From Rhizobium pisi (GTDB taxonomy: Bacteria > Pseudomonadota > Alphaproteobacteria > Rhizobiales > Rhizobiaceae), in the NCBI RefSeq assembly GCF_003938655.1, contig NZ_RJJT01000023.1, forward strand, positions 1 to 64,000: 64,000 nt of DNA, written 5' to 3'. Made by a program: the position numbers and the translations under genes. Numbering within the stretch: position 1 is the stretch's first letter; the number at the start of each line of letters is the position of its first letter. This document shows positions 1 through 64,000 of this stretch, in pieces. The notes beneath the pieces were generated by a model. That model was given only the letters and a program-made list of their open reading frames with translations, searched no databases and was not told the DNA's origin.

Positions 1-56
1 AAAGCAGACCCGGTTAAGGCAGACAGCGCACCTATCGCGATCAATATCGTTCTCAT
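1..56 (-). CDS. Start of a small secreted protein (cut by window edge)
   Basis: Only the first 18 or so codons are present. The reverse strand has an ATG at 54-56 preceded by GGGAG about 8 bases upstream. The residues that follow (MRTILIAIGALSALTGSA) look like a Sec signal peptide: a positive start, then a hydrophobic run. The rest of the gene lies before position 1, so the mature product is unknown. It could equally be a lipoprotein. Confidence 0.5.
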   Translation of the reverse strand, partial: MRTILIAIGALSALTGSA

Positions 57-377
57 GATTTTTCTCCCATTCGGCAGTGCCGGCGGAATGCCAGCAGTAC
101 CCGATCTAACTGACAAAAACGCCCAACTATGAAAGCGGTTCCGCCCATGGGGGACGAACACGACAGGCCAGCAATAATGACAAGATCCAAGAAGCGCCAA
201 CTCCGGACCCTTGCCAATGATGGCAGAAGGGTCTCGTCTCGACCCCAAAGCATGTGTAATCGGGCGGTCCCACAAGGGGCAGGCTCCCATTACATTGCCA
301 ATATCGTATCAACGCCACCTTTGCAGGCGGCGTGGAGCGCCTACGCGTCTCCATGCCGACGCAAATTGCTCGATGCG
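57..377. other. Intergenic region, no gene seen
   Basis: This stretch lies between the truncated secreted-protein gene and the end of serA. Short open frames exist on both strands, but none has a good ribosome site, typical codon bias or a recognisable domain. It should hold the promoter of the leftward truncated gene. I see no clear hairpin terminator for serA. Confidence 0.5.
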
Positions 378-1616
378 TCAGTAAAGCAATCTCGTTCTGA
401 TCGTTCCCGGTATCTCGCGTAGCGCCTGAAGAATATCGTCGGCTGTCTGGGACATGTCCTCGACTTCGATGACCACGTACCCCGTGTCGCCATGCGTCTG
501 CAGGAATTCGGCGACGATATTCAGCCCGCGCGACGAGAAGATCTCGTTCAGCTGGATGAGCATGCCGGGACGGTTTTCGTGAACATGGATGAAGCGCGTA
601 CCATTCGGGCGCTCGGGCAACTGGACCTGCGGAAAGTTGACTGCGCCCATCGTCGAGCCGATATCGGAATATTCGACCAGCTTTCTGGAGACTTCCCCGC
701 CGATTCGCTCCTGAGCTTCTTCTGTCGAACCGCCGATATGCGGTGTCAGAATGACATTGCTCAAGCCCTGCAGCGGCGTTTCGAAACGCTCCTTGTTCGA
801 TGCCGGCTCCTTGGGAAACACATCGACCGCAGCACCTGCCAGATGGCCCTCTTTCAAGACTTTCGCAAGCGCGTCGAGATCGACCACCGTGCCGCGGGAA
901 TTGTTGATGAAGATGGCGCCTTTCTTCATGCGACGCAGTTCGGCTTCGGTGATCATATTGTGCGTCGATGGCGTTTCCGGAACGTGCATCGTCACATAAT
1001 CCGAGATTTCCAGAAGCTCGCCAAGCGAAGCCATCGATTCTGAATTGCCGCGGCGCAGCCTATCGGAGAGATCGAAATAGCGCACCAACATGCCCATGCT
1101 TTCCGCAAGAGCACTCAGCTGCGAGCCGATATTTCCGTAGCCGACGATGCCGAGGGTCTTTCCACGGACTTCTCGGCTGCCGACAGCGGATTTCTCCCAT
1201 CCGCCCTGATGCGCCGACGCCGAGCGTGGGAAGATCTGCCGCGTCAGCATGATGATCTCGCCGATCACAAGTTCGGCCACCGAGCGCGTGTTCGAATAAG
1301 GCGCGTTGAACACCGGAATTCCGCGGCGGCGTGCCGCCTCCAGATCGACCTGGTTCGTGCCAACGGAAAAACAGCCGACGGCAATCAGCTTCTTGGCGGA
1401 TTCGAAAATCTCTTCCGTCAGCTGCGTTCGGGAACGAATGCCTATGATGTGCGCATCGGCGATATGGCTCTTGAGATCCCTGTCATCAAGCGCTTTCGGC
1501 AGGTGCACGAGGTTGGTGTAGCCGCAAGACGAAAAATAGTCCACGGCGCTCTGGCTGATGCCTTCAAGCAGAAGCACAGAAATTCGATCACGAGGTAGGG
1601 AAAGCTGGAGAGGCAT
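378..1616 (-). CDS. serA: D-3-phosphoglycerate dehydrogenase, ACT-domain type
   Basis: This enzyme oxidises 3-phosphoglycerate to 3-phosphohydroxypyruvate with NAD, the first step of serine synthesis in the cytoplasm. It has 412 residues, close to the E. coli SerA length of about 410. The Rossmann motif GIVGYGNIGSQ lies at about 156-166. The catalytic set of this dehydrogenase family is visible as Arg241 (NNSRGT), Glu270 (KEPA) and His293 (TPHIGG). The last 80 or so residues (HENRPGMLIQLNEIF...) form an ACT domain, which in E. coli SerA binds serine for feedback inhibition. The ribosome site before the ATG is weak. A chromosomal paralogue is likely in this genus, so this may be a second copy. 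Confidence 0.93.
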   Translation of the reverse strand: MPLQLSLPRDRISVLLLEGISQSAVDYFSSCGYTNLVHLPKALDDRDLKSHIADAHIIGIRSRTQLTEEIFESAKKLIAVGCFSVGTNQVDLEAARRRGIPVFNAPYSNTRSVAELVIGEIIMLTRQIFPRSASAHQGGWEKSAVGSREVRGKTLGIVGYGNIGSQLSALAESMGMLVRYFDLSDRLRRGNSESMASLGELLEISDYVTMHVPETPSTHNMITEAELRRMKKGAIFINNSRGTVVDLDALAKVLKEGHLAGAAVDVFPKEPASNKERFETPLQGLSNVILTPHIGGSTEEAQERIGGEVSRKLVEYSDIGSTMGAVNFPQVQLPERPNGTRFIHVHENRPGMLIQLNEIFSSRGLNIVAEFLQTHGDTGYVVIEVEDMSQTADDILQALREIPGTIRTRLLY

Positions 1617-1923
1617 TGTGAGACTTTCGTTTTCCGAATTTAGACACGTCGATGTCGTTTGCGGCCCTACGGCACATTACAACATGGCTTTGCGACCATC
1701 CGACAACCAGCGCAAGCACAAATCCCAATATACTCTGCTTCCACTGAACGCGCCTCGCGTGTTTGATCTCCAATTGCGCTAGTCAACCCCGCGACCTCTG
1801 CAAGCGGCGTGCTCGCGCCCTTCAAAATGTTGCGGCTGAAGCTGGTGCTTGGTCTCTGGCCTTAAAGAGCCGCGTGGCCGTGCCGACCTCAAAGAACTGC
1901 GGGCCAAGACATCGCGGGATCGG
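1617..1923. other. Intergenic region, no gene seen
   Basis: This lies upstream of serA and downstream of the antiporter gene; both are read leftward. It probably carries the serA promoter. Small frames here overlap the ends of real genes and show no domain or ribosome site. Confidence 0.5.
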
Positions 1924-3510
1924 TCAGGCGGCCTTGGCGGAGATGGCGCTCAATTCTTCCAGGTCGAGGTCACGTTCAAGCTCACGCAGGGTCTCATCGT
2001 CGATCTGCCCTGAGCGATGCAGCCGTATGAGTTCCGTCCGGCCAACCGCGACCGCCTCAAGAACGACATCGAAATGGGCGTGCAAGATCGGAATGTAATC
2101 CGCGGTGCGCTCGGCATAGTCGACGATTGCCGTAGCGCGATGTTCATATCTTTTCAGTAGCTGAGGATGGATCAGCTTGCCCCCGCCATCGTAGGCAAGC
2201 TCGCTCACTTTCGTGAACTGAACCTGGGCCATCGCGGCCTCGGCCTGACTCATCGTCATCGGCGAACGCTCGGCTTCTACCTCTCCCAGGCCAGCCCAGG
2301 AAATCACCCAACCAAGCGTCGTGCCCTGCACAAGCACCGTCCCCATGATCACGGCAAACGACATGACGAGGATGAAGTCGCGTCCTGGAAATCCTTCGGG
2401 AAGGCTCAAGGCAAGCGCAAGGGTGACCACACCGCGGACGCCCGCCCAGCTCAACACCGTCGCCGCTCCACCTCCCATTGGAACCGATCGAGCAAGCCCT
2501 ATCCTGTTTGCAAACCTGATCGCCAGATCGGAGCCGAACACCCAGACGAAGCGTGCCGCAACAAGGGCGACAAGGATCACAAGCGCCGGAAACGCCATGG
2601 TTTGGACCAGCAACCCGAAGCCGCCGCCGCGGTCGACGACGTCGCGCAGCGAAAGGCCGATCAGGATGAACACCGTCGCCTCCATGAGGAAGACGAGCAC
2701 GGCCCAGAATGAAGTGCCGCGCATGCGCGTCCCCGCCGACATAACGGTGTGCTGGTGCCACGAGGCGATCAAGCCCGCCGTGACAGTGGCGATCACACCG
2801 GACACGTGGAGTTGCTCTCCCAGCAGATATGCGATCCAGCAGAGCAACGTGGTTGCCGCGATCATGAGGTAATCGTCGCGCAGTTTCCGGATGAGCCTGA
2901 CCCATGCGAAACCGAGCATGCCGCCCAGCGCGGCCCCGCCCGCGGCAAGCACAAGGAACGTCCCAACCGCACTGACCGTGCTGAACGCGCCAGTCGCTGC
3001 CGCTGCAACGGCAAAGCGGAAGAGAACCAATCCGCTCGCGTCATTCAGCAGGCTCTCGCCTTCGAGAAGGATCTGAAGCCGCCGTGGCAGGCGAACGTGC
3101 TCGAGTACCGCTCGGGCGGACACCGCATCCGGCGGCGACACGATGGCTCCAAGCGCCGCGCAAGCGGCCCACGGCAGCGAAGGCATCAGGAGATGAGCGA
3201 CAACAGCAACGACAATGGTCGTGAAGAGCACCGCGCCAACTGCGAGTGAGGTAATGCCGAACATGTGGCGCTTCAGCCTGTCGACGGCGATAGACCACGC
3301 CCCATCGAACAGAAGTGGCGGCAGGAAGATGATAAGGACAAGTTCAGGATCGACCCTGATCGCTGGCAACCCGGGAACGAATGCGAGCGTAGCGCCGCCA
3401 GTCAGGAGCGCCACGGACGGCGGCAGTCCAAGCCGATGTGCGAGATAGTGGAGCGCGATGATCGCAAGAAACATCGCAATCACCAGTTCGAAGAGATGCG
3501 TGCCGTCCAT
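1924..3510 (-). CDS. CPA1-family Na+/H+ antiporter (NhaP type)
   Basis: This is an inner-membrane cation/proton antiporter of 528 residues. The start is the ATG at 3508-3510, preceded by GGGGAAACAC; upstream in-frame codons lack a ribosome site. About 12 hydrophobic segments fill residues 5-410. Family motifs are visible: SPPDAVSA near residue 123 (the ion-binding region) and EGESLLNDASGLVLF near 150. The C-terminal 120 or so residues are soluble and charged, as in bacterial NhaP proteins with a cytoplasmic regulatory tail. The likely role is pH and Na+/K+ homeostasis. Ion specificity cannot be read from the sequence. Confidence 0.9.
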   Translation of the reverse strand: MDGTHLFELVIAMFLAIIALHYLAHRLGLPPSVALLTGGATLAFVPGLPAIRVDPELVLIIFLPPLLFDGAWSIAVDRLKRHMFGITSLAVGAVLFTTIVVAVVAHLLMPSLPWAACAALGAIVSPPDAVSARAVLEHVRLPRRLQILLEGESLLNDASGLVLFRFAVAAAATGAFSTVSAVGTFLVLAAGGAALGGMLGFAWVRLIRKLRDDYLMIAATTLLCWIAYLLGEQLHVSGVIATVTAGLIASWHQHTVMSAGTRMRGTSFWAVLVFLMEATVFILIGLSLRDVVDRGGGFGLLVQTMAFPALVILVALVAARFVWVFGSDLAIRFANRIGLARSVPMGGGAATVLSWAGVRGVVTLALALSLPEGFPGRDFILVMSFAVIMGTVLVQGTTLGWVISWAGLGEVEAERSPMTMSQAEAAMAQVQFTKVSELAYDGGGKLIHPQLLKRYEHRATAIVDYAERTADYIPILHAHFDVVLEAVAVGRTELIRLHRSGQIDDETLRELERDLDLEELSAISAKAA

Positions 3511-3923
3511 GTGTTTCCCCGCGACCAACCCTGGGCCATCAAATGACGGCTTCGATTGAAACGCAACACCTGTGGTCGGCCACAATCCTTCTCAGGGTGG
3601 AGACCGAAATCTCTCGCCACTGCTTTATGATCGCAACATCTGACGCAAGCTTGGCTTCGATTGCAGCGACGGTGTCGCAGCCGAAGGGCATGCAAACTGG
3701 CGGTTCGGGGACATCTGCGAATGCCACAACCTGTCTGGCGAACCTTTCGCTGAAGCGTGTTCGCGTGTCCGTAAACTTTCCCGGTTCGACGCCTGGGACC
3801 GGGCTCTTCGGCGAATAACGAAATCTTGATCGACAACAACGGTTATCGGATCGCCGCGCGGCCCTATCTGCCCAGCAATCACACTGAAATCGCCGGTTTT
3901 TGCACAGCGATCGGGAGGGTGAG
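3511..3923. other. Divergent intergenic region
   Basis: This separates the leftward antiporter gene from the rightward lipoprotein gene and should contain both promoters. Apart from the doubtful small frame at 3539-3727, I see no conserved feature. Confidence 0.4.
3539..3727 (-). CDS. Possible small protein upstream of the antiporter
   Basis: This is a 62-codon frame from a GTG at 3725-3727, ending 28 bases before the antiporter start. The residue pattern (AIEAKLASDVAIIKQWREISVS) is a plausible amphipathic helix, and the open frame continues further upstream without a better start. That could mean a longer or degraded gene. There is no strong ribosome site and no domain I recognise. It may be a short cotranscribed gene, a remnant, or chance. 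Confidence 0.25.
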   Translation of the reverse strand: MAFADVPEPPVCMPFGCDTVAAIEAKLASDVAIIKQWREISVSTLRRIVADHRCCVSIEAVI

Positions 3924-4112
3924 ATGTTTCAGGTCCGCAAACTATCGGCAGCCGCGGCAGCCGTCATCATGATTGCCATGTCGTCGTCTGCCTGCACGAC
4001 CAGTTCATACGACTCGGTACAAACCGGCTCGATCGGATATAGCAGCGTCGACTATGGACTCAGACCCGCCTGCCGCGACGGATTCGGCAATGATCGTCCT
4101 TGCAGTTATTAG
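3924..4112 (+). CDS. Small exported or lipid-anchored protein
   Basis: A 62-residue protein. The ATG at 3924 follows GGGAGGGTGAG, a strong ribosome site, and was preferred over an upstream in-frame start. Residues 5-25 are hydrophobic and end in MSSSAC, so Cys24 may be lipidated, although the -3 position is Ser rather than the usual Leu. The mature part is short and polar, rich in Ser, Tyr and Gly. Tiny lipoproteins of this type are common in rhizobia and are uncharacterised. No partner gene is evident. Confidence 0.6.
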   Translation: MFQVRKLSAAAAAVIMIAMSSSACTTSSYDSVQTGSIGYSSVDYGLRPACRDGFGNDRPCSY

Positions 4113-4214
4113 CGACGGAAAACGCAAAGCTTCGATCGGTCCGGCAGTCCTCACGCCCTATCGAGCTATCCTCACTTTGAGGCTCGCAAAGACTGCCATG
4201 ATCGAGCTTTCGGT

Positions 4215-4727
4215 ATGTGTTTAGAACGCAAAGCGCGGGTGCGCCGGACCAAGCCGCCACGTGAAAGCGTCGTTGCAGGCTGGTACGAGAACGCCAGCCT
4301 ACTCGAAAGCTACAGCATCGATTTGAGTTCATCGAAACAGTACAGCATGCGCGTGCTGGCGACCCGGACAGTCGGCGGTTCGCCAGCGTGGCTCAAGGCG
4401 TTGAACGCGGTGCGCGACGCCATGGTGACGCCCTTTGGCGTCAAAACCTCCGGTGAGGTCCGAGCGTCCAGGGCCGACAACGAACGCGTGGACTTTTTCC
4501 CGGTGCAATGGGAAAGCGACGACGAGATTGTACTGGGTGAGGATGATCGACACCTGGACTTCCGATTATCGCTGCTCCGTCGCAATTCTCCAACCGGCAC
4601 GCAGCTCGTCGCGACAACTGTCGTGCACTCCCACAATGCCTTCGGTCTCACCTATCTCAACGTGATCAGGCCCTTTCATCACCTCGTAATCAGGACCTGG
4701 CTCCTCGCCTCGCGATCAGAGAGCTAG
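4215..4727 (+). CDS. DUF2867-family protein
   Basis: A 170-residue soluble protein of unknown biochemical function. The C-terminal part ([28 protein letters not shown], about 137-165) matches the characteristic ending of DUF2867 proteins, and the middle [27 protein letters not shown] fits the same family. DUF2867 domains also occur fused to NAD(P)-binding SDR modules, but this one stands alone. The start codon is uncertain because no clear ribosome site precedes 4215. No operon partner is seen. Confidence 0.72.
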
Positions 4728-4974
4728 CAAGCCGACCCGCGCCCCCCATACCAGGATCGGCACTTATAACCTTTGCGCCGTCAGCACACCACGCGCCATT
4801 CTGATCGCAGCTAGTTTAAACGATTTCAATAAGTTAAAATTCAACTGCGGAAGTCAGTTTGAGACATCTTCGGTGTGATAAGCAAGCGTCGTGGTGTTCT
4901 ATGATTCTGTTCTTGCGCAACTCCTGTGAAAACCGCTACGCATTTTTGCTGGAATTGCTCTAGGAAATTCAATC

Positions 4975-6114
4975 ATGCGGTATCTTCGGTCAGGGCCGCG
5001 TCGGCTTCACATCCAGGAGATGGGCGTTCCGCGCGCCAAGACAGTCGGTCTGAGGTCGGGTGAAATCGCCGACAGGAATATCCGCGTCATCTTGGAAGCG
5101 ATCCGCCGGCATGGGCCGTTGACCAGGACGGAGCTGGGGCGGCATAGCGGGCTGACCGGGCCCGGCATTACCAATATCCTGCGGCGGCTGGCCGAGGAGA
5201 AGCTCGTCACGTCGAACCGCCGTAACGGTGTTGGCGGCGGCGCTACAGCCACGGAATTTGCGTTGCGCCCGGAGGGGGCGTTTTCGATCGGTCTCAAGCT
5301 TCGCCGGACGCGCGGCGAGATCGTGCTCATCGACCTCAGCGGCCAGGTGCATGACCGGGTCTATTTTGATGTGGCGGCGGGAGACAAGGTCGGCGCAGTG
5401 CATGCGGCCGTCAGGGATATGGCCGATCGCCACGCGGCATTGCCGATCATCGGGCTCGGCATCGCCGCCAATGACTGGACGGATGAGCAGAGCGAGACGC
5501 TTGCCGCCATGTCGACGATCGCGCGTCCCTATGTCGAGAACGAGTGCACGGCGAGCCTGCTTGCCGAGCGCACCATCGGCAGTTCCACGCCGGAAGGCGG
5601 GCTGGCGATGATCGTCATCGACGACGACGTGCAGGCGGGCTTCCTCATCCGGGGCATTCCCTATTCCGGCGTGCATGGGCGGGCGGGCAGCATCGGCGAA
5701 ATGCTGACCGGGCCTGATAATCTCCAGCTCAACACCGTCGTCGGTTTCGGCTCCCTGCGCTCACGCATCGGAAACGACGAATTCGCGCGGCTGCTGAAAG
5801 GCGAGGAATTCTCCTCGCCGTCGCTGTCGCAATGGATACGCGAGGCCGCGGGCCATCTGCTCGACCCGATCATCGCCATGGCCGGCTTCATCGCCCCGAG
5901 CGTCGTCATGATCGGCGGTGACCTGCCGCAGGGCGTGATCGAGGCGCTGATCCACCAGCTTTCCATCGAGCGGCGAGACACCTCCACCCGGCCGTTTCTG
6001 ACGCCCTGGATTTCGCCGATGCGGCCGGCGAGCTTCAGCGGTGGCGGCGTGGCGCTGGGCGCTGCCCTCCTGCCCTTCCTCAACACCTTGCTGCTGCCGC
6101 CGGCTTCGGCTTGA
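4975..6114 (+). CDS. ROK-family transcriptional regulator
   Basis: A 379-residue protein with an N-terminal winged helix (LTRTELGRHSGLTGPGITNILRRLAEEKLV, about 43-72) and a C-terminal ROK sugar-kinase-like domain. The kinase part lacks the CxCGxxGCxE zinc motif of canonical ROK proteins, which suggests a sensor rather than an enzyme. The start at 4975 has AGGA nine bases upstream. The ATG at 5020 has AGGAG directly against it, so it is less likely. It is an orphan: no sugar transport gene lies next to it, although an ABC sugar operon begins 2.8 kb downstream. The ligand is unknown. Confidence 0.85.
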   Translation: MRYLRSGPRRLHIQEMGVPRAKTVGLRSGEIADRNIRVILEAIRRHGPLTRTELGRHSGLTGPGITNILRRLAEEKLVTSNRRNGVGGGATATEFALRPEGAFSIGLKLRRTRGEIVLIDLSGQVHDRVYFDVAAGDKVGAVHAAVRDMADRHAALPIIGLGIAANDWTDEQSETLAAMSTIARPYVENECTASLLAERTIGSSTPEGGLAMIVIDDDVQAGFLIRGIPYSGVHGRAGSIGEMLTGPDNLQLNTVVGFGSLRSRIGNDEFARLLKGEEFSSPSLSQWIREAAGHLLDPIIAMAGFIAPSVVMIGGDLPQGVIEALIHQLSIERRDTSTRPFLTPWISPMRPASFSGGGVALGAALLPFLNTLLLPPASA

Positions 6115-6448
6115 GGGCCAGAAGTGCTGCGCGCATGAACGTCAACCATATCGGCGGCAAGATGCCTGCAGGCGCTTTCGAAGGTGAAGCCGACGATATC
6201 GATGCACCTGGATACGCTCCTGTCGATCTGGACATCGGCCTGCAGGCAAAAGAACCCCGACCGTTTGAAGGGCCGGGGTCAACTACTGAGATAGGAGCTG
6301 GAAGATGCCGAGTGGGCTTTATCCGTGGACACAGGCCGTCTCGCACGACCTGTTGCCATCCAGTGTTGCTGTCGGCGGCACCATGAACAAGCTAAATTGC
6401 CGTCGGCGTGCGAAATGGCTATATTGATACCAGCGATTGGAGATCGAG
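6115..6448. other. Intergenic region with a hairpin
   Basis: No credible coding frame is seen between the ROK gene and the small gene at 6449. The only structure is the GC-rich hairpin at about 6246-6280, listed separately. Confidence 0.45.
6246..6280 (-). terminator. Hairpin, terminator-like on the minus strand
   Basis: ACCCCG (6254-6259) pairs with CGGGGT (6274-6279), with two further CC/GG pairs inside. Read on the minus strand the stem is followed by TTCTTTTG, like a weak U-tract. On the plus strand no T-run follows. It may terminate the ROK transcript, or a leftward transcript that I cannot identify. Confidence 0.3.
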
Positions 6449-6604
6449 ATGCTGCTGCAGAAAATCCGCGAGAACTATGATGCCCTGATGCAGATCGGGA
6501 TCGAGGCTCGTGAAGCTGGCCGCAAGATCGGTCTGAAGCCGAGCTGCGCAGAATCCGATCAGGCTCCGGCCAAAGCCCAAGAGCCGGAAGTCGTCGTCCG
6601 CTAA
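6449..6604 (+). CDS. Small protein upstream of the zeta-type gene, possible antitoxin
   Basis: A 51-residue protein starting at the ATG at 6449 with GGAGATCGAG before it. The first half is helical and charged (LLQKIRENYDALMQIGIEAR); the tail is rich in Pro, Ala and Glu. It ends 18 bases before the start of a P-loop gene of the zeta-toxin/COG4185 type. This is the usual order of a small gene preceding that ATPase in proteobacteria, so an antitoxin role is inferred from position only. It is too short for family assignment. Confidence 0.5.
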   Translation: MLLQKIRENYDALMQIGIEAREAGRKIGLKPSCAESDQAPAKAQEPEVVVR

Positions 6605-6622
6605 GTGATGACACGATAATCC

Positions 6623-7137
6623 ATGCCGACATGCACTATTCTGGCTGGGCCGAACGGATCCGGTAAGACACGTCGTTCGGCAAGCTGAAGCTCGAAGGCG
6701 AGTACATCAACGCAGACGAGCTTGCAAAGACGCTGGCGCCGGGTGCGAAGACCATCGAACGACAGGCAGGCGAACTCGCTCTGAAGCTGACCGCAGAGAA
6801 GATCGCCAAGCAAGAATCCTTCATCTTCGAAACCACGCTAAGCAGCAAGCAATCGATCCGGCTGATGAGCGAGGCCAAGGCCGCAGGATTCAATGTCGAT
6901 CTGTATTACGTCGCCCTGGATACGGTCGAACGGAACATCGAGCGTGTGAAATTCCGGGTAGCTCTCGGCGGCCATGACATCCCCGAGGACGCTATCCGGC
7001 GTCGATACAAGGGATCGCTGGCACATCTGCCGCAGGCTCTGGCGCTGGCAGATGAAGCGGTTCTCGTCGATAACTCCGAGATCCAGCCAAGGATCGTTTT
7101 CCAGCTCCGGGCGGCTACGTCGTTGGCATCGGCATGA
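6623..7137 (+). pseudogene. Frameshifted zeta-toxin-like AAA ATPase/kinase
   Basis: Translation from the ATG at 6623 gives MPTCTILAGPNGSGKT, a classic Walker A start of the zeta-toxin/COG4185 family, then hits TGA at 6686. The homologous continuation (SFGKLKLEGEYINADELA, then FIFETTLSS, GFNVDLYYVAL and VALGGHDIPEDAIRRRY) is in another frame from about 6673. A single missing base near 6671 (after the ACA codon of GKT) restores one frame, so this looks like a 1-base deletion or a sequencing error. The protein would be about 170 residues. Its C-terminus is also shorter than usual for the family. If the shift is real, the toxin/kinase is inactive while its small partner at 6449 is intact. Confidence 0.75.
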
Positions 7138-7215
7138 TCGAGGGCAATCCCCTACACAGATTGCTGATCGAAAAGGTGCAGCAGTCCATGTCCTTGCGCG
7201 GCAGATAAGCAAAAG

Positions 7216-7242
7216 CGCGGCCTCCGGCGGACCGCCTTTTTG
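7216..7242 (+). terminator. Rho-independent terminator after the zeta-like gene
   Basis: GCGG (7218-7221) pairs with CCGC (7233-7236) and inner TCCG pairs with CGGA, leaving a two-base bulge. The stem is followed by five T residues at 7238-7242. It sits 80 bases past the pseudogene stop and fits termination of the 6449-7137 transcript. The stretch from 7243 to 7532 behind it shows no gene. Confidence 0.6.
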
Positions 7243-7532
7243 TGGCGGAACTGTCTCGGCGCAATCGAGGTTTTCACTGCCTCCGAAGAAGCTGGCCCTT
7301 GCAAATCAAACACGCTCGGGCTTGCTACTTATATGAGCCCGGAAGGCGCACCCGGCCACGACGCGATGGTCGTGGTTTAAGGTCGGCCGAGATCGGTCGA
7401 GGTGAAGACAAGACAATTTCTAAGGAGCGCGACGACAGAGATTACGCGTTGGCCAGCGGACATGGAGACGAAGGGCGATGCTGATTTCTTCATCTTCATC
7501 GAGCTCGATCTGAGATCGATGGCACCAACCTT

Positions 7533-8582
7533 CTACGTCCCCAGCGCCTCGTCGGCGTGGCTGAGGTCGGAGGCGATCGCCTTGTCGAGCACCTTCTGGA
7601 TATTGGCGGCGCGGCGGAAGGACGGTTCCTGGGTCTTGCCCGCCCGGACCGCCTGGACGAAACGCTGGTAGTTCGTCTCGACGGGATCGAAGGGCAGGTC
7701 GCGCCAGGTCGCCGTGTGCACGTCTTCGCCGAGACAGGCGCGCAACGTCGATGTTCCGGTATCGTAGATCATCTCGACCGAGCCGGTTTCGCCATAGACC
7801 CGGAGACGCAGCTGATCCATCTGGCCGGCGGCCGTGCGCGTCGCCTGGATCGTGCCGATCGCTCCGTTGGTGAAATCGACATTCATCGTGAAGCTGTCAT
7901 TGGCATCGAGATCATATTCGCCGATCCTGTCGCCCGGCGCCTTGTTGAAGGTCTTCAGCCGCGCGAAGACATGGGCGACGTCGAGGCCGGAGCCGTAGGA
8001 AGCGAAATCGACGATGTGGATGCCGATGTCGCCGAGCGCGCCGTTCGACCCGTGCTTTTTGCTCAGCCGCCACAGCCATTTGCTCTCGCTCTTCCAGTCG
8101 CCCCAGTGGCGGCCGACCAGCCAGCTCTGCAGATGGGAGGCCTCGACATGGCGCACCGCGCCGATTTCGCCGGCGAGCACCATCTGCCGGCCTTTCTGCA
8201 GCGCCGGCGAGTTGCGATAGGTGAAGTTGACCATGCCGACCTTACCCGCCCGCTCGATCGCTTCGGTCATCTCCATGGCTTTGACGGCATCGGTGGCGAG
8301 CGGCTTTTCGCAGAAGACATGCTTGCCGGCGGCGATCGCCTGAAGCGTCGTCGGGTGGTGGATGCTGTCAGGCGTGACATTCGCCACCGCATCGAACTCG
8401 CCCCAGGCGAGCGCCTCCTCGAGCGAGGCAAAATGATTGGCAATGCCGTGTTCGGTGCAGAAGGCGGCAAGCCTTTCGGGGACGACGTCAACGCCGCCGA
8501 CGACGCTGACGCCCTCGATCGCCTTGAAGCGCGCTGCGTGCTGGTTGGCCATGCCGCCGGTGCCGAGAATGAGTAGACGCAT
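7533..8582 (-). CDS. Gfo/Idh/MocA-family oxidoreductase
   Basis: An NAD(P)-dependent dehydrogenase acting on a sugar, polyol or similar compound; 349 residues from the ATG at 8580-8582, which follows GGAGGAGAAG. The N-terminal Rossmann motif is LGTGGMANQHA (about 5-15). The family lysine is in CEKPLA near residue 93. The C-terminal alpha/beta domain includes GDIGIHIVDFASYG, with the conserved His of this family. The gene is divergent from the sugar ABC operon beginning at 8956, so it probably processes that operon's imported sugar. The substrate cannot be read from the sequence. Confidence 0.88.
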   Translation of the reverse strand: MRLLILGTGGMANQHAARFKAIEGVSVVGGVDVVPERLAAFCTEHGIANHFASLEEALAWGEFDAVANVTPDSIHHPTTLQAIAAGKHVFCEKPLATDAVKAMEMTEAIERAGKVGMVNFTYRNSPALQKGRQMVLAGEIGAVRHVEASHLQSWLVGRHWGDWKSESKWLWRLSKKHGSNGALGDIGIHIVDFASYGSGLDVAHVFARLKTFNKAPGDRIGEYDLDANDSFTMNVDFTNGAIGTIQATRTAAGQMDQLRLRVYGETGSVEMIYDTGTSTLRACLGEDVHTATWRDLPFDPVETNYQRFVQAVRAGKTQEPSFRRAANIQKVLDKAIASDLSHADEALGT

Positions 8583-8850
8583 CTTCTCCTCCATGGAATT
8601 CGAGTTTCCGGCTGCCGTGGCGGCCGGGCTGAAACCAGAGCGACACCATGCGGCCATCCGCGATCGGCTCACGCTCTTCTTCAGGAAAATCGCAGTTGGA
8701 TGCGCCGGGCCTCCGTGAGGCGCGCTCCGTCACTTTCATTCGGCATTTAATTTGACGCGCATCCCTTTCGAAAAGGCGGATGCGCGCTAGCTGCTGTTGA
8801 ATGTCGCCAGCATCTCAACCTCCCAGGCTCTCGCCTCCCAAAGCTGTGGC

Positions 8851-8878
8851 TTGACATCAAATCAAAGTAACTTAATCT
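8851..8878 (+). promoter_or_regulatory. Candidate promoter of the sugar ABC operon
   Basis: TTGACA (8851-8856) and TAATCT (8873-8878) are 16 bases apart, a good sigma-70-like pair. The AT-rich segment from 8851 to 8884 stands out in a GC-rich window and lies about 75 bases before the binding-protein start. It is probably where the ROK regulator encoded in the operon acts. The whole 8583-8955 gap is the divergent control region. Confidence 0.5.
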
Positions 8879-8955
8879 AATTAATGCAGCACGGAAATGA
8901 GGAGAGGTCAACCGACCGCCAGGCTGTATTCGTTCAAAATGGGGAGGAGACCCAG

Positions 8956-10254
8956 ATGAAGAGCGCGACCGTCAGCGCATTGACGCTGAGCACTATTTTA
9001 TTTTCAGCATCCGCCGTTTTTGCCCAGGAACTCGCCACCAAAGACCGGATCGGCCTTGCCGATGCGCCAAAGACCCTCGTCGTCCGCCTGACGAACGACA
9101 GCCCGAACAATTCGGACCCCAATATCGCCGAGGGCTACCAGAAGCTTTTCGTCGACTTCATCAAGAAGCACCCGGACTGGAAATTGCAGATGCAATTCAT
9201 GTCCTCCGACATCGGCACCGAACAGGCCAAGATGCTGGAGCAGGCGAAGGCCGGCAACGCCCCTGATTGCGCCGCCGTCGACTCCTTCGTGCTCTCGCAG
9301 TTCATGGTCAATCATGTGCTGGCTGATTTCACGCCGTATTTCTCCAAGGAAGAAGTGGACGATCTCTTCCCCTTCATCCGCAACGGCATCACCGACAAGG
9401 ACAAGACGGTGCGCGCCTGGTGGTGGGATACGGACCTTCGCGTGCTCTACCGCAACAAATCGGTCGTCGCCGATGCGCCGCAGACCTGGGACGACCTGAA
9501 GAAGGCAGCGCTTGCCTCCACCAAGGAAGGCATGGAAGGCGTTCTCTTCAACGGCGGGCGCTGGGAAGGCACGACCTTCGACTGGCTGGCCAACTATTGG
9601 GCGCTCGGCGGCAAGCTCGTCGACGACTCGGGCAAGCCGGTGTTCGGCGAAGGCGAGAACAAGGAAAAATTCCTGAAGGCGCTGAACTATTTCAAGGATC
9701 TCGTCGATTCCGGTGCCGCGCCCAAGCGCGTCACCACGATCGCCAACTACGACGACATGAACGCCGCGGCCGCGGCGGCGACGACGGCGCTCTTCATCGG
9801 CGGCAACTGGCAATATGCGCAGCTGAAGGCGACGCTCGACGAAGGCGACTTCAAGAACTGGACCTTCTCGCCGATCCCCGGCCCCTCGGCCGACCAGAAG
9901 TCGACAGGCACCGGCGGCTGGACGATCGCGTCCTTCAGCAAGGACAAGGATAAGGTCGAGATGTGCGCCAACCTGGCGCGCGAAGTCTATATGGGACCGG
10001 CAAACGCACTTCAGCAGCAGCTGCCGACCCGCAAGTCGCTCTTCGACAAGTATGAGGTCTTCTCCACCGAAGCCAACAAGACCTTCGCCAAGGCTCTGGT
10101 CGACGGACAGGCGCGCCCCGGCGTGCCGATCTATCCCGAAATATCAAACCAGATCCAGATCATGATGGGCGACGTGCTCTCGGGAACGAAGAAACCGGAA
10201 GAAGCCCTGGATGCCGCATTCAGCGCGGCGATGGAGGCTTACAAGCGTCTCTGA
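8956..10254 (+). CDS. ABC sugar transporter, periplasmic binding protein
   Basis: A 432-residue family 1 extracellular solute-binding protein. The start at 8956 has GGGGAGGAG upstream; the longer upstream frame is not needed. A signal peptide ends at about VFA/QE (residue 22). Typical features are the KTLVVRLTNDSPNN strand after the signal, an aromatic-rich ligand region (RAWWWDTDLRVLYRN, near 153-167) and the FIGGNWQYAQL segment. It is the first gene of an operon with two permeases, a ROK regulator, an isomerase and an ATPase. It delivers an unidentified sugar to the membrane complex. Confidence 0.92.
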   Translation: MKSATVSALTLSTILFSASAVFAQELATKDRIGLADAPKTLVVRLTNDSPNNSDPNIAEGYQKLFVDFIKKHPDWKLQMQFMSSDIGTEQAKMLEQAKAGNAPDCAAVDSFVLSQFMVNHVLADFTPYFSKEEVDDLFPFIRNGITDKDKTVRAWWWDTDLRVLYRNKSVVADAPQTWDDLKKAALASTKEGMEGVLFNGGRWEGTTFDWLANYWALGGKLVDDSGKPVFGEGENKEKFLKALNYFKDLVDSGAAPKRVTTIANYDDMNAAAAAATTALFIGGNWQYAQLKATLDEGDFKNWTFSPIPGPSADQKSTGTGGWTIASFSKDKDKVEMCANLAREVYMGPANALQQQLPTRKSLFDKYEVFSTEANKTFAKALVDGQARPGVPIYPEISNQIQIMMGDVLSGTKKPEEALDAAFSAAMEAYKRL

Positions 10255-10339
10255 TCCCGGGCGTCCATGACCCTTGCAACCGCGGCGGCGCCTGCCCTTG
10301 AGGCGCCGTCGACAGTGCCAAACCCGGACAGAGAAGCTA

Positions 10340-11269
10340 ATGAGCCCTATTGCCATCGAGGCTGACAGCCCGCCTCAAAGCAGAACGTTCATGCGCCGGT
10401 TCGCCGGCGCCCCCCTGCCCTGGATCATGCCCGTGATCGTGGTGATCGGGATATTCTATCTCTATCCCGTCATCGACGTTTTCCGGCTCTCCTTCACCAA
10501 TGCGACGCTGATCGGCGACAATCAGGACTATACGCTGGGGTCGATCGCCAATGCGCTGAGCTCACCGCAGCTGCCCGATATTCTCTGGGCGACCCTGATC
10601 TTCGTCGGCGGCAGCGTCATCGGCCAACAGATCCTCGGCATTGCGGTCGCCGTCACCGTCATCCGCGGCGAAAAGCGCGGCCTGTTCGGCACCACGATCC
10701 TGCGGACGACGGCGCTCATCGCCTGGGTGGTGCCGGGCATTGCCGGCGGCATCATCTGGCAGATGCTGTTTTCCGAAGCGCCTTACGGTGCACTGAACAG
10801 CATTTTGAGGCTGATGCACATGCCGACCGTTGCCTGGCTTTCGGACCCCGCAATGGCGCCCTGGTCGACGCTGATCTCGAACATCTGGCGCGGCACCGCC
10901 TTTTCGATGGTCGTCATGTATGCGGCGCTGAAGGCGATCGATCCCTCGCTCTACGAAGCGGCCGAGGTCGATGGCGCCACGGCATCGCAGCAGTTCTTCT
11001 TCGTGACCCTTCCGCAGCTGCGCGCTGCCATCCTCGTCAACATGATCCTGATCACCATCCAGACGGTGAACACCTTCGATGCGATCATCACGCTGACGGG
11101 CGGCGGACCGGGACGCGCGACTGAGGTGATCTCGCTCTACGTCTTCAACATCGTTTTCCGAAACTACGACCTTTCAGGCGGCAGCGTGCTTTCCGTGCTG
11201 ATGCTGCTCATCAGCCTCGGACTTGCCTTCGTCTACGCGTCGTTCCTGCCGAAGGAGGAAGAGCAATGA
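10340..11269 (+). CDS. ABC sugar transporter permease (MalF/UgpA type)
   Basis: A 309-residue inner-membrane permease with about six hydrophobic segments. The EAA loop EAAEVDGATASQQFFFVTLPQL, near residue 215, contacts the ATPase. The start is the ATG at 10340. The gene overlaps the next permease by four bases (ATGA), so the two are translationally coupled. It forms the channel with the product of 11266-12108. Confidence 0.92.
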   Translation: MSPIAIEADSPPQSRTFMRRFAGAPLPWIMPVIVVIGIFYLYPVIDVFRLSFTNATLIGDNQDYTLGSIANALSSPQLPDILWATLIFVGGSVIGQQILGIAVAVTVIRGEKRGLFGTTILRTTALIAWVVPGIAGGIIWQMLFSEAPYGALNSILRLMHMPTVAWLSDPAMAPWSTLISNIWRGTAFSMVVMYAALKAIDPSLYEAAEVDGATASQQFFFVTLPQLRAAILVNMILITIQTVNTFDAIITLTGGGPGRATEVISLYVFNIVFRNYDLSGGSVLSVLMLLISLGLAFVYASFLPKEEEQ

Positions 11270-12108
11270 GCGGACGCACCGGAACACGGCTCGGCGATGC
11301 CTTCAGCTATCTCTTCATGCTGGCGATGTTCATCTTCTTCGCCGGCCCCCTCAGCTATCTCCTGTCGATGGCGCTGCGTGACAAACGCGAGGTCTATCGC
11401 GGCGCCGCCCGCTATATTCCCGACAATCCTACGATCCAGAATTTCATCACCGTCCTCAACAACAGCTATTTTCCGATCTATCTCTGGAACGGGCTCAAGC
11501 TTGCGGCGCTCAGCGGCTTCGGCGTGCTGATCGTTGCGTTGCCCGCCGCTTACGCTTTTTCCCGCTTTCAATTCCGCGGCAAGGGCCTGTCGATGATGGC
11601 GCTGCTTCTCTTCCAGATGATCTCGCCGCTCGTCATCATGGTGCCGCTCTACCGTTACATGAATCGCCTCGGCCTGCTGGACACGCATTTCGCCGTCGTC
11701 ATGGTCTATATCGCGCTCGGCGTTCCCTTGGCGACCTGGCTGCTGAAGAGCACCGTCGACGGCATTCCGCGCAGCCTCGACGAAGCGGCGATGATCGACG
11801 GCTGCAACCGGTTCTCGGTCTTCTGGCGCATCATCCTTCCCCTGTCGGCGCCGGGCATCGCCTCCGTCTTCATCATCACCGTCATTGCCGGCTGGTCGCA
11901 ATTCCTGGTGCCTTTCCTGCTGCTCACGAAAAATGACCTGATGCCGATCGGCGTCGGAATCTTTAACTTCCGCGGGATGCAGACCGACTCGTCCATCCAG
12001 TTGCTTGCCGCCGCCTGCCTGATCTCGGTCGTTCCGGCGATCGTGGCCTTCCTGTCGCTCCAGAGGCTGATCCTCGGCGCGATGACCAGCGGCGCGGTGA
12101 AGGGATGA
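11266..12108 (+). CDS. ABC sugar transporter permease (MalG/UgpE type)
   Basis: A 280-residue inner-membrane permease, the second half of the channel. The EAA-loop sequence is DEAAMIDGCNRFSVFWRIILPL, near residue 170, and the C-terminus LILGAMTSGAVKG is typical of this class. The start ATG overlaps the stop of the upstream permease. About six membrane segments are visible. Confidence 0.92.
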   Translation: MSGRTGTRLGDAFSYLFMLAMFIFFAGPLSYLLSMALRDKREVYRGAARYIPDNPTIQNFITVLNNSYFPIYLWNGLKLAALSGFGVLIVALPAAYAFSRFQFRGKGLSMMALLLFQMISPLVIMVPLYRYMNRLGLLDTHFAVVMVYIALGVPLATWLLKSTVDGIPRSLDEAAMIDGCNRFSVFWRIILPLSAPGIASVFIITVIAGWSQFLVPFLLLTKNDLMPIGVGIFNFRGMQTDSSIQLLAAACLISVVPAIVAFLSLQRLILGAMTSGAVKG

Positions 12109-12150
12109 CGGTCGGTTTAAGTCTCCATGCGCGATGAAGGATTTCGACCG

Positions 12151-13386
12151 ATGAACCAGACGCAAGGCGCCAGGCTCTCCCCCGATCTGACTGGCTCCAA
12201 TGTCGAGGATGCAGGCGAGCACAACAGGGCCGTCGTCCTGCGCTGCATCCACCGCCAGGCGCCAATTTCGCGCGCAGAGATCGCAAGGCGGACGGGCTTT
12301 ACCAAACCGGCGATCGCCCGCATCGTCGATCGCCTGCTGGACGAGGGCCTGATCATGGAGGCCCGCCGGCGCCATGGGCTCAGAGGCCAGCCGGCGATCG
12401 AACTCGAAATCAATCCGGACGCCTATTTCGCCATCGGCATCAACATCGACCGCGACCATCTGACGATTCTGGCCGTCGATGCCGTCGGCAATGTGCGCGC
12501 CCGGGTGCATCATGAGAAGCGCTTCATCCTGCCGGCGGAATTCCTGCAGCTGACGGCCGATGCGATCTCGCATTTCCAGCGCAGCCGGCTGATCGACGAT
12601 GCGCATCTTGCCGGCATTGGCCTGGCGATGCCGGACTGGCTCGGCGAGATCTCGCTGCTCGGCAAGCCCGAGGCCTATCAGGAATGGACTGAATTCGACG
12701 TGCGCGCCGCGCTCGAGAACCTGACGCCGCATCCCGTCTTCATCGAAAACGAGGCCAATGCCGCAGCCCTTGCCGAGCTCGATTACGGCCTCGGTGCCGA
12801 AAGCAGCAGCTTCTTCTACATCGCCGTCAATGCCTGCCCGGGCGGCGGCCTCGTTCTCGGCGGCAACGGCCACCGCGGCGCCATGGGCCTCAGCGGCGAA
12901 ATCGGCTGGCTTCCCATCGCCGATGGCGACGGGGAGGCGCACAAGGTCCAGCTTCTCGGCGAAATATTCTCGTTGTTCTTCCTCTATGATTTCCTGGCCC
13001 GGCACGGCATCGAGGTCAGTCTTCCGCAGGATCTTCTGACGCTCGATGCGCGCGGCAAGCGCCTGGTTTCGCAATGGCTGAAGGAGATGAGTGCGCATCT
13101 GGCGGTCGCCGTCAAACATATCGCCATGATCGTCGATCCCGACGCGGTGCTCGTCGGCGGCAGGCTGCCGATCCGCATCGTCGATGAATTGCTGCGTTAT
13201 GTACACGAGCATCTCGACCCCGAGGATACGAACCTGCCCTCGCTCCATCGCGCCTCGATCGGCGAGGATGCCTCGGCCATGGGGGCTGCGGCCATGCCAA
13301 TGGCGGCGGCCCTGATGCTCGCATCGGCCGATGTCGAGCAGCGCACGCGCTCGCCGCTGAAATTCATGGATCGGCTGAACAATTGA
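12151..13386 (+). CDS. ROK-family regulator of the sugar ABC operon
   Basis: A 411-residue protein with an N-terminal winged helix (ISRAEIARRTGFTKPAIARIVDRLLDEGLI, about 33-62) and a C-terminal ROK domain. It lacks the CxCGxxGCxE zinc motif. The start was placed at the ATG at 12151 because AAGGA lies nine bases upstream; an in-frame ATG at 12127 has no such site. Its place inside the transport operon suggests that it senses the imported sugar or its phosphate and controls the 8851-8878 promoter. This is inference from context. Confidence 0.87.
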   Translation: MNQTQGARLSPDLTGSNVEDAGEHNRAVVLRCIHRQAPISRAEIARRTGFTKPAIARIVDRLLDEGLIMEARRRHGLRGQPAIELEINPDAYFAIGINIDRDHLTILAVDAVGNVRARVHHEKRFILPAEFLQLTADAISHFQRSRLIDDAHLAGIGLAMPDWLGEISLLGKPEAYQEWTEFDVRAALENLTPHPVFIENEANAAALAELDYGLGAESSSFFYIAVNACPGGGLVLGGNGHRGAMGLSGEIGWLPIADGDGEAHKVQLLGEIFSLFFLYDFLARHGIEVSLPQDLLTLDARGKRLVSQWLKEMSAHLAVAVKHIAMIVDPDAVLVGGRLPIRIVDELLRYVHEHLDPEDTNLPSLHRASIGEDASAMGAAAMPMAAALMLASADVEQRTRSPLKFMDRLNN

Positions 13387-13409
13387 AACGGCCGCATGGC
13401 CCGGAGGAT

Positions 13410-14267
13410 ATGGTGAAGATCGGCTTCTATACCTCGACATTCAATGACCGCCCGCTGGAGGAAGTCGTGGATTTCGCAGCATCGGCGAGGTTCGACGCGA
13501 TCGAGATCGATGTCGGCGGCCATATCAGGACGCCCGACCGGGTGGAGGACGCCGTCTCTCTTGCCAGGAGCCGCGGCCTCTTCGTCTCCTCCATCACCTA
13601 TTTCGGCAATCAGCTTGACGCCGACCGCGACAGGCGCCTTGAGCTTCGGGCAAGGACGGCGGAATTTGCCAGGGCGATCGGCGGAGCCGGCGTTCCGATC
13701 TTCGTGATCTTCCCCGGCCGGGACGACACGGCAAGCGACGAGGCCAATTACGACGACTTTGCCGACTTCGCGAACGGGCTGATTGCGGAAACGCAACCAA
13801 GCGGCCTCACCTTTGCGATCGAGAACTGGCCGGGACCTAAGGATAATTTCATCGGCACGACGCCGAAGGGATGGCAGGAGCTTTTCCGCAGGATCGAAGA
13901 TCGCCGCTTCGGCCTCGAATTCGATCCCTCGCATCTCATCCGCATCGGCGTCGATCCCTACCTTGCGATGGAGGCGGTGAAGGATCGCATCGCCATTCTT
14001 CACGCCAAGGACACTGTGATCGACGGGGAAGCCCTGCAGGCGCTCGGCTATCACGGCAAGGGCTGGTGGCAATACAAGCTGCCGGGGCTCGGCCTTCTCG
14101 ACTGGCCGCGCTTCCTGCGGCAGGCGCGCGAGGCCGGCTTTGCCGGCACGCTGTCGATCGAGCATGAGGATGCCGCCTACGGCTGGCCGGGCAAGGATCT
14201 CTCTGCGCGCAGAGAGGGCGAACGCCTCGGCCTCGATTATTTGAAAAATGTCCTGAACGGACTTTGA
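13410..14267 (+). CDS. Sugar phosphate isomerase/epimerase-like TIM barrel
   Basis: A 285-residue xylose-isomerase-like TIM barrel (AP endonuclease 2 superfamily). Metal-ligand segments of this fold are visible: FAIENWPG near 139, GLEFDPSHLIRIG near 169, ILHAKDT near 195 and the C-terminal SIEHED near 248. The start was taken as the ATG at 13410 with GGAGG just upstream; the adjacent GTG at 13413 is an alternative. It lies between the ROK regulator and the ATPase, so it probably acts on the imported sugar together with the divergent Gfo/Idh/MocA enzyme, as in inositol- or polyol-type pathways. Confidence 0.82.
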   Translation: MVKIGFYTSTFNDRPLEEVVDFAASARFDAIEIDVGGHIRTPDRVEDAVSLARSRGLFVSSITYFGNQLDADRDRRLELRARTAEFARAIGGAGVPIFVIFPGRDDTASDEANYDDFADFANGLIAETQPSGLTFAIENWPGPKDNFIGTTPKGWQELFRRIEDRRFGLEFDPSHLIRIGVDPYLAMEAVKDRIAILHAKDTVIDGEALQALGYHGKGWWQYKLPGLGLLDWPRFLRQAREAGFAGTLSIEHEDAAYGWPGKDLSARREGERLGLDYLKNVLNGL

Positions 14268-14289
14268 CGGCGATTTCGGGAGGACTGCC

Positions 14290-15348
14290 ATGGCCCATGT
14301 TTCGGTCAACAATGCGCGCAAGGATTACGGCGCGTTCAAAGCGATCAAAGGCGTATCGGTCGATATCGGCGACGGCGAATTCGTCGTCCTGGTCGGCCCC
14401 TCCGGCTGCGGGAAATCGACGCTTCTCAGAATGATCGCCGGCCTCGAGGGCATCACCTCGGGGAAGATCCAGATCGGCAAGCACATCGTCAACGAGCTGG
14501 CGCCGAAGGATCGCGACATCGCCATGGTGTTCCAGAACTACGCGCTCTATCCGCACATGACGGTCGCCAAGAATATGGGCTTTTCGTTGCGGCTGAAACG
14601 CATGCCGAGATCGGAGATCGACCAGCGGGTCGGCAATGCGGCAAAGATCCTCGGCTTGGAAAGCCTGCTGGAGCGCTATCCGAAGCAGCTCTCGGGCGGC
14701 CAGCGGCAGCGCGTCGCCATGGGCCGGGCGATCGTGCGCGACCCGGCCGTCTTCCTCTTCGACGAGCCCCTGTCGAACCTGGACGCCAAGCTCAGGGTGC
14801 AGATGCGCTCGGAGATCAAGGAGCTGCACCAGCGGCTGCAGACGACGACGATCTACGTCACCCACGACCAGATCGAGGCCATGACCATGGCCGATAAGAT
14901 CGTCGTGATGAAGGACGGGCTGATAGAGCAGTCCGGCACGCCGCTGGAACTTTACGATCGCCCGAACAACCTCTTCGTCGCCGGCTTCATCGGCTCGCCG
15001 GCGATGAATTTCATCCAGGGCACGATGACCGAAGACGGGTTCCGGACCGAGGACGGCCTGCTGCTGCCGAGCGAGCGCCGGCCAAGCGATGCCGTGACCT
15101 ACGGCATTCGTCCAGAACATATCATGCTCGACCCGAACGGCATCGAGGTGACGACAATCGTCGTCGAGCCCACCGGCTCTGAAACCCTCGTCCTCGTCCG
15201 GCTGGGAGCCCAGACGCTGACCTGCGTCTTCCGCGAGCGGATCCGGGCCGCCCCCGGCGACGTCCTGCGGATCGCGCCCGGCCACGACACCGTTCACCTG
15301 TTCGGCGCGGACGAACAGCGCATCACATCGGGCGAAGCGCCGCTCTAA
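14290..15348 (+). CDS. ABC sugar transporter ATPase (UgpC/MsmK/MalK type)
   Basis: A 352-residue cytoplasmic ATPase. Walker A GPSGCGKST is at 36-44, the Q-loop FQNYALYPHM at 81-90, the signature LSGGQRQR at 134-141, Walker B FLFDEP at 155-160 and the switch His at 192 (THDQ). The C-terminal 120 residues form the OB-like regulatory domain of the MalK group. It ends the sugar operon; the start is preceded by GGGAGG. MsmK-type ATPases are known to serve several importers. The fructoside importer at 57.4-60.7 kb has no ATPase gene, which makes this a candidate partner. Confidence 0.95.
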   Translation: MAHVSVNNARKDYGAFKAIKGVSVDIGDGEFVVLVGPSGCGKSTLLRMIAGLEGITSGKIQIGKHIVNELAPKDRDIAMVFQNYALYPHMTVAKNMGFSLRLKRMPRSEIDQRVGNAAKILGLESLLERYPKQLSGGQRQRVAMGRAIVRDPAVFLFDEPLSNLDAKLRVQMRSEIKELHQRLQTTTIYVTHDQIEAMTMADKIVVMKDGLIEQSGTPLELYDRPNNLFVAGFIGSPAMNFIQGTMTEDGFRTEDGLLLPSERRPSDAVTYGIRPEHIMLDPNGIEVTTIVVEPTGSETLVLVRLGAQTLTCVFRERIRAAPGDVLRIAPGHDTVHLFGADEQRITSGEAPL

Positions 15349-15384
15349 GCCCGCCGAATGCTCCCTCCCCTTCGGCCGGGCGCC

Positions 15385-15413
15385 GCCGGGGGCGCGTTCG
15401 CCGCGCCCCCGGC
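15385..15413 (+). terminator. Strong hairpin after the sugar operon
   Basis: A perfect 12-base inverted repeat, GCCGGGGGCGCG (15385-15396) and CGCGCCCCCGGC (15402-15413), has a five-base loop. It starts 37 bases after the ATPase stop. No T-run follows, so it may act as an mRNA-end stabiliser or a factor-assisted terminator that shields repABC from read-through. Confidence 0.5.
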
Positions 15414-15473
15414 CCAAAACTCCCGGTCCTTCCAGACATTATGCAGCACAGCCAAGTGTTTGAACGGGCCGAA

Positions 15474-15571
15474 AAGGTTAATATCCGTTAACCTTAAAAT
15501 TCTTGGCCGGCATCGGAGAATCGCGGATAATAACGGTTAGAGGGGTTTTTGAACCCGAAAATCGTTATCCG
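15474..15571 (+). promoter_or_regulatory. Candidate operator region of repABC
   Basis: AAGGTTAA (15474-15481) and TTAACCTT (15488-15495) form an inverted repeat around TATCCG. The hexamer CGGATA occurs three times: inverted at 15482-15487, forward at 15524-15529 and inverted at 15566-15571. The first two share the wider form CGGATA-W-TAAC. RepA, helped by RepB, is known to repress repABC promoters by binding inverted repeats upstream of repA, so this cluster is the likely operator. Promoter hexamers are not clear. Confidence 0.5.
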
Positions 15572-15585
15572 AGAGATTGCTGCCG

Positions 15586-16794
15586 ATGAACGCTAATTTG
15601 AACGCCTTGAGAGAGGCGCCGTTGCATTTCGAGGATCAGATTCTCGAGCAGGGCGACGTGATTTCGAAGAAGCTGCATCTCTTGAGCGTGCAGCGCTTCC
15701 CGCCCAATGCGCAGAAGACGCTGCGCAACTTTTCTCTCGCCGAGGTCGCCAATTATGTCGGGGCCTCGCAGAGCACGCTGAAGAAACTGCATCTCGAAGG
15801 CAAAGGCCCCTGCCCGCAGACCTCGCCTTCCGGGCGGCGCTCTTACAGCGCGGCGCAGATGCTGGAGCTGAGGCGCTATCTCGACGCGCATGGCCGCTCC
15901 GAAAGCCGCATGTATGTTCCCCATCGCCGCGGCCATGAAAAGCTGCAGGTGATCGCCGTCGTCAACTTCAAGGGCGGCTCGGGCAAGACGACGACATCAG
16001 CCCATCTCGCCCAGCATCTGGCGCTGACCGGCCACCGCGTGCTTGCCGTCGATCTCGATCCACAGGCATCGCTCTCCTCCCTTCACGGCTTCCAGCCGGA
16101 GTTCGACCAGGCCTCGTCCCTTTATGAAGCGATCCGTTACGACGGCGAGAAGAAGAAGCTTTCGGAGATCATTCACAAGACGAATTTCCCCGGCCTCGAT
16201 ATCGTGCCGGCCAATCTCGACCTGCAGGAATATGAATACGACACGCCGCTCGCCATGGCAGACAAATCGACCAATGACGGCAAGACCTTCTTCACCCGCA
16301 TCTCGCGCGCGCTGGCCGAGGTGGACGACCGCTACGATGTCGTCGTCATCGATTGCCCGCCGCAGCTCGGCTACCTCACGCTGACGGCGCTGACAGCGGC
16401 GACCAGCGTGCTGATCACCATCCATCCGCAGATGCTCGACGTCATGTCGATGGGACAGTTCCTTCTCATGCTCGGCGGCATCCTGAAGCCGATTCGCGCC
16501 GCCGGCGCCGAAGTGAACCTCTCCTGGTATCGCTATCTCATCACCCGCTACGAGCCGACCGACGTGCCGCAGGCGCAGATGGTCGGCTTCATGTCGACGA
16601 TGTTCCACGAGTTCATGCTGAAGAACCAGATGGTCAAATCGACGGCGATCTCGGATGCCGGGATCACCAAACAGACGCTTTACGAGGTCGAGCGCGCTTC
16701 GATGAACCGGGGAACCTATGACCGGGCGCTGGAGGCGATGGACGCTGTCAATGCTGAGATCGCGGATCTCATTCATCAGGCTTGGGGGCGGTGA
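15586..16794 (+). CDS. repA: Plasmid partition ATPase RepA (ParA family)
   Basis: A 402-residue member of the RepABC ParA group. The start is the ATG at 15586; an upstream TTG is unlikely. Residues about 50-80 (NFSLAEVANYVGASQSTLKKL) form the N-terminal DNA-binding helix-turn-helix used for autorepression. The deviant Walker A is FKGGSGKTT near 130-138, and the Walker A' region VVIDCPP is near 255. With RepB and parS it segregates the replicon, and it represses the operon. The stop codon lies inside the palindrome at 16791-16816. It is the first gene of a standard repABC operon. Confidence 0.97.
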   Translation: MNANLNALREAPLHFEDQILEQGDVISKKLHLLSVQRFPPNAQKTLRNFSLAEVANYVGASQSTLKKLHLEGKGPCPQTSPSGRRSYSAAQMLELRRYLDAHGRSESRMYVPHRRGHEKLQVIAVVNFKGGSGKTTTSAHLAQHLALTGHRVLAVDLDPQASLSSLHGFQPEFDQASSLYEAIRYDGEKKKLSEIIHKTNFPGLDIVPANLDLQEYEYDTPLAMADKSTNDGKTFFTRISRALAEVDDRYDVVVIDCPPQLGYLTLTALTAATSVLITIHPQMLDVMSMGQFLLMLGGILKPIRAAGAEVNLSWYRYLITRYEPTDVPQAQMVGFMSTMFHEFMLKNQMVKSTAISDAGITKQTLYEVERASMNRGTYDRALEAMDAVNAEIADLIHQAWGR

Positions 16795-16816
16795 ATTTGT
16801 CGGCTGACAAATTCAC
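16791..16816. promoter_or_regulatory. Candidate centromere parS at the repA-repB junction
   Basis: GTGAATTTGTC (16791-16801) and GACAAATTCAC (16806-16816) are perfect 11-base arms around GGCT; the repA stop codon lies within the left arm. The core TTGTC-N-GC-N-GACAA also occurs in two perfect 16-base palindromes at 46380 and 46529. RepABC parS sites are described as 16-base palindromes with central GC and GTT...AAC ends. This copy keeps the centre but has TTT...AAA ends. parS between repA and repB is a known arrangement. Confidence 0.65.
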
Positions 16817-16864
16817 GATTTCCCCAAGCCGAATCAATTGGTTCACTGCCGATCGGAGGACGTG

Positions 16865-17836
16865 ATGGCACGAAAGAATCTGCTGGAAGGGCTGGCCAGC
16901 ATGCCCGACGAGAGCGCGGCCTCGAACTATCCCATGCGCGGCGCGGGCCGGTCGCTCGTCCGTTCGCTGGATGAGCTCGCCAAGCAGGCGGAAAAATTCC
17001 TGGAGGGCGAGGCGGTCGTCGATCTCGACCCCGATGTTGTGGAAGCTTCCTTCGTCAAAGACCGCCTGTCCGAAGACGACGAGGATTTTCAAGCGCTGGT
17101 CGAGGCGATCCGCGCCCGCGGCCAGGATACGCCCATCCTGGTGCGTCCCCACGGCAAGATCGACGGACGCTACCAGGTCGTCTTTGGCCATCGCAGGCTG
17201 CGCGCGGCCCGCGAGCTCGGCCGCAATGTCAGGGCCGTCGTCAAGACGATGGATGACCGCACCCATGTGATCGCCCAGGGGCAGGAAAATTCGGCCCGGG
17301 CCGATCTCACCTTCATCGAGCGGGCGCTGTTTGCCGGGCGGCTGGAGGAACTCGGCTACGACAGGGAGGTGATCTCGACAGCACTTGCCGCCAATGCGGC
17401 ATCGGTCTCCAAGATGATGTCGGTCATGGAACGCATCTCGCCGGAGGTCGTCCGGGCGATCGGAGCAGCGCCCGGCGTCGGCCGCGAGCGCTGGGTGGCG
17501 CTGTCACTGCTCGCCGGCAAGGCATCGAATGCGGCAAGCGTCGCCCAGGTCCTGCAAGACGACAACTTTCATCAGCTACCTTCCGACAAACGTTTCGAAG
17601 CGCTTTACGCGGCGCTGAACAAAAGTGCGCGGCCGGTCAAGAAGACGGTCGCAGCAAGGAAGGACACATGGCAGCCGCGGGACAAGGCGGTCCAGGCGGA
17701 AATGAAGAATGACGGCAAGGCGTTTTCGCTCTCGATGAAGGCGAGGAATGCCGGCCGTTTCGGAGAATTTCTCTCCACCAGGCTGGATGCGCTCTACGAG
17801 CAATTCCTCGCCGAGGAGGGCAAACAAGGAGACTGA
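16865..17836 (+). CDS. repB: Plasmid partition protein RepB (ParB family)
   Basis: A 323-residue centromere-binding protein. The start ATG at 16865 follows GGAGG; the longer upstream frame is discarded. The ParB nuclease/CTPase-like region includes TPILVRPHG and the arginine box FGHRRLRAARELG near 115, then QENSARADL near 145. A helix-turn-helix follows (DREVISTALAANAASVSKMMSVME, near 170-193). It binds parS, loads with RepA and helps repress the operon. The repA-repB gap is 70 bases and contains the candidate parS. Confidence 0.95.
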   Translation: MARKNLLEGLASMPDESAASNYPMRGAGRSLVRSLDELAKQAEKFLEGEAVVDLDPDVVEASFVKDRLSEDDEDFQALVEAIRARGQDTPILVRPHGKIDGRYQVVFGHRRLRAARELGRNVRAVVKTMDDRTHVIAQGQENSARADLTFIERALFAGRLEELGYDREVISTALAANAASVSKMMSVMERISPEVVRAIGAAPGVGRERWVALSLLAGKASNAASVAQVLQDDNFHQLPSDKRFEALYAALNKSARPVKKTVAARKDTWQPRDKAVQAEMKNDGKAFSLSMKARNAGRFGEFLSTRLDALYEQFLAEEGKQGD

Positions 17837-17842
17837 AACCGC

Positions 17843-17900
17843 AAAAGAAAAAGGCCCCCAAACGAACGAGTCGTGGAAGCCCTTCTCATATCCTTAGCAA
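17843..17900 (-). ncRNA. Antisense counter-transcribed RNA (ctRNA, incA type)
   Basis: A short RNA is predicted on the minus strand in the 210-base repB-repC gap, the place where RepABC plasmids encode their ctRNA. Its terminator is visible: GGC-TTCC-ACGA pairs with TCGT-(TT)-GGGG-GCC, using two G-U pairs and a small bulge (17853-17881), and is followed on the minus strand by TTTTTCTTTT. From the promoter at 17906-17934 the start should be near 17900, giving about 55-60 nt. ctRNAs of this family lower repC expression through leader folding and act as an incompatibility factor. The ends are estimates. Confidence 0.75.
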
Positions 17901-17905
17901 GACAG

Positions 17906-17934
17906 AGAATCGCATTTTCACGAATCCCCGTCAA
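17906..17934 (-). promoter_or_regulatory. Promoter of the ctRNA
   Basis: On the minus strand TTGACG (17929-17934) and GATTCT (17906-17911) are separated by 17 bases. It points into the repB-repC leader and ends at the hairpin plus T-run described for the ctRNA. Confidence 0.6.
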
Positions 17935-18046
17935 GAGTCCTGTAGCGCCGCGCGTCCTTTCAGGCGCACAAATAACGTTGCAGCACTCTCAACCCTCGCA
18001 TCGTTTCGGTGAGCGGATTTCTTTTGCCTGATTAGAGGTGAAGGAA

Positions 18047-19333
18047 ATGGAGAGTGAGTATGTGACGACGCCCTTTGGGCGGCGGCCGATGTCGCTTGCC
18101 ATGCTGTTGAAACAGCGGCGAGGCGAAGCAATCGAGGCCGGGACGACACGCAACAAATGGAAACTGTTCCGATCGGTCTGCGAGGCCCGGGCAGGGCTCG
18201 ACGTGACCGACCGGGCGCTCACCGTGCTCGATGCGCTGCTGACGTTTTTTCCCGACGACGAGCTGTCGAGTGAAAAGGCGCTCGTGGTCTTTCCCTCGAA
18301 TGCGCAGCTTTCGCTCAGAGCCCGCGGCATGGCGGCCGCGACATTGCGCCGGCATCTCGCCGTGCTCGTCGAGGCCGGCCTCATCTCGCGCAAGGACAGC
18401 CCGAACGGCAAACGCTATGTTCGCCGCGGCAGGGAAGGCGGGATCGACGAGGCCTACGGCTTCAGCCTCGCCCCGCTTCTCGCCCGCGCGGTCGAGATCG
18501 AGACGATGGCGGCAAGGATCGCCGCCGACCGGCAGATGCTGCGCGGGATGAAGGAGCGGGTGACGATCTGCCGGCGCGACATTGCCAAGCTCATCTCCGC
18601 GGCCGTCTGGGAAGCCGTTCCCGGCGACTGGGAGCGTATGTCTTCGATCTACCAGGCGATCCTGCAGCGCATTCCGAGGGCCGCAACGATCGAAAACCTC
18701 GCGCCGATCATCGAAGATCTCGAGACGATCCGTCAGGATATCGTCAACCTGTTGGAACTGCATGAGAAAACGCAGATGACGAGCACCAATGAATCCCAGA
18801 TTGGGCGCCACATACAGAATTCTCACCCTGAATCCATATCTGAATCTGAACCGGGCTTGGAAACGGGAGACGAGCTGAGCGGGAATTGCGAGCCGAGGAC
18901 GGAGCCGGAACGCGAGCCGGTGGAGACGCCAGGAAATGGTCGGGATGGATCAAGCTTCTCCATCCGCACGAGCGTTGGGAAACTGAAATCCTTCCCGCTC
19001 TCCATGGTGCTTCAGGCCTGCCCCGACATCGCCGACTATGGGCCGGGCCGCTCAATCGGCAGCTGGCGGGATCTCATAACGGCCGCGGTCATTGTGCGCT
19101 CGATGCTCGGCGTCAGCCCATCGACTTATGAGGAGGCGGCAAGCGTGATGGGACCGGAAAACGCCGCCACCGTCATGGCTTGCATCCTGCAAAGGGGAGG
19201 CTGCATCCACTCCGCCGGAGCCTATCTCAGGGACCTCACGCGACGCGCCGGACGGGGCGAGTTTGCGCTCAGTCCGATGCTGATGGCGCTTTCGCGTGCG
19301 AAGAGCCTGCTTACCAGCGGGGCAGGTACATGA
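18047..19333 (+). CDS. repC: Plasmid replication initiator RepC
   Basis: The essential replication initiator of RepABC plasmids; 428 residues. The start was taken as the ATG at 18047 (MESEYVTTPFGRRPMSLAML, a typical RepC beginning); a GTG nine bases upstream is possible. The N-terminal DNA-binding part contains LRRHLAVLVEAGLISRKDSPNGKRYVRR, a winged-helix pattern. The C-terminal part is the conserved RepC domain (CPDIADYGPGRSIGSWRDLITAA). Expression should be limited by the ctRNA encoded opposite its leader. The gene ends 11 bases before the convergent chemoreceptor gene. The replication origin of RepABC plasmids lies within repC. Confidence 0.96.
   Translation: MESEYVTTPFGRRPMSLAMLLKQRRGEAIEAGTTRNKWKLFRSVCEARAGLDVTDRALTVLDALLTFFPDDELSSEKALVVFPSNAQLSLRARGMAAATLRRHLAVLVEAGLISRKDSPNGKRYVRRGREGGIDEAYGFSLAPLLARAVEIETMAARIAADRQMLRGMKERVTICRRDIAKLISAAVWEAVPGDWERMSSIYQAILQRIPRAATIENLAPIIEDLETIRQDIVNLLELHEKTQMTSTNESQIGRHIQNSHPESISESEPGLETGDELSGNCEPRTEPEREPVETPGNGRDGSSFSIRTSVGKLKSFPLSMVLQACPDIADYGPGRSIGSWRDLITAAVIVRSMLGVSPSTYEEAASVMGPENAATVMACILQRGGCIHSAGAYLRDLTRRAGRGEFALSPMLMALSRAKSLLTSGAGT
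18770..18860. other. AT-rich segment inside repC, likely origin of replication
   Basis: Between about 18770 and 18860 the base composition drops to roughly half AT, unlike the rest of repC. It encodes a low-complexity linker (NESQIGRHIQNSHPESISESE). In studied RepABC plasmids oriV lies in an AT-rich stretch in the middle of repC, so this is the best candidate. The boundaries are approximate. Confidence 0.5.
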
Positions 19334-19344
19334 TCATGCCCCGC

Positions 19345-21150
19345 TCAGGCGGCGTCGCGATAGCTTCGCGCGCCGGGCTCCGGCCTGCCCAGTTCGAACT
19401 GGGTGACCAGTTCGCGCAGGCGTTCGGCTTCGCCGGCGAGCGTGACGCTGGCGGCGGTGGTTTCCTCCACCATTGCGGCGTTCTGCTGGGTCACCTGATC
19501 GAGCTGGCCCATGGCCGAATTGACTTCCGACAGGCTGGTGGCCTGTTCGCGCGCCGAGCCGGCCAGCGCTTCCATGCGCTGGTTGATATCGACGATGAAG
19601 CGGCCGATGTCGCCGAGAGCGGCACCGGTGTGATTGACCAGTTCGACGCCGCTCGCGACCTTGGCGGATGCCCGTCCGATCAATTCCTTGATCTCCCCGG
19701 CGGCCTGGGCCGAGCGCTGGGCAAGCTCGCGCACTTCCTGGGCGACGACGGCAAAACCCTTACCGGCCTCGCCGGCACGCGCAGCTTCGACGCCGGCATT
19801 CAGCGCCAGCAGGTTGGTCTGGAAGGCGATCTGGTCGATGACGCCGATGATATTGTTGATCTGCTTGGAGGATTCCTCGATCTGACTCATGGCGTCGACC
19901 GTCTGGGCCACCACCTTGCCCGAGGCCATGGCGCTGCGATTGGCGTTGTCGGCAACATTGCGCGCCTCTTCGGCGATCTTGAAGGCTTCGGTCACCTTGG
20001 CGGTCACGGCATCCAGCGCGGCGGCGGTCTCTTCGAGCGTCGCCGCCTGCCGCTCGGTGCGGCCGGAAAGCTCGTTGGAGCCGTTGTTGATCTCACGGGT
20101 GCGGGAATTGATGATCGACACGCTTTCGGACACGGACAGCAGCGTGCCGCCGAGCTGCTCCACCGAGGCGTTGAAATCCTGCCGGAGCGGTTCGAATTCC
20201 GGCGCGAACCGATCCGTAAGCTTGAAGGCGAGATCGCCCTCGGCAAGCCGTTTCAGGCCGGTGGCAAGGCCAGATGTGGCGACCTTCAGCCGCGCCGCCG
20301 CACTTCGCTCCGCCTGCTCCTGGTCGGCGAGCCGGTTTGCTTCGGCCAGACGCCGGTTTTCCTCGGCCTGGCTTTCAAGCCGGATGCGGGCGATGGCGTT
20401 CTGGCGGAAGACCTCAACCGAGCCCGCCATCAGGCCGATCTCGTCGCCGCGTCCTGCATAGGGGATCGCCTTATCCGTCTCGCCGGCGGCCAGTTCCTGC
20501 ATGGAGTGGGTGATGCGCTGGATCGGGCGCGACACATGCCGGGCGATGGCGATGAGAATGCCGAGGCCGATGATGGCGGCAAGGCCCGCGAGCGCTAGTT
20601 CGGTTTCGATCTTCGTTTCCAGCGCGCTGCCGGCCTCCGTGACGCTCTCGGTCGCGATCTTGTCGACGATGGTGTTGACGGCTGTGATGCCGGTCAGGAT
20701 CGCCTGCTGCGAGCGCGCGAGCTTCTCGGCGGTCGGCACTTCGTCGGCCTGTTGCAGGCCGAGGCTGACCTTGACGTCCTTTTCCCAGGCGCCATGCGCC
20801 TCGCGCAGCGAGCGCACGCCCTCGGTCAGCGAAGTCGCGAGATCGATGCGGCCAAGCTCGTCCAGCGATTGCGACAGCGCGCCATTGCTTTCGTCGAACG
20901 CGGCCTTGACCTCGGACGCCGGTACGAAATTCGTCATCGACAGTACCCGGTCGACCACCGACGTCGCCTGCCGGAACTGCTGTTCGATATGGGCCGAGGC
21001 CAGCTTGGCGTTCACCGCCTCCTGTACCACCGCGGCAACCCGGGCCTGGCCTGTCACCGCCTGGTAGCCGATCAGGAAGGCGCTGCCGAAGCCGACGACG
21101 ATCGTCGCCACCATCGGCACGAGGATCTGCATGCGTATGGAGAGTTTCAT
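19345..21150 (-). CDS. Methyl-accepting chemotaxis protein
   Basis: A 601-residue transmembrane chemoreceptor. The start at 21150 follows GAGG. Membrane helix 1 is at about 8-28 ([20 protein letters not shown]). A helical periplasmic domain of some 150 residues follows, then helix 2 near 185-205 ([19 protein letters not shown]), HAMP segments and the signalling domain with the conserved tip [24 protein letters not shown]. There is no NWETF-type CheR tether at the C-terminus. It starts 10 bases after a di-haem peroxidase gene on the same strand, so the two are probably cotranscribed. A link to peroxide or redox sensing is inferred from context only. Confidence 0.93.
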
Positions 21151-21160
21151 GGCACGCACC

Positions 21161-22147
21161 TCAGTTCGGCAGCGTCGGCAGGGGAATGTCCTGCTTTTCG
21201 GCGGTCAGGGTTCCCAGGAAGGCGATCAGGTCGTTGCGGTCCTCGTCCGTCAGCAGGAAGGCCGTCATCGCGGGATCGAGCGAAGGACGGCTGACGCCGC
21301 CGCTTTCGTAGTGGGCGATCACCTCGTCCATGCTCTTCAGGCTGCCGTCGTGCATATAGGGGCCGCGATAAAGCGTGTTGCGCAGGCCCGGCGTCTTGAA
21401 GGCATGCTGGTTGTTCGGGCTGCTCGCATCGATCTTGAAGCGACCGAGATCCTCGTCCGGCATACCGATGTCGTGAAACTTGTTGTCGGTAAAGTTCCAG
21501 CCCGAATGGCAGGCGGAACAGCCGGCGCTGCCGGTGAAGAGATCGAAGCCGCGCTTGGCGCTGTCGGAGACGGCCTTCTCGTCGCCGTCGACCCAGCGGT
21601 CGAAGGGCGACCAGTTGGAAACCACCGTCCGCTCATAGGTGGCGATCGCCGTCAGGATCGTCTCCCTTGAAATGCCCTTGTCGGGGAAGACTTCGCCGAA
21701 CCACTTCTTGTAGTCGGGTATGCCCTGCATTTCGGTCACGGCGGTTTCGAGCTTGCCGTTCATTTCGGCCGATGCGGTGATTGGGCCCGCCGCCTGCTCC
21801 TCCAGGTTCGGCGCGCGGCCATCCCAGAAGAAAGGCGATACCCAGGCGACGTTCAGTACCGTCGGCGCCTGGCGCCCGAGCGCGGTATTGGCCGCGCCGA
21901 TCGGCGTTTTGACCGGCGTCTCGAAGCCGAAGGAAGGATTATGACAGCTGGCGCAGGTCATGTTCTTGTTGCCGGAAAGCCTCGGGTCGAAGAACAGCAT
22001 CTTGCCGAGCGTCGCCAATTGAGGCGAATAGGCCGTCACCTTCTCAAAAGGGACCGTCAAAGGTCGCTTGTAGGCGGAAAGATCGCCGGCAGCACCTGGC
22101 TGGACTGCGGCTATTGCAAATAGGGAAACTGCAACCAGAAAACGCAT
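21161..22147 (-). CDS. Di-haem cytochrome c peroxidase
   Basis: A periplasmic enzyme of the CcpA/MauG family; 328 residues with a signal peptide ending near GAAG (residue 21). Two haem c sites are visible: CASCH at 65-69 (N-terminal haem) and CSACH at 210-214 (C-terminal haem). The family segments FFDPRLSGN and [15 protein letters not shown] are present. It reduces H2O2 to water with electrons from small c-type cytochromes. It is probably the first gene of a two-gene unit with the chemoreceptor downstream. The AT-rich gap at 22148-22338 should hold the promoter. Confidence 0.92.
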
Positions 22148-22338
22148 CGGTTTAGCACGTCCAGCAAGATTTAAAAGCTGAAGCTAAAATTAGCGTAATT
22201 GCGTTAAAGCTCTGTAAAGCAAGAAATACTTGAGTAATGCTGGAAAGTATTAACTACCTGACGTTGCAGAGAAAATAGTTGCGCCCCGGAAATACAATCA
22301 GATTGAAGCGTTCATTGGTCGTTCAAGCACAATACTCT

Positions 22339-23550
22339 TCAAGACTTCTGCGAGATGGGCGCTTTCACGATGAGGAGGGCGACGCCCGCGAGCGCAGCGA
22401 AGGCAGCGCCGGCGACGAACGTCACGGCGGGGCCCGCCCCCTCCCACAGGGCGCCGGCGATGACGCTGGTAAGCAGCAGTGCAACTCCCGAGACGAGATT
22501 GAAGGCGCCGAACGCCGTGCCGCGCAGATCAGCGGGTGCCGCGTCCGCGACGAGCGCCGCGAAGACGCCCTGCGTCGATCCCATGTGCAGACCCCATAAG
22601 AGCACGCCGAGAGCAAGGCCGGGAAAGCCCGGCAGGAAGGCGAGCGCGAGATCGGCGGCGATCAGCAGGCCGATACCGATCAAGAGCAGCGTCACCCTGT
22701 CGAACCGGTCGGCAAGGATGCCGATCGGATAGGCGGACACGGCATAGACGAGGTTCATGCCGATGAGGACGAGCGGCACCCACATGACCGGCAGGCCGAG
22801 CCGCCCGGCATCGAGCAGCAGAAACGCCTCGCTGAACCGCGCCAGCGTGAAAATTGCCGCCACCGCGGTGACCAGCCAGTAGGCAGGGGGAAGGCGGAGC
22901 AGATCCTGCCTGCGCAAGGGAATGCGCGCGGTATTGCTTGCCGCAACCTTGGGCGGCTCCCGGACGAGAAACAGGACGATGCCCACCGACACTAAGGCCG
23001 GAATGACCGCGATCCAGAAAACAATGTCGAAGCGGTCGGCGGTCCACCACATCAGCACCAAAGCAAAAGCCGGCCCGAGAAAGGCGCCGACCGTATCGAG
23101 CGACTGGCGCAGCCCGAAGCTAGCGCCGCGGATGTCAGGCGCGGTTATATCGGCGATCAGCGCATCGCGAGGCGCACCCCGGATGCCTTTGCCCACCCGG
23201 TCGACAAAGCGCGCGGCCACCAGCCAGTCGATCGACGGCGCCAGCGGGAAGACCGGTTTGGTCAGCGCCGCCATGCCGTAGCCCGCAAGCACCAGCAGCT
23301 TGCGCCTGCCGAACCAGTCGCTGATCGCGCCCGAGAATACCTTGGTGATGGCGGCCGTCGCCTCGGCGATGCCTTCGATGATGCCGACAGAAAGGGCCGA
23401 GGCGCCGAGCACGGTCACCATATAAACCGGCAGCAGGGCGTGGATCATCTCCGAGGAGACGTCCATGAACAACGAGACGAAGCCCAGCGCCCACACCCCG
23501 GCAGGAATCGCGTGGCGCGGTTTGCGGCCCTTCATCGTGATATCAGCCAT
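22339..23550 (-). CDS. Major facilitator superfamily transporter
   Basis: A 403-residue inner-membrane carrier with about 12 hydrophobic segments. The start at 23550 has GGAGGAGGG directly upstream; a second in-frame ATG 15 bases later is possible. The loop 2-3 MFS motif GAISDWFGRRKLLVLAGY is at about 75-92 and the second-half equivalent YPIGILADRFDRVTLL near 278. The opening VSLFMDVSSEMIHALLPVY marks a conserved subfamily with unknown substrate. The direction could be export or import. It stands alone; no regulator is adjacent. Confidence 0.85.
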   Translation of the reverse strand: MADITMKGRKPRHAIPAGVWALGFVSLFMDVSSEMIHALLPVYMVTVLGASALSVGIIEGIAEATAAITKVFSGAISDWFGRRKLLVLAGYGMAALTKPVFPLAPSIDWLVAARFVDRVGKGIRGAPRDALIADITAPDIRGASFGLRQSLDTVGAFLGPAFALVLMWWTADRFDIVFWIAVIPALVSVGIVLFLVREPPKVAASNTARIPLRRQDLLRLPPAYWLVTAVAAIFTLARFSEAFLLLDAGRLGLPVMWVPLVLIGMNLVYAVSAYPIGILADRFDRVTLLLIGIGLLIAADLALAFLPGFPGLALGVLLWGLHMGSTQGVFAALVADAAPADLRGTAFGAFNLVSGVALLLTSVIAGALWEGAGPAVTFVAGAAFAALAGVALLIVKAPISQKS

Positions 23551-23667
23551 CCCTCCTCCTCGCCGGGCCATGCCCAATGTGCTGCTGCGATCCTGCGCTG
23601 TAAACATCCACGCAGCCTCTATCCCTGGGAATTGCCGAGGGACGTCGTCAGCTCATCAGGACCGGAG

Positions 23668-24150
23668 TCATTCCACCCTGTTGGCGGTATTTCTCTTGCC
23701 GAGGAGGGCCGCGCGGATCTGCTCGCTCTTGCTCAACAGGGGAGGGGGAACCGGCGCCTCCTTCTCGGGCGTCTCGGTCTTGGCGGCGCTCTGCTTGAGG
23801 CTGAGGAACCGTTTCTGCGCGACCAGCCGGTCTTCCTCAGACAGCGGCTCGACCGGTTCGCCGTCAAGGTTGTGACGCATGGAATCGGGCTGGGCGCTGG
23901 CGAAATAATAACGCCGGCAATGGACATAGGCGGCGGTGGCGCGCCGGAGCGTCGTGACACCGGCGTCGGGTTTCAGGAGCGCGCGCAGCTCATTGAAAAG
24001 GCCGACGGCGAAGGGGAGGACCGGATCGCCTGGCTTGGCCGGAAGCACGCCGATGGGCCGGATCAACAGCGTGTTGATCGCGCTTGCCTTCTCCACGTCG
24101 AGCTCGCTCGCGGCAATCTGCCCGCGGCTGATCTTCCAGGGTTTGTCCAT
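23668..24150 (-). CDS. ProQ/FinO-domain RNA-binding protein
   Basis: A 160-residue protein with the start at 24150 after GGAGGACGC. Residues about 30-115 match the ProQ/FinO RNA-chaperone domain: VLPFAVGLFNELRALLKPDAGVTTLRRATAAYVHCRRYYFASA, then MRHNLDGEPVEPLSEEDRLVAQKRF. The C-terminal 45 residues are charged and proline-rich, likely disordered. FinO-domain proteins bind structured RNAs and can stabilise antisense RNAs or aid duplexing; plasmid FinO controls F transfer. Its presence 6 kb from repC on a replicon with an antisense RNA is suggestive, but the family also has global chromosomal members. Confidence 0.85.
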   Translation of the reverse strand: MDKPWKISRGQIAASELDVEKASAINTLLIRPIGVLPAKPGDPVLPFAVGLFNELRALLKPDAGVTTLRRATAAYVHCRRYYFASAQPDSMRHNLDGEPVEPLSEEDRLVAQKRFLSLKQSAAKTETPEKEAPVPPPLLSKSEQIRAALLGKRNTANRVE

Positions 24151-24409
24151 GCGTCCTCCATAGCGACCGACTGTGATGGTATCTTGACGGAGAGGGTAGA
24201 TTACAGGCGCAGGTCGCACAATGGAGGCTCCCGCGCAAGCCCGGCGACGAAACGCCGCTTCTGGCCGGCAAAGCCCGGCTTAAAGCATGGCGTTATCGGG
24301 CGGGCGCTCCATCTAATCGTTATTATGGAGGAATATGCATTGACCTCTCGCACGGATTACACTTCTTATCCGCGCCCAAGATGAGGTGACCGGCCGCAGG
24401 GGAGGATAC

Positions 24410-25330
24410 ATGCGGGTTTTCGCGAGCATTGACGAGCTGCGCCACACGCTCGACGCGTTGAAGCGGCAGGGCCGCACTATCGGCCTCGTGCCGACGATGG
24501 GCTATCTCCATGCCGGGCATATCAAGCTCGTTGCGCGCGCCCGGGCCGAGAACGACATCGTCGTCGTCTCGATCTTCGTCAATCCGCTGCAGTTCGGCCC
24601 GGCCGAAGACCTCAGCAAATATCCGCGCGACCTCGAACGCGATGCGGCCATGCTCAGGCAGGCCGGCGTCAATTTCCTCTTCGCCCCGGGCGTCGAGGAC
24701 ATGTATCCCCACCCGATGAAGACGGTGGTTGACGTTCCCGATCTCGGCCGCGAGCTCGAAGGCGAAGTCAGGCCCGGGCATTTCGCCGGTGTGGCCACCG
24801 TCGTCTCCAAGCTTTTCAACATCGTCCAGCCGCAGACCGCCTATTTCGGCGAGAAGGATTACCAGCAGGTCGTCATCATCAGGCGCATGGTGGAGGATCT
24901 CGCCATGCCGGTGCGGGTGATCGCGGTGCCGACCGTGCGCGACAGCGACGGCCTCGCATTGTCCTCGCGCAATGTCTATCTCAGTCCCGAAGAACGGCGC
25001 GCCGCGGTGATCGTCCCGCAGACCCTCGACGAGGCCGAGCGCCTGGTCGCCGAGGGGCTGAGCGATGCTCGGGAACTCGAAGCGAAACTCACGGCTTTTC
25101 TCAGCTGCGAGCCGCTGGCAAAGCCCGAGGTCGTCGCCGTCAGGGATGCGGAAACGCTTGCCCCGGTCGCCTCGATCGAAGAGCCCGTCGTCGTGGCGCT
25201 CTTCGTGCGCGTCGGCTCGACGCGGCTCCTCGACAACAGGGTGGTCGCAGGCAATAGAACCGGCCGCGACAATAAAATCGTCCGGGACAGCAGGATTGCC
25301 GGCCAGCCGGGCAAGGGAGTGAAGAAATGA
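24410..25330 (+). CDS. panC: Pantothenate synthetase
   Basis: PanC joins pantoate and beta-alanine using ATP, giving pantothenate for coenzyme A. It has 306 residues from the ATG at 24410, preceded by GGGGAGGATAC. The HIGH-type ATP motif is in [10 protein letters not shown] (about 29-38). [16 protein letters not shown] and [12 protein letters not shown] are all present. The final 25 residues ([19 protein letters not shown]...) extend beyond the usual end. It overlaps panB by four bases. In R. etli the panCB pair is known to be plasmid-borne, making the replicon necessary for growth without pantothenate. Confidence 0.96.
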
Positions 25331-26148
25331 GCGCCACCATATTTCAGAAGCGCCTGACGCCGACGCGCATCGCGGCCATGAAGGGCGGCAAGCCGATCGT
25401 CTGCCTCACCGCCTACACGACGCCGATGGCGCGGCTGCTCGACGAGCATTGCGACCTGCTGCTCGTCGGGGATTCCCTCGGCATGGTGCTCTACGGCATG
25501 GAAACCACGATCGGCGTCACGCTCGACATGATGATCGCGCACGGCAAGGCGGTGATGCGCGGCGTCGCGAATGCCTGCGTCATCGTCGACATGCCCTTCG
25601 GCAGCTATCAGGAATCAAAGGAGCTCGCCTTCCGCAACGCCGTGCGCATCATGCAGGAAACCGGCTGCGACGGCGTCAAGCTGGAAGGCGGCGAGGAGAT
25701 GGCCGAGACCATCGCTTTCCTCAGCAAGCGCGGGATTCCCGTGCTCGGCCATATCGGCCTGATGCCGCAGCTCGTCCACACCGCGGGTGGCTATCGCTCG
25801 GTCGGCCATTCCGAACACGAGACGTCGAAGATCCGCCGTGACGCGCATGCGATCGGCGGCTCCGGCGCCTTCGCCGTCGTCGTCGAGGGCACGGTGGAGC
25901 CGCTCGCCCGCGAGGTGACGACGGCTATGCACATACCGACCATCGGCATCGGCGCGTCTTCGGCCTGCGACGGCCAGATCCTGGTCACCGACGATATCCT
26001 CGGCCTCTTCAACGATTTCCAGCCGCGCTTCGTCAAGCGCTACGACGAACTCGGCAAGCGGGTCGCCGACGCCGCCGCCGCCTATGCCGAGGAGGTGCGG
26101 TCGCGGAAATTTCCGGCGGCGGAGCATACGTTCAAGCGGCGGTCGTAG
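25327..26148 (+). CDS. panB: 3-methyl-2-oxobutanoate hydroxymethyltransferase
   Basis: PanB makes ketopantoate from 2-oxoisovalerate and methylene-tetrahydrofolate. It has 273 residues. Typical segments are [31 protein letters not shown] near 23-53 (metal-binding Asp), [19 protein letters not shown] and [14 protein letters not shown] (catalytic Glu), then [15 protein letters not shown]. The start ATG overlaps the panC stop, giving translational coupling. A palindromic repeat unit follows directly. Confidence 0.96.
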
Positions 26149-26159
26149 GAGAGGGCCGT

Positions 26160-26322
26160 TCACCCCTCCCCAACCCCTCCCCACAAGGGGGAGGGGCTTA
26201 ACGTGCGGCCCTCGCCGCATTCACTCTTGAGCGCAGCATATGCAGCCGGCTTGTTGTTTTGTGAGGCGGTGCCACAGCTTAACCCCTCCCCCTATGTGGG
26301 GAGGGGTTGGGGAGGGGTCTTA
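26160..26322. repeat. Rhizobial intergenic palindromic element
   Basis: Two C-rich/G-rich segments, 26160-26200 and 26279-26322, are inverted copies (ACCCCTCCCCAACCCCTCCCC against GGGGAGGGGTTGGGGAGGGGT) and each also folds on itself. They bracket about 80 bases without a gene. This resembles the RIME-type elements scattered between genes in Rhizobium. It lies between the convergent panB and oxyR genes and could serve as a two-way transcription stop. Confidence 0.65.
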
Positions 26323-27249
26323 GGCACCAACCGGGCGGCCATCGTCCATCACCCCGCGCATCGTCTCCGCAGAGCGGCGTACCGCCTCGGCGACCTCCCG
26401 CAGCTGCCTCGCCATCGGCGTCGAATTGCGCCAGACCATGCCGATCGTCCGCGACGGCTGCGGCGAGGGGAAGCGGGAGATCGAGACATGCGCCGAGCGC
26501 GTTTCGACGGGAACCGCCATCTCCGGGATCAGGGTGATGCCGATGCCGGCGCCGACCATCTGGACGAGGGTGGAGAGCGAGCTGCCTTCCATGATCTCCC
26601 GCGGGCGGGCAGAGCCGATATTGCAGAAGGAGAGCGCCTGGTCGCGGAAGCAGTGGCCCTCTTCGAGCAGCAGCAGCCGCATTTCGCGCAGCGCCTCGCG
26701 CTCTGGCACCGGCTTCTCCCCATCCTCGTGGCGCCTGACCAGCACGAATTCCTCCCTGAAGAGTTCGAGTTCGGTGAGCGAGGGCTCCGACACCGGCAGC
26801 GCGACAATCGCCATATCGAGCTGGCCCCGCGCCAGTTCCTGGACCAGCTTGCCCGTCTGCGTCTCGCGCACCTCGATCTGAATTCCGGCGAAGGATTTGT
26901 TCAGATCGTTTATAATCGCCGGCAGCAGATAGGGCGCGATCGTCGGGATGATGCCGATCCGCAGCCGCGCAAGGGAGGAATCGCGCGAGGCGCGCGCCAG
27001 TTCGCCTAGCTCGTCGACGGCCCGCAGGATATCGCGGACCCTCAGCGCGAAGGTCTGGCCGAACGGGGTGAGTTTCACCTCGCGGGCACTGCGTTCGAAG
27101 AGCTCGTTGCCCAACTCTTGCTCAAGTTCTTTGATCTGCATGGAGAGCGCCGGCTGGGAGATGGCGCAGGCGTCTGCAGCGCGCCGAAAGCGCCCATCCC
27201 TTGCCAGGGCTTCAAAATAACGTAGCTGTTTCAGGGTAAGATTTTTCAT
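26320..27249 (-). CDS. oxyR: Hydrogen peroxide-sensing LysR regulator OxyR
   Basis: A 309-residue LysR-type regulator. The N-terminal helix-turn-helix is FRRAADACAISQPALSMQIKELEQELG (about 21-47). The redox pair is conserved: Cys200 (LLLLEEGHC) and Cys209 (ALSFC), matching Cys199 and Cys208 of E. coli OxyR. It is divergent from katG, the classic target. A perfect palindrome overlaps its start codon and probably serves autoregulation and katG control. The start is the ATG at 27247-27249. Confidence 0.95.
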   Translation of the reverse strand: MKNLTLKQLRYFEALARDGRFRRAADACAISQPALSMQIKELEQELGNELFERSAREVKLTPFGQTFALRVRDILRAVDELGELARASRDSSLARLRIGIIPTIAPYLLPAIINDLNKSFAGIQIEVRETQTGKLVQELARGQLDMAIVALPVSEPSLTELELFREEFVLVRRHEDGEKPVPEREALREMRLLLLEEGHCFRDQALSFCNIGSARPREIMEGSSLSTLVQMVGAGIGITLIPEMAVPVETRSAHVSISRFPSPQPSRTIGMVWRNSTPMARQLREVAEAVRRSAETMRGVMDDGRPVGA

Positions 27250-27262
27250 AAGTTCAACTTAT
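27248..27262. promoter_or_regulatory. Candidate OxyR/LysR binding palindrome
   Basis: ATAAGTT-C-AACTTAT is a perfect 15-base inverted repeat with the ATAAG/CTTAT form typical of LysR-family boxes. It overlaps the oxyR start codon and lies 132 bases before katG. AT-rich sequence with a related half (AACTTAAAATTATT) follows at 27282-27295. The sequence shows the palindrome; the binding is inferred. Confidence 0.55.
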
Positions 27263-27312
27263 CGCAGCCATCAGTAAATCCAACTTAAAATTATTAAACG
27301 CTTCCGATATGA

Positions 27313-29583
<2,271 letters not shown>

Positions 29584-29592
29584 TCCGCATTT

Positions 29593-29634
29593 CGCCCGGG
29601 CGCGGTTTCGGCCGCGTCCGGGCGTTTTCTTTTT
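29593..29634 (+). terminator. Rho-independent terminator of katG
   Basis: The stem GCCCGG-G-CGCGG pairs with CCGCG-T-CCGGGC around a TTTCGG loop and is followed by GTTTTCTTTTT at 29624-29634. It lies 10 bases past the katG stop. A textbook intrinsic terminator. Confidence 0.85.
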
Positions 29635-29689
29635 GAGTGCTTTCGAATGGGACTGCTGCTCAGTTCCCTTTGTGGCTAGTGCCGTGTCC

Positions 29690-29796
29690 GCCCTTATCCT
29701 TGAGATGCGAAGGCCGAAAGCCTGAGCCTCGAAGGAGACGCCGCAGCGCCCCGTCTTGCATCAAGCGTCGGGGCACCTCAGGGTGAGGCTCTTGGC
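29690..29796. repeat. Rhizobial intergenic repeat fragment
   Basis: The segment reads GATGCGAAGGCCGAAAGCC, GAGCCTCGAAGGAGACG, then CACCTCAGGGTGAGG. This is the pattern of a palindromic element common between genes in Rhizobiales (TGCGCAGGCC...GAGCCTCGAAGGA...CCTCAG). A related copy is at about 46860-46930 in the other orientation. It lies between convergent katG and vapC. Confidence 0.5.
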
Positions 29797-30207
29797 CTAT
29801 CCCCGAGCCGTCCAGTCCTCGACGCGCAGGCCCTCGACACGCCTGAACTCGCCGACATTGTTGGTGACGAGAACCAGATCCCGGGCCCGGGCCTGGGCGG
29901 CGATCAGAACATCATGGGGACCGATCGGCGTTCCCTTTGCCGCCAATGCGGCGCGGATCTCGCCCGCGGCCAGCGCATCCTCCTGTTCGAAACCGACCGA
30001 GGGGAAATCTGCCATGAACAGGCGCAGGGTTTCGAGATTGTAGGAAGCTTTCGCGCTTTTATAAGCGCCGTAATAGAGCTCGTGCATGACGATGCTCGAC
30101 AGCCCGATCGATCCCTCGTCGCTATCCATCACACGGGCGAGCAGCGTGTCGGTTTTACGGCCGATCAGGGCGATCACGGCATTGGTGTCGATGAGATGCG
30201 TGATCAC
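29797..30207 (-). CDS. vapC: VapC-family PIN-domain toxin
   Basis: A 136-residue PIN-domain ribonuclease. The start is a GTG at 30205-30207 (V/M-ITHLIDTNAVIAL), with AGGA about nine bases upstream; the longer ATG frame would overlap the antitoxin gene. Acidic site residues are visible in LIDTN (Asp7), MHELYYGAY (Glu near 44) and PHDVLIAAQA with the later TNN. It lies 35 bases after the antitoxin gene. VapC toxins cut specific RNAs, often initiator tRNA, when free of VapB. Confidence 0.88.
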   Translation of the reverse strand: MITHLIDTNAVIALIGRKTDTLLARVMDSDEGSIGLSSIVMHELYYGAYKSAKASYNLETLRLFMADFPSVGFEQEDALAAGEIRAALAAKGTPIGPHDVLIAAQARARDLVLVTNNVGEFRRVEGLRVEDWTARG

Positions 30208-30242
30208 TTGAACAGGTCCTGAAGACCAGGCCTCTCCTGATC

Positions 30243-30464
30243 CTAGGGCTGCTCTCGTCCCTCCGCCAGGAAATCGTCGCTGAGGCCGCGTTCGAGAGCG
30301 CTGCGCAACGATGCCCACCGCACGCCGCGATCGGCCCGCGGCCGCAGAATGACGGCATCGCCTTCCCGTGTGACTTCCACCTGGTCGACGTCGAAACGGA
30401 ATTCCTTCGGCAGCCGGACGGCCTGCGAATTGCCGGATTGAAACACGCGCGCATATTGCGGCAT
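30243..30464 (-). CDS. vapB: VapB-family antitoxin (AbrB/SpoVT type)
   Basis: A 73-residue protein. MPQYARVFQSGNSQAVRLPKEFRFDVDQVEV is the swapped-hairpin AbrB fold used for DNA binding. The C-terminal half should wrap VapC. The ATG at 30462-30464 follows GGGAGG. It sits ahead of vapC in the same unit. The A+T-rich inverted repeat 20 bases upstream is the expected operator. Confidence 0.88.
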   Translation of the reverse strand: MPQYARVFQSGNSQAVRLPKEFRFDVDQVEVTREGDAVILRPRADRGVRWASLRSALERGLSDDFLAEGREQP

Positions 30465-30484
30465 GGGAGCGCCTCCCGCGATCT

Positions 30485-30506
30485 GTATATATTTTATTGT
30501 ATATAC
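30485..30506 (-). promoter_or_regulatory. Candidate vapBC promoter/operator
   Basis: GTATATA (30485-30491) and TATATAC (30500-30506) form a 7-base inverted repeat with an 8-base spacer, in a 25-base nearly pure A/T island 20 bases before the vapB start. It is a likely VapB/VapBC autoregulatory site and also contains plausible -10 sequence on the minus strand. Confidence 0.55.
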
Positions 30507-30570
30507 GCGGCGAGCGGTGTTTTTACAAGGTTTGCGTGGAACGGGATTGATCAGGCGCGGATTCGCACTG

Positions 30571-31152
30571 CTACGGATTGACCCATCGGCAAGAGGCGAG
30601 GGCGCCGGTTTCGTCATAGGCAAAGATTGCCCTTCGATTGTCCGGCTGCCGCAGCTCGAACCAGTCGAGCGTCCGGGGCCGGAAGCGCAGGACGCCGAAG
30701 CGCGCCTTTCCCTCCGCTTCGTCGACAGGATCCGGCGGAACCGGCACGTCGATGGTTTCCAAGGCGCGCTCGTCCCCAGGCGGGCCGCCCGCATAGGTCA
30801 TTCGCGTCCGGCCAGGCAGCCCGTTCCAGGCGGCGTCGGCGATTTCGCTTCCCGGACCATGACGTTCGACCCGTCCCTGAAGCCGCAACTGCAGGCGGGC
30901 CTGCGGGCAGAAACCCAGCACCGTGACCTCGGGATTTGCCGAGAGCTCCAGCCATTTCGCGCTGCGCGTATCGGTGTGAAATTCAAGGCTCCGCGTCGAT
31001 CCGTCGGCGCTGCGCAGCACCACCATGCGCGCCTGCGCTCTCCCCTCGACGTCCACCGAGCACAGGTTCACATATCGGAAGCCCGAATGCGGGTTTGCCG
31101 CAGCCGTTTCAAGTTCCGCCCATGCCGAAGCGTCGATGTCAGTCAGGCTCAC
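30571..31152 (-). CDS. Pyridoxamine 5'-phosphate oxidase-like flavoprotein
   Basis: A 193-residue split-barrel protein related to PNPOx. The FMN-binding type segment RYVNLCSVDVEGRAQARMVVLRSADG lies near residues 24-50. The C-terminus RFRPRTLDWFELRQPDNRRAIFAYDE matches the PNPOx dimerisation region (the R-x-W-E-type end). The start was taken as the GTG at 31152, 13 bases after the SDR stop with GAAAGG upstream; an ATG at 31191 would overlap the SDR gene. It is probably cotranscribed with the SDR. It may not be a true PdxH. Confidence 0.75.
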   Translation of the reverse strand: MSLTDIDASAWAELETAAANPHSGFRYVNLCSVDVEGRAQARMVVLRSADGSTRSLEFHTDTRSAKWLELSANPEVTVLGFCPQARLQLRLQGRVERHGPGSEIADAAWNGLPGRTRMTYAGGPPGDERALETIDVPVPPDPVDEAEGKARFGVLRFRPRTLDWFELRQPDNRRAIFAYDETGALASCRWVNP

Positions 31153-31165
31153 CGGCGGGCCTTTC

Positions 31166-31870
31166 TCAGATGGAACGGGCGATGCCGCCATCGACGCGGA
31201 TGTTCTGCCCGGTGATGTAGCCCGCGCCGTCGGACAACAGGAAGGCGATCGTGGCTGCGATTTCCTCGCTCGTGCCGTAGCGGCCCATCGGAACGCTGTC
31301 GCGCCGCTCGTCGGTCGCGGGCAGGCTGTCGATCCAGCCGGGCAGGACGTTGTTCAGGCGAATGTTCTTCGCCGCATAGCTGTCGGCGAAGATCTTGGTG
31401 AAGCTCGCCAGTCCCGCCCGGAAGACGGCGGAGGTCGGGAACATCGGTGAGGGTTCGAAGGCCCATGCCGTCGAGATGTTGACGATGGCACCGCCACCCT
31501 GCGCTTCCATGATCGGCGTCACCAACCGGATAGGGCGCACTGCGCTCAGGAAATAGACCTCCATGCCCCTGTACCAGTCCTCGTCGGAAATTTCGAGGAT
31601 CGGCGCGCGCGGGCCGTGGCCGGCGGAATTGACCAGGGCGTCGATCCGACCCCATCGCTCCATCGCCAGATCCACGAGCCGCTTCAGGTCGTCGTTCGAC
31701 TGGTTCGAGCCGGTAACGCCGACGCCGCCCAATTCCTTGGCAAGGGCCTCGCCCTTGCCTGACGAGGAGAGAACGGCGATGCGATAGCCGTCCGCGGCCA
31801 GTTTCCTGGCGGCCGCGGCCCCCATGCCGGACCCGCCGGCGGTGATGAGAGCGACTTTTTCTTCAGACAT
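31166..31870 (-). CDS. Short-chain dehydrogenase/reductase with atypical active site
   Basis: A 234-residue Rossmann-fold protein. The cofactor motif is TAGGSGMGAAAA (about 10-21), NSAG is at 81-84 and the catalytic-type Ser is near 133 (NISTAWAF). The usual YxxxK is missing: aligning on the following AGLASFTK puts Ser147 and Arg151 where Tyr and Lys should be. The end GYITGQNIRVDGGIARSI is normal for SDRs. I recall a conserved subfamily with this change, so it is unlikely to be a simple mutation. It is divergent from a LysR regulator and probably controlled by it. Confidence 0.85.
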   Translation of the reverse strand: MSEEKVALITAGGSGMGAAAARKLAADGYRIAVLSSSGKGEALAKELGGVGVTGSNQSNDDLKRLVDLAMERWGRIDALVNSAGHGPRAPILEISDEDWYRGMEVYFLSAVRPIRLVTPIMEAQGGGAIVNISTAWAFEPSPMFPTSAVFRAGLASFTKIFADSYAAKNIRLNNVLPGWIDSLPATDERRDSVPMGRYGTSEEIAATIAFLLSDGAGYITGQNIRVDGGIARSI

Positions 31871-31976
31871 TGAGGCCTCCGATGGCTGGTTTTCGCAAGC
31901 ATTATGGCAGATGCCATCGGGACTTTCGCGCGAGAAAGAAAGCTGCCAGACTGTAGAAAATCTACTGGATACGCCG

Positions 31977-32852
31977 ATGACTCAATCCCGCCGCACCCTG
32001 CCGCCATTGAATGCCCTGCGCGCTTTCGAGGCCTCGGGCCGCAGGCTGAATTTCCGCGCCGCGGCCGAAGAGCTTGGCGTCACGCAAGGGGCGGTCGCCC
32101 AGCAGGTTCGCGCGCTGGAAGACCAGCTCGGGCTCAGGCTGTTCTTGCGCCTTTCCCGCGGCCTTGCGCTCACCGCCTATGGCACGAGCTATCTGGCGGA
32201 TGTGAGCCGCGCCTTCGACACGCTCGCAGAAGCGACCGGGCGGCTTTTGGACCGGCCGGAAACGGTGACGATCAGCGTCACCCCCACCGTCGCCACCAAG
32301 GTGCTGATCCCGCGGCTCGCCGAGCTCTACGCCGCCCTTCCCGATATCGACCTGAGAACGGTCGCCACCGAGGCGCTGTCCGATTTCGACCGTGACCAGG
32401 TTGATATCGCGGTGCGCCTCACGCGCCCGCCTTTTCCGGCGAACCTGCAGGCGCAGCTGCTGTTCCGCCAGGAACTGGTGGCGGTCGCAAGCCCGCATCT
32501 GGTCAAGGGCCTCACCCTGCCATTAACAGGCGAAGAGCTCCGCAAGCTGCCGCTTCTGCATGACTCGCACGATCACTGGCGGGTGCTTCTGCAATCCCGC
32601 GAGAAGCTGCCGGGTGCGACGTTCAACCATACGACATTGGCTCTGGACGCCGCCCTCGCCGGCCAGGGCGTCGTGCTCGCCTGCCGGGCTTTCGTCACGG
32701 CCGATCTCGAAGCCGGCCGGCTGGTGCGGGTGACCGAGGAGACGGCGACCATCGGACCCGACTATTTCCTCGTCCGCAAACGCTCGTCATCGCCGCGCAA
32801 GGCCGTCGACGCGGTCTGGGACTGGTGCGCGACGCGGCTATCGCTGCCTTAA
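31977..32852 (+). CDS. LysR-family transcriptional regulator (GcvA-like)
   Basis: A 291-residue regulator from the ATG at 31977; a longer upstream frame would run through the SDR promoter. The helix-turn-helix LNFRAAAEELGVTQGAVAQQVRALEDQLG is at about 24-52, after PLNALRAFEASGR. This N-terminal pattern is typical of the GcvA/AmpR-like group. The effector domain follows. It is divergent from the SDR/PNPOx-like pair, the likely target. The effector is unknown. Confidence 0.88.
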   Translation: MTQSRRTLPPLNALRAFEASGRRLNFRAAAEELGVTQGAVAQQVRALEDQLGLRLFLRLSRGLALTAYGTSYLADVSRAFDTLAEATGRLLDRPETVTISVTPTVATKVLIPRLAELYAALPDIDLRTVATEALSDFDRDQVDIAVRLTRPPFPANLQAQLLFRQELVAVASPHLVKGLTLPLTGEELRKLPLLHDSHDHWRVLLQSREKLPGATFNHTTLALDAALAGQGVVLACRAFVTADLEAGRLVRVTEETATIGPDYFLVRKRSSSPRKAVDAVWDWCATRLSLP

Positions 32853-32877
32853 AGCGCATCGCCTGAGCTCGGCAGAA

Positions 32878-32898
32878 GAACGGCGCGCCGCGCCGTTC
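32878..32898. terminator. Two-way hairpin between convergent genes
   Basis: GAACGGCGC (32878-32886) and GCGCCGTTC (32890-32898) form a perfect 9-base stem with a 3-base loop. It lies between the ends of the LysR and MarR genes. No long T-run flanks it. Confidence 0.45.
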
Positions 32899-32911
32899 GG
32901 AAGGGCCCGGA

Positions 32912-33418
32912 TCACGTCCCAGCGCTTGACGATCTTGCCGTCCGCGCGCGCGGCGATGCCTCGGCGCTCGCGATCTTGTCGAGATTGGCGATCACGCGTG
33001 CGAGCAGGGCGACGAGCTGTTTCGCCTCCTCGTCCGTGAATCCTTCCAGGGCCTCGTGGTTACCCTGGAACAGGACTTCGATCGCGCTTGGCAGGCGTGC
33101 TTCTGCGGCTCGCGTCATCGAAACATGGCTGCTGCGGCCATCGGCCGGGTCGGGCATGCGCCGGATCAATCCGTCCCGCTCCATGCGGGCAAGCATTTGC
33201 GCCATCGGCGGCTGTTCGACTTTGGCGAAGCGGGCGAGATCGCGCTGGGTGCTCACCCCGCCGTTCCGCATCGCGACCAGCACCGGCAGTTGACCGACAC
33301 CGAAGCCCAGTGGCTTCAGGCGCGCTTCGCTTAAGCGGGCGAAGCCTCGTGCCGCGAGGCTGATCAGGTGCCCAGGTGTCGAGAGCACATCCAGTTCCGT
33401 CGAATCTTTCGCTTGCAC
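32912..33418 (-). CDS. MarR-family transcriptional regulator
   Basis: A 168-residue winged-helix regulator. The start was taken as the GTG at 33416-33418, seven bases after AGAGGA; no ATG fits. The DNA-binding part is QRDLARFAKVEQPPMAQMLARMERDGLIRRMPDPADGRSSHVSMT, with the Asp-x-Arg wing of MarR proteins. It is divergent from a SnoaL-like gene. A perfect 14-base palindrome lies between them and is the likely operator for both promoters. The ligand is unknown. Confidence 0.88.
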   Translation of the reverse strand: MQAKDSTELDVLSTPGHLISLAARGFARLSEARLKPLGFGVGQLPVLVAMRNGGVSTQRDLARFAKVEQPPMAQMLARMERDGLIRRMPDPADGRSSHVSMTRAAEARLPSAIEVLFQGNHEALEGFTDEEAKQLVALLARVIANLDKIASAEASPRARTARSSSAGT

Positions 33419-33435
33419 CGGTCCATCCTCTAATG

Positions 33436-33449
33436 CATACGTACGTATG
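33436..33449. promoter_or_regulatory. Candidate MarR operator
   Basis: CATACGTACGTATG is a perfect palindrome 17 bases upstream of the MarR start and 52 bases before the divergent SnoaL-like gene. It is flanked by a further near-match, TG...TA. Confidence 0.6.
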
Positions 33450-33501
33450 TATATTGCGGCTTTCTTCCTGGCGCAACAGACACAAACGCGGAGAGAAGAC
33501 A

Positions 33502-33876
33502 ATGGACGGTGATATCGAAACCCTCAAACGCATCTACATCAGCTTCAACGCCCGCGATATTGACGGCGTATTGGCGTCGCTTGCCGAGGACGTCGCCTGG
33601 GCCAACGGCATGGACGGCGGCCACGTTCACGGCCACGAGGCCGTGCGCGCCTACTGGACCCGCCAGTGGAGCATGATAAGCCCGCACGTCGAACCTCTGG
33701 CCTTCCACAGGACTGCCGACGGTGCAATCGTCGCAGAGGTCAGGCAATCCATCCGCGATCTCCAGGGCAACCCTCTTCAGGACCAGACGCACGGGCTGAA
33801 AGACAAGATGATTGGACATGTCTTCCGCTTTCGAGACGGCAAGGTGGCTCGCTTTGACATCCAGGATGTCGCCTAA
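33502..33876 (+). CDS. SnoaL-like (NTF2-fold) protein
   Basis: A 124-residue cytoplasmic protein from the ATG at 33502, preceded by GGAGAGAAG. The opening ETLKRIYISFNARDIDGVLASLAEDVAWANG and the ending GHVFRFRDGKVARFDIQD are the standard SnoaL_2/NTF2-like pattern. Such proteins may be isomerases, hydrolases or binding proteins for small hydrophobic molecules. It is probably repressed by the divergent MarR regulator, which suggests a stress or detoxification role. Confidence 0.78.
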   Translation: MDGDIETLKRIYISFNARDIDGVLASLAEDVAWANGMDGGHVHGHEAVRAYWTRQWSMISPHVEPLAFHRTADGAIVAEVRQSIRDLQGNPLQDQTHGLKDKMIGHVFRFRDGKVARFDIQDVA

Positions 33877-33924
33877 AGTGGAGCGCGGGCGGCAATCCCG
33901 AATTGGGCTGTTGGGCGCAAATCT

Positions 33925-33947
33925 GGGGCCGGCGGGAAGCCGGCCCC
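33925..33947. terminator. Two-way hairpin between convergent SnoaL-like genes
   Basis: GGGGCCGGC (33925-33933) and GCCGGCCCC (33939-33947) form a perfect 9-base stem with a GGGAA loop, placed just before the stop of the leftward gene and 48 bases after the rightward one. Confidence 0.5.
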
Positions 33948-33953
33948 TCGACT

Positions 33954-34418
33954 TCAGAACATCGTGTTCTTGTTGGCTGCTTCGTTCGGAACAGCCTGGA
34001 TCACGTCCCAGTGCTCGACGATCTTGCCGTCCTTGACGCGGAAAATATCGACGATGGCCTGGCCGCGATCATCAGCACCGTTCGTCGCATGCACATGCAG
34101 CCAGACGAGATCGCCATCGGCGGCGCTGCGAACGATCTCCGCCTTCGATTGGGCATTGTCCTTGAAGAAGCCGGAGAAGAAGGAAATCAGAGGCTTCTTG
34201 CCGTCGGGAACCTGGGGATTGTGCTGCCGGTAATCGTCCGCGAGGACCGAGGCGGCCGCTATATCATGCTTGTTGAAGAACCTGTCGTAGAACTCAACCA
34301 CCAGCTTCCGGTTGGCTTCCTCGACCTTTAAATGCCGCGAGGCCGATTCAGCGAAAGCGCCGGAAGGCCCGGCAACGCCGGCCAGAACGACGAGTGCGAG
34401 TAGCGATTGAAATCTCAT
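33954..34418 (-). CDS. Exported NTF2-fold (SnoaL-like) protein
   Basis: A 154-residue protein with a signal peptide ending near AFA/ES (residue 23). The mature part (NRKLVVEFYDRFFNKHDIAAASVLADDYRQHNPQVPDG, then GQAIVDIFRVKDGKIVEHWDVIQ) is the classic SnoaL-like family of predicted ester cyclases or isomerases. It is periplasmic. It is divergent from an HxlR regulator with a small inverted repeat between them, so regulation by HxlR is likely. Confidence 0.82.
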   Translation of the reverse strand: MRFQSLLALVVLAGVAGPSGAFAESASRHLKVEEANRKLVVEFYDRFFNKHDIAAASVLADDYRQHNPQVPDGKKPLISFFSGFFKDNAQSKAEIVRSAADGDLVWLHVHATNGADDRGQAIVDIFRVKDGKIVEHWDVIQAVPNEAANKNTMF

Positions 34419-34449
34419 GCATCAAACTCCTTGGTATGGATCAGCGATC

Positions 34450-34468
34450 TAGTCTAAAAAAGAGACTA
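34450..34468. promoter_or_regulatory. Candidate HxlR operator
   Basis: TAGTCT (34450-34455) and AGACTA (34463-34468) form an inverted repeat with a 7-base A-rich spacer in the divergent gap between the exported SnoaL-like gene and the HxlR gene. Confidence 0.4.
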
Positions 34469-34554
34469 TGGAGCAGGTCTATGAAACCTCGACATGCCGG
34501 GCAAGAAGGCATGTTTTGGTGGCAAGGTCAGCCCGCGATGACCAGGGAGAAGGC

Positions 34555-34926
34555 ATGCCTGCAAAAAGGGACGAGCCGAAACAGCAGCCCGGGGCGGGGT
34601 GCCCGGTCAGAGGCGTGCTCGATCGTATCGGCGATCAATGGAGCCTGCTCACTCTCGCGGCGCTGGAAGAGGGGAAGAAGCGCTTCAACGAGCTGCTGCG
34701 CGAAATCGGAGACATCTCGAAACAGATGCTCTCCAAGACGCTGAAGCATCTCGAGCAGGACGGCTTCATCAGGCGCACCGTCTACCCCGAGGTTCCCCCT
34801 CGCGTGGAGTATGAACTGACGGAGATGGGACGCTCCTTTCTGGTTCCGATGAAGGCTTTGATCGGCTGGGCCGACCGGAACCATGCGGCCATCAAGAGCG
34901 CACGTCAGAGATACGAAACCGTGTAG
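34555..34926 (+). CDS. HxlR-family transcriptional regulator
   Basis: A 123-residue winged-helix regulator starting at the ATG at 34555, after GGGAGAAGG. A longer frame from 34468 lacks a ribosome site. The HxlR hallmark CPVRGVLDRIGDQWSLLTLAALEEGKKRFNELLREIGDISKQMLSKTLKHLEQDGFI is intact, with the N-terminal Cys that is often redox- or electrophile-reactive in this family. The likely target is the divergent exported NTF2-fold gene. Confidence 0.88.
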   Translation: MPAKRDEPKQQPGAGCPVRGVLDRIGDQWSLLTLAALEEGKKRFNELLREIGDISKQMLSKTLKHLEQDGFIRRTVYPEVPPRVEYELTEMGRSFLVPMKALIGWADRNHAAIKSARQRYETV

Positions 34927-34972
34927 CGCGGAGTTTTAAGAGAGCAAGGAACAGCGCCGGGCGCCTGTCCCG

Positions 34973-35947
34973 TCAGGCGATCAGCACCTTGCCCCCCGTC
35001 CGGAAGGGCAGGGCGGAGCGGAGCGCCCGGCCGATCTTTTCCAACGGAAACACCTCCCGAACCTCGGTGGCGATAACCTTGGCGGCGATCTGCGCGGCGA
35101 CTTCGGAATAGGCGCGCTGGACATTGTTCATCGCTTCGGAATGGACCCATTCCCGGAGGTGACAATAGGAAAAGGCGATATCGGGATGGGAGGCCCAGAA
35201 GGCGGGCGGGATGCTCTGGCCCGAAAGCAGGCCGTAATGCACGAAGTGGCCGCCAGGCTTCAGCGCATCGGCAAGCACCAAGGCGCGTGCGCCGCCGACG
35301 CAGTCTAGCACCGCGTCGAGCCCGTGCCGGCCGGCGAGGCCTGCGGCGAGATCGCTTTCGCCTTCCGCCCTGTCGATGATAACAGCCTCGAGCCGGCCGC
35401 CGAGGCGCGCGAGGGATTCTTCGCTGCGGACGATTGCGATCGGCTCCACGCCAACCGCGTTCGCCATGCCAATCAGGATCGATCCGATCGAGGAGGCGGC
35501 GGCATTGACGGCAATGCGCATGCCTGACCTCAGCCCGAACTTGTTGTGCAGCATCAGCCAAGCGGTCATCGGGTTGACGTAGCTCGTCGCTGCCTCGAAA
35601 TCGGAAAGCTCGTCGGGAACGCGAAGGCACCAGGCGGGATCGGTATCCTTGAACTCCTGCCACCCGCCGGCGCTCCGCACCGGCAGCACGCGCGCTCCCG
35701 GGGAAAGCCCGCGAACCTCTTCGCCGCACGCCTCGACCACGCCGAAGGCTTCGAAGCCGGGAATGAAGGGCAGGGTGGTGCGCCCCGCATAGGCGCCCGA
35801 TATCGTGATGATATCGGAGGGATTGATCGAGCGCGCAAGCAGCCGCACCCGGACCTGGTGGCGGGAGAGCGGCGCCAGTTCGGCCCGCTCGATGCCGACG
35901 ACCTCCTCGGCCGGTCCGAATTTTCGCACGACCGCCTGATATTGCAT
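34973..35947 (-). CDS. Zinc-less medium-chain reductase (quinone/enoyl reductase type)
   Basis: A 324-residue MDR-family NADPH-dependent reductase. The N-terminal GroES-like domain has SINPSDIITISGAY and PGFEAFGVVEACGEEV. The cofactor domain has AVNAAASSIGSILIGMANAVG near 144-164. The zinc-ligand Cys/His pattern of alcohol dehydrogenases is absent. The start at 35947 is followed 55 bases away by the divergent thioesterase start. Its neighbours (thioesterase, acyl-CoA ligase, thiolase) make enoyl-CoA or enone reduction plausible. Confidence 0.82.
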   Translation of the reverse strand: MQYQAVVRKFGPAEEVVGIERAELAPLSRHQVRVRLLARSINPSDIITISGAYAGRTTLPFIPGFEAFGVVEACGEEVRGLSPGARVLPVRSAGGWQEFKDTDPAWCLRVPDELSDFEAATSYVNPMTAWLMLHNKFGLRSGMRIAVNAAASSIGSILIGMANAVGVEPIAIVRSEESLARLGGRLEAVIIDRAEGESDLAAGLAGRHGLDAVLDCVGGARALVLADALKPGGHFVHYGLLSGQSIPPAFWASHPDIAFSYCHLREWVHSEAMNNVQRAYSEVAAQIAAKVIATEVREVFPLEKIGRALRSALPFRTGGKVLIA

Positions 35948-36001
35948 TGCATCCCCCTGACAACAGCGGTTAGAACACGCCTTCGAATTTTCGGTGATCG
36001 A

Positions 36002-36418
36002 ATGAGCGTTGACGACAGGCCTTTAGCATCGTTCCGGGTCTCGATGCGAGACATCGACATCTATGGCCATGTCCACAATTCGGTCTATCTCGATTATTGT
36101 GAGGATGCGGCCGTCGAGTTCCTGCGGCACCGGGAGATCCTCAGCCACTTCCGCCACACCACCTCGGGTGTCGCCTATCACGTGAAGAAGGCGGAGATCA
36201 CCTTTCACAATCCGATCGACGTCGACGACATCGTCGAAGCAAAAGTCGGCATCGAGAAGATCGGCCGTTCGAGCCTTTCCTTCGTGATCGAGCTCTTTCG
36301 CAGGCGCGACGGCGCCCACTGCGCCTCGGCCGGGCTCGTCTGGGTCTGCGTCAGCCTCTCCGACAGCCGCCCGACGCCGATCCCCGAGGCGACCAGAGCC
36401 GCCTTGTCACAGGGCTGA
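36002..36418 (+). CDS. Hot-dog acyl-CoA thioesterase (4HBT type)
   Basis: A 138-residue protein. The catalytic segment VSMRDIDIYGHVHNSVYLDYCEDAAVEFL, with Asp near residue 17-19 and the GHVHN motif, is that of 4-hydroxybenzoyl-CoA thioesterases and YbgC-like enzymes. It ends two bases before the acyl-CoA ligase start, so the two are coupled. It probably hydrolyses an intermediate acyl-CoA of the same pathway. Confidence 0.82.
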   Translation: MSVDDRPLASFRVSMRDIDIYGHVHNSVYLDYCEDAAVEFLRHREILSHFRHTTSGVAYHVKKAEITFHNPIDVDDIVEAKVGIEKIGRSSLSFVIELFRRRDGAHCASAGLVWVCVSLSDSRPTPIPEATRAALSQG

Positions 36419-36420
36419 CC

Positions 36421-37944
36421 ATGCCGATCCATAAAGAGCTTGTTCGACATGCCAAGGAAAGACCGGACAAGCCGGCCGTTGACATCGACGGCCGGTCCTT
36501 GAGCTATGGCGAACTCCATTCCCGCGCCAGGGCGATCTGCCGGTTTCTCCAAGAGCTTCCCCGCTCGAACCGCCGCACGCTCGATCTGCCCGGCGTCCAG
36601 AAGCTCGTCGCACTGAGCCTCGGCAACCACATCGGCTTTGCCGAATATTTCGTCGCCGCCACCGCCTTGCCGAATGCCTCGGCGGTCATCGATCCGATGA
36701 TGCCGCCGGAAAGGATCGAGCGCATCGTCGAGAGCCTGGTGCCTGACGTGCTTGTCGTCGATGACGATGCGAGCCCGAGCGCCGAAATCGGCCGCAGGCA
36801 TGGCATTCCTGTCATCGTGGCCGGAGCGGAGCGCTTCGATCTCACCTGTGGAGCGGACGAACTGCCTGGCGATGCCGAGGGGATCTTCCTGATCGGCTTT
36901 ACCTCGGGTACGACAGCCGAGCCGAAGGCCTATTGCCGCTCGCGCGAGCAGTGGCGCAGGAGCCTCGACCGGGGGCGGATCGTTTTCGAGCTGGGGGATG
37001 CGCCGTCGACCCTGTGTCCGGGGGCGCTCGCGCATGGGCTGGCGCTTTACGCCCTGGTCGAGGCGCTCGATGCCGGGGCAAGCTTTCATTCGGTCCGGAA
37101 ATGGGATCCGGATGCGGTCGCGCGCATTCTCTCCTCCGAGCAGATCGAACGGCTGGTCGCCGTGCCGACCCACATCGCCGGCATCGCGAGGGCGTGGGCT
37201 GATAAGCCTGCGCTGACTTCGCTGCGCGACGTGATGACCGCCGGCGCGAAATTGAACCTCAACGAAGTAGGCTCCATGCGCCGCCTCTTTCCAGCGGCGC
37301 GGATCCGCGAATATTACGGCGCCTCCGAAATCGGCTTCATGACGGTCTCGACGCTTGTCGGCGGCAAGACCGATTTTCCGATCGACAGGGTCGGGCAGGC
37401 CTATCCCGGCGTCGAAATTTCCATTCGCGACCCTGAGGAAAACGATGTCGGCACCGACGTACCGGGCACGATCTTTGTCAGGAGCGACCTGATCGCCGAC
37501 TGTTATCTCTGGGGCGACGACGGCCAGGCGTTCCGCGTCACCGAGGCGGGCGCCACTGTCGGCGATCTCGGCGAGATCGATGCGGACGGCATGCTGCGGG
37601 TGATCGGCAGGGCGGGCGGCATGATGATCACGGGCGGCAACAACGTCTATCCTGCCGAAGTCGAGAGCGCGCTCAAAACCTGCCCCGGCGTCGAGGATGC
37701 CGTCGTCTTCGGGCTGCCGGACGCCTATTACGGCCAAAGGATCGTCGCCGTCGTCTCGGGGGAGGCGACAGATGCGCAAATTCTGGCCGAGCATTGCACG
37801 GCCAGGCTTGCGAGGTTCAAGATACCGAAGCAATTCTACCATATCGCCTCCTGGCCGATGACGAGCAGCGGCAAGATTGCACGGGGACAGGTAGAAGCAT
37901 CGGTGATCTCGGGAGGCGATCTTGTCCTACGCCTATCAGCCTGA
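36421..37944 (+). CDS. Acyl-CoA synthetase / AMP-dependent ligase
   Basis: A 507-residue member of the ANL superfamily. The phosphate loop is FTSGTTAEPKAYCRS near 160-174, the adenine motif YYGASEIG near 300, the hinge region GDLGEIDADGMLRVIGRAGGMMITGGNNVYPAEVE near 380-415, and the C-terminal catalytic lysine is in TSSGKIARGQ near 484. It activates an organic acid with ATP and transfers it to CoA. It overlaps the thiolase gene by 23 bases. The substrate is unknown; the cluster suggests a short or medium acyl chain. Confidence 0.88.
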   Translation: MPIHKELVRHAKERPDKPAVDIDGRSLSYGELHSRARAICRFLQELPRSNRRTLDLPGVQKLVALSLGNHIGFAEYFVAATALPNASAVIDPMMPPERIERIVESLVPDVLVVDDDASPSAEIGRRHGIPVIVAGAERFDLTCGADELPGDAEGIFLIGFTSGTTAEPKAYCRSREQWRRSLDRGRIVFELGDAPSTLCPGALAHGLALYALVEALDAGASFHSVRKWDPDAVARILSSEQIERLVAVPTHIAGIARAWADKPALTSLRDVMTAGAKLNLNEVGSMRRLFPAARIREYYGASEIGFMTVSTLVGGKTDFPIDRVGQAYPGVEISIRDPEENDVGTDVPGTIFVRSDLIADCYLWGDDGQAFRVTEAGATVGDLGEIDADGMLRVIGRAGGMMITGGNNVYPAEVESALKTCPGVEDAVVFGLPDAYYGQRIVAVVSGEATDAQILAEHCTARLARFKIPKQFYHIASWPMTSSGKIARGQVEASVISGGDLVLRLSA

Positions 37945-39121
37945 CGAGGATTGGCAGCCGGTCGTGGTCGCCGCCTACCGCACGCCGGTTGGCCGGGCCT
38001 TCGGATCGCTGGCGACGGTTACGGCCGAAGACCTGCTTGCGCCGATCATCCGCCGGATCGTCGCCGAAACGGCAATTGCGCCCGATGCCATCGACGACGT
38101 GCTCGTCGGCAATGCCGCCGGCGGCGGCGGCAACATTGCGCGGCTTGCGGCACTCGCCGCCGGCCTGCCCATGGCCGTTCCCGGCGTTGCCATCGACCGG
38201 CAATGCGGCTCGGGGCTGGAAGCGATCATCATGGCCGCCCGCCTGATCCAGGCGAAGGCGGGCTCGTGTTATCTCGCCGGCGGCGTCGAAAGCGTCAGTA
38301 CCGCGCCGTGGCGCGTGGAAAAGCCGAAAGCCAATGGCGCCCTGCCGCGCTTTTACGGGCGCGCGCGATTTTCTCCCGACACGATCGGCGACCCCGACAT
38401 GGGCGTTGCCGCTGAAAACGTCGCACGCGCCTTCGCCATCTCGCGCCAGAGGCAGGATGAATTTGCGCTGCGCAGCCATCGGCTCGCCGTCGCGGCGGCC
38501 GAGGCGGGCGTCTTTCGCCCCGAGATCGTCGACATCTCCACGGGTCATGGGCTGATCGAACGCGACGAGTGCCCGCGTCCCTCGACATCGCTCGAAGCGC
38601 TCGCAAACCTCCGGCCCGTTTTCCTCGCCGACGGTTCGGTGACGGCGGGCAATGCCTGCCCGCTGAATGACGGCGCCTGCCTGGTGCTCGTCATGAGCCG
38701 CGGCATGGCAAAAAGCCTCGGCATCGACAAGGGCCTCGCCTTAATCGACAGTGCGGCCGCCGGCGTCGATCCCAATCTGCTCGGCATCGGGCCGGTCGCG
38801 TCGACCAAAAAGCTCATGCAGCGCCAGCCGGGCCTCTCGCTTTCCACGATCGATGCGATCGAATTCAACGAGGCTTTCGCTGCCCAGGTTCTGGCGTCGC
38901 TCGATCAGCTCGGCATCGCCGCCGACGCGGTCAACAGGGAAGGCGGCGCCCTGGCGCTCGGCCATCCGTTCGGCGCATCAGGCGCGATTCTCGTTACCCG
39001 GCTATATAGCCAACTGGTCCGTGGTGAGCGCTGGCTGCCCGCCGCCACCGGCCTCGCCATGATCGGCATCGGCGGCGGCATTGGCCTGACGGCGCTGTTT
39101 GAGGCCGTCAGGCTCTCCTGA
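37922..39121 (+). CDS. Thiolase-family acetyl-CoA acyltransferase, second Cys missing
   Basis: A 399-residue thiolase. The start is TTG at 37922 after GGGAGG; no ATG fits. The nucleophile Cys95 (DRQCGSGLEAI), NEAFA (316-320) and His348 (GHPFGASGAI) are present. The C-terminal Cys normally found in CxGGGxG is replaced: the segment reads MIGIGGGIG, with Gly382 at the Cys position. That residue is the acid/base in classical thiolases, so the protein may do thioester chemistry without normal Claisen condensation or cleavage. It overlaps the ligase gene and is the last gene of the cluster. Confidence 0.87.
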   Translation: MSYAYQPDEDWQPVVVAAYRTPVGRAFGSLATVTAEDLLAPIIRRIVAETAIAPDAIDDVLVGNAAGGGGNIARLAALAAGLPMAVPGVAIDRQCGSGLEAIIMAARLIQAKAGSCYLAGGVESVSTAPWRVEKPKANGALPRFYGRARFSPDTIGDPDMGVAAENVARAFAISRQRQDEFALRSHRLAVAAAEAGVFRPEIVDISTGHGLIERDECPRPSTSLEALANLRPVFLADGSVTAGNACPLNDGACLVLVMSRGMAKSLGIDKGLALIDSAAAGVDPNLLGIGPVASTKKLMQRQPGLSLSTIDAIEFNEAFAAQVLASLDQLGIAADAVNREGGALALGHPFGASGAILVTRLYSQLVRGERWLPAATGLAMIGIGGGIGLTALFEAVRLS

Positions 39122-39174
39122 TAGGACGAAGATCCTCCGCATGAGGCGGCCTTGTCCGGCTCTGTCGGCGACTG

Positions 39175-39254
39175 CCGCTCACCCTAACCCTTGCCCGGGT
39201 CGAGCCACGGGTCTCGACCCGTCCTTTGGACCAACGTAAACGGGCGAGGGGACG
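39175..39254. repeat. Intergenic palindromic element
   Basis: CGGGTCGAG (39196-39204) and CTCGACCCG (39213-39221) form a perfect 9-base stem. Outside it, CTCACCCTAACCC at the left and GGGCGAGGGG at the right resemble the outer ends of rhizobial RIME-type elements (compare 54160-54292). It lies between the convergent thiolase and DUF2726 genes. Confidence 0.5.
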
Positions 39255-39980
39255 TTAGATGACACTGGGCCTGTCCACCAGTTTCTCGACCAATCGCCTG
39301 AGTTCTGACGGAGTCGTTTGGCCAGCCACCACCTCGTGGTAGCCAATCCCGGCGCGTCGCAGCGCCTCTTTCTTTACCGCGTCGCGTGCGGCTGCGGCGC
39401 TTTGATGATGCGCTCCGCCCTGGTATTCGATGACGTGCCGCGGTCGGCAATTGCTGTCCACGAGCAGTAAGTCGACACGCTTGGAGTTGATGCAACTGTA
39501 GGCGTCCGCATCGGTGCTTCGGAGGATTTCGCCCAACGAAACCTGCGCCATCACCTGCCAAGAAGAATTGCAGCCGACCACGATGCTGTCGAGTTCGCGA
39601 AACACTCGGGCTTCGCTCCTATTCAGCAACGGCTGCATGGTGAAATGCGAGTTCATGACGATACGCAATTGATCTGTGGCGCCGATTGGTCTCATTGGCT
39701 TCGCAGCCAGTATCGGAAGCCGAGGCCCCAGCATAATGCTCTCGTTGCCGCGCTTTTTCTCCGAGCGTGACCTGTTTCTCCTCCGCCACGTCCGTTTTCT
39801 CGTCATGGCTAGCAGCTGCTCAACGGCCATGCCGATGATGAGACCGACAAACAGGGCGGCAATCAGCAGTTCTGGTTTATCGAAATCTGCAACAGTTATA
39901 CCACCCGAAGCGCCTAGTGCGGCGCCCCCGATTATCAGTCCAGGTGCTGCGAACAGCACGGACCTTTGGCGATAATGCAT
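39255..39980 (-). CDS. DUF2726 protein with N-terminal membrane segments
   Basis: A 241-residue protein from the ATG at 39978-39980 after GGAGAGAGG. Two hydrophobic stretches occur near residues 8-30 and 35-55 (SVLFAAPGLIIGGAALGA and LLIAALFVGLIIGMAVEQLLA). A basic linker follows, then a C-terminal domain with VDLLLVDSNCRPRHVIEYQGGAHH...AAARDAVKKEALRRAGIGYHEV. That pattern (D...E-x-Q-G...K-KEAL) is DUF2726, related to restriction-endonuclease-like nucleases. The substrate is unknown. Confidence 0.75.
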   Translation of the reverse strand: MHYRQRSVLFAAPGLIIGGAALGASGGITVADFDKPELLIAALFVGLIIGMAVEQLLAMTRKRTWRRRNRSRSEKKRGNESIMLGPRLPILAAKPMRPIGATDQLRIVMNSHFTMQPLLNRSEARVFRELDSIVVGCNSSWQVMAQVSLGEILRSTDADAYSCINSKRVDLLLVDSNCRPRHVIEYQGGAHHQSAAAARDAVKKEALRRAGIGYHEVVAGQTTPSELRRLVEKLVDRPSVI

Positions 39981-40330
39981 GCCTCTCTCCAGATTTCCCG
40001 CTAAGATAGTAGAACGCGTGGAGCATGGGCGAAAGTCATTCAAAAGAATTAGGTCCTGCAGCTCCTCCCGTTTCCGCACCATGGCTCGATCGCAGGGCGA
40101 GCCGGCCTACAGCCTTCGCATAGGGCGACAGCGACTGAGGGAGAATGGTTCAGGGCCGCGATCCGGCGCATTCTTCTGCCTGTCGGTCACGACCGATGAA
40201 GGTCGCTTGCCTCTCCCGGCATGCGATCCCGGCATTCCGAGCAGTTCCTGCTCTGCTTCAAATCAGCAACGGCAAGCCGGCAAAGGCACGTCAACAGAGG
40301 ACATTCCTCGCTAGGACAAGGAGACTACCC
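39981..40330. other. Divergent intergenic region, no gene seen
   Basis: This lies between the leftward DUF2726 gene and the rightward NAD(P)-binding gene and should contain both promoters. An in-frame extension of the downstream gene reaches back to 40145 but lacks a ribosome site and domain. No repeats were noticed. Confidence 0.45.
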
Positions 40331-41095
40331 ATGAAGATCGTCATTATCGGTGGCACCGGCCTCATCGGCTCGAAGACCGTGGAAAGATTGCGCAGCAAGG
40401 GGCACGACGTCCTTCCGGCCTCGCCGAATTCGGGCGTCGACACGATCACCGGCAAGGGGCTCGCCGAAGCGCTCGCCGGCGCGCAGGTGGTGCTCGACCT
40501 CGCCAACTCCCCCTCCTTCGAGGACAAGGCGGTTCTCGAATTCTTCCAGACCTCGGGTCGCAACCTGCTGAAGGCTGCGGCCGACGCCGGCGTGAAGCAT
40601 CACATCGCGCTCTCGATCGTCGGCATGGAGCGCCTTCAGGGCAGCGGCTACATGCGCGCCAAGATGGCTCAGGAGCAGCTGATCAAGAGTTCCGGCATTC
40701 CCTACACCATCGTGCACTCCACCCAGTTTCATGAGTTCATGGCAGGCATCGCCCAGTCGGGCACAGTAGGCCAGATGGTGCATCTGTCGCCGGCCTATGT
40801 GCAGCCGATCGCCTCCGACGATGTCGCCGACGTCATGGCCGAGGTGGCGCTTGCGGCACCCGTCAACGGCACGATCGAAATCGGCGGACCGGAGAAAGTC
40901 CGCCTCACCGAAATCATCACGCGCCTTTTCAAGGCGACGAACGATCCGCGCCAAGTGGTGGCCGATCCGCATGCCCGCTATTTCGGCGTCGAGCTCGAAG
41001 ACAATTCGCTTGTGACCGGACCCAATGCGCGGCTCGGCCGGATCCGCTTCGACGACTGGCTGAGCCGGCAGCCGCCCCAGAAAAAGACCGCCTGA
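40331..41095 (+). CDS. NAD(P)-binding protein of the NmrA/atypical SDR type
   Basis: A 254-residue Rossmann protein starting at the ATG at 40331, after AAGGAG. The cofactor motif VIIGGTGLIGSKTVERL is at about 3-19. HHIALSIVGMERL and YMRAKMAQEQLIKSSGIPYTIVHSTQFHEFM match atypical SDR/NmrA-like proteins, sometimes annotated as redox-sensing or quinone reductases. It is followed 44 bases later by an exported cupin, likely in one unit. Confidence 0.82.
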   Translation: MKIVIIGGTGLIGSKTVERLRSKGHDVLPASPNSGVDTITGKGLAEALAGAQVVLDLANSPSFEDKAVLEFFQTSGRNLLKAAADAGVKHHIALSIVGMERLQGSGYMRAKMAQEQLIKSSGIPYTIVHSTQFHEFMAGIAQSGTVGQMVHLSPAYVQPIASDDVADVMAEVALAAPVNGTIEIGGPEKVRLTEIITRLFKATNDPRQVVADPHARYFGVELEDNSLVTGPNARLGRIRFDDWLSRQPPQKKTA

Positions 41096-41139
41096 TACCG
41101 GGCACCTGACGACCATTCCCATCAACTGAGGAGACAGAC

Positions 41140-41553
41140 ATGCTCAGAAAAATGATCTCGGCGGCAGCACTCGCCATTGTCCTTGCCGCCGGCACGCAGG
41201 CTCACGCCGCAGGCGGCGACGCGAAGGTTCGCGTCGTTTTCGACCAGAAGCTTCCCAATGTTCCCGGCAAGAGCATGAAGGCCGTGCTCGTCGAATATGG
41301 GCCGGGCGGCTCATCGCCCGGCCACACGCACCCGGCCTCGGCCTTCATCTACGCCACCGTTCTTGAAGGGGCGATCACTAGCAAGGTGAATGACGGGCCG
41401 GAGAAGGTCTATAAGGCAGGCGAAAGCTTTCCCGAATTTCCGGGCGATCATCACGCCGTCAGCAAGAACGCCAGCAAGACAAAGCAGGCGCGCCTGCTTG
41501 CGGTCTTCGTGCTGAACACCGACGAGACGGAACTGACGACAGACGACAAGTGA
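41140..41553 (+). CDS. Exported cupin-domain protein
   Basis: A 137-residue protein with a signal peptide ending near AHA/AG (residue 24). A single cupin barrel follows: GPGGSSPGHTHPASAFIYATVLEGAITSKVND (motif 1 with two His) and ESFPEFPGDHHAVSKNASKTKQARLLAVFV (motif 2 with His). A metal site is likely. It is probably periplasmic and cotranscribed with the NAD(P)-binding gene. The reaction is unknown. Confidence 0.82.
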   Translation: MLRKMISAAALAIVLAAGTQAHAAGGDAKVRVVFDQKLPNVPGKSMKAVLVEYGPGGSSPGHTHPASAFIYATVLEGAITSKVNDGPEKVYKAGESFPEFPGDHHAVSKNASKTKQARLLAVFVLNTDETELTTDDK

Positions 41554-41562
41554 CGTCGCGCC

Positions 41563-41587
41563 CGATGCCCGGCGCCGCCGGGCATCG
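41563..41587. terminator. Two-way hairpin between convergent genes
   Basis: CGATGCCCGGC (41563-41573) and GCCGGGCATCG (41577-41587) form a perfect 11-base stem with a 3-base loop, 10 bases after the cupin stop and 16 before the stop of the leftward PLP enzyme. ATTTCT follows on the plus strand. Confidence 0.6.
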
Positions 41588-41602
41588 ATTTCTCCCGCCG
41601 CA

Positions 41603-42886
41603 TCAGGCGCCCTGCAGCGCCAGCTCCAGATCCGCCACCAGATCATCCGGATGCTCGATGCCGATCGACAGCCGGATGGTCGATTCCAGAACGCCGATCC
41701 GCTGGCGCACATCGGCGGGCACGCCGGAATGCGTCATCGTGGCCGGGTGGCTTGCAAGCGACTCCGTGCCGCCGAGGCTGACGGCGAGCTTGAAGACCTG
41801 CAGCGCGTTCAGGAATTTGAAGGAGGCCGGCTGGCCGCCGCGGATATCGAAGGAGAAGGTCGAGCCGGCGCCAGTGCATTGCGCGGTGAAGGTGCGCCCC
41901 AGCGGCGAATCCGGATCGTGGTAAGAGAGATAGTGAACCTTCTCGACCTTCGGGTGCTCGCGCAGGAAATCGGCGACGGCGCGCGCATTGTTGTTGGCCC
42001 GCTCCATGCGCAGCTGCAGCGTTTCCAGCGACCGGCCGAGCATCCAGCAGGAATGCGGATCGAGCTGCGTGCCGATCGCGCCGCGCAGCGCCTTGACCTG
42101 CTTGACGATCTCCTTGCGGCCGAGAACCGCCCCGGCGATGAGATCGGAATGGCCGCCGACATATTTGGTCAGCGAATAGAGGGAGATATCGGCGCCGTGC
42201 TCGATCGGCCGCTGGAAGACCGGCCCGAGCAGCGTGTTGTCGCAGACGACGATCGGCGTATGCCCCTGCCTTGCGCCGATCGCATCGGCCACGCGCCGGA
42301 TCATCGCGACATCGACCAGGCTGTTGGTCGGGTTGGCGGGCGTCTCGATCAGGATGACGGAGACCCGGCCCTTGGCAACGGCCTCATCCGCCGCCTTCTG
42401 CACCGACCCCTCGCTGACGCCATCGGCAAAGCCGACGGCAGCGACGCCGAGGTTGAGGAAGGTTTTTGCCAGCAGGGTTTCGGTGCCGCCGTAGAGCGGC
42501 TGCGAATGCAGGATCGCATCGCCGGGACGCACGAAGGCGAGAAGCGTGGTGGCGATCGCCGCCATCCCTGAGGAAAACAGCACGCCGCTTTCCGTCCGCT
42601 CATAGACGGCGAGCCGGTCCTCGACGATCTCGCTATTGGGATGATTGAAGCGCGAATAGACGAGGCCCGCGCCCTTGCCCGCCGGCGGCTCGCGCCGGCC
42701 CGAGACGTAGTCGAAGAAATCGCGGCCATCCTCGGCCGAATTGAAGACGAAGGTGGAGGTGAGGAACACCGGCGGCTTGACCGCGCCTTCCGAGAGTTCG
42801 GGATCGTAGCCGTAATTCAGCATCTGCGTTTCGGGATGCAGTGCATGATTGCCGATATGGGTTTTGGACGGATGCGGGGCGGTCAT
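41603..42886 (-). CDS. Cys/Met-metabolism PLP enzyme (sulfhydrylase or gamma-lyase type)
   Basis: A 427-residue fold-type I PLP enzyme from the ATG at 42884-42886, after GAGGAGACG. The PLP lysine is Lys241 ([16 protein letters not shown]), the PLP-ring Asp is Asp216 ([10 protein letters not shown]) and the phosphate grip is SSGMAAI near 105-111. It belongs to the cystathionine gamma-synthase/O-succinylhomoserine sulfhydrylase/methionine gamma-lyase group; members with this N-terminus ([23 protein letters not shown]) are often called cystathionine gamma-synthase-like. The reaction cannot be fixed by eye. I saw no SAM riboswitch in its leader. Confidence 0.85.
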
Positions 42887-42971
42887 GATCGTCTCCTCTG
42901 TCGACGTGCCGAAGCACAAAATACATCAAAACTGAATCGCGGGAGCAGCCTTCGATAAGGCTCCTTAACGA

Positions 42972-44051
42972 TCAACTCACCGTCTCGCCCAGAGTGTCCG
43001 CGACATAGGCTCCCCGCGCGCCCATCGGCAGCGGAGGCCCGGTCGTCGTGTCCTTTGCCGTTTGATGCTCCAGCTCGGCATTGAGTTCGGCTCCAACGAT
43101 GAGAATGACGACGGAAAGCCAGATCCAGATGAGAAAACCGATCAGCGCGCCGAGCGTGCCGTAGGTGGCGTTGTAATTGGCAAAATGATCGAGATAGAAG
43201 GAGAAGCCGATCGACATGATGGCCCAGGCGAAGGTGGTCAGCCCCGCGCCCCACGTCATCCACCGAACCCTGGCGGGCTCGCGGCTCGGGCCGAAGCGAT
43301 AGATCAGGGTCACCGCTGCCGCGACGATGAAGAGAAGCAGCGGCCACCGCAAGAGAAGCGCTATGTCCTCTTTGAACTGGTCGAGCCAGAGATAGGAAAG
43401 CACGACGGGCATCACGCCGACGAGCGCCACCATGAGGACTGCGAAAACCATGGCGCACAAGGTGAAGCAGAGGCCGATCAGGTTGAGCCGCACGAGGCTG
43501 CGTTTCTCTCGCTCCTCATAGGCGATGTTCATCGCGTCGAAAATCGACAACGTGCCGCTATGGGTGCTCCAGAGCGCAATCGCGAGACCGACGAAGAAGG
43601 TAATGCCGAGCGTGCTGTCGCGCTTTTCGACAAGCGCCTTGATCTGGTCGGCAAGAAGGTCGAAGGCGCCGGGCGGCAGGAGGATGGCGAGCTCGCGCAG
43701 ATGTTCTGAAATCGTCACCGGATCGGCAACCAGCCCGTAGAGCGACACTAAAGCCGCCAAAGCGGGAAACAACGCGAGCAGCAGATAAAAGGTCACGCCC
43801 GCCGCAATCAACGTCACCCGGTCGTCGAGGATTTCATGAAAGGCGCGCCAGAACACGTCGCGCAGTCCGCGCGCCGGAATGGCCTCCGGTGTGGCGGCGC
43901 TGCGCCCATGGTCGTCTCCCGCCTTGCCCGCCCCGACTGCGGCGGCAAAGGAATCCCGCCGTCTTGTCTGCACCACGACAAACGCACCGATCGCCGCAGC
44001 CATCATCGCGGCCGCGATGGAAAACCTGTTGAGGCGCAGCACGTCCGCCAT
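42972..44051 (-). CDS. YihY/virulence factor BrkB-family membrane protein
   Basis: A 359-residue inner-membrane protein, formerly misnamed ribonuclease BN. After an N-terminal hydrophobic segment (9-29) and a linker, the family core starts at RDVFWRAFHEILDDRVTLIAAGVTFYLLLALFPALAALVSLYG, followed by about five more membrane segments and the ending YNATYGTLGALIGFLIWIWLSVVILIVGAELNAELE. The function is unknown; a transport or lipid role has been proposed for the family. The start has AGGATAGG upstream. Confidence 0.88.
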   Translation of the reverse strand: MADVLRLNRFSIAAAMMAAAIGAFVVVQTRRRDSFAAAVGAGKAGDDHGRSAATPEAIPARGLRDVFWRAFHEILDDRVTLIAAGVTFYLLLALFPALAALVSLYGLVADPVTISEHLRELAILLPPGAFDLLADQIKALVEKRDSTLGITFFVGLAIALWSTHSGTLSIFDAMNIAYEEREKRSLVRLNLIGLCFTLCAMVFAVLMVALVGVMPVVLSYLWLDQFKEDIALLLRWPLLLFIVAAAVTLIYRFGPSREPARVRWMTWGAGLTTFAWAIMSIGFSFYLDHFANYNATYGTLGALIGFLIWIWLSVVILIVGAELNAELEHQTAKDTTTGPPLPMGARGAYVADTLGETVS

Positions 44052-44456
44052 GGCCTATCCTCCGATCTGCTGCGGGGATAACGCCGGGGGCCGCCAAAAG
44101 GATGCAAGCCGTTGCTTGGCCGTGGAGGTTCGGGGCAGGGGAGGGGCTCTGCGGCGGTGATCAGGGCCCAAGCGAATTGGGAATTCCGATTGGCATCCCA
44201 GTTGTAAGCCGCTGATTTTGTTTGATCTCTTTTATGCAACGGAACCGAAAATGGCGTTTGGTTTCGTTACTCCGGGATGGCTATCGCTTCGACGTCGTCG
44301 CCAGTGTCGCGCCTTTCGGTCTTGGAGGCCGTAAATTTGGGCGCGAAACCTCTTCAAAACTGCGCTTTCGGACCCGAATTCCGCTTGCCGAAATCAGGTC
44401 GCAGCGCTCGCTCGGCGCCAGCGGCAACCGGCCGAACCGGAAGACAGCAGGCAATC
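44052..44456. other. Intergenic region, no gene seen
   Basis: This lies between the YihY-type gene and the remnant cyclase gene, both leftward. Frames here lack ribosome sites and domains. It probably contains the promoter of the YihY-type gene. Confidence 0.45.
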
Positions 44457-46203
44457 TTATTCCGGCAATCCGGCCTTGCGCAACGCCGACGCCAGGCCAC
44501 CCATGAGCTGCGACCGCTCCACATCCATTCGCACGAACTCGCTGATCATCCAGCCCGGCGCGATCTCCAGCAGTCGCCCGGCCGCTGTTCGCGCAGTCTC
44601 CAGCCGATCGCGATTGGCGTAGCTAGCCACAAGGCTGGCATGGAGGATGCTGAAGCCGGGATTGACCTGGGTTCCCAGCACGGAATATCTCACCGCATCC
44701 TCAAACGGCGCGGTAAACAGGCTGACCCAGGCCAATGCGAGATAGGAGTGATAGTTCATCGGATCGAGCGGACTGAGCCGAGGCGCCTTGAATGCGTGAT
44801 CGCGCGACTGGTCATGGGTTTCGTTGAACATGTGCACCATCGCGCTCAGCCCGTAGGCGAGCGACGAATTGCCGTCCAGCATCAACGCCCTGTCGAGTGC
44901 ATTGATGGAGCGCTCATAATCATGGGTGATCGTGGCATGGACGAATCCTCCGAGGCAAAGCGCCTGCGGATCATCCCCGCCGGTGGCGAGTGCCGCATCG
45001 GCGTGCCGGATCGCCGCGGCTCTGTCCTCGGGATGGAAGCCGCCACGCAGGAAGCGCCGTTCATATCCCCAGGCGGCATAGCCATGGGCACAGGCGTAGT
45101 TGGGATCAAGACGCAACGCCTCGCTGAGCAACCGCAGGGCTCGCCTCAGTGGTCTCCGTTGGCCTATTGGCATAGCTGTGCGGCAAAGCGCGGAGGAAGA
45201 AGTCATAACCGTCCAGGCTATCCGGGCGTTTGCGGCGCGCCCGCTCGATCTCAGCGCGCCGGAGCGTCGGCTCAAGCGTGCCGACGATGCGTTCAGTCAG
45301 CTGATCCTGCAGGTCGAAAATGTCTTAGGCCGCACCCTCGAATCTGTCGACCCAGATATGGGTTGCGTCCCTCCCCCTCGATCAGCTGTGCGGTAATGCG
45401 CAGCCGGTTTGCCGCTTGCCGGATACTGCCTTCCAGCACGTAGCGGACGCCCAGCTCTCGGGCGATCTGCCTGACGTCGACGGTCCTGCCTTTGTAGGCG
45501 AAGCTGGAGTTTCGCGCGGATAGCGAACAGGCTCGGAATTTTCGAAAGATTGGCAATGGCATCCTGGACCAATCCATCGGCGAAATACTCCCGCTCCGGA
45601 TCGCCGCCCATATTTTCGAAAGCCAGTACGGCTATCGATGGCTTGTTTGGCAAGGCAGGAGGCGTCGCCAGCCGCATTTCGGGGAAGTGCCTTCCTGCAC
45701 GAGGCGGTACACCGCGATCGGCTCGGCAATGTTCTTGACCTGTTGCTTCGTCCATGGATTCGAAACCGAGGGCAAGCGTCTCTTCAACCTCGCTCACGAC
45801 GTTGCCGGAGATGCAGATGCCGCCGGGATCGGCGAGCGGCTGCAGTCGCACCGACGCGTTGACGCCTTCGCCATAGCGATCGTCACCGTCGACGACAACT
45901 TCACCGAGATTGAGCCCTATTCTCAGTTCCAGCCGTTCGTTTTGCGGCACATCGGCGTTGCGCTCGTCCAGCGCCCGCTGCAGCGACACGGCGCACTCCA
46001 CCGCATCCACGACACTGCCGAATTCGGCAAGCAGCCCGTCACCTATGAGCTTGAAGATGCAGCCGCGCCGCTTCGCGGTTTCCGGCTCGATCACTGCCTT
46101 GCGCATCGCGGTGCCGCTCGAACCTCCCCGTCTCGTCACGCTCCATCAGCGTTGAATACCCAACGACGTCGGGCGCAAGAATAGCTGCAAGCTTCCTGCC
46201 CAT
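44457..46203 (-). pseudogene. Degraded class III adenylate cyclase with TPR tail
   Basis: The intact gene would run from the ATG at 46203 (MGRKLAAILAPDVVGYSTLMERDETG, a typical rhizobial cyclase start) to 44457. The pieces follow in order but in changing frames: FKLIGDGLLAEFGSVVDAVECAVSLQ and RIGLNLGEVVVDGDDRYGEGVN (cyclase domain), PSIAVLAFENMGGDPEREYFADGL, SSFAYKGRTVDVRQIARELGVRYVLEGSIR, then TPR-like ALRLLSEALRLDPNYACAHGYAAWGYERR to the end. Frame changes occur near 46130, 45740, 45690, 45510, 45360 and 45150. There is also an in-frame TAA in the piece at about 45300 (codon before DIFDLQDQL). Many lesions mean long-standing decay. Confidence 0.85.
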
Positions 46204-46371
46204 CGGATTTCCCCACACGACGACATATCGACCGTTAACATACAAGCAGGAAGCCACCTAGGGTGCCTCCTTCCGATAGCGGCCAGTGAGGAGGCAGAAG
46301 CGGCACCGTACCTATCAGCAGCGATCGATCCGGACCATGGGCGCTTGAGAATCTACAGGTGAGGGGCCCCA

Positions 46372-46402
46372 ATCATCCGGTTGTCCGCGGACAACGGATG
46401 AT
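46372..46402. promoter_or_regulatory. parS-like palindrome, copy 1
   Basis: The core GTTGTCCGCGGACAAC (46380-46395) is a perfect 16-base palindrome fitting the RepABC parS form GTT-N4-GC-N4-AAC. It is extended by ATCATCC (46372-46378) and GGATGAT (46396-46402), with one extra G at 46379. It shares TTGTC-N-GC-N-GACAA with the palindrome at the repA-repB junction. Confidence 0.6.
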
Positions 46403-46528
46403 CGAGATATCCCCGGAACAATAGTCTGACGCGGGAGAAGCGCCTAGCCTTCGACGCTTCTTCCGACGTCAGCGGGCAACAGCTTCGCACGCCCTGGCAG
46501 GCGCTGATCAAGAAGCGCATCTGGCCAA

Positions 46529-46544
46529 GTTGTCCGCGGACAAC
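46529..46544. promoter_or_regulatory. parS-like palindrome, copy 2
   Basis: An identical GTTGTCCGCGGACAAC core lies 149 bases after copy 1. Flanks TGGC (46522-46525) and GCCA (46545-46548) add a shorter, offset inverted repeat. Two identical 16-mers in one non-coding gap point to a protein-binding site rather than chance. Confidence 0.6.
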
Positions 46545-46859
46545 GCCATTTGCCAACTGATCACACGGGCAACCAGAAGCCGCGTATACCGCCGCCTGTT
46601 CCGCAGCACCGCCTGCGCGAAATCGACGCAACCGCCTGGCTTGAATTTGCCGCATTGCGGTACTACCTCCTGGACGAACCGAAGCGCTGCACCCCTCCTT
46701 AGCCGCTTCGGCCCGATGGACAGCATTCCTCCTCCCATGCTGTCGGTCACTATCGAAGCCCGGCGCATCTCTCCCGCGCCGGGCTTCTGCTCCTTCGACG
46801 CCGGAGGCGGGTGGCAATTGCCCCCCGCATCATGCAACGCCTCTCGGGCGCAGCATTTT

Positions 46860-46930
46860 CCAGCGCCCCTCGTCCTGAAGTGCGCAGGCCAAAGGCCGAA
46901 GCCTCGAAGGACACGCCTCAGCATTGCTCC
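46860..46930. repeat. Rhizobial intergenic repeat fragment
   Basis: CCCCTCGTCCTGAAGTGCGC, AGGCCAAAGGCC, GAAGCCTCGAAGGACACGCC and TCAG appear in sequence, the same pattern as at 29690-29796. The inner AGGCC-AAA-GGCC(T) part folds as a small stem. Confidence 0.45.
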
Positions 46931-47049
46931 TCCCATCGGAACAAGGCGCACCTACTGAGGCACTCCCGGACGTCTGCGAAAATCCCCCGACATTTCTGAT
47001 TGACCGTAGCGCCCGAGCAGGATCAACAGGCAAGCAAGCGAGGTGACAG

Positions 47050-47490
47050 ATGGATAGAATTGCGCAATGCCATTGCGGATCACTCCGCGCGAAGACGTCA
47101 GGCGACCCTCTCACGGTAACCCTGTGCCATTGCCGGGACTGCCAGCGCCGAACCGGTGCGGTAGCGAGCAGCGGCGCGATCTTTGCGAAGGCCGAGGTGA
47201 CGGTCGAGGGAGAGTGGAAGGTGTTCGAGCGCGACGCCGCGGAAGGTCGGAGGGTTCGATTTCACTTCTGCCCGAATTGCGGGACGTCATTATACTGGGA
47301 AGGTGATTTCAATGCGGACCTCTGCGGCATCGCCGTCGGCGCCTTCGCAGACCCGACCTTTCCACCGCCCCTGCTTTCCGTCTACGAACAATCCAGACAT
47401 GAGTGGGTCCAGCTTCCCGACGGCGTGAAGCGCGCCCCGCGCGGATTGGTTTCGTCAGCGACCGCGGACAACGAGCCGGGCGACAGGTGA
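47050..47490 (+). CDS. GFA-family zinc protein (CENP-V/Gfa-like)
   Basis: A 146-residue zinc-binding protein of the glutathione-dependent formaldehyde-activating family. Cysteine ligands are visible in CHCGSL (8-13), LCHCRDCQRRTGA (about 26-38) and FCPNCGTSLYW (about 73-83). The start ATG at 47050 has AGGTGACAG upstream. The family includes Gfa and many uncharacterised proteins, so a formaldehyde role is not certain. It is a single gene. Confidence 0.85.
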   Translation: MDRIAQCHCGSLRAKTSGDPLTVTLCHCRDCQRRTGAVASSGAIFAKAEVTVEGEWKVFERDAAEGRRVRFHFCPNCGTSLYWEGDFNADLCGIAVGAFADPTFPPPLLSVYEQSRHEWVQLPDGVKRAPRGLVSSATADNEPGDR

Positions 47491-47533
47491 ACGGCACGGA
47501 CCCATGCGCGCTTTGCCGCGAGTCCGGCCTCGG

Positions 47534-48088
47534 CTACAAGCCCCACTTCGGGCCATCTTCCGACAGCGCAATCTCGACCGGATCGCCGCTCACTTCGACA
47601 GACGGACCGCCGAGCGCATTCCAGCGAAACAGATTGAGATGCCAGCCTCCAGGGATCAATCTCGATCGATCGATGATGCCATCGGCGCCCACTGCTCTGG
47701 CAGCATCGGCCGTGCGCCACGACGGCGGCTCCTCGCCGGCGGCCAATGCGGCGCGCCAGGACAGATTGGATGCGTTGCGGTCGATGCCGAGGCGCTCACA
47801 GGCCTGCTGATCATGCTGATCGAGCACGAAGGCATCGCCGACCGACAGCGGCGCAACAAGGCGCCGCCGCCCGTCTTCGCGCATATAACCCGAAATCGCC
47901 ATGATCGCCCATTCGGCCGAGGCGCTCATATAGAGGGCAGGCTGACCGAGCCGGTGATAGCGGCCCGCACTCGTCGCAACGGGAGGGTCGAGCACATGAT
48001 CGAGGCGTTCGACAAGGACCGAACGAAAGAAGCCCCGCCCACCTTGCGAAAGACGCTCGACGGTTCGCTCGTTGATGGCTGATTCCAT
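47534..48088 (-). CDS. RES-domain protein (toxin type)
   Basis: A 184-residue protein matching the RES domain: FRSVLVERLDHVLDPPVATSAGRYHRLGQPALYMSASAEWAIMAI (about 21-65, with the Arg/Glu region of the fold), then WRTADAARAVGADGIIDRSRLIPGGWHLNLFRWNALGGPSVEV. RES toxins degrade or phosphorylate NAD+ and are paired with Xre/MbcA-type antitoxins encoded upstream. No such gene lies in 48089-48427. It may be an orphan or a non-toxic relative. The start is the ATG at 48086-48088. Confidence 0.75.
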   Translation of the reverse strand: MESAINERTVERLSQGGRGFFRSVLVERLDHVLDPPVATSAGRYHRLGQPALYMSASAEWAIMAISGYMREDGRRRLVAPLSVGDAFVLDQHDQQACERLGIDRNASNLSWRAALAAGEEPPSWRTADAARAVGADGIIDRSRLIPGGWHLNLFRWNALGGPSVEVSGDPVEIALSEDGPKWGL

Positions 48089-48427
48089 TTGGGTCCGTGA
48101 ATTGTCGATACGAGAGAATGCAGGCGATGGATAAAGGAAGCGCCTCAGTTATGGTTGCCATGCCGCGCGGTGTTATACCAGCCGTGACACGGCTTTGAGA
48201 GCCGGAGCGGGACGGCGGATAGGCGTAAGCGGTTTCGCCACGACCGGACCACCTCGTGATCGCCCGCCTCTGTAACGGAAGCTAAGGTCGATATCGCTTC
48301 TGCAAACAGTAGCAGCAAAACAAAATCAATATGTTATTGAATTGCCGGCATTCCCTGACCGAGACGTATTCTCGATCGGCGCCTTGACGCTATCGGCGCC
48401 TTTGCTGATACATTTTCCAAGGAAATT
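48089..48427. other. Divergent intergenic region, no gene seen
   Basis: This separates the RES gene from aroK. Because RES toxins usually follow an antitoxin gene, I looked for one on the minus strand here and found no credible frame. An AT-rich block at 48295-48345 is a likely promoter region for aroK. Confidence 0.5.
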
Positions 48428-49033
48428 GTGAGTGGGCCGATGCGTGAACAAGTCCCGACCCCTGCCGAAAGCCTTAAAGACAGGGCGCGCGCTGCGCTGG
48501 GTCAGCGCAATCTCGTCCTTGTCGGACTGATGGGGGTAGGGAAGTCCTCGATCGGCCGGCCGGTTGCACAGCAGCTCGGCATTCCCTTCGTCGATTCCGA
48601 TGCCGAGATCGAGCGCGTCTCGCGCATGACGATTACCGAACTCTTTGCCGCCTATGGTGAGCTGGAGTTCCGGGCGCTGGAAACGCGTGTCATCAAGCGC
48701 CTCCTCCAGGATGGCCCACGTGTCGTCTCGACGGGGGGCGGCGCCTTCATCGACGAGAGTACGCGCCAGCAGGTCAAGCGCGGCAGCCTTTCCGTCTGGC
48801 TGAAGGCCGATCTCGACCTGCTGTGGAACCGCGTCAACAGACATGACGAACGACCGCTACTCAAGACCGAGAATCCGAAACAGACCCTCGAGAACCTGAT
48901 GAATGAGCGCTATCCAATCTATCAGGAAGCCGATCTCGCGGTTCTCTCCCGCGACGTGGGCAAGGACATCATGGTCAGGGAAGTCCTGGCCGCCATCGTC
49001 GAGGGAAAGACAGCAGAAAACAAAATGCCATGA
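48428..49033 (+). CDS. aroK: Shikimate kinase
   Basis: A 201-residue P-loop kinase phosphorylating shikimate in aromatic amino-acid synthesis. Walker A is GLMGVGKSSIG near 33-43. DSDAEIERVS (shikimate/Mg site), RALETRVI, STGGGAF and the lid arginine in RHDERPLL are present, so it looks active. The start is a GTG at 48428 after AAGGA, or the ATG at 48440. It overlaps the next gene by four bases. It is not next to aroB, the usual chromosomal partner, so it may be a second copy. Confidence 0.88.
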   Translation: MSGPMREQVPTPAESLKDRARAALGQRNLVLVGLMGVGKSSIGRPVAQQLGIPFVDSDAEIERVSRMTITELFAAYGELEFRALETRVIKRLLQDGPRVVSTGGGAFIDESTRQQVKRGSLSVWLKADLDLLWNRVNRHDERPLLKTENPKQTLENLMNERYPIYQEADLAVLSRDVGKDIMVREVLAAIVEGKTAENKMP

Positions 49034-50085
49034 AACTATTCGTTCTGCTGATGGGCTTTCCCGGTGTCGGAAAGCTGACGATCGCAATGGAATTAAGCCC
49101 GCTCCTGGCTGCAAAGGTCATTGACAATCATTGGTTCAATAACCCGATACTGCGTCTGCTCGACGACGACGGGACGACGCCCCTTCCGAATGGGATATGG
49201 GAATACACCGGACGAGTTCGGCAAGCCGTTCTGGACGCAATCGTCGCCTACGGCCCTCCCTCGGCAAATTTCATCTTCACACATGCCGGCACAGACGGCG
49301 ACGAGCGGAGTCTTCGCACGTTTGAGCAGATCGCCGGCGCGGCCCGACAATGCGAGGCGTTGCTGGTGCCGGTGAGATTGCTTTGCGATGAGGAGGAGCT
49401 TGCGCGTCGTGTTGCCACGCCGGCGCGTCGCGAGCGGTTAAAGTCGATTGACGTGCAGGCTTCCGGGGAGAAAAGCAGGCGATCTCAAGTCCTCGATCCC
49501 AGACATCAATTTACTCTGAATCTGGATGTCACCTTAAAAACAGCTGAAGCCAGCGCTGCGGCAATTCACCATCATATCTTGAGCATCGCGGCCGGCGATT
49601 TTGGTTCGCTTCAAAGCAATCGCGGCATGACGGGGCAAATCGAAATCCAATACGCGCTACGCAATGAGGCCGCTGCAATCAGCGAACTGGTGCAAAACAC
49701 AATTCGCGTCAGCAATGCGATGGACTATCCCGCCGAGGTCATAGAGAGGGTCGTGGGAAAATTCTCCCATGAAGCAGTCCTTGGATTAATGGAAAACCGT
49801 GTGGTCTGGATCGCGCGCCAGGGTGATGAGATCGTTGGCACAGCAAGTCTTGATGGGGACACGATAAGGACCGTCTTTGTGTCGCCAATGGCTCAAGGAC
49901 AGGGTGTTGGACGGCGTCTCATGGAGACGGTGGAAGCCGCTGCTCGTGAGGCCGGTATTGAGGTATTGCGTGTTCCGGCGTCTCTGACCGCCAGAAACTT
50001 CTATGCCCGTCTCGGCTACGACGAAGTGCGCGAAGTTCTCTATGGTCAGGAGCGCACTTTCCTCATGGAAAAACAAATCGCTTAG
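49030..50085 (+). CDS. P-loop kinase-like domain fused to a GNAT acetyltransferase
   Basis: A 351-residue two-domain protein. Residues 1-190 form a P-loop NTPase/kinase-like domain with Walker A LMGFPGVGKLTIAMEL (about 7-22), DNHWFNNPI, and a lid-like RRVATPARRERLKSID. Residues 200-351 form a GNAT acetyltransferase with the acetyl-CoA motif VFVSPMAQGQGVGRRLMETVEAAAREAG and NFYARLGYDEV. The start ATG overlaps the aroK stop, so the two are translationally coupled. No ribosome site precedes the internal Met at 49627, which favours a true fusion. The substrates are unknown; small-molecule modification is plausible. Confidence 0.78.
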   Translation: MKLFVLLMGFPGVGKLTIAMELSPLLAAKVIDNHWFNNPILRLLDDDGTTPLPNGIWEYTGRVRQAVLDAIVAYGPPSANFIFTHAGTDGDERSLRTFEQIAGAARQCEALLVPVRLLCDEEELARRVATPARRERLKSIDVQASGEKSRRSQVLDPRHQFTLNLDVTLKTAEASAAAIHHHILSIAAGDFGSLQSNRGMTGQIEIQYALRNEAAAISELVQNTIRVSNAMDYPAEVIERVVGKFSHEAVLGLMENRVVWIARQGDEIVGTASLDGDTIRTVFVSPMAQGQGVGRRLMETVEAAAREAGIEVLRVPASLTARNFYARLGYDEVREVLYGQERTFLMEKQIA

Positions 50086-50162
50086 GTAGCCTGCCCAGTG
50101 ACGCATTTGACCCACCAATGCGGATATCAACTGGGTTGGCCGGACGCGAAAGGAGACGCAGA

Positions 50163-50759
50163 ATGTCTGATCTGCTCGAAGCCCAACGGAGGCTGCAGGC
50201 CGAAGCCGATGAGGTCGTCCGAGCGTTGCGGCTTGACCAGCTTCTTGCCGATCTCGGGCAACCTGTCAGAGTCGGAAGCGCGGCAATGGGACTCATGGTG
50301 CGTCGAGACATAGATATCACGGTCGTCTGCCCCAAGATCAACGCTCAGGCGCTGGAAGCATTTACTGCTATCGGCGCTCGCCTCATGCGGATGACAGAAC
50401 GAGTGGTCGCGGTGCGGTTCCGCAATGACAGCGGAAAATGGAACAGAGAGCCGGAAAAGTATCCGGACGGCTTTTATCTCTGGCTATCTGTTCACATGCA
50501 GGATCAAACACTGTGGACCATCGACATCTGGCTGGTCGATCAACCAGACCGGCAGCCTGACATCGCCCACTTGAAGACCCTGCTGCCTCGCCTGACGGAT
50601 GCGGATCGGGAGGTGATCCTGCGCATTAAGACCGCATTGGTCGAGCGGCCGCAAAATGCAGGAACAGTTTCCAGCGCGCTTGTCTACGAAGCCGTCATGG
50701 ACCACGGTGTTCGCACTTTGGCCGAGTTCGAAAACTGGCATCAGGAACGCCGCCCCTGA
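50163..50759 (+). CDS. Nucleotidyltransferase-like protein
   Basis: A 198-residue protein starting at the ATG at 50163, after AAAGGAG. VRVGSAAMGLMVRRDIDITVVCP gives the Pol-beta-type pattern GS...DxD (Gly38-Ser39 and Asp49, Asp51). A third acidic residue may lie in LWTIDIWLVD. This fits small nucleotidyltransferases, including those acting on antibiotics or tRNA, but I do not recognise the exact family. It lies 77 bases after the kinase/GNAT fusion and may belong to the same unit. Confidence 0.6.
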   Translation: MSDLLEAQRRLQAEADEVVRALRLDQLLADLGQPVRVGSAAMGLMVRRDIDITVVCPKINAQALEAFTAIGARLMRMTERVVAVRFRNDSGKWNREPEKYPDGFYLWLSVHMQDQTLWTIDIWLVDQPDRQPDIAHLKTLLPRLTDADREVILRIKTALVERPQNAGTVSSALVYEAVMDHGVRTLAEFENWHQERRP

Positions 50760-50821
50760 TATTACAAAGCGCCTGGACCGACGGCCGCTTCTTAACAGCG
50801 TTCCGTCGACCCGACCCGACC

Positions 50822-51760
50822 TCACACGACCAGCGCCCCTTGTCGCTCGGCGAGCGTCACCACCGCGCGGGTTCCGGAGTTGAACTCAAGAAAATCCGCC
50901 TCGATGCCGTCGCTGAAGATTACGCCGTGTTCGGGCATTTCGGAGACGATGGTCAGGGGCTGGGATTCCGAGACGAGACCGGCGACGATGCTGGTGCCGG
51001 TCGTGCGGCTTGGAAAGGGTTCGCGCACGAAATAGCGCAGGTAATCCGCGTCCCAGGCGAAGGACATATCAAGCGTGGCGCGGTCGTGTTCGATCCCGAG
51101 CGTGCTCGCAGCTCCGATCCAGCCGGAATAGAGGCTCTTCAGCCAGCCGGTCGAGCCCATGCCGGTGGAGACGATGATGCCGCTGGAGGACTGGCGCTCC
51201 TCGCGATCCTCGGCATGCAGGACATAACGCGCCGAGACGTGGCTCTGCGGCCCGATGAAGAGATCGTTGACCGCATGGATGACGGCTCCGGTGTTGAGCG
51301 TCGCCTTGGCCATGCTGACGCGCTTGATCGGCCGCCGGTTTTTCAGCGCCTCGCCGATAACCCGGGGAAGGCTCTTGGTGTTGAAGGGAAGCAGGAGACC
51401 GTCCCAGCGCATCGGATCGGGATTGACGCCGAGAACCGGCTGGCCGTCGAGATATTTGAGCGTGTTGGCGACCAGACCGTCCTGGCCGAGCACCACGACG
51501 ACATCGTCGGCGCCGAAGACGAAGTTTGCGAGGTAGCGGCGCTCGAGGCGCTGCACGCGGGCGACCGCGCGCAGGCTCGCTTCCACCTCGGTGATGGCAG
51601 CTTCGCATCGCTTCTTTTCGGCGAGATAGTCGCTGAAATCGGCGCCGAGATGTTCGACATAGAACTGCGCCTGCTGCACCGTGTTGAACCGGGCGATGAG
51701 CTCGTCGAGCCGCGTCGGCCTGATGACCAGAATGATCTTGCGTTCGTCAGAGACCGGCAC
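50822..51760 (-). CDS. NAD kinase-like protein with altered GGDG motif
   Basis: A 312-residue protein of the NAD/NADH kinase fold. The N-terminal part carries VVVLGQDGLVANTLKYLDGQPVLGVNPDP (about 88-116), where the usual GGDG reads GQDG (92-95). AVNDLFIGPQSHVSARY (near 163-179, the NE/D motif) and SSGIIVSTGMGSTGWLKS (near 197-214) follow. The start is a GTG at 51758-51760 with AAGGACC upstream, and the gene overlaps the SPFH gene by 14 bases. It probably phosphorylates NAD or a related molecule, or only binds it. The divergent NrtR-type regulator supports an NAD link. Confidence 0.8.
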   Translation of the reverse strand: MPVSDERKIILVIRPTRLDELIARFNTVQQAQFYVEHLGADFSDYLAEKKRCEAAITEVEASLRAVARVQRLERRYLANFVFGADDVVVVLGQDGLVANTLKYLDGQPVLGVNPDPMRWDGLLLPFNTKSLPRVIGEALKNRRPIKRVSMAKATLNTGAVIHAVNDLFIGPQSHVSARYVLHAEDREERQSSSGIIVSTGMGSTGWLKSLYSGWIGAASTLGIEHDRATLDMSFAWDADYLRYFVREPFPSRTTGTSIVAGLVSESQPLTIVSEMPEHGVIFSDGIEADFLEFNSGTRAVVTLAERQGALVV

Positions 51761-52781
51761 GGTCCTTGCCCTCCTGCGGCTGCAAAATCTCCCTGAGAAG
51801 ATCGGGCGAGACGTTCAGCTGGCCGATCTTCGTCGCATTGTCGGCGAGATCGCGGAAGGCGAGCGCCATCAGCTGGCCCGGCTTCATGCCGACCGAGGCG
51901 AGCGCCTGCAGCACTTTCGGATCGGCCTGCTGGAAGGATTTCATCATCACCGTCATCGCATAGGCCTGGGCATCGGCCTCGGCCTGGGCGTTGGTCGCCG
52001 CAAGCGCCACCAGTTCGCGGTTCTGCTCCTCGAGCGCGATCTTGCCGGCCATTTCTTCCCGCCGGATCTGCAGCTGCCGCTCCTGCACGGCGCGCTCGGC
52101 TTCCAACTGGGCTTCGCGCACCTGCCGCCTCTTATTCTCCAGCGTGATCTCGGTGGCGATCTCGTTCTCCTTGATCGTCCGCTCCTGTTCGATCGCAGCA
52201 TTGCGGCGGGTGTATATGGCTTCGTCGGCCTGCCCGAGCAGGGCCTCGCGCGCATGCGCTTCCAGCGCCCTGGCCGTCTCGACCTTCGGCGTGACGGCGA
52301 GCAGCGACAGGCCGAGGATCTCAAGGCCAAGCGCTTCGATCGTCGGGTGTTTCTTTAGCGCTTCGGCCACACCGGCGACGAGCGCCTCGCCCGAGGCAAG
52401 CACCTCCTTCAGCGACAGCGTCTGAACCTCGGCCCGCATCGCCACCTGGACGCGGTCGATCACCCGGGTCGAAAGCTTCTGCGGATCTTCCGAGACGTAA
52501 GCACCCCGGCGATCGAGCGTGAAATTCAGAAGTGCCGCCGTGCGGCGCGGCTCAGCGATGCGGTAGGTGATCTGTCCCTGCACGGTCACTTCCTGGAAAT
52601 CCGATGTCACCAGAGGAAAGATGAAAGGATCGTTGACACTGGCCGTCGGCACCAGCACCAGCGAGCTCGATGGCGAAAAATGCCAGAACGCCAGGCCCGC
52701 ACCTTCGCGGACGGCGTTGCCGTTTTGATACTGGATGACGTATTGCGTGGGTTCCGTCTTGATGAAGCGCAGTCCGAACAT
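51747..52781 (-). CDS. SPFH/Band 7 domain protein
   Basis: A 344-residue protein from the ATG at 52779-52781, after AAGGAAACGG. Residues 5-200 form an SPFH domain (EVTVQGQITYRIAEPRRTAALLNF, then LSTRVIDRVQVAMRAEVQTLSLKEVLASGEALVAGV). A long charged coiled coil follows at about 205-285 (EQERTIKENEIATEITLENKRRQVREAQLEAERAV). No N-terminal membrane helix is seen, unlike most stomatins, so it may be a soluble or peripheral oligomer. It is cotranscribed with the NAD-kinase-like gene. The promoter region contains tandem NrtR-like operators. Confidence 0.85.
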   Translation of the reverse strand: MFGLRFIKTEPTQYVIQYQNGNAVREGAGLAFWHFSPSSSLVLVPTASVNDPFIFPLVTSDFQEVTVQGQITYRIAEPRRTAALLNFTLDRRGAYVSEDPQKLSTRVIDRVQVAMRAEVQTLSLKEVLASGEALVAGVAEALKKHPTIEALGLEILGLSLLAVTPKVETARALEAHAREALLGQADEAIYTRRNAAIEQERTIKENEIATEITLENKRRQVREAQLEAERAVQERQLQIRREEMAGKIALEEQNRELVALAATNAQAEADAQAYAMTVMMKSFQQADPKVLQALASVGMKPGQLMALAFRDLADNATKIGQLNVSPDLLREILQPQEGKDRAGL

Positions 52782-52839
52782 GTCCGTTTCCTTGTTTGCG
52801 CGGGCGCCTCGCCCGTGTCGACAAGGAGAAAAACACGAC

Positions 52840-52882
52840 TTAGTGACGAATGTCAACTAACTTAGTTGTTTATTTACACTAA
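52840..52882. promoter_or_regulatory. Tandem NrtR-like operators
   Basis: Two 21-base sites of the form TTAGT-N11-ACTAA lie at 52840-52860 and 52862-52882, so their centres are 22 bases apart, about two helical turns. Both resemble known NrtR boxes (TTAGTGT...ACTAA). They sit between the divergent SPFH gene and the NrtR-type gene. A TTGACA on the minus strand (52851-52856) is inside site 1 and a TTTACA on the plus strand (52873-52878) is inside site 2, so bound repressor would block both promoters. Confidence 0.75.
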
Positions 52883-52901
52883 GGCTGGCACATGTTATGC
52901 T
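52873..52901 (+). promoter_or_regulatory. Promoter of the NrtR-type gene, likely leaderless transcript
   Basis: TTTACA (52873-52878) and TATGCT (52896-52901) are exactly 17 bases apart. The start codon at 52908 is six bases after the -10 element, where transcription should begin. No ribosome site precedes the ATG. Confidence 0.6.
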
Positions 52902-52907
52902 CCCATC

Positions 52908-53603
52908 ATGACGACACACGACAATGACGCCTTCAAACCGATCGCGACCGTCGATCTCGCGATCTTCTCGCTGTCGCCGGCGGGCCTTTCCGTCCTCCTC
53001 ATCAGGCGGGCGGGCGCACCCTTTGCCGGTGACTGGGCCTTGCCCGGCGGATGGATCCATATCGACGAGGATGCGGATCTCGAGGCTGCGGCGCGCCGGG
53101 TGCTGAAGGAAAAGACCGGTGTGGAAACACCCTACCTCGAACAACTGCAAACGACGGGCAGCGCTGGCCGGGATCCGAGGGGCTGGAGCATCAGCATCGT
53201 CTATATCGCGCTGCTCTCGGCCGACGACGTCGAAGAACGGCGGGATGTGATGGCCGGGGATGCCGAATGGCGGCCGGTCGAGGGCGACGGCGTCGGCTTT
53301 CCCATCGCCTTCGATCATGCCTCGCTTATCAAGGAGGCGCTTTCCCGCATCCGGAACAAGGTCGAATATTCGAACCTGCCCGGCCATCTGCTGCCGGCCC
53401 GCTTCACGCTGAGCGAGCTGCAATCGGTCTATGAGAACCTTCTCGGCCGCAAGCTCGACAAATCGGCCTTTCGCAAACGCATGGCCGAAGCCGATTTCCT
53501 GGAGCCTGTCGAGGGCGAAATGCGCCGCGCCAGCAATCGGCCCGCCCAGGTCTTTCGCCTGAAGGACGCCCAGTCGCTGGTGCTCTTCGACCGGAGGATC
53601 TGA
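52908..53603 (+). CDS. nrtR: NrtR-family Nudix transcriptional regulator
   Basis: A 231-residue protein with an N-terminal Nudix-like domain (TVDLAIFSLSPAGLSVLLIRRAG, then WALPGGWIHIDEDADLEAAARRVLKEKTGV, a modified Nudix box) and a C-terminal winged helix (TLSELQSVYENLLGRKLDKSAFRKRMAEADFLEPV). This is the architecture of NrtR, a repressor that senses ADP-ribose and controls NAD metabolism genes. The start is the ATG at 52908. Two matching operators lie directly upstream, shared with the SPFH/NAD-kinase-like operon. Confidence 0.87.
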   Translation: MTTHDNDAFKPIATVDLAIFSLSPAGLSVLLIRRAGAPFAGDWALPGGWIHIDEDADLEAAARRVLKEKTGVETPYLEQLQTTGSAGRDPRGWSISIVYIALLSADDVEERRDVMAGDAEWRPVEGDGVGFPIAFDHASLIKEALSRIRNKVEYSNLPGHLLPARFTLSELQSVYENLLGRKLDKSAFRKRMAEADFLEPVEGEMRRASNRPAQVFRLKDAQSLVLFDRRI

Positions 53604-53743
53604 GTAATTGCCCAAGGCACTGACTTCGGTGCCGAAGATTTGAATGCAAGCAGCCAAATTTCCGGACTGCATCAAGGGAACAATGATCGCCCGGCGAGGT
53701 TGGAAGGGGATCAACCACATAAGATCCCAAGGAGGACACCAGG

Positions 53744-54064
53744 ATGCGTATGAAACTCATAGCGGCTTCGCTATTGGCTCTCGGCATGGCCACGTCAGCC
53801 TTCGCCCAGTCCAATCCGGCTCCCACAGGCGCAACGATGGACAAGAACCAGTCCGACCAGGGCGGCGGCGCCACCACCAAAATGAAGACCAAGAAGCCGA
53901 TAGCAACGGATTCGACCAAGACGGGTTCCACGACCCACAGCACGATGAAGATGCACAAGACCAAGTGCCGCAATCCGGTCAATAACTCTGCCAAGCTCCA
54001 GACGCAGGGCGGCACGAGCAATGCGACACCGATGGATGAAGCCTGCGCAGCGCATAACAACTGA
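53744..54064 (+). CDS. Small secreted protein rich in Thr, Lys and Met
   Basis: A 106-residue protein with a clear signal peptide ending near AFA/QS (residue 21). The mature part is polar and low in complexity (MDKNQSDQGGGATTKMKTKKPIATDSTKTGS...), with two Cys near the end (KCRNP and EACAAHNN) that could form a disulfide. The ATG at 53744 follows AGGAGGACACCAGG. No family is recognised. In style it resembles the MXKDX-type secreted proteins, such as the one at 63768. Confidence 0.65.
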   Translation: MRMKLIAASLLALGMATSAFAQSNPAPTGATMDKNQSDQGGGATTKMKTKKPIATDSTKTGSTTHSTMKMHKTKCRNPVNNSAKLQTQGGTSNATPMDEACAAHNN

Positions 54065-54084
54065 CCCGGCTTACCTGCCTAAAG

Positions 54085-54104
54085 AACCCCGTTTCGGCGG
54101 GGTT
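54085..54104 (+). terminator. Hairpin after the small secreted-protein gene
   Basis: AACCCCG (54085-54091) pairs with CGGGGTT (54098-54104) around TTTCGG, 20 bases past the stop. Only a short TT follows, so termination may be weak. Confidence 0.5.
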
Positions 54105-54159
54105 CGGCCTGATAAATCTCGTTCTTCATCGTGATCCCGGCCCAAGTGAATTGTCGATG

Positions 54160-54300
54160 CTGCCCCTCATCCGGCTGCCACCACCTTCTCCCCGCAAGCG
54201 GGGCGAAGGGACATGCCGCGCCGGCTCCCTTTCACCTCAACGTCTGGCGCGTCCCCTAGCCCCGTTTACGGGGATAGAGTTAGGGTGAGGGGCCGCTACC
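54160..54300. repeat. Rhizobial intergenic mosaic element (RIME-like)
   Basis: TGCCCCTCATCCGGCTGCC at the left and GTTAGGGTGAGGGGC at the right are outer inverted ends. Inside are CCCCGCAAGCGGGG and CCCCGTTTACGGGG stem-loops. This bipartite palindromic layout is characteristic of RIME elements in Rhizobium. It occupies much of the 54065-54478 gap, where I see no gene. Confidence 0.7.
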
Positions 54301-54478
54301 GGCACGAATCGGTCAGTCATCGCCTTCTGAGCATCCCGCAATTCAGATCCGCCTTTGACACCCTCACGTTTTCGACGTTTACAAAAATTCTAGTTGAGAT
54401 TGCACCAGGAAGGTGATTCCATCGCGGCTCGCGTAGCCCGAGTCCCGCCCTCCCTGCGATCTAAAACCCGAGCGGCCC

Positions 54479-56332
54479 ATGTCGATTTCAGATGCGATCT
54501 ACCGTCCCTTCGAAACCCTGATCCGGCCGCTCGATATTCCCTACCGGCCGCTGCCGTCGAAGGGGCCGGTGATGGTGCTTCTGCATTTCATCTCTATGTT
54601 TCGCGGCGTGCTGATTGCGCTGGCGCTGTGCTCCATGGTGTTCGAGGCGATCAACCTGACGATCGTCTGGGGGCTTTCGGTCATCGTCGATGGCGTGACG
54701 CAACAGGGTGCTTCCGTCTTCCTGCACAATGACTGGCTGCTGCTGACCGTTCTCGGATTACTGATCTTTCCGGTCATGCCGGTCGTTTCGTTCATGCTGA
54801 ACACGCTGAACTCGCATACATTGGGCATCGGCATGCCGGCTGCCATTCAGTGGCAGGGCCACAAGGCTGTCGAGCGGCAGGATCTTGCCTTCTTCCATGA
54901 TCTCTTTGCCGGTCAGGTTTCCTCGCGGCTGCAGCAGGTCTCTTCCGCCGTCCAGCAGCAGATCCTTGCCGCCTTCCAATCCATCCCGCGTTTCCTCATG
55001 CAACTGGTCGGCTCCGTGATCCTGCTCAGTGCGCTCGCCTGGCAGCTTGCCGTGCCTGTCATCGTCTGGATCGCGCTCAACCTCGCATTCACCGCCAGGG
55101 TCGTCCCCATTTTCGTCGAACGCTCGCGCCGCACCGCCAAGCAGCGCAGCCTCGTCGCCGGTGCCATCACCGATCTCTACACCAACATGCAGATGATCAA
55201 GCAGTTTGCGGCTGAGGACAGCGAGGCAGGCGCAATCCGGCGCGTCATAGAAAAGGCCGTGCGCACGCAACACAGCGAACAGCGGATCTATCGCTCGTCT
55301 GAGGTCGCCGTCGTCGTTTTCAACACGCTGCTGTGGCTCTCCATGCTGTCGATCGGATTTTCCGGCCTCGTCAAAGGCTTCCTCACGGTCGGCGAGTTCG
55401 TCGGCGCGGTCTATATCCTCCACCGGCTGTCGTCACAGATCTTCGTCTTCCTGCAGATGGGCCAGCAGATCTTCCAGGCGATCGGCACGATCAAGGATGC
55501 CATGCCAGTCATGACGACACCGCCGACGATCACCGACCGGCCGGAAGCCGGGGATCTCGTGGTTGAACGTGGCGAGATCCGTTTCGAGAAGGTCCATTTC
55601 GCCTACAACTCCGGCAAGCCCGTCATCTCAAGCCTGTCCCTGACGGTTCGATCAGGCGAGAAGGTCGGCCTCGTCGGCCTCTCAGGCGCCGGCAAGACGA
55701 CGCTCGCAAACCTGCTGCTGCGCTTCTACGACATCAAGGAGGGCGCGATCCTGATCGACGGGCAGGATATCCGCGCGGTCACCCAGGCAAGCCTCCGCCG
55801 CGCCATCGGCGTCATTGCCCAGGATGTCGCGCTGCTGCACCGATCGGTCGGCGACAATATCCGCTATGGGCGGCCGGAGGCCACGCGGGAAGAGATCGAA
55901 CGGGTGACGAAGATGGCGAGCGCCGATGTCTTCATCGCCGATCTTGCCGACGGTGAGGGCCGCAAGGGCTACGACGCCTTCGTCGGCGACCGCGGGATCA
56001 AACTGTCGGGTGGCCAGCGCCAGCGTGTCGCGATCGCCCGCGTGCTGCTAAAGGACGCGCCGATCCTGGTGCTCGATGAGGCGACCTCAGCCCTCGACAG
56101 CGAATCCGAAGCCGCCATCCAGGAAAGGCTGAACCTGGTCATGGAGGGAAAGACGGTGATCGCCATTGCCCACCGCCTTTCGACGATCGCCAGGATGGAC
56201 CGCATCGTCGTGCTCGATCGCGGCCGCATCGTGGAAGAAGGCAGGCCGGAGGAACTGGTCGAGCAGGACGGCCTGTTTGCCCGCCTGTGGAAACGCCAGA
56301 CCGGCGGCTTCATTCCCGAAGAGATCGATTGA
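54479..56332 (+). CDS. ABC transporter, fused membrane and ATPase domains (exporter type)
   Basis: A 617-residue half-transporter. About six membrane helices lie within residues 30-330. The ATPase domain follows: Walker A GLSGAGKTT near 399-407, signature KLSGGQRQRVAIARVLL near 507, Walker B ILVLDEATSALD near 527 and the switch His in AIAHRLSTIARMD near 562. It works as a homodimer or with a partner, exporting a lipid, peptide or drug-like compound. It belongs to the MsbA/ABCB-like group; the substrate is unknown. No strong ribosome site precedes the ATG. Confidence 0.92.
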   Translation: MSISDAIYRPFETLIRPLDIPYRPLPSKGPVMVLLHFISMFRGVLIALALCSMVFEAINLTIVWGLSVIVDGVTQQGASVFLHNDWLLLTVLGLLIFPVMPVVSFMLNTLNSHTLGIGMPAAIQWQGHKAVERQDLAFFHDLFAGQVSSRLQQVSSAVQQQILAAFQSIPRFLMQLVGSVILLSALAWQLAVPVIVWIALNLAFTARVVPIFVERSRRTAKQRSLVAGAITDLYTNMQMIKQFAAEDSEAGAIRRVIEKAVRTQHSEQRIYRSSEVAVVVFNTLLWLSMLSIGFSGLVKGFLTVGEFVGAVYILHRLSSQIFVFLQMGQQIFQAIGTIKDAMPVMTTPPTITDRPEAGDLVVERGEIRFEKVHFAYNSGKPVISSLSLTVRSGEKVGLVGLSGAGKTTLANLLLRFYDIKEGAILIDGQDIRAVTQASLRRAIGVIAQDVALLHRSVGDNIRYGRPEATREEIERVTKMASADVFIADLADGEGRKGYDAFVGDRGIKLSGGQRQRVAIARVLLKDAPILVLDEATSALDSESEAAIQERLNLVMEGKTVIAIAHRLSTIARMDRIVVLDRGRIVEEGRPEELVEQDGLFARLWKRQTGGFIPEEID

Positions 56333-56382
56333 GCGGAGCCGGAGCAGCCCGGCTTGACTCATCCAAGGGCAATCGGTATTGA

Positions 56383-56402
56383 TTGGGTAATCGATAACCC
56401 AA
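56383..56402. promoter_or_regulatory. Candidate LacI-family operator
   Basis: TTGGGT and ACCCAA flank ATCGAT in a 20-base palindrome with a single mismatched pair, 10 bases before the LacI-type start. The central CG and length fit LacI-family operators. It would control the regulator and the fructoside operon behind it. Confidence 0.65.
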
Positions 56403-56411
56403 AGATATAAC

Positions 56412-57416
56412 GTGACCGCTTCGCTCAACGACATAGCCGCCCGCGCAGGCGTTTCCGTCAAAACCGTGTCAGGCGCCTTGCATGGCGGCTCGGCGCGCAT
56501 GTCGGAGGAAACGCGCCAGCGGATAAAAGAGATCGCCGAGGAGCTCGGTTATGTCACCAACTTCGCCGCGCGCAGCATGCGGCAGGGCTGGATGCCGCTC
56601 GTCGGCCTTGTCGCCGACGATCTGATCACGTCACCTTTCGCGACGGAGATCATCAGGGGCCTCGACGGCGCCGTGCGCGCTGCCGATATGGCCGTCTTCG
56701 CCATGACGCTCAGCGGCCACCGCAGCGTGGGATCGATCCTCGACGAGATGCGGCGCTTTCGTCCGCGCGCGATTGCCTATGCCGCCATGTATCACAAGAG
56801 CGTCGATCTGCCGCCCGAATTTGCCGACACGGTCGGGGTCATGATCAACTGCCGGGATGCCAACGATCGCGTGACGTCTCTGGTGCCGGACGAGACAGGC
56901 GCGGCGATCGAGATCACGACCTACCTCATCGAGGCGGGCCGTCGCAATATCGCCTTCATCAACCTGCCGGGAATTCTCGCCGGTGAACTGCGCGAACTCG
57001 GTTTTCGCCAGGCGCTCGATCATGCCGGCATCGACGGAGCCGGCGCCGTCGTATTGCCGGCCGTTGACAAGACGATCTACAGCGACCGGGCACCGAGCCT
57101 CGTGCCCGCCCATGTGCACCATCTCATGAAGGGCCCCCGGCCTCCCGATGCCATCCTGTGCGGCAATGATCGCGTGGCCATGGAGGTCTATGCCGCGTTG
57201 CGCCGCTCGGGCGCGACCATTCCCGACGACGTCGCCGTTGCGAGCTTCGACAACCAGGTCGAGATCGCCTCGCGTCTCGATCCGCCGCTGACCACCATGG
57301 CGCTTCCCCACCGGGCCATGGGCCGCCAGGCCGCGCGAATCCTGCTTGCCGAAGACCGGGCTCCGGTCGGAGTGCAGAAACTGCCGTTCCAGCTGGTGGA
57401 GCGGGCATCCGTATGA
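56412..57416 (+). CDS. LacI-family repressor of the fructoside operon
   Basis: A 334-residue regulator with a GTG start at 56412. The helix-turn-helix and hinge are ASLNDIAARAGVSVKTVSGALHGGSARMSEETRQRIKEIAEELGYVTN (about 3-50). The periplasmic-binding-protein-like sensor domain follows (PLVGLVADDLITSPFATEIIRG; DAILCGNDRVAMEVYAALRRSG). It is the first gene of an operon with an ABC importer and a GH32 hydrolase, so the inducer is probably sucrose, fructose or a fructo-oligosaccharide. Confidence 0.9.
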   Translation: MTASLNDIAARAGVSVKTVSGALHGGSARMSEETRQRIKEIAEELGYVTNFAARSMRQGWMPLVGLVADDLITSPFATEIIRGLDGAVRAADMAVFAMTLSGHRSVGSILDEMRRFRPRAIAYAAMYHKSVDLPPEFADTVGVMINCRDANDRVTSLVPDETGAAIEITTYLIEAGRRNIAFINLPGILAGELRELGFRQALDHAGIDGAGAVVLPAVDKTIYSDRAPSLVPAHVHHLMKGPRPPDAILCGNDRVAMEVYAALRRSGATIPDDVAVASFDNQVEIASRLDPPLTTMALPHRAMGRQAARILLAEDRAPVGVQKLPFQLVERASV

Positions 57417-57438
57417 ATTGAAATAGGCCCATTCAATT
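57416..57438 (+). other. Inverted repeat between the repressor and transporter genes
   Basis: AATTGAA (57416-57422) and TTCAATT (57432-57438) form a 7-base stem with a 9-base loop in the 36-base gap. It sits just before the GAGGAGG ribosome site and could tune expression of the binding protein relative to the repressor. Confidence 0.4.
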
Positions 57439-57452
57439 GAGGAGGAATTCTA

Positions 57453-58742
57453 ATGGGTAAACGTTTACTTTGGTCTCTGGTCCTGCCTTTGGCGATGACC
57501 GCCACATGGGCGCATGCCGCCGACAAGGCCGTCATCCAGGTCATGCATCAGGGCGATCCCGGTTTTGTCGCCGCCTATGGCAAGGCCGCCGAACGGTTCG
57601 AGGCCGCCAATCCCGATGTCGACGTGCAGTTCATCTATGCGCCGCACGACGCCTATAACGAGAAGTTCAGCGCCGCCGTCATGGCCAAGCAGCTGCCCGA
57701 CGTCATGGAGCTCGATGCGCCGTTCCTCGCCAATTACGTCTGGTCGGGATATCTGCAGCCCATCAAGCCGCTGATCGACAAGGACCTCCTTGACGACATG
57801 ACGGAGTCCAACATCGCCCAGGGCACATACCCGATCGACAAGGACCTCTATGCGATCGGCCTGACCGACTCGTCGGTCGTTCTCTACGGCAACAAGAAAT
57901 ATCTCGAAGCCATCGGCGCCCGCATCCCGAAATCCGTCGACGATGCCTGGACGCGCGAGGAGTTCGAAACCTACCTCGAAAAGCTTTCCAAGCTCGACGG
58001 CGTGAAGTGGCCGATCGACACCTTCCGGGGCTACGGCATCAAGACCGAATGGATCACCTATGCCTATGGACCGATCCTGCAATCGGCCGGCTGCGATCTG
58101 ATCGACCGTAAGGCCTGGAAATCCGAGGGCACGCTCGACAGCGACGCCTGCGTCGATGCACTCGCCATGATGCAGAAATGGGTCAAGAACGGCTGGGTCG
58201 TGCCGCAGTCGGCAGGGACCAATCAGTTCTTCGCCGAAGGCAATCCGGCGGCGCTGGCGCTTGGCGGACACTGGGTCTATGCCGAAGCTGTTGCGGCCAT
58301 GAAGGACAATATCGTCGTGCTGCCGCTGCCCAAATTCGGCGCGAAGGCCGCGAGCCCGAACGGCACCTGGATCTGGGCGATCACCAAGACGTCGAAACAT
58401 CCCGATATCGCGGCCAAGTTCATCAGCTTCCTGCTAAAGGACAAGGAGTATCGGGCCTATGTCGCAAGCCAGTCCGGCTATCCCGGATTGAAGAGCTTCG
58501 CCGCCGAATCTCCGCTCTATGCTGACGGCGGCCCGATGGCCATTGCCTTTGAACAGGCGTCGAAGACGGCTGTCGCGCGCCCTCCGCATCCAGCCTATCC
58601 CACCATCACCTCCGCCTTCATGCAGGCGGTCGACGAGGTGTTCAATGGCGGCGATCCCAAGGAGGCGCTCACAACAGCCGCCAAGAAGATCGACGAGGAC
58701 ATCGCGGACAACGACGGATATCCGCCGTTCGGCGAAGAGTAA
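57453..58742 (+). CDS. ABC fructoside/sugar transporter, periplasmic binding protein
   Basis: A 429-residue family 1 solute-binding protein. The signal peptide ends near AHA/AD (residue 22). The mature protein starts KAVIQVMHQGDPGFVAAYGKAAERFEAANPDVDVQFIY, and GGHWVYAEAVAAM and SPNGTWIWAITKTSKHPD are family landmarks. The ATG follows GAGGAGGAATTC, a very strong ribosome site, in keeping with the need for an excess of binding protein. Linkage to a GH32 enzyme points to sucrose or fructo-oligosaccharides. Confidence 0.92.
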   Translation: MGKRLLWSLVLPLAMTATWAHAADKAVIQVMHQGDPGFVAAYGKAAERFEAANPDVDVQFIYAPHDAYNEKFSAAVMAKQLPDVMELDAPFLANYVWSGYLQPIKPLIDKDLLDDMTESNIAQGTYPIDKDLYAIGLTDSSVVLYGNKKYLEAIGARIPKSVDDAWTREEFETYLEKLSKLDGVKWPIDTFRGYGIKTEWITYAYGPILQSAGCDLIDRKAWKSEGTLDSDACVDALAMMQKWVKNGWVVPQSAGTNQFFAEGNPAALALGGHWVYAEAVAAMKDNIVVLPLPKFGAKAASPNGTWIWAITKTSKHPDIAAKFISFLLKDKEYRAYVASQSGYPGLKSFAAESPLYADGGPMAIAFEQASKTAVARPPHPAYPTITSAFMQAVDEVFNGGDPKEALTTAAKKIDEDIADNDGYPPFGEE

Positions 58743-58838
58743 TAAGCGTGATCGCTGCCGACAGGTCGACGCCCTGCGATGTCTCCGACGGACATCGCAG
58801 GGCAGGGCCGGCATCCCAGCTAGGAAAGGAGGAGCTGC

Positions 58839-59777
58839 ATGGTCATGCAACAATCAACATTATCGACACCAGTCCGAAAGGCTCCCGCCCGCCGGCATGA
58901 CAAGGGACGGCTGATGCAGGAAGCGGCCATGCTCGCGCCGGCCGTGATCCTGTTGACCATCTTTCTGATCGTGCCGTTCCTCCTGTCCTTCTGGACGTCC
59001 ATGACCAACCAGCCTCTGGTGCCCCGGCCGACGCCCGTCCGGTTCATCTGGTTCAACAACTTCATCCGTATCTTCCAGGACGACCTTTTCTGGACTGCCC
59101 TCTGGAACGTCTCGCGCTTCACCTTCTGGATCATTCCAGCGCAGTGCGGCCTTGCTTTCGCGACGGCGCTCCTGCTGCATCAGAAGCTGCCCTTCCGCAA
59201 TCTGCTGCGCGGCATGTTCTTCCTGCCGGCGATCACCTCGATGGTCGTGGTCTGCGTCATCTGGGGCACCCTGTTCCAGTATCCCACGGGGCCGTTCAAC
59301 CAGATCCTCGGCTTTCTCTCCGGCGGAGCGATCCAGCCGATCGATTGGCTCGGCGATCCGCAATGGGCGATGTTCTCGATCGTTCTGCTTTCGGCCTGGC
59401 AGGCCTACGGCTTCCAGATGATCGTCTACCTCGCGGGCCTTCAGGGCATCCCAGACGAACTCTATGACGCTGCGAAGATTGACGGCGCCAATGCGTTCCG
59501 GCGTTTCTGGCATGTCACGATGCCCGGCCTGCGGCCGACCCATGTCTTCGTCCTCGTGATCACGACCATCCAGGCGTTCAAGCTCTACACACAGGTCGCC
59601 ATCCTCACGCAGGGCGGACCGAAAAGCAGCACCGAGACAGTGGTGCATTACATGGTCCGCGCCGGCTTCGAAGAGCAAAAGATGGGCTATGCCTCGGCCG
59701 TCTCGGTCATATTGTTCGTGATCGTTCTCATTATCGCGCTGATCCAGCGCCAGCTCCTGAGGCGCTTCGATGTCTGA
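58839..59777 (+). CDS. ABC sugar transporter permease (MalF type)
   Basis: A 312-residue inner-membrane permease with about six hydrophobic segments. The EAA-type loop DAAKIDGANAFRRFWHVTMPGLRPT is near residue 210. The start follows AAAGGAGGAGCTGC. It overlaps the next permease by eight bases. Confidence 0.92.
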   Translation: MVMQQSTLSTPVRKAPARRHDKGRLMQEAAMLAPAVILLTIFLIVPFLLSFWTSMTNQPLVPRPTPVRFIWFNNFIRIFQDDLFWTALWNVSRFTFWIIPAQCGLAFATALLLHQKLPFRNLLRGMFFLPAITSMVVVCVIWGTLFQYPTGPFNQILGFLSGGAIQPIDWLGDPQWAMFSIVLLSAWQAYGFQMIVYLAGLQGIPDELYDAAKIDGANAFRRFWHVTMPGLRPTHVFVLVITTIQAFKLYTQVAILTQGGPKSSTETVVHYMVRAGFEEQKMGYASAVSVILFVIVLIIALIQRQLLRRFDV

Positions 59778-60663
59778 TATCGCTCTCTCGATCCAGCAGG
59801 CCCGCCTGGCGCGGCCTCTCTCGGCTGCACGGGTCCTTCGCCTCATCCAGGTGACCTGCATCTTCATCATCGCATTGGTGATCGTGTCTCCATTGCTGCT
59901 GCTGGTCGTGGCGAGCCTCAAGGACGACCGGTTCCAGATTCTGGCCGATATGGGCAGCTTCCGGGCCTTCTGGGTTTCGAACCCCACGCTGTCCAACTAT
60001 GCCGAGGTCGGCCACCTCTCAGGCGAACTCGCATTCGGACGCTATCTCGTCAACTCGCTGATCATTCTGATCACGACGGTCTGTTCCGGCCTGATCGTGA
60101 ATTCGATGGCCGGCTTCGTTCTGGCCTGGGGAACGTTCAGGGGCCGCGCCGTCATCCTGTCGATCGTGATTGCGCTTTATGTGATCCCGCAGGAAAGCAT
60201 TATCATGCCTCTCGTGATCATGGTCTCGCGGGCGGGAATGACCGACACCTTCGCGGTGCAGATCGTGCCCTGGGTCGCGAGCCCTCTCTATATCTTTCTG
60301 TTCTACCAGTTCTTTTCGCAGTTGCCGAAGGAGCTGCTGGAGGCCGCAGAGATCGACGGCGCATCCTTCTTCCGGGCCTATCGCTCGATTTTTCTGCCGC
60401 TCAGCCTGCCCGCACTGGCAACCGTATCGATCCTCATGGGCATCGAAACCTGGAACCAGTATCTCTGGCCGATCCTCGTCACCCAGACCGACTACGCCCG
60501 CCCGATTGCCGTCGCTATCGCGACCTTCTTCGGCCAGGACAGTATCTACTGGGATCGCGCGATGGCGGCTTCCGTTTTGATGATGATCCCGATCCTGGGG
60601 CTCTACCTCGCATTCCAGCGCTGGTTCGTGAGTTCCTTCATCGGCTCTGCCGTGAAAGGTTGA
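59770..60663 (+). CDS. ABC sugar transporter permease (MalG type)
   Basis: A 297-residue inner-membrane permease. The EAA loop is EAAEIDGASFFRAYRSIFLPLSLPAL near residue 192, and the ending FQRWFVSSFIGSAVKG is typical. It starts inside the end of the upstream gene and ends four bases before the GH32 start. No ATPase gene follows, unlike the sugar operon at 9-15 kb. Confidence 0.92.
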   Translation: MSDIALSIQQARLARPLSAARVLRLIQVTCIFIIALVIVSPLLLLVVASLKDDRFQILADMGSFRAFWVSNPTLSNYAEVGHLSGELAFGRYLVNSLIILITTVCSGLIVNSMAGFVLAWGTFRGRAVILSIVIALYVIPQESIIMPLVIMVSRAGMTDTFAVQIVPWVASPLYIFLFYQFFSQLPKELLEAAEIDGASFFRAYRSIFLPLSLPALATVSILMGIETWNQYLWPILVTQTDYARPIAVAIATFFGQDSIYWDRAMAASVLMMIPILGLYLAFQRWFVSSFIGSAVKG

Positions 60664-60667
60664 ATTG

Positions 60668-62377
60668 ATGACAAGCCAAGCAGTGACTCCGTCCCATGAA
60701 CGCGGGCCGGAGACGATCAGCGCCGTCCTGCCCGCGGGGGCCACGATCCACGTCTGGATCAAGGCCCGGCATGGCGCCGCGCCGGGAAGGCTGACCGCAC
60801 ATGTCGATGGCGATCCGGCCGGTGCTGTCGAAACGTCAAATCCCGATGAATTCGAGTTTCGGAAACTGAGGCTGGAAGGCGGCGGAGAAAGCGCATTTTC
60901 CTACGATCCCGTGACGACGGACGTCTCGGTTCTCTATGCCTTCCGTCAGTCCGGCGTTCTCGAAGAGGGCATTCGGCTGCTGCACATCAGGCCCTCCAAC
61001 GCCGCACCCGAAATCTCGGGCGGCTATCACTTCCGTCCGCCTTTCGGCTGGATGAACGATCCCAACGGCTTTGGAAGATTCGGCGGCAGGCTGCACCTGT
61101 TCTATCAGCACTATCCCCATAGCCTTCGGTGGAACAACATGCATTGGGGCCATGCCGTCTCGGACGATTATGTCAACTGGACGCATCTTCCGATCTTTCT
61201 TCCCCCCTCGGATGAACTCGCCGCGCGGGCCGATGGACGCGGCGGCGCATTTTCCGGCTCGGCGATCGCGCTCGATGGCGCCGGAATCCGCATCTTTTTC
61301 ACCGAGCATGTGAAGGGCCGGGAACCGGAGGAGCAGGTTCAGTTCACGGCCACCAGCCGCGATCTTGTCGACGTCGAACCGGCGAGCCTCATCCTGCCGG
61401 CGCGCCCCGCCGGGCTCGGCCTGACGACCGACTTCCGCGATCCCTATGTCTTCTTGGGGCCGGACGACAAATGGAAGATGCTGCTCGGCACGCGGGACCG
61501 CGAGGGCGGCGTCATCCTGCTCTATGAAACGGACGACCCGGCCGCGGCGGCGGGATGGACCTTCCTCGGAATCCTTCACCGGGAGAACCGCTTCGGGATG
61601 ACCGCCGCGGAGTGCCCCTGCATGGTTCCCCTCGACGGGCCTGCGAGCGACCCATCGACACGCTGGGCGCTAATCTTCGGCCTTCTCACAAGCCGCGATC
61701 CGGCAACGGGCCGGCGCAACATGACGCTTGCGAACGTCGGTCGTTTCGATGGCCGCAAATTCGTCGTGGAGTTCGAACAGGAGCTGGATTTCGGCACGGA
61801 TGCCTACGCTTTTCAAGCCTTCGTCGACAGTGGCGGCCCTGTCGGCATCGCATGGCTCGCCAACTGGACAGACATTTCGAAGGACATCGACATGCCGACC
61901 GCGATGACCTTGCCGCGCCGGCTGGCGTTGCGCGATGGGGCGCTGATCACGCCGCCGGTCGCTGCTGCAGAAAGCCTGCGGCGGCGCCGATTGAATGGCG
62001 AAGGTCTTCTGGACGGACGCACCGTCGATCTCGCCAACGGCTCCGTCGAGATCGTACTTGGTCTCAAGGAGGCGGGCAGTGCGTTCCGCCTCGTCTTCGA
62101 GCATCCCGAGGCAACCCTCGAGGTGCAGTTGAACGAGCACGGGCTGAGCATTCCCTTTTCCGCGGGCGCCAAGGCATCGCCCCGCTACATCGCCGCCGGC
62201 GCACGCCCATCCGCCATCCGAATTTTCCTCGATGCAGGCTCGATCGAGGTCTTCGCCGATGATGGCCGCTGGACGGGGACCAAGCGGCTCCCCGGCTTCA
62301 AGGGGGTAAGCTCGCTGCGTCTCGTCGCGCCCGCCGGCAATGTGCTCACCGCCGACATCTGGCAGCTCGCTCTTTGA
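60668..62377 (+). CDS. GH32 beta-fructofuranosidase (sucrose/fructan hydrolase)
   Basis: A 569-residue enzyme splitting terminal fructose from sucrose or fructans. The GH32 catalytic triad is visible: the nucleophile Asp131 in WMNDPNG (128-134), the stabiliser Asp258 in FRDP (256-259) and the acid/base Glu315 in AECP (314-317). There is no signal peptide, so it works in the cytoplasm on sugar brought in by the adjacent importer. The first 115 residues precede the usual GH32 start and look like an extra beta-rich domain. The C-terminal beta-sandwich includes LRIFLD-type segments (IRIFLDAGSIEVFADDGRW). The start is the ATG at 60668. Confidence 0.93.
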   Translation: MTSQAVTPSHERGPETISAVLPAGATIHVWIKARHGAAPGRLTAHVDGDPAGAVETSNPDEFEFRKLRLEGGGESAFSYDPVTTDVSVLYAFRQSGVLEEGIRLLHIRPSNAAPEISGGYHFRPPFGWMNDPNGFGRFGGRLHLFYQHYPHSLRWNNMHWGHAVSDDYVNWTHLPIFLPPSDELAARADGRGGAFSGSAIALDGAGIRIFFTEHVKGREPEEQVQFTATSRDLVDVEPASLILPARPAGLGLTTDFRDPYVFLGPDDKWKMLLGTRDREGGVILLYETDDPAAAAGWTFLGILHRENRFGMTAAECPCMVPLDGPASDPSTRWALIFGLLTSRDPATGRRNMTLANVGRFDGRKFVVEFEQELDFGTDAYAFQAFVDSGGPVGIAWLANWTDISKDIDMPTAMTLPRRLALRDGALITPPVAAAESLRRRRLNGEGLLDGRTVDLANGSVEIVLGLKEAGSAFRLVFEHPEATLEVQLNEHGLSIPFSAGAKASPRYIAAGARPSAIRIFLDAGSIEVFADDGRWTGTKRLPGFKGVSSLRLVAPAGNVLTADIWQLAL

Positions 62378-62392
62378 CCGCCGGGCGGGGCT

Positions 62393-63040
62393 CTACCAGC
62401 GGAGCAGGCGAGGGCCGGTGACGGCGCCGAGCGCGCCGGTGAGCAGGATGCCGAGCGAATACCAGATCAGCACGAAGGGCATGCCGTTCTCGGTGCAGAA
62501 CCAGGAATAGACCCAGGCGCCGGCCGCTCCCGCGGCAATTCCGGCGACGAATCCCGTCAGCCTGAGGTCCGCGGGCGCTGCGCGGCGCAGTGACCAGACC
62601 GTGCCGGCATAGACGGGCAGCGCGAAGCCAAAAATGAGGAACGGGCAATGGAGTGCCGAGGAGCCGAGGATCAGCACCCGGTAAGTCCCGGCCGGAGCCA
62701 TGATCAGCTGGATGGCTGCGACCGCAGCCATGGCGGCAAAGATCAAGGCGAGCCGGTCGAAAAAGCGTCCCTCGGAACCGTCAGGGCGGGATAGCCTGAA
62801 GACGGAGAGAAAGGCCGCGATGGCGATCAGCGCGTTATAGGCGGATTTGATCCAGAACACCGGCAGCGTCAGCGCATCAGGCATATCGACCCTGAGGCCT
62901 GGAATGGCCAGCATCATGAGCAGGGAGAGCCCGAGCGCCGGCAATATGCCGAGCGCGAGACTGCGGCGCAGCGCATGGCGCGGCACCGGCTTCAGGTCCC
63001 TGACCAGGCTTTCGATGATATCGTCCGTCTTTGTCATCAT
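62393..63040 (-). CDS. NrsF-type anti-sigma factor (DUF1109)
   Basis: A 215-residue membrane protein with six predicted helices after a short cytoplasmic N-terminus (TKTDDIIESLVRDLKPVPRHALRRSLALG). This layout and sequence are those of DUF1109/NrsF, the anti-sigma factor of Caulobacter SigF-type ECF sigma factors. Its start ATG overlaps the sigma-factor stop. It should hold the sigma factor at the membrane until a metal or redox signal arrives. It converges with the GH32 gene, 15 bases away. Confidence 0.87.
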   Translation of the reverse strand: MMTKTDDIIESLVRDLKPVPRHALRRSLALGILPALGLSLLMMLAIPGLRVDMPDALTLPVFWIKSAYNALIAIAAFLSVFRLSRPDGSEGRFFDRLALIFAAMAAVAAIQLIMAPAGTYRVLILGSSALHCPFLIFGFALPVYAGTVWSLRRAAPADLRLTGFVAGIAAGAAGAWVYSWFCTENGMPFVLIWYSLGILLTGALGAVTGPRLLRW

Positions 63041-63582
63041 GCGCCTCGCAATCTCTCGCCGAGCGCCTTGAGTGCCCGGTGGATGCCGACCTTTACCGCC
63101 GATTCGGACTGGCCGGTGCGGTTTGCGGTGTCGGTGACCGACTGGCCCTCCAGCTTCACCTGCCGGATCAGTTCCCGCTGTTTCGGCGACAAGCCGTCGA
63201 GCAACCGCTCGACATCCATGCGTGCCGTCAGCCTCTCCTCGCTGAAGTCGCTTTCGATCTCCTCGCCAAGCTCGGTCTCACCAAGCCTGCGCCCGCCGCG
63301 GCCGCGATGGTGGTCGATCAGCTTGTAGCGGGCGATCGAGAAGAACCAGGCCGTGAAAGGCCTTTCCCGGTCATAGGTGGACCGGCGGGAATGCAGTGCC
63401 AGCAATGTCTCCTGGACCAGGTCTTCCATATCCGCTTTCGCCGCCGCAGCCATCCTGCGGCCGTAATAGCCGACAAGCAGCGTCCGCAAGGCCGAAAGCA
63501 GACGGCGATAGGCTGCCTCATCCCCGTCAAGGGACAGAAGCATCAAAGCTTTCAGGGCTTCTTCCGAATGGGCTGATGTCAT
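63037..63582 (-). CDS. ECF sigma factor (SigF-like)
   Basis: A 181-residue ECF-type sigma factor. Region 2 is DMEDLVQETLLALHSRRSTYDRERPFTAWFFSIARYKLIDHHRGRG (about 51-96). Region 4 is LSPKQRELIRQVKLEGQSVTDTANRTGQSESAVKVGIHRALKALGERL. It is coupled to an NrsF-type anti-sigma gene and divergent from an MXKDX-repeat gene. Both promoters carry the GTAAC/CGAATG signature, so it probably activates itself and that gene. In Caulobacter the SigF system answers chromate and cadmium stress. Confidence 0.92.
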   Translation of the reverse strand: MTSAHSEEALKALMLLSLDGDEAAYRRLLSALRTLLVGYYGRRMAAAAKADMEDLVQETLLALHSRRSTYDRERPFTAWFFSIARYKLIDHHRGRGGRRLGETELGEEIESDFSEERLTARMDVERLLDGLSPKQRELIRQVKLEGQSVTDTANRTGQSESAVKVGIHRALKALGERLRGA

Positions 63583-63596
63583 GTTGTCGGAGAGTT

Positions 63597-63623
63597 CATT
63601 CGAAAAAGCGGCCGTTTGGTTAC
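63597..63623 (-). promoter_or_regulatory. Candidate ECF promoter of the sigma/anti-sigma operon
   Basis: On the minus strand GTAACC (63618-63623), a 15-base spacer and CGAATG (63597-63602) stand just upstream of the sigma-factor start. The same two elements occur at 63679-63706 facing the other way. Confidence 0.6.
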
Positions 63624-63678
63624 AGGGCGGATCAAAAACAATTCCGGTATCACAGCTCTATCACATAGGCGTGAGGCT

Positions 63679-63706
63679 GTAACGCATCCCGACGCTGCCT
63701 CGAATG
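63679..63706 (+). promoter_or_regulatory. Candidate ECF promoter of the MXKDX gene
   Basis: GTAACG (63679-63684), a 16-base spacer and CGAATG (63701-63706) lie about 60 bases before the start at 63768. This matches the GTAAC...CGAA form described for Caulobacter SigF targets. Confidence 0.6.
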
Positions 63707-63767
63707 GGTGGATGTGAGCCATCGGCAGGGAGCCGGCGGACGCAGCAAACCATTCGAGGAGAATTCC

Positions 63768-64000
63768 ATGACCAAGCTTCTTTCCAGCCTTGCAGTCTGC
63801 ACCTTCATCGCAAGCCTTTCGCTCGCCGGCGCCGCCTCGGCCGAAGACGCCATGAAGACCGATACGATGAAAAAGGACACGATGCATACGGGCACCATGT
63901 CGAAGGACGCGATGAAGATGTCCGGCACCAAGAAGGACTGCATGCACAAGGCCGGCATGGAAAAGGACGCGATGAAGAAGACCGACATGATGAAGACCTG
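63768..64000 (+). CDS. Secreted pentapeptide MXKDX-repeat protein (cut by window edge)
   Basis: The first 77 residues are present. The ATG at 63768 follows CGAGGAGAATTCC. A signal peptide ends near ASA/ED (residue 25). The mature part repeats M-x-K-D-x type units (AMKTDTMKKDTMHTGTMSKD, then MEKDAMKKTDMMK). Such Met/Lys/Asp-rich periplasmic proteins often accompany ECF sigma/NrsF systems; metal binding or oxidant scavenging through methionines is a reasonable guess. The end lies past the window. Confidence 0.85.
   Translation, partial: MTKLLSSLAVCTFIASLSLAGAASAEDAMKTDTMKKDTMHTGTMSKDAMKMSGTKKDCMHKAGMEKDAMKKTDMMKT

What the first reader, a model, noticed from the sequence alone, without database searches (positions are those of the whole stretch)
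50822..53603. NrtR-type regulator, SPFH protein and NAD-kinase-like protein as one module
Two tandem sites TTAGT-N11-ACTAA, 22 bases apart, lie between a Nudix/winged-helix NrtR regulator and a coupled SPFH plus NAD-kinase-like operon. Known NrtR regulons contain NAD salvage and synthesis genes. An SPFH scaffold with an NAD-kinase relative would be an unusual target and hints at a membrane- or complex-linked NAD(P) function controlled by ADP-ribose.
Basis: partly seen in the sequence, partly recalled or inferred. Interest (0 to 1): 0.7.

Follow-up and report, generated by a model that had tools for sequence, protein, structure and literature searches.

The report
Repressor-controlled scaffold and NAD-kinase-like gene module
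A repressor of a family known to sense a breakdown product of the cofactor NAD sits next to a tightly joined gene pair, a scaffold-type protein and a relative of the NAD kinase of animal mitochondria, and this pair turns out to be shared by bacteria of many phyla, in some of them beside genes that recycle NAD.

Summary
Two exact TTAGT-N11-ACTAA sites, 22 bases apart, lie between a divergent NrtR gene and an overlapping SPFH plus NAD-kinase-like (NADKL) pair. In the genus the tandem operator occurs in 12 of 60 genomes, exactly the 12 with full-length NADKL. It recurs in Bradyrhizobium, beta- and gammaproteobacteria: 27 of 37 divergent loci match at 17 or more of 20 bases; 0 of 853,421 other windows do. 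SPFH lies just upstream of NADKL in 37 of 37 and 79 of 80 loci; NrtR is near in 34 of 37 and 29 of 80. NAD-salvage or ADP-ribose genes adjoin a minority of relatives. NADKL resembles human mitochondrial NADK2 more than bacterial NadK in fold and keeps the catalytic Asp, but has GQDG for GGDG. Best reading: NAD breakdown releases ADP-ribose, NrtR leaves, and an SPFH-organised NADK2-like kinase restores NADP(H). Layout and operators rest on sequence; ligand, activity, complex and membrane link are inferred. NrtR is known; I found the SPFH-NADKL unit described in no paper held here.

The parts
50822..51760 (-). NADKL: NAD-kinase-fold protein, 312 aa, NADK2-like, motif GQDG instead of GGDG
   Evidence: ORF; AlphaFold2 model pLDDT 90.9; best structures human NADK2, Z 25.9; D94, N165, D166, W206 invariant in 64 aligned sequences
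51747..52781 (-). SPFH (Band 7) protein, 344 aa; its end overlaps the NADKL start by 14 bases
   Evidence: Band_7 52.4 bits; model with SPFH domain and a helix of residues 167-283; matches HflK/C, stomatin, erlin, prohibitin, flotillin, vault
52840..52860 (+). operator 1, TTAGT-N11-ACTAA; on the - strand it contains TTGACA, by eye the candidate -35 of the SPFH-NADKL pair
   Evidence: exact match; tandem pair in exactly the 12 of 60 genus genomes with NADKL; same TTGACA placement in relatives
52862..52882 (+). operator 2, TTAGT-N11-ACTAA; contains TTTACA, the candidate -35 of nrtR
   Evidence: exact match; promoter-like TTTACA-17-TATGCT at 52873-52901
52873..52901 (+). candidate nrtR promoter, -35 inside operator 2
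   Evidence: consensus scan, 9 of 12 matches; mean 0.4 in shuffles of the region
52908..53603 (+). NrtR-family regulator: Nudix domain with a degenerate Nudix box (by eye) plus winged helix, 231 aa
   Evidence: PF21906 E 5.7e-22, PF00293 E 1.9e-11; SoNrtR 3gz5 E 3.2e-45

Best explanation
A self-contained NAD(P) repair switch. NrtR sits on two tandem operators that cover the promoters of its own gene and of the SPFH-NADKL pair and keeps both low. When NAD is broken down, ADP-ribose rises, binds the Nudix domain and NrtR lets go. SPFH and NADKL are then made together; SPFH subunits assemble into a ring or cage that holds NADKL, a kinase of the mitochondrial NADK2 type, which phosphorylates newly recycled NAD(H) and so refills NADP(H) or moves NAD out of reach of NAD-consuming enzymes. 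Backed by sequence: gene layout, conserved operators, overlap of operators with candidate promoters, kinase fold, SPFH-NADKL pairing, NAD-salvage neighbours in some other bacteria. Inferred: ligand, repression, complex, substrate and physiological role.
For: Tandem operator (up to 2 mismatches) in exactly the 12 of 60 genus genomes with full-length NADKL and 0 of the other 48. At least 17 of 20 operator bases in 27 of 37 divergent loci, among them all 4 Bradyrhizobium loci, 4 betaproteobacteria and a gammaproteobacterium, against 0 of 853,421 windows elsewhere. Candidate SPFH promoters were found in 23 of 26 loci and candidate nrtR promoters in 17 of 26, and all of these overlap the operator. 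SPFH just upstream of NADKL in 37 of 37, 12 of 12 and 79 of 80 loci; with starts as placed by my script the genes overlap in 32 of 67 pairs. NADKL fold: human NADK2 is the best match by Foldseek, by VIA-align (Z 25.9, rmsd 3.1, 289 aligned; the other rows shown 21.1 or less) and by sequence profile (E 2.6e-14). D94, N165 and D166 invariant in 64 of 64. Related loci: NadE, isochorismatase-fold (nicotinamidase-like), PncB, NadM, NMN transporter, ADP-ribosylglycohydrolase, Macro, NADAR. In Pseudomonas, a paper states that NrtR binds ADP-ribose, which relieves the salvage genes, and reports that they are switched on in cells whose toxin depletes NAD (PMC11535050, passages).
Against: GGDG, found in all NAD kinases according to a review (PMC8553519, passages), is GQDG in 62 of 64 NADKL and GRDG in 2; the Asp of conserved region II is Ser, though human NADK2 has Ser there too. 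Canonical NadK is also present in the genome, so NADKL is not needed for basal NADP. NrtR is found at only 29 of 80 loci of the wide sample, so ADP-ribose control is not general. About three quarters of that sample have no salvage or ADP-ribose gene nearby, and none was found among the 7 window proteins scanned. The NCBIfam NrtR equivalog cut-off is not reached. The 24 codirectional NrtR loci do not show this operator (best 15 of 20), and 10 of 37 divergent ones score 15 or less. No complex was modelled.
Confidence: 0.5

Rival explanations
1. NADKL is a kinase of another NAD-derived substrate, such as free ADP-ribose, its phosphates or an RNA- or protein-linked ADP-ribose product; the module clears or marks products of NAD breakdown or ADP-ribosylation, with SPFH as the platform.
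For: Invariant Asp kept but the residue before it changed from Gly to Gln in 62 of 64. ADP-ribosylglycohydrolase at 9 of 80 loci, Macro at L147 and NADAR at L083 and L106 near the module; Hen1 and Pnkp-type RNA-repair genes directly after NADKL in one Clostridia locus.
Against: Closest fold is an NAD kinase; NAD salvage genes are also neighbours, which points to NAD synthesis as much as to clearance.
Confidence: 0.25
2. The module is an anti-phage or anti-toxin device that answers NAD depletion or ADP-ribosylation by an invader, like the host systems centred on ADP-ribosylglycohydrolase proposed in PMC9503650.
For: Patchy presence in the genus, 12 of 60; spread over many phyla and on plasmids, 64 records; Nudix-HTH regulators, Macro and NADAR are listed in that proposal.
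Against: No PADLOC model hits NADKL or SPFH; no relative confirmed in viral contigs or phage records; well-kept sequences, 59% mean column identity across phyla in a best-scoring sample, unlike fast-evolving conflict genes. Whether the module lies in defence islands was not tested.
Confidence: 0.12
3. NADKL is catalytically dead and acts as a nucleotide-binding sensor or cap on an SPFH ring; the pair is a regulatory scaffold.
For: GQDG instead of GGDG; Pfam NAD_kinase cut-off not reached.
Against: D94, N165, R246, E247, D284 and E287 are invariant in 64 of 64, which is unusual for a dead enzyme; human NADK2, a kinase with measured activity (PMC8553519, passages), shares the SSG and W changes.
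Confidence: 0.1

Closest known systems
NrtR regulators (Nudix plus winged helix; Shewanella NrtR 3gz5/3gz6, Mycobacterium NrtR)
   Same: Domain layout, E 3.2e-45 to 3gz5, palindromes at its own promoter, link to NAD genes
   Different: Target here is an SPFH plus NADK2-like pair; operator TTAGT-N11-ACTAA in tandem differs from the mycobacterial GTTTTCGA-N7-TCGAAAAC (PMC6800001, passages)
Mitochondrial NAD kinase NADK2 (human 7r4l, 7n29)
   Same: Best fold and profile match; SSG, W in place of Tyr, REP stretch
   Different: GQDG not GGDGT; bacterial, about 312 aa, encoded next to an SPFH gene
Canonical bacterial NadK
   Same: NAD kinase fold, N-D/E motif, catalytic Asp
   Different: Separate gene in the same genome; NADKL is below the Pfam NAD_kinase cut-off
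SPFH proteins (stomatin, HflK/C, erlin, prohibitin, flotillin)
   Same: SPFH domain followed by a long helix
   Different: No N-terminal membrane helix in the model; the next gene is NADKL. NfeD or FtsH partners, named for other SPFH proteins in PMC13086221 (passages), were not searched for
ADP-ribosylglycohydrolase-centred host systems of PMC9503650
   Same: Nudix-HTH regulator; Macro and NADAR as accessories at related loci
   Different: No glycohydrolase among the window proteins scanned; the main text of that paper has neither SPFH nor NAD kinase

Membership tests
NrtR | Nudix domain plus NrtR winged helix | tested here: met
   PF00293 and PF21906 over their cut-offs
NrtR | close to a characterised NrtR | tested here: met
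   3gz5 E 3.2e-45, residues 3-223
NrtR | NCBIfam equivalog NF050029 over its curated cut-off | tested here: not met
   218.9 bits against 400; so not filed as that exact equivalog
NrtR | conserved palindromic operator at its own promoter | tested here: met
NrtR | binds DNA, released by ADP-ribose | not testable with these tools
   needs purified protein
NrtR | targets include NAD metabolism genes | tested here: inconclusive
   the window target is a NADK2-like gene only; salvage genes adjoin some related loci
NAD kinase | NAD kinase fold | tested here: met
   Foldseek E 1.4e-20, Z 25.9 to NADK2
NAD kinase | GGDG motif | tested here: not met
   GQDG 62 of 64, GRDG 2 of 64; the Asp is invariant
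NAD kinase | NE/D motif | tested here: met
   N165-D166 in 64 of 64; N-E in more distant members
NAD kinase | conserved region II with Asp | tested here: not met
   Ser at that place in 64 of 64, as in human NADK2
NAD kinase | Pfam NAD_kinase gathering score | tested here: not met
   13.1 of 25.5 bits
NAD kinase | phosphorylates NAD | not testable with these tools
   assay needed
SPFH | Band_7 domain | tested here: met
   52.4 bits, cut-off 23.6
SPFH | membrane anchor | tested here: inconclusive
   no N-terminal helix in the model; highest 19-residue hydropathy of the window protein 1.47 at residue 146, in a strand region of the SPFH domain; 16 of 58 relatives reach 1.6
SPFH | forms a ring or cage | not testable with these tools
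   only monomers predicted
ADP-ribosylglycohydrolase-centred host system | ADP-ribosylglycohydrolase gene at the locus | tested here: not met
   none among the 7 window proteins scanned; present at 9 of 80 related loci

The most novel reading that the evidence does not exclude
The SPFH-NADKL unit is the bacterial counterpart of the mitochondrial NADK2 lineage: a second, scaffold-bound NAD kinase used across bacteria to rebuild NADP(H) after NAD loss, from which, or from a common ancestor with which, the NADK2 of mitochondria descends.
Probability: 0.2. Interest if true: 0.85.

Novelty: new variant of a known kind. Interest (0 to 1): 0.63.

Why it matters
[quoted passage not shown] that is not strict, since 2 of 40 genomes had two NAD_kinase_C matches. 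A separate NADK2-like family, next to an SPFH gene in nearly every locus read and in the Rhizobiales set near NrtR in 34 of 37, would mean that many bacteria form NADP on a protein platform, some of them in answer to NAD breakdown. It would give a simple bacterial model for human NADK2, and a defined job to one group of SPFH proteins. Plasmid annotation calls NADKL 'sugar kinase' or 'hypothetical protein' in most annotated records and 'ATP-NAD kinase PpnK-type protein' in one, so the link is mostly hidden.

Tried and rejected
Third genome site C33:274359 as a further NrtR target: rejected. It lies before a MarR-GNAT-like gene (named by eye), and the same dyad with up to one mismatch occurs in 21 of 60 genus genomes, 15 of them without full-length NADKL.

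Defence system already in PADLOC: no hit for NADKL or SPFH; NrtR hits PDC-S07 at E 0.015, taken as chance. Phage origin: no PHROG for NADKL; SPFH E 0.074 to one of unknown function; NrtR E 2.6e-14 to a MutT/Nudix family. Viral contigs: 46 stretches matched a short pattern, none confirmed; phage records: no match. E. coli genomes: no DNA match at blastn level.

A claim that NADK2 is far closer to NADKL than to NadK by sequence: not kept in strong form. The NADK2 stretches score 55.9 bits with the NADKL profile and 48.5 with a NadK profile. The tree of 43 sequences and 170 columns puts NADK2 with NADKL at ultrafast bootstrap 100, but it has one NADK2, given as two stretches, long branches, and only 16 NadKs: of 46 loci offered, 18 passed a motif filter, which dropped all Rhizobium NadKs, and 16 were used.

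L183 9006-10208, which I first took for a nicotinate phosphoribosyltransferase by eye, has no Pfam match at 0.01; not counted. FastTree gave no output; one search failed on duplicate names; one search is the run used. In one search no reversed or shuffled pattern was run; the control is all other windows of the same loci. The promoter check covers 26 of the 27 operator loci (L189's stretch was cut) and looked only in the short stretch that holds the operator, with a loose -10 rule, so overlap was likely in part by design.

Neighbour counts use query proteins taken from these same loci and have no matched random-locus control; they are descriptive. The mirror-tree correlation of NADKL and SPFH distances (r 0.74, 1540 pairs) has no species control and is not used.

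Papers: Rodionov et al. 2008 on NrtR regulons is not held (with a wrong DOI, with the right one), so I cannot exclude that it lists SPFH or kinase genes. Searches for SPFH or Band 7 with NAD kinase, NADK, Nudix, ADP-ribose, NAD salvage or NrtR found no paper on this unit in what was listed (searches list 20 of 75 and 20 of 295).
Full report
What is there. The window is part of a 6.67-Mb genome that is Rhizobium by its relatives: NADKL is 91.3% identical in Rhizobium sp. Pop5 and 90% in R. chutanense. On the minus strand lie SPFH (51747-52781) and NADKL (50822-51760), overlapping by 14 bases; on the plus strand lies the regulator (52908-53603). The regulator has a Nudix domain and the NrtR winged helix and matches Shewanella NrtR at E 3.2e-45. 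Its Nudix box, read by eye, is degenerate, as is known for NrtR (recalled). It falls short of NCBIfam's equivalog cut-off.

Operators. Both TTAGT-N11-ACTAA sites are exact and far beyond chance. In the genus sample the tandem form, with up to two mismatches in 20 bases, occurs in 12 of 60 genomes, once in each; these are the same 12 that have full-length NADKL; the reversed control pattern occurs in none. In a wider set of 37 divergent NrtR/SPFH loci (the window left out), 27 reach 17 or more of 20 bases, 14 of them all 20; none of 853,421 other windows in these and the codirectional loci reaches 17, and 2 reach 16. The 27 are 15 Rhizobium (among them L112 and L117, the same contigs as L065 and L062), 4 Bradyrhizobium, 2 others of the order (L080, L082), 4 betaproteobacteria (L146, L172, L178, L182), a gammaproteobacterium (L180) and a proteobacterium (L136). 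Ten divergent loci miss it (15 or less: L090, L173, L083, L084, L074, L188, L184, L097, L093, L098), and so do all 24 codirectional loci (best 15). Several of those show other inverted repeats by eye, which I did not test statistically.

Promoters. A promoter-like TTTACA-17-TATGCT for nrtR has its -35 inside operator 2. In 26 loci with the tandem operator, a candidate SPFH promoter was found in 23 and a candidate nrtR promoter in 17, and all of them overlap the operator. Two geometries occur: -35 inside the second site in Rhizobium and L080, -10 inside the first site in L082, Bradyrhizobium, beta- and gammaproteobacteria. These are loose consensus matches in a short stretch, with a rule that I set; they fit repression of both genes but do not show it.

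Distribution. Full-length NADKL is in 12 of 60 genus genomes, 8 of 199 family genomes, 21 of 297 order genomes and 12 of 398 phylum genomes; the own genome and some others recur in these counts. Plasmid records add Streptomyces, Kitasatospora and Treponema; 42 of 64 are Rhizobium, such as p42f of R. etli CFN 42. NADKL is thus patchy and widespread, and the outer neighbours differ even among Rhizobium loci, as if the three genes move as a unit.

Pairing. SPFH lies just upstream of NADKL on the same strand in 37 of 37 fetched loci with full-length NADKL, with the widest gaps, under 1 kb, at L094 and L096 (38 fetched; L072 holds only remnants); in 12 of 12 loci L099-L110, five of which repeat earlier ones; and in 79 of 80 of the wide set, the exception, L145, starting at a contig edge. 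With NADKL starts as placed by my script, 32 of 67 measured pairs overlap and 54 lie at 16 bases or less. NrtR lies within 1 kb in 34 of 37 (at L085 it is cut by the contig end), but at 100 bits or more anywhere in the locus in only 29 of 80 of the wide set (at L127 it is in two pieces). By record title 21 of these 29 are proteobacterial and none is Paenibacillus. So the SPFH-NADKL pair is the core, and NrtR is its neighbour in part of the range.

Neighbours elsewhere. Lentisphaerae locus L147 reads nicotinate phosphoribosyltransferase, NrtR, an isochorismatase-fold (nicotinamidase-like) gene, SPFH, NADKL, Macro, ADP-ribosylglycohydrolase, NMN transporter. Clostridium L149 has NrtR, a nicotinamidase-like gene, nicotinate phosphoribosyltransferase and an adenylyltransferase before SPFH-NADKL. 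NAD synthase follows at L167 and L179, NadM-type genes precede at L128, L143, L163. ADP-ribosylglycohydrolase occurs at 9 of 80 loci, all 10 proteins confirmed with Pfam; NADAR at L083 and L106, outside that set. In L174 Hen1 and a Pnkp-type repair protein directly follow NADKL. By one BLAST count 17 of 80 loci hold at least one of nine such query genes, L174 through Hen1 alone; L146 and L176 are added by the glycohydrolase cluster, so 19 of 80. The other 61 show none of these within reach. There is no random-locus control.

The kinase-like protein. The model is confident (pLDDT 90.9). The seven best Foldseek matches are human mitochondrial NADK2; VIA-align gives NADK2 Z 25.9, rmsd 3.1, 289 residues, and 21.1 or less for the other NAD kinases among the 50 rows shown. 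A profile of 64 NADKL finds NADK2 at E 2.6e-14 and yeast POS5 at 0.0019, and no bacterial NadK at 0.01, though many are in the PDB. NADKL and NADK2 share SSG where other NAD kinases have an Asp, and W where they have Tyr (motif roles from PMC8553519, passages). D94, N165, D166, R246, E247, D284 and E287 are invariant in 64 of 64; but GGDG is GQDG in 62 and GRDG in 2. It fails the GGDG test, so I call it NADK2-like and do not file it as an NAD kinase. The genome has a separate canonical NadK. The same review muses that human NADK2 might come from the alphaproteobacterial ancestor of mitochondria.

The scaffold. The SPFH model has the SPFH domain, a helix of residues 167-283 and no N-terminal membrane helix (mean pLDDT 83.3, weak after residue 280); it matches HflK/C, stomatin, erlin, prohibitin, flotillin and vault. 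A profile of 58 finds stomatin at E 6e-4. A ring or cage is likely from the family, a membrane link is open.

Mechanism. I take the module as an ADP-ribose-relieved switch that makes a scaffolded NADK2-like kinase after NAD loss. The sensing step rests on the family: in Pseudomonas, NrtR is said to bind ADP-ribose, and its salvage genes are switched on when a toxin depletes NAD (PMC11535050, passages). The kinase step rests on fold and residues. The scaffold step rests on gene pairing and family. None was measured. The chief rival is a kinase acting on ADP-ribose or a related product; the Gln beside the catalytic Asp and the ADP-ribose genes at some loci keep it open.

Known or new. NrtR regulation of NAD genes is known. 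A held proposal of anti-ADP-ribosylation systems uses Nudix-HTH regulators, Macro and NADAR (PMC9503650, section 3.8 read), but its main text has neither SPFH nor NAD kinase. A 2026 study of SPFH proteins in P. aeruginosa has no word beginning with NAD in its main text (PMC13086221, passages). Searches for SPFH with NAD kinase and Nudix, or with NADK, returned no paper. The 2008 NrtR paper could not be read. I therefore rate the unit a new variant of a known kind.

Noticed in passing
L004:6360-6380 (G000:C33:274359-274379): Perfect dyad TTAGTTGACTGAGTCAACTAA about 210 bases before a MarR-like gene joined to a GNAT-like part (names by eye); the dyad with up to one mismatch is in 21 of 60 genus genomes.
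   Followed up: partly
L191 (Moraxella osloensis pNP7-1) and L194 (Actinobacillus p405tetH): A complete Nudix-regulator, SPFH, NADKL set lies beside tetR(H)/tet(H) on one plasmid, and a partial NADKL stretch lies beside the same genes on a small plasmid.
   Followed up: no
L072 (G006:C33): Only end pieces of NrtR and NADKL remain, under 100 bases apart: it looks like a genome that has lost the module.
   Followed up: no
L074, L083, L084, L090: NrtR proteins of these loci have an intact Nudix box by eye, unlike the window's, so they may still hydrolyse their ligand.
   Followed up: no
L174:8937-12989: Hen1 and Pnkp-type RNA-repair genes directly follow SPFH-NADKL in a Clostridia genome.
   Followed up: partly
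L175:5102-6562 and 8931-11150: Two large genes on the same strand as SPFH-NADKL (486 and 739 aa) have no Pfam match at the limits used.
   Followed up: no
L067 (G009:C7:24308-24397): A second short NADKL C-terminal stretch lies about 860 bases downstream of the full gene, perhaps a partial duplication.
   Followed up: no
window 49030-50085: A 351-aa protein joins a P-loop kinase-like part (weak matches) to a GNAT acetyltransferase.
   Followed up: no
window 53744-54064: A small protein, 106 aa, with a signal-like start by eye, conserved near the module in four other Rhizobium loci.
   Followed up: no
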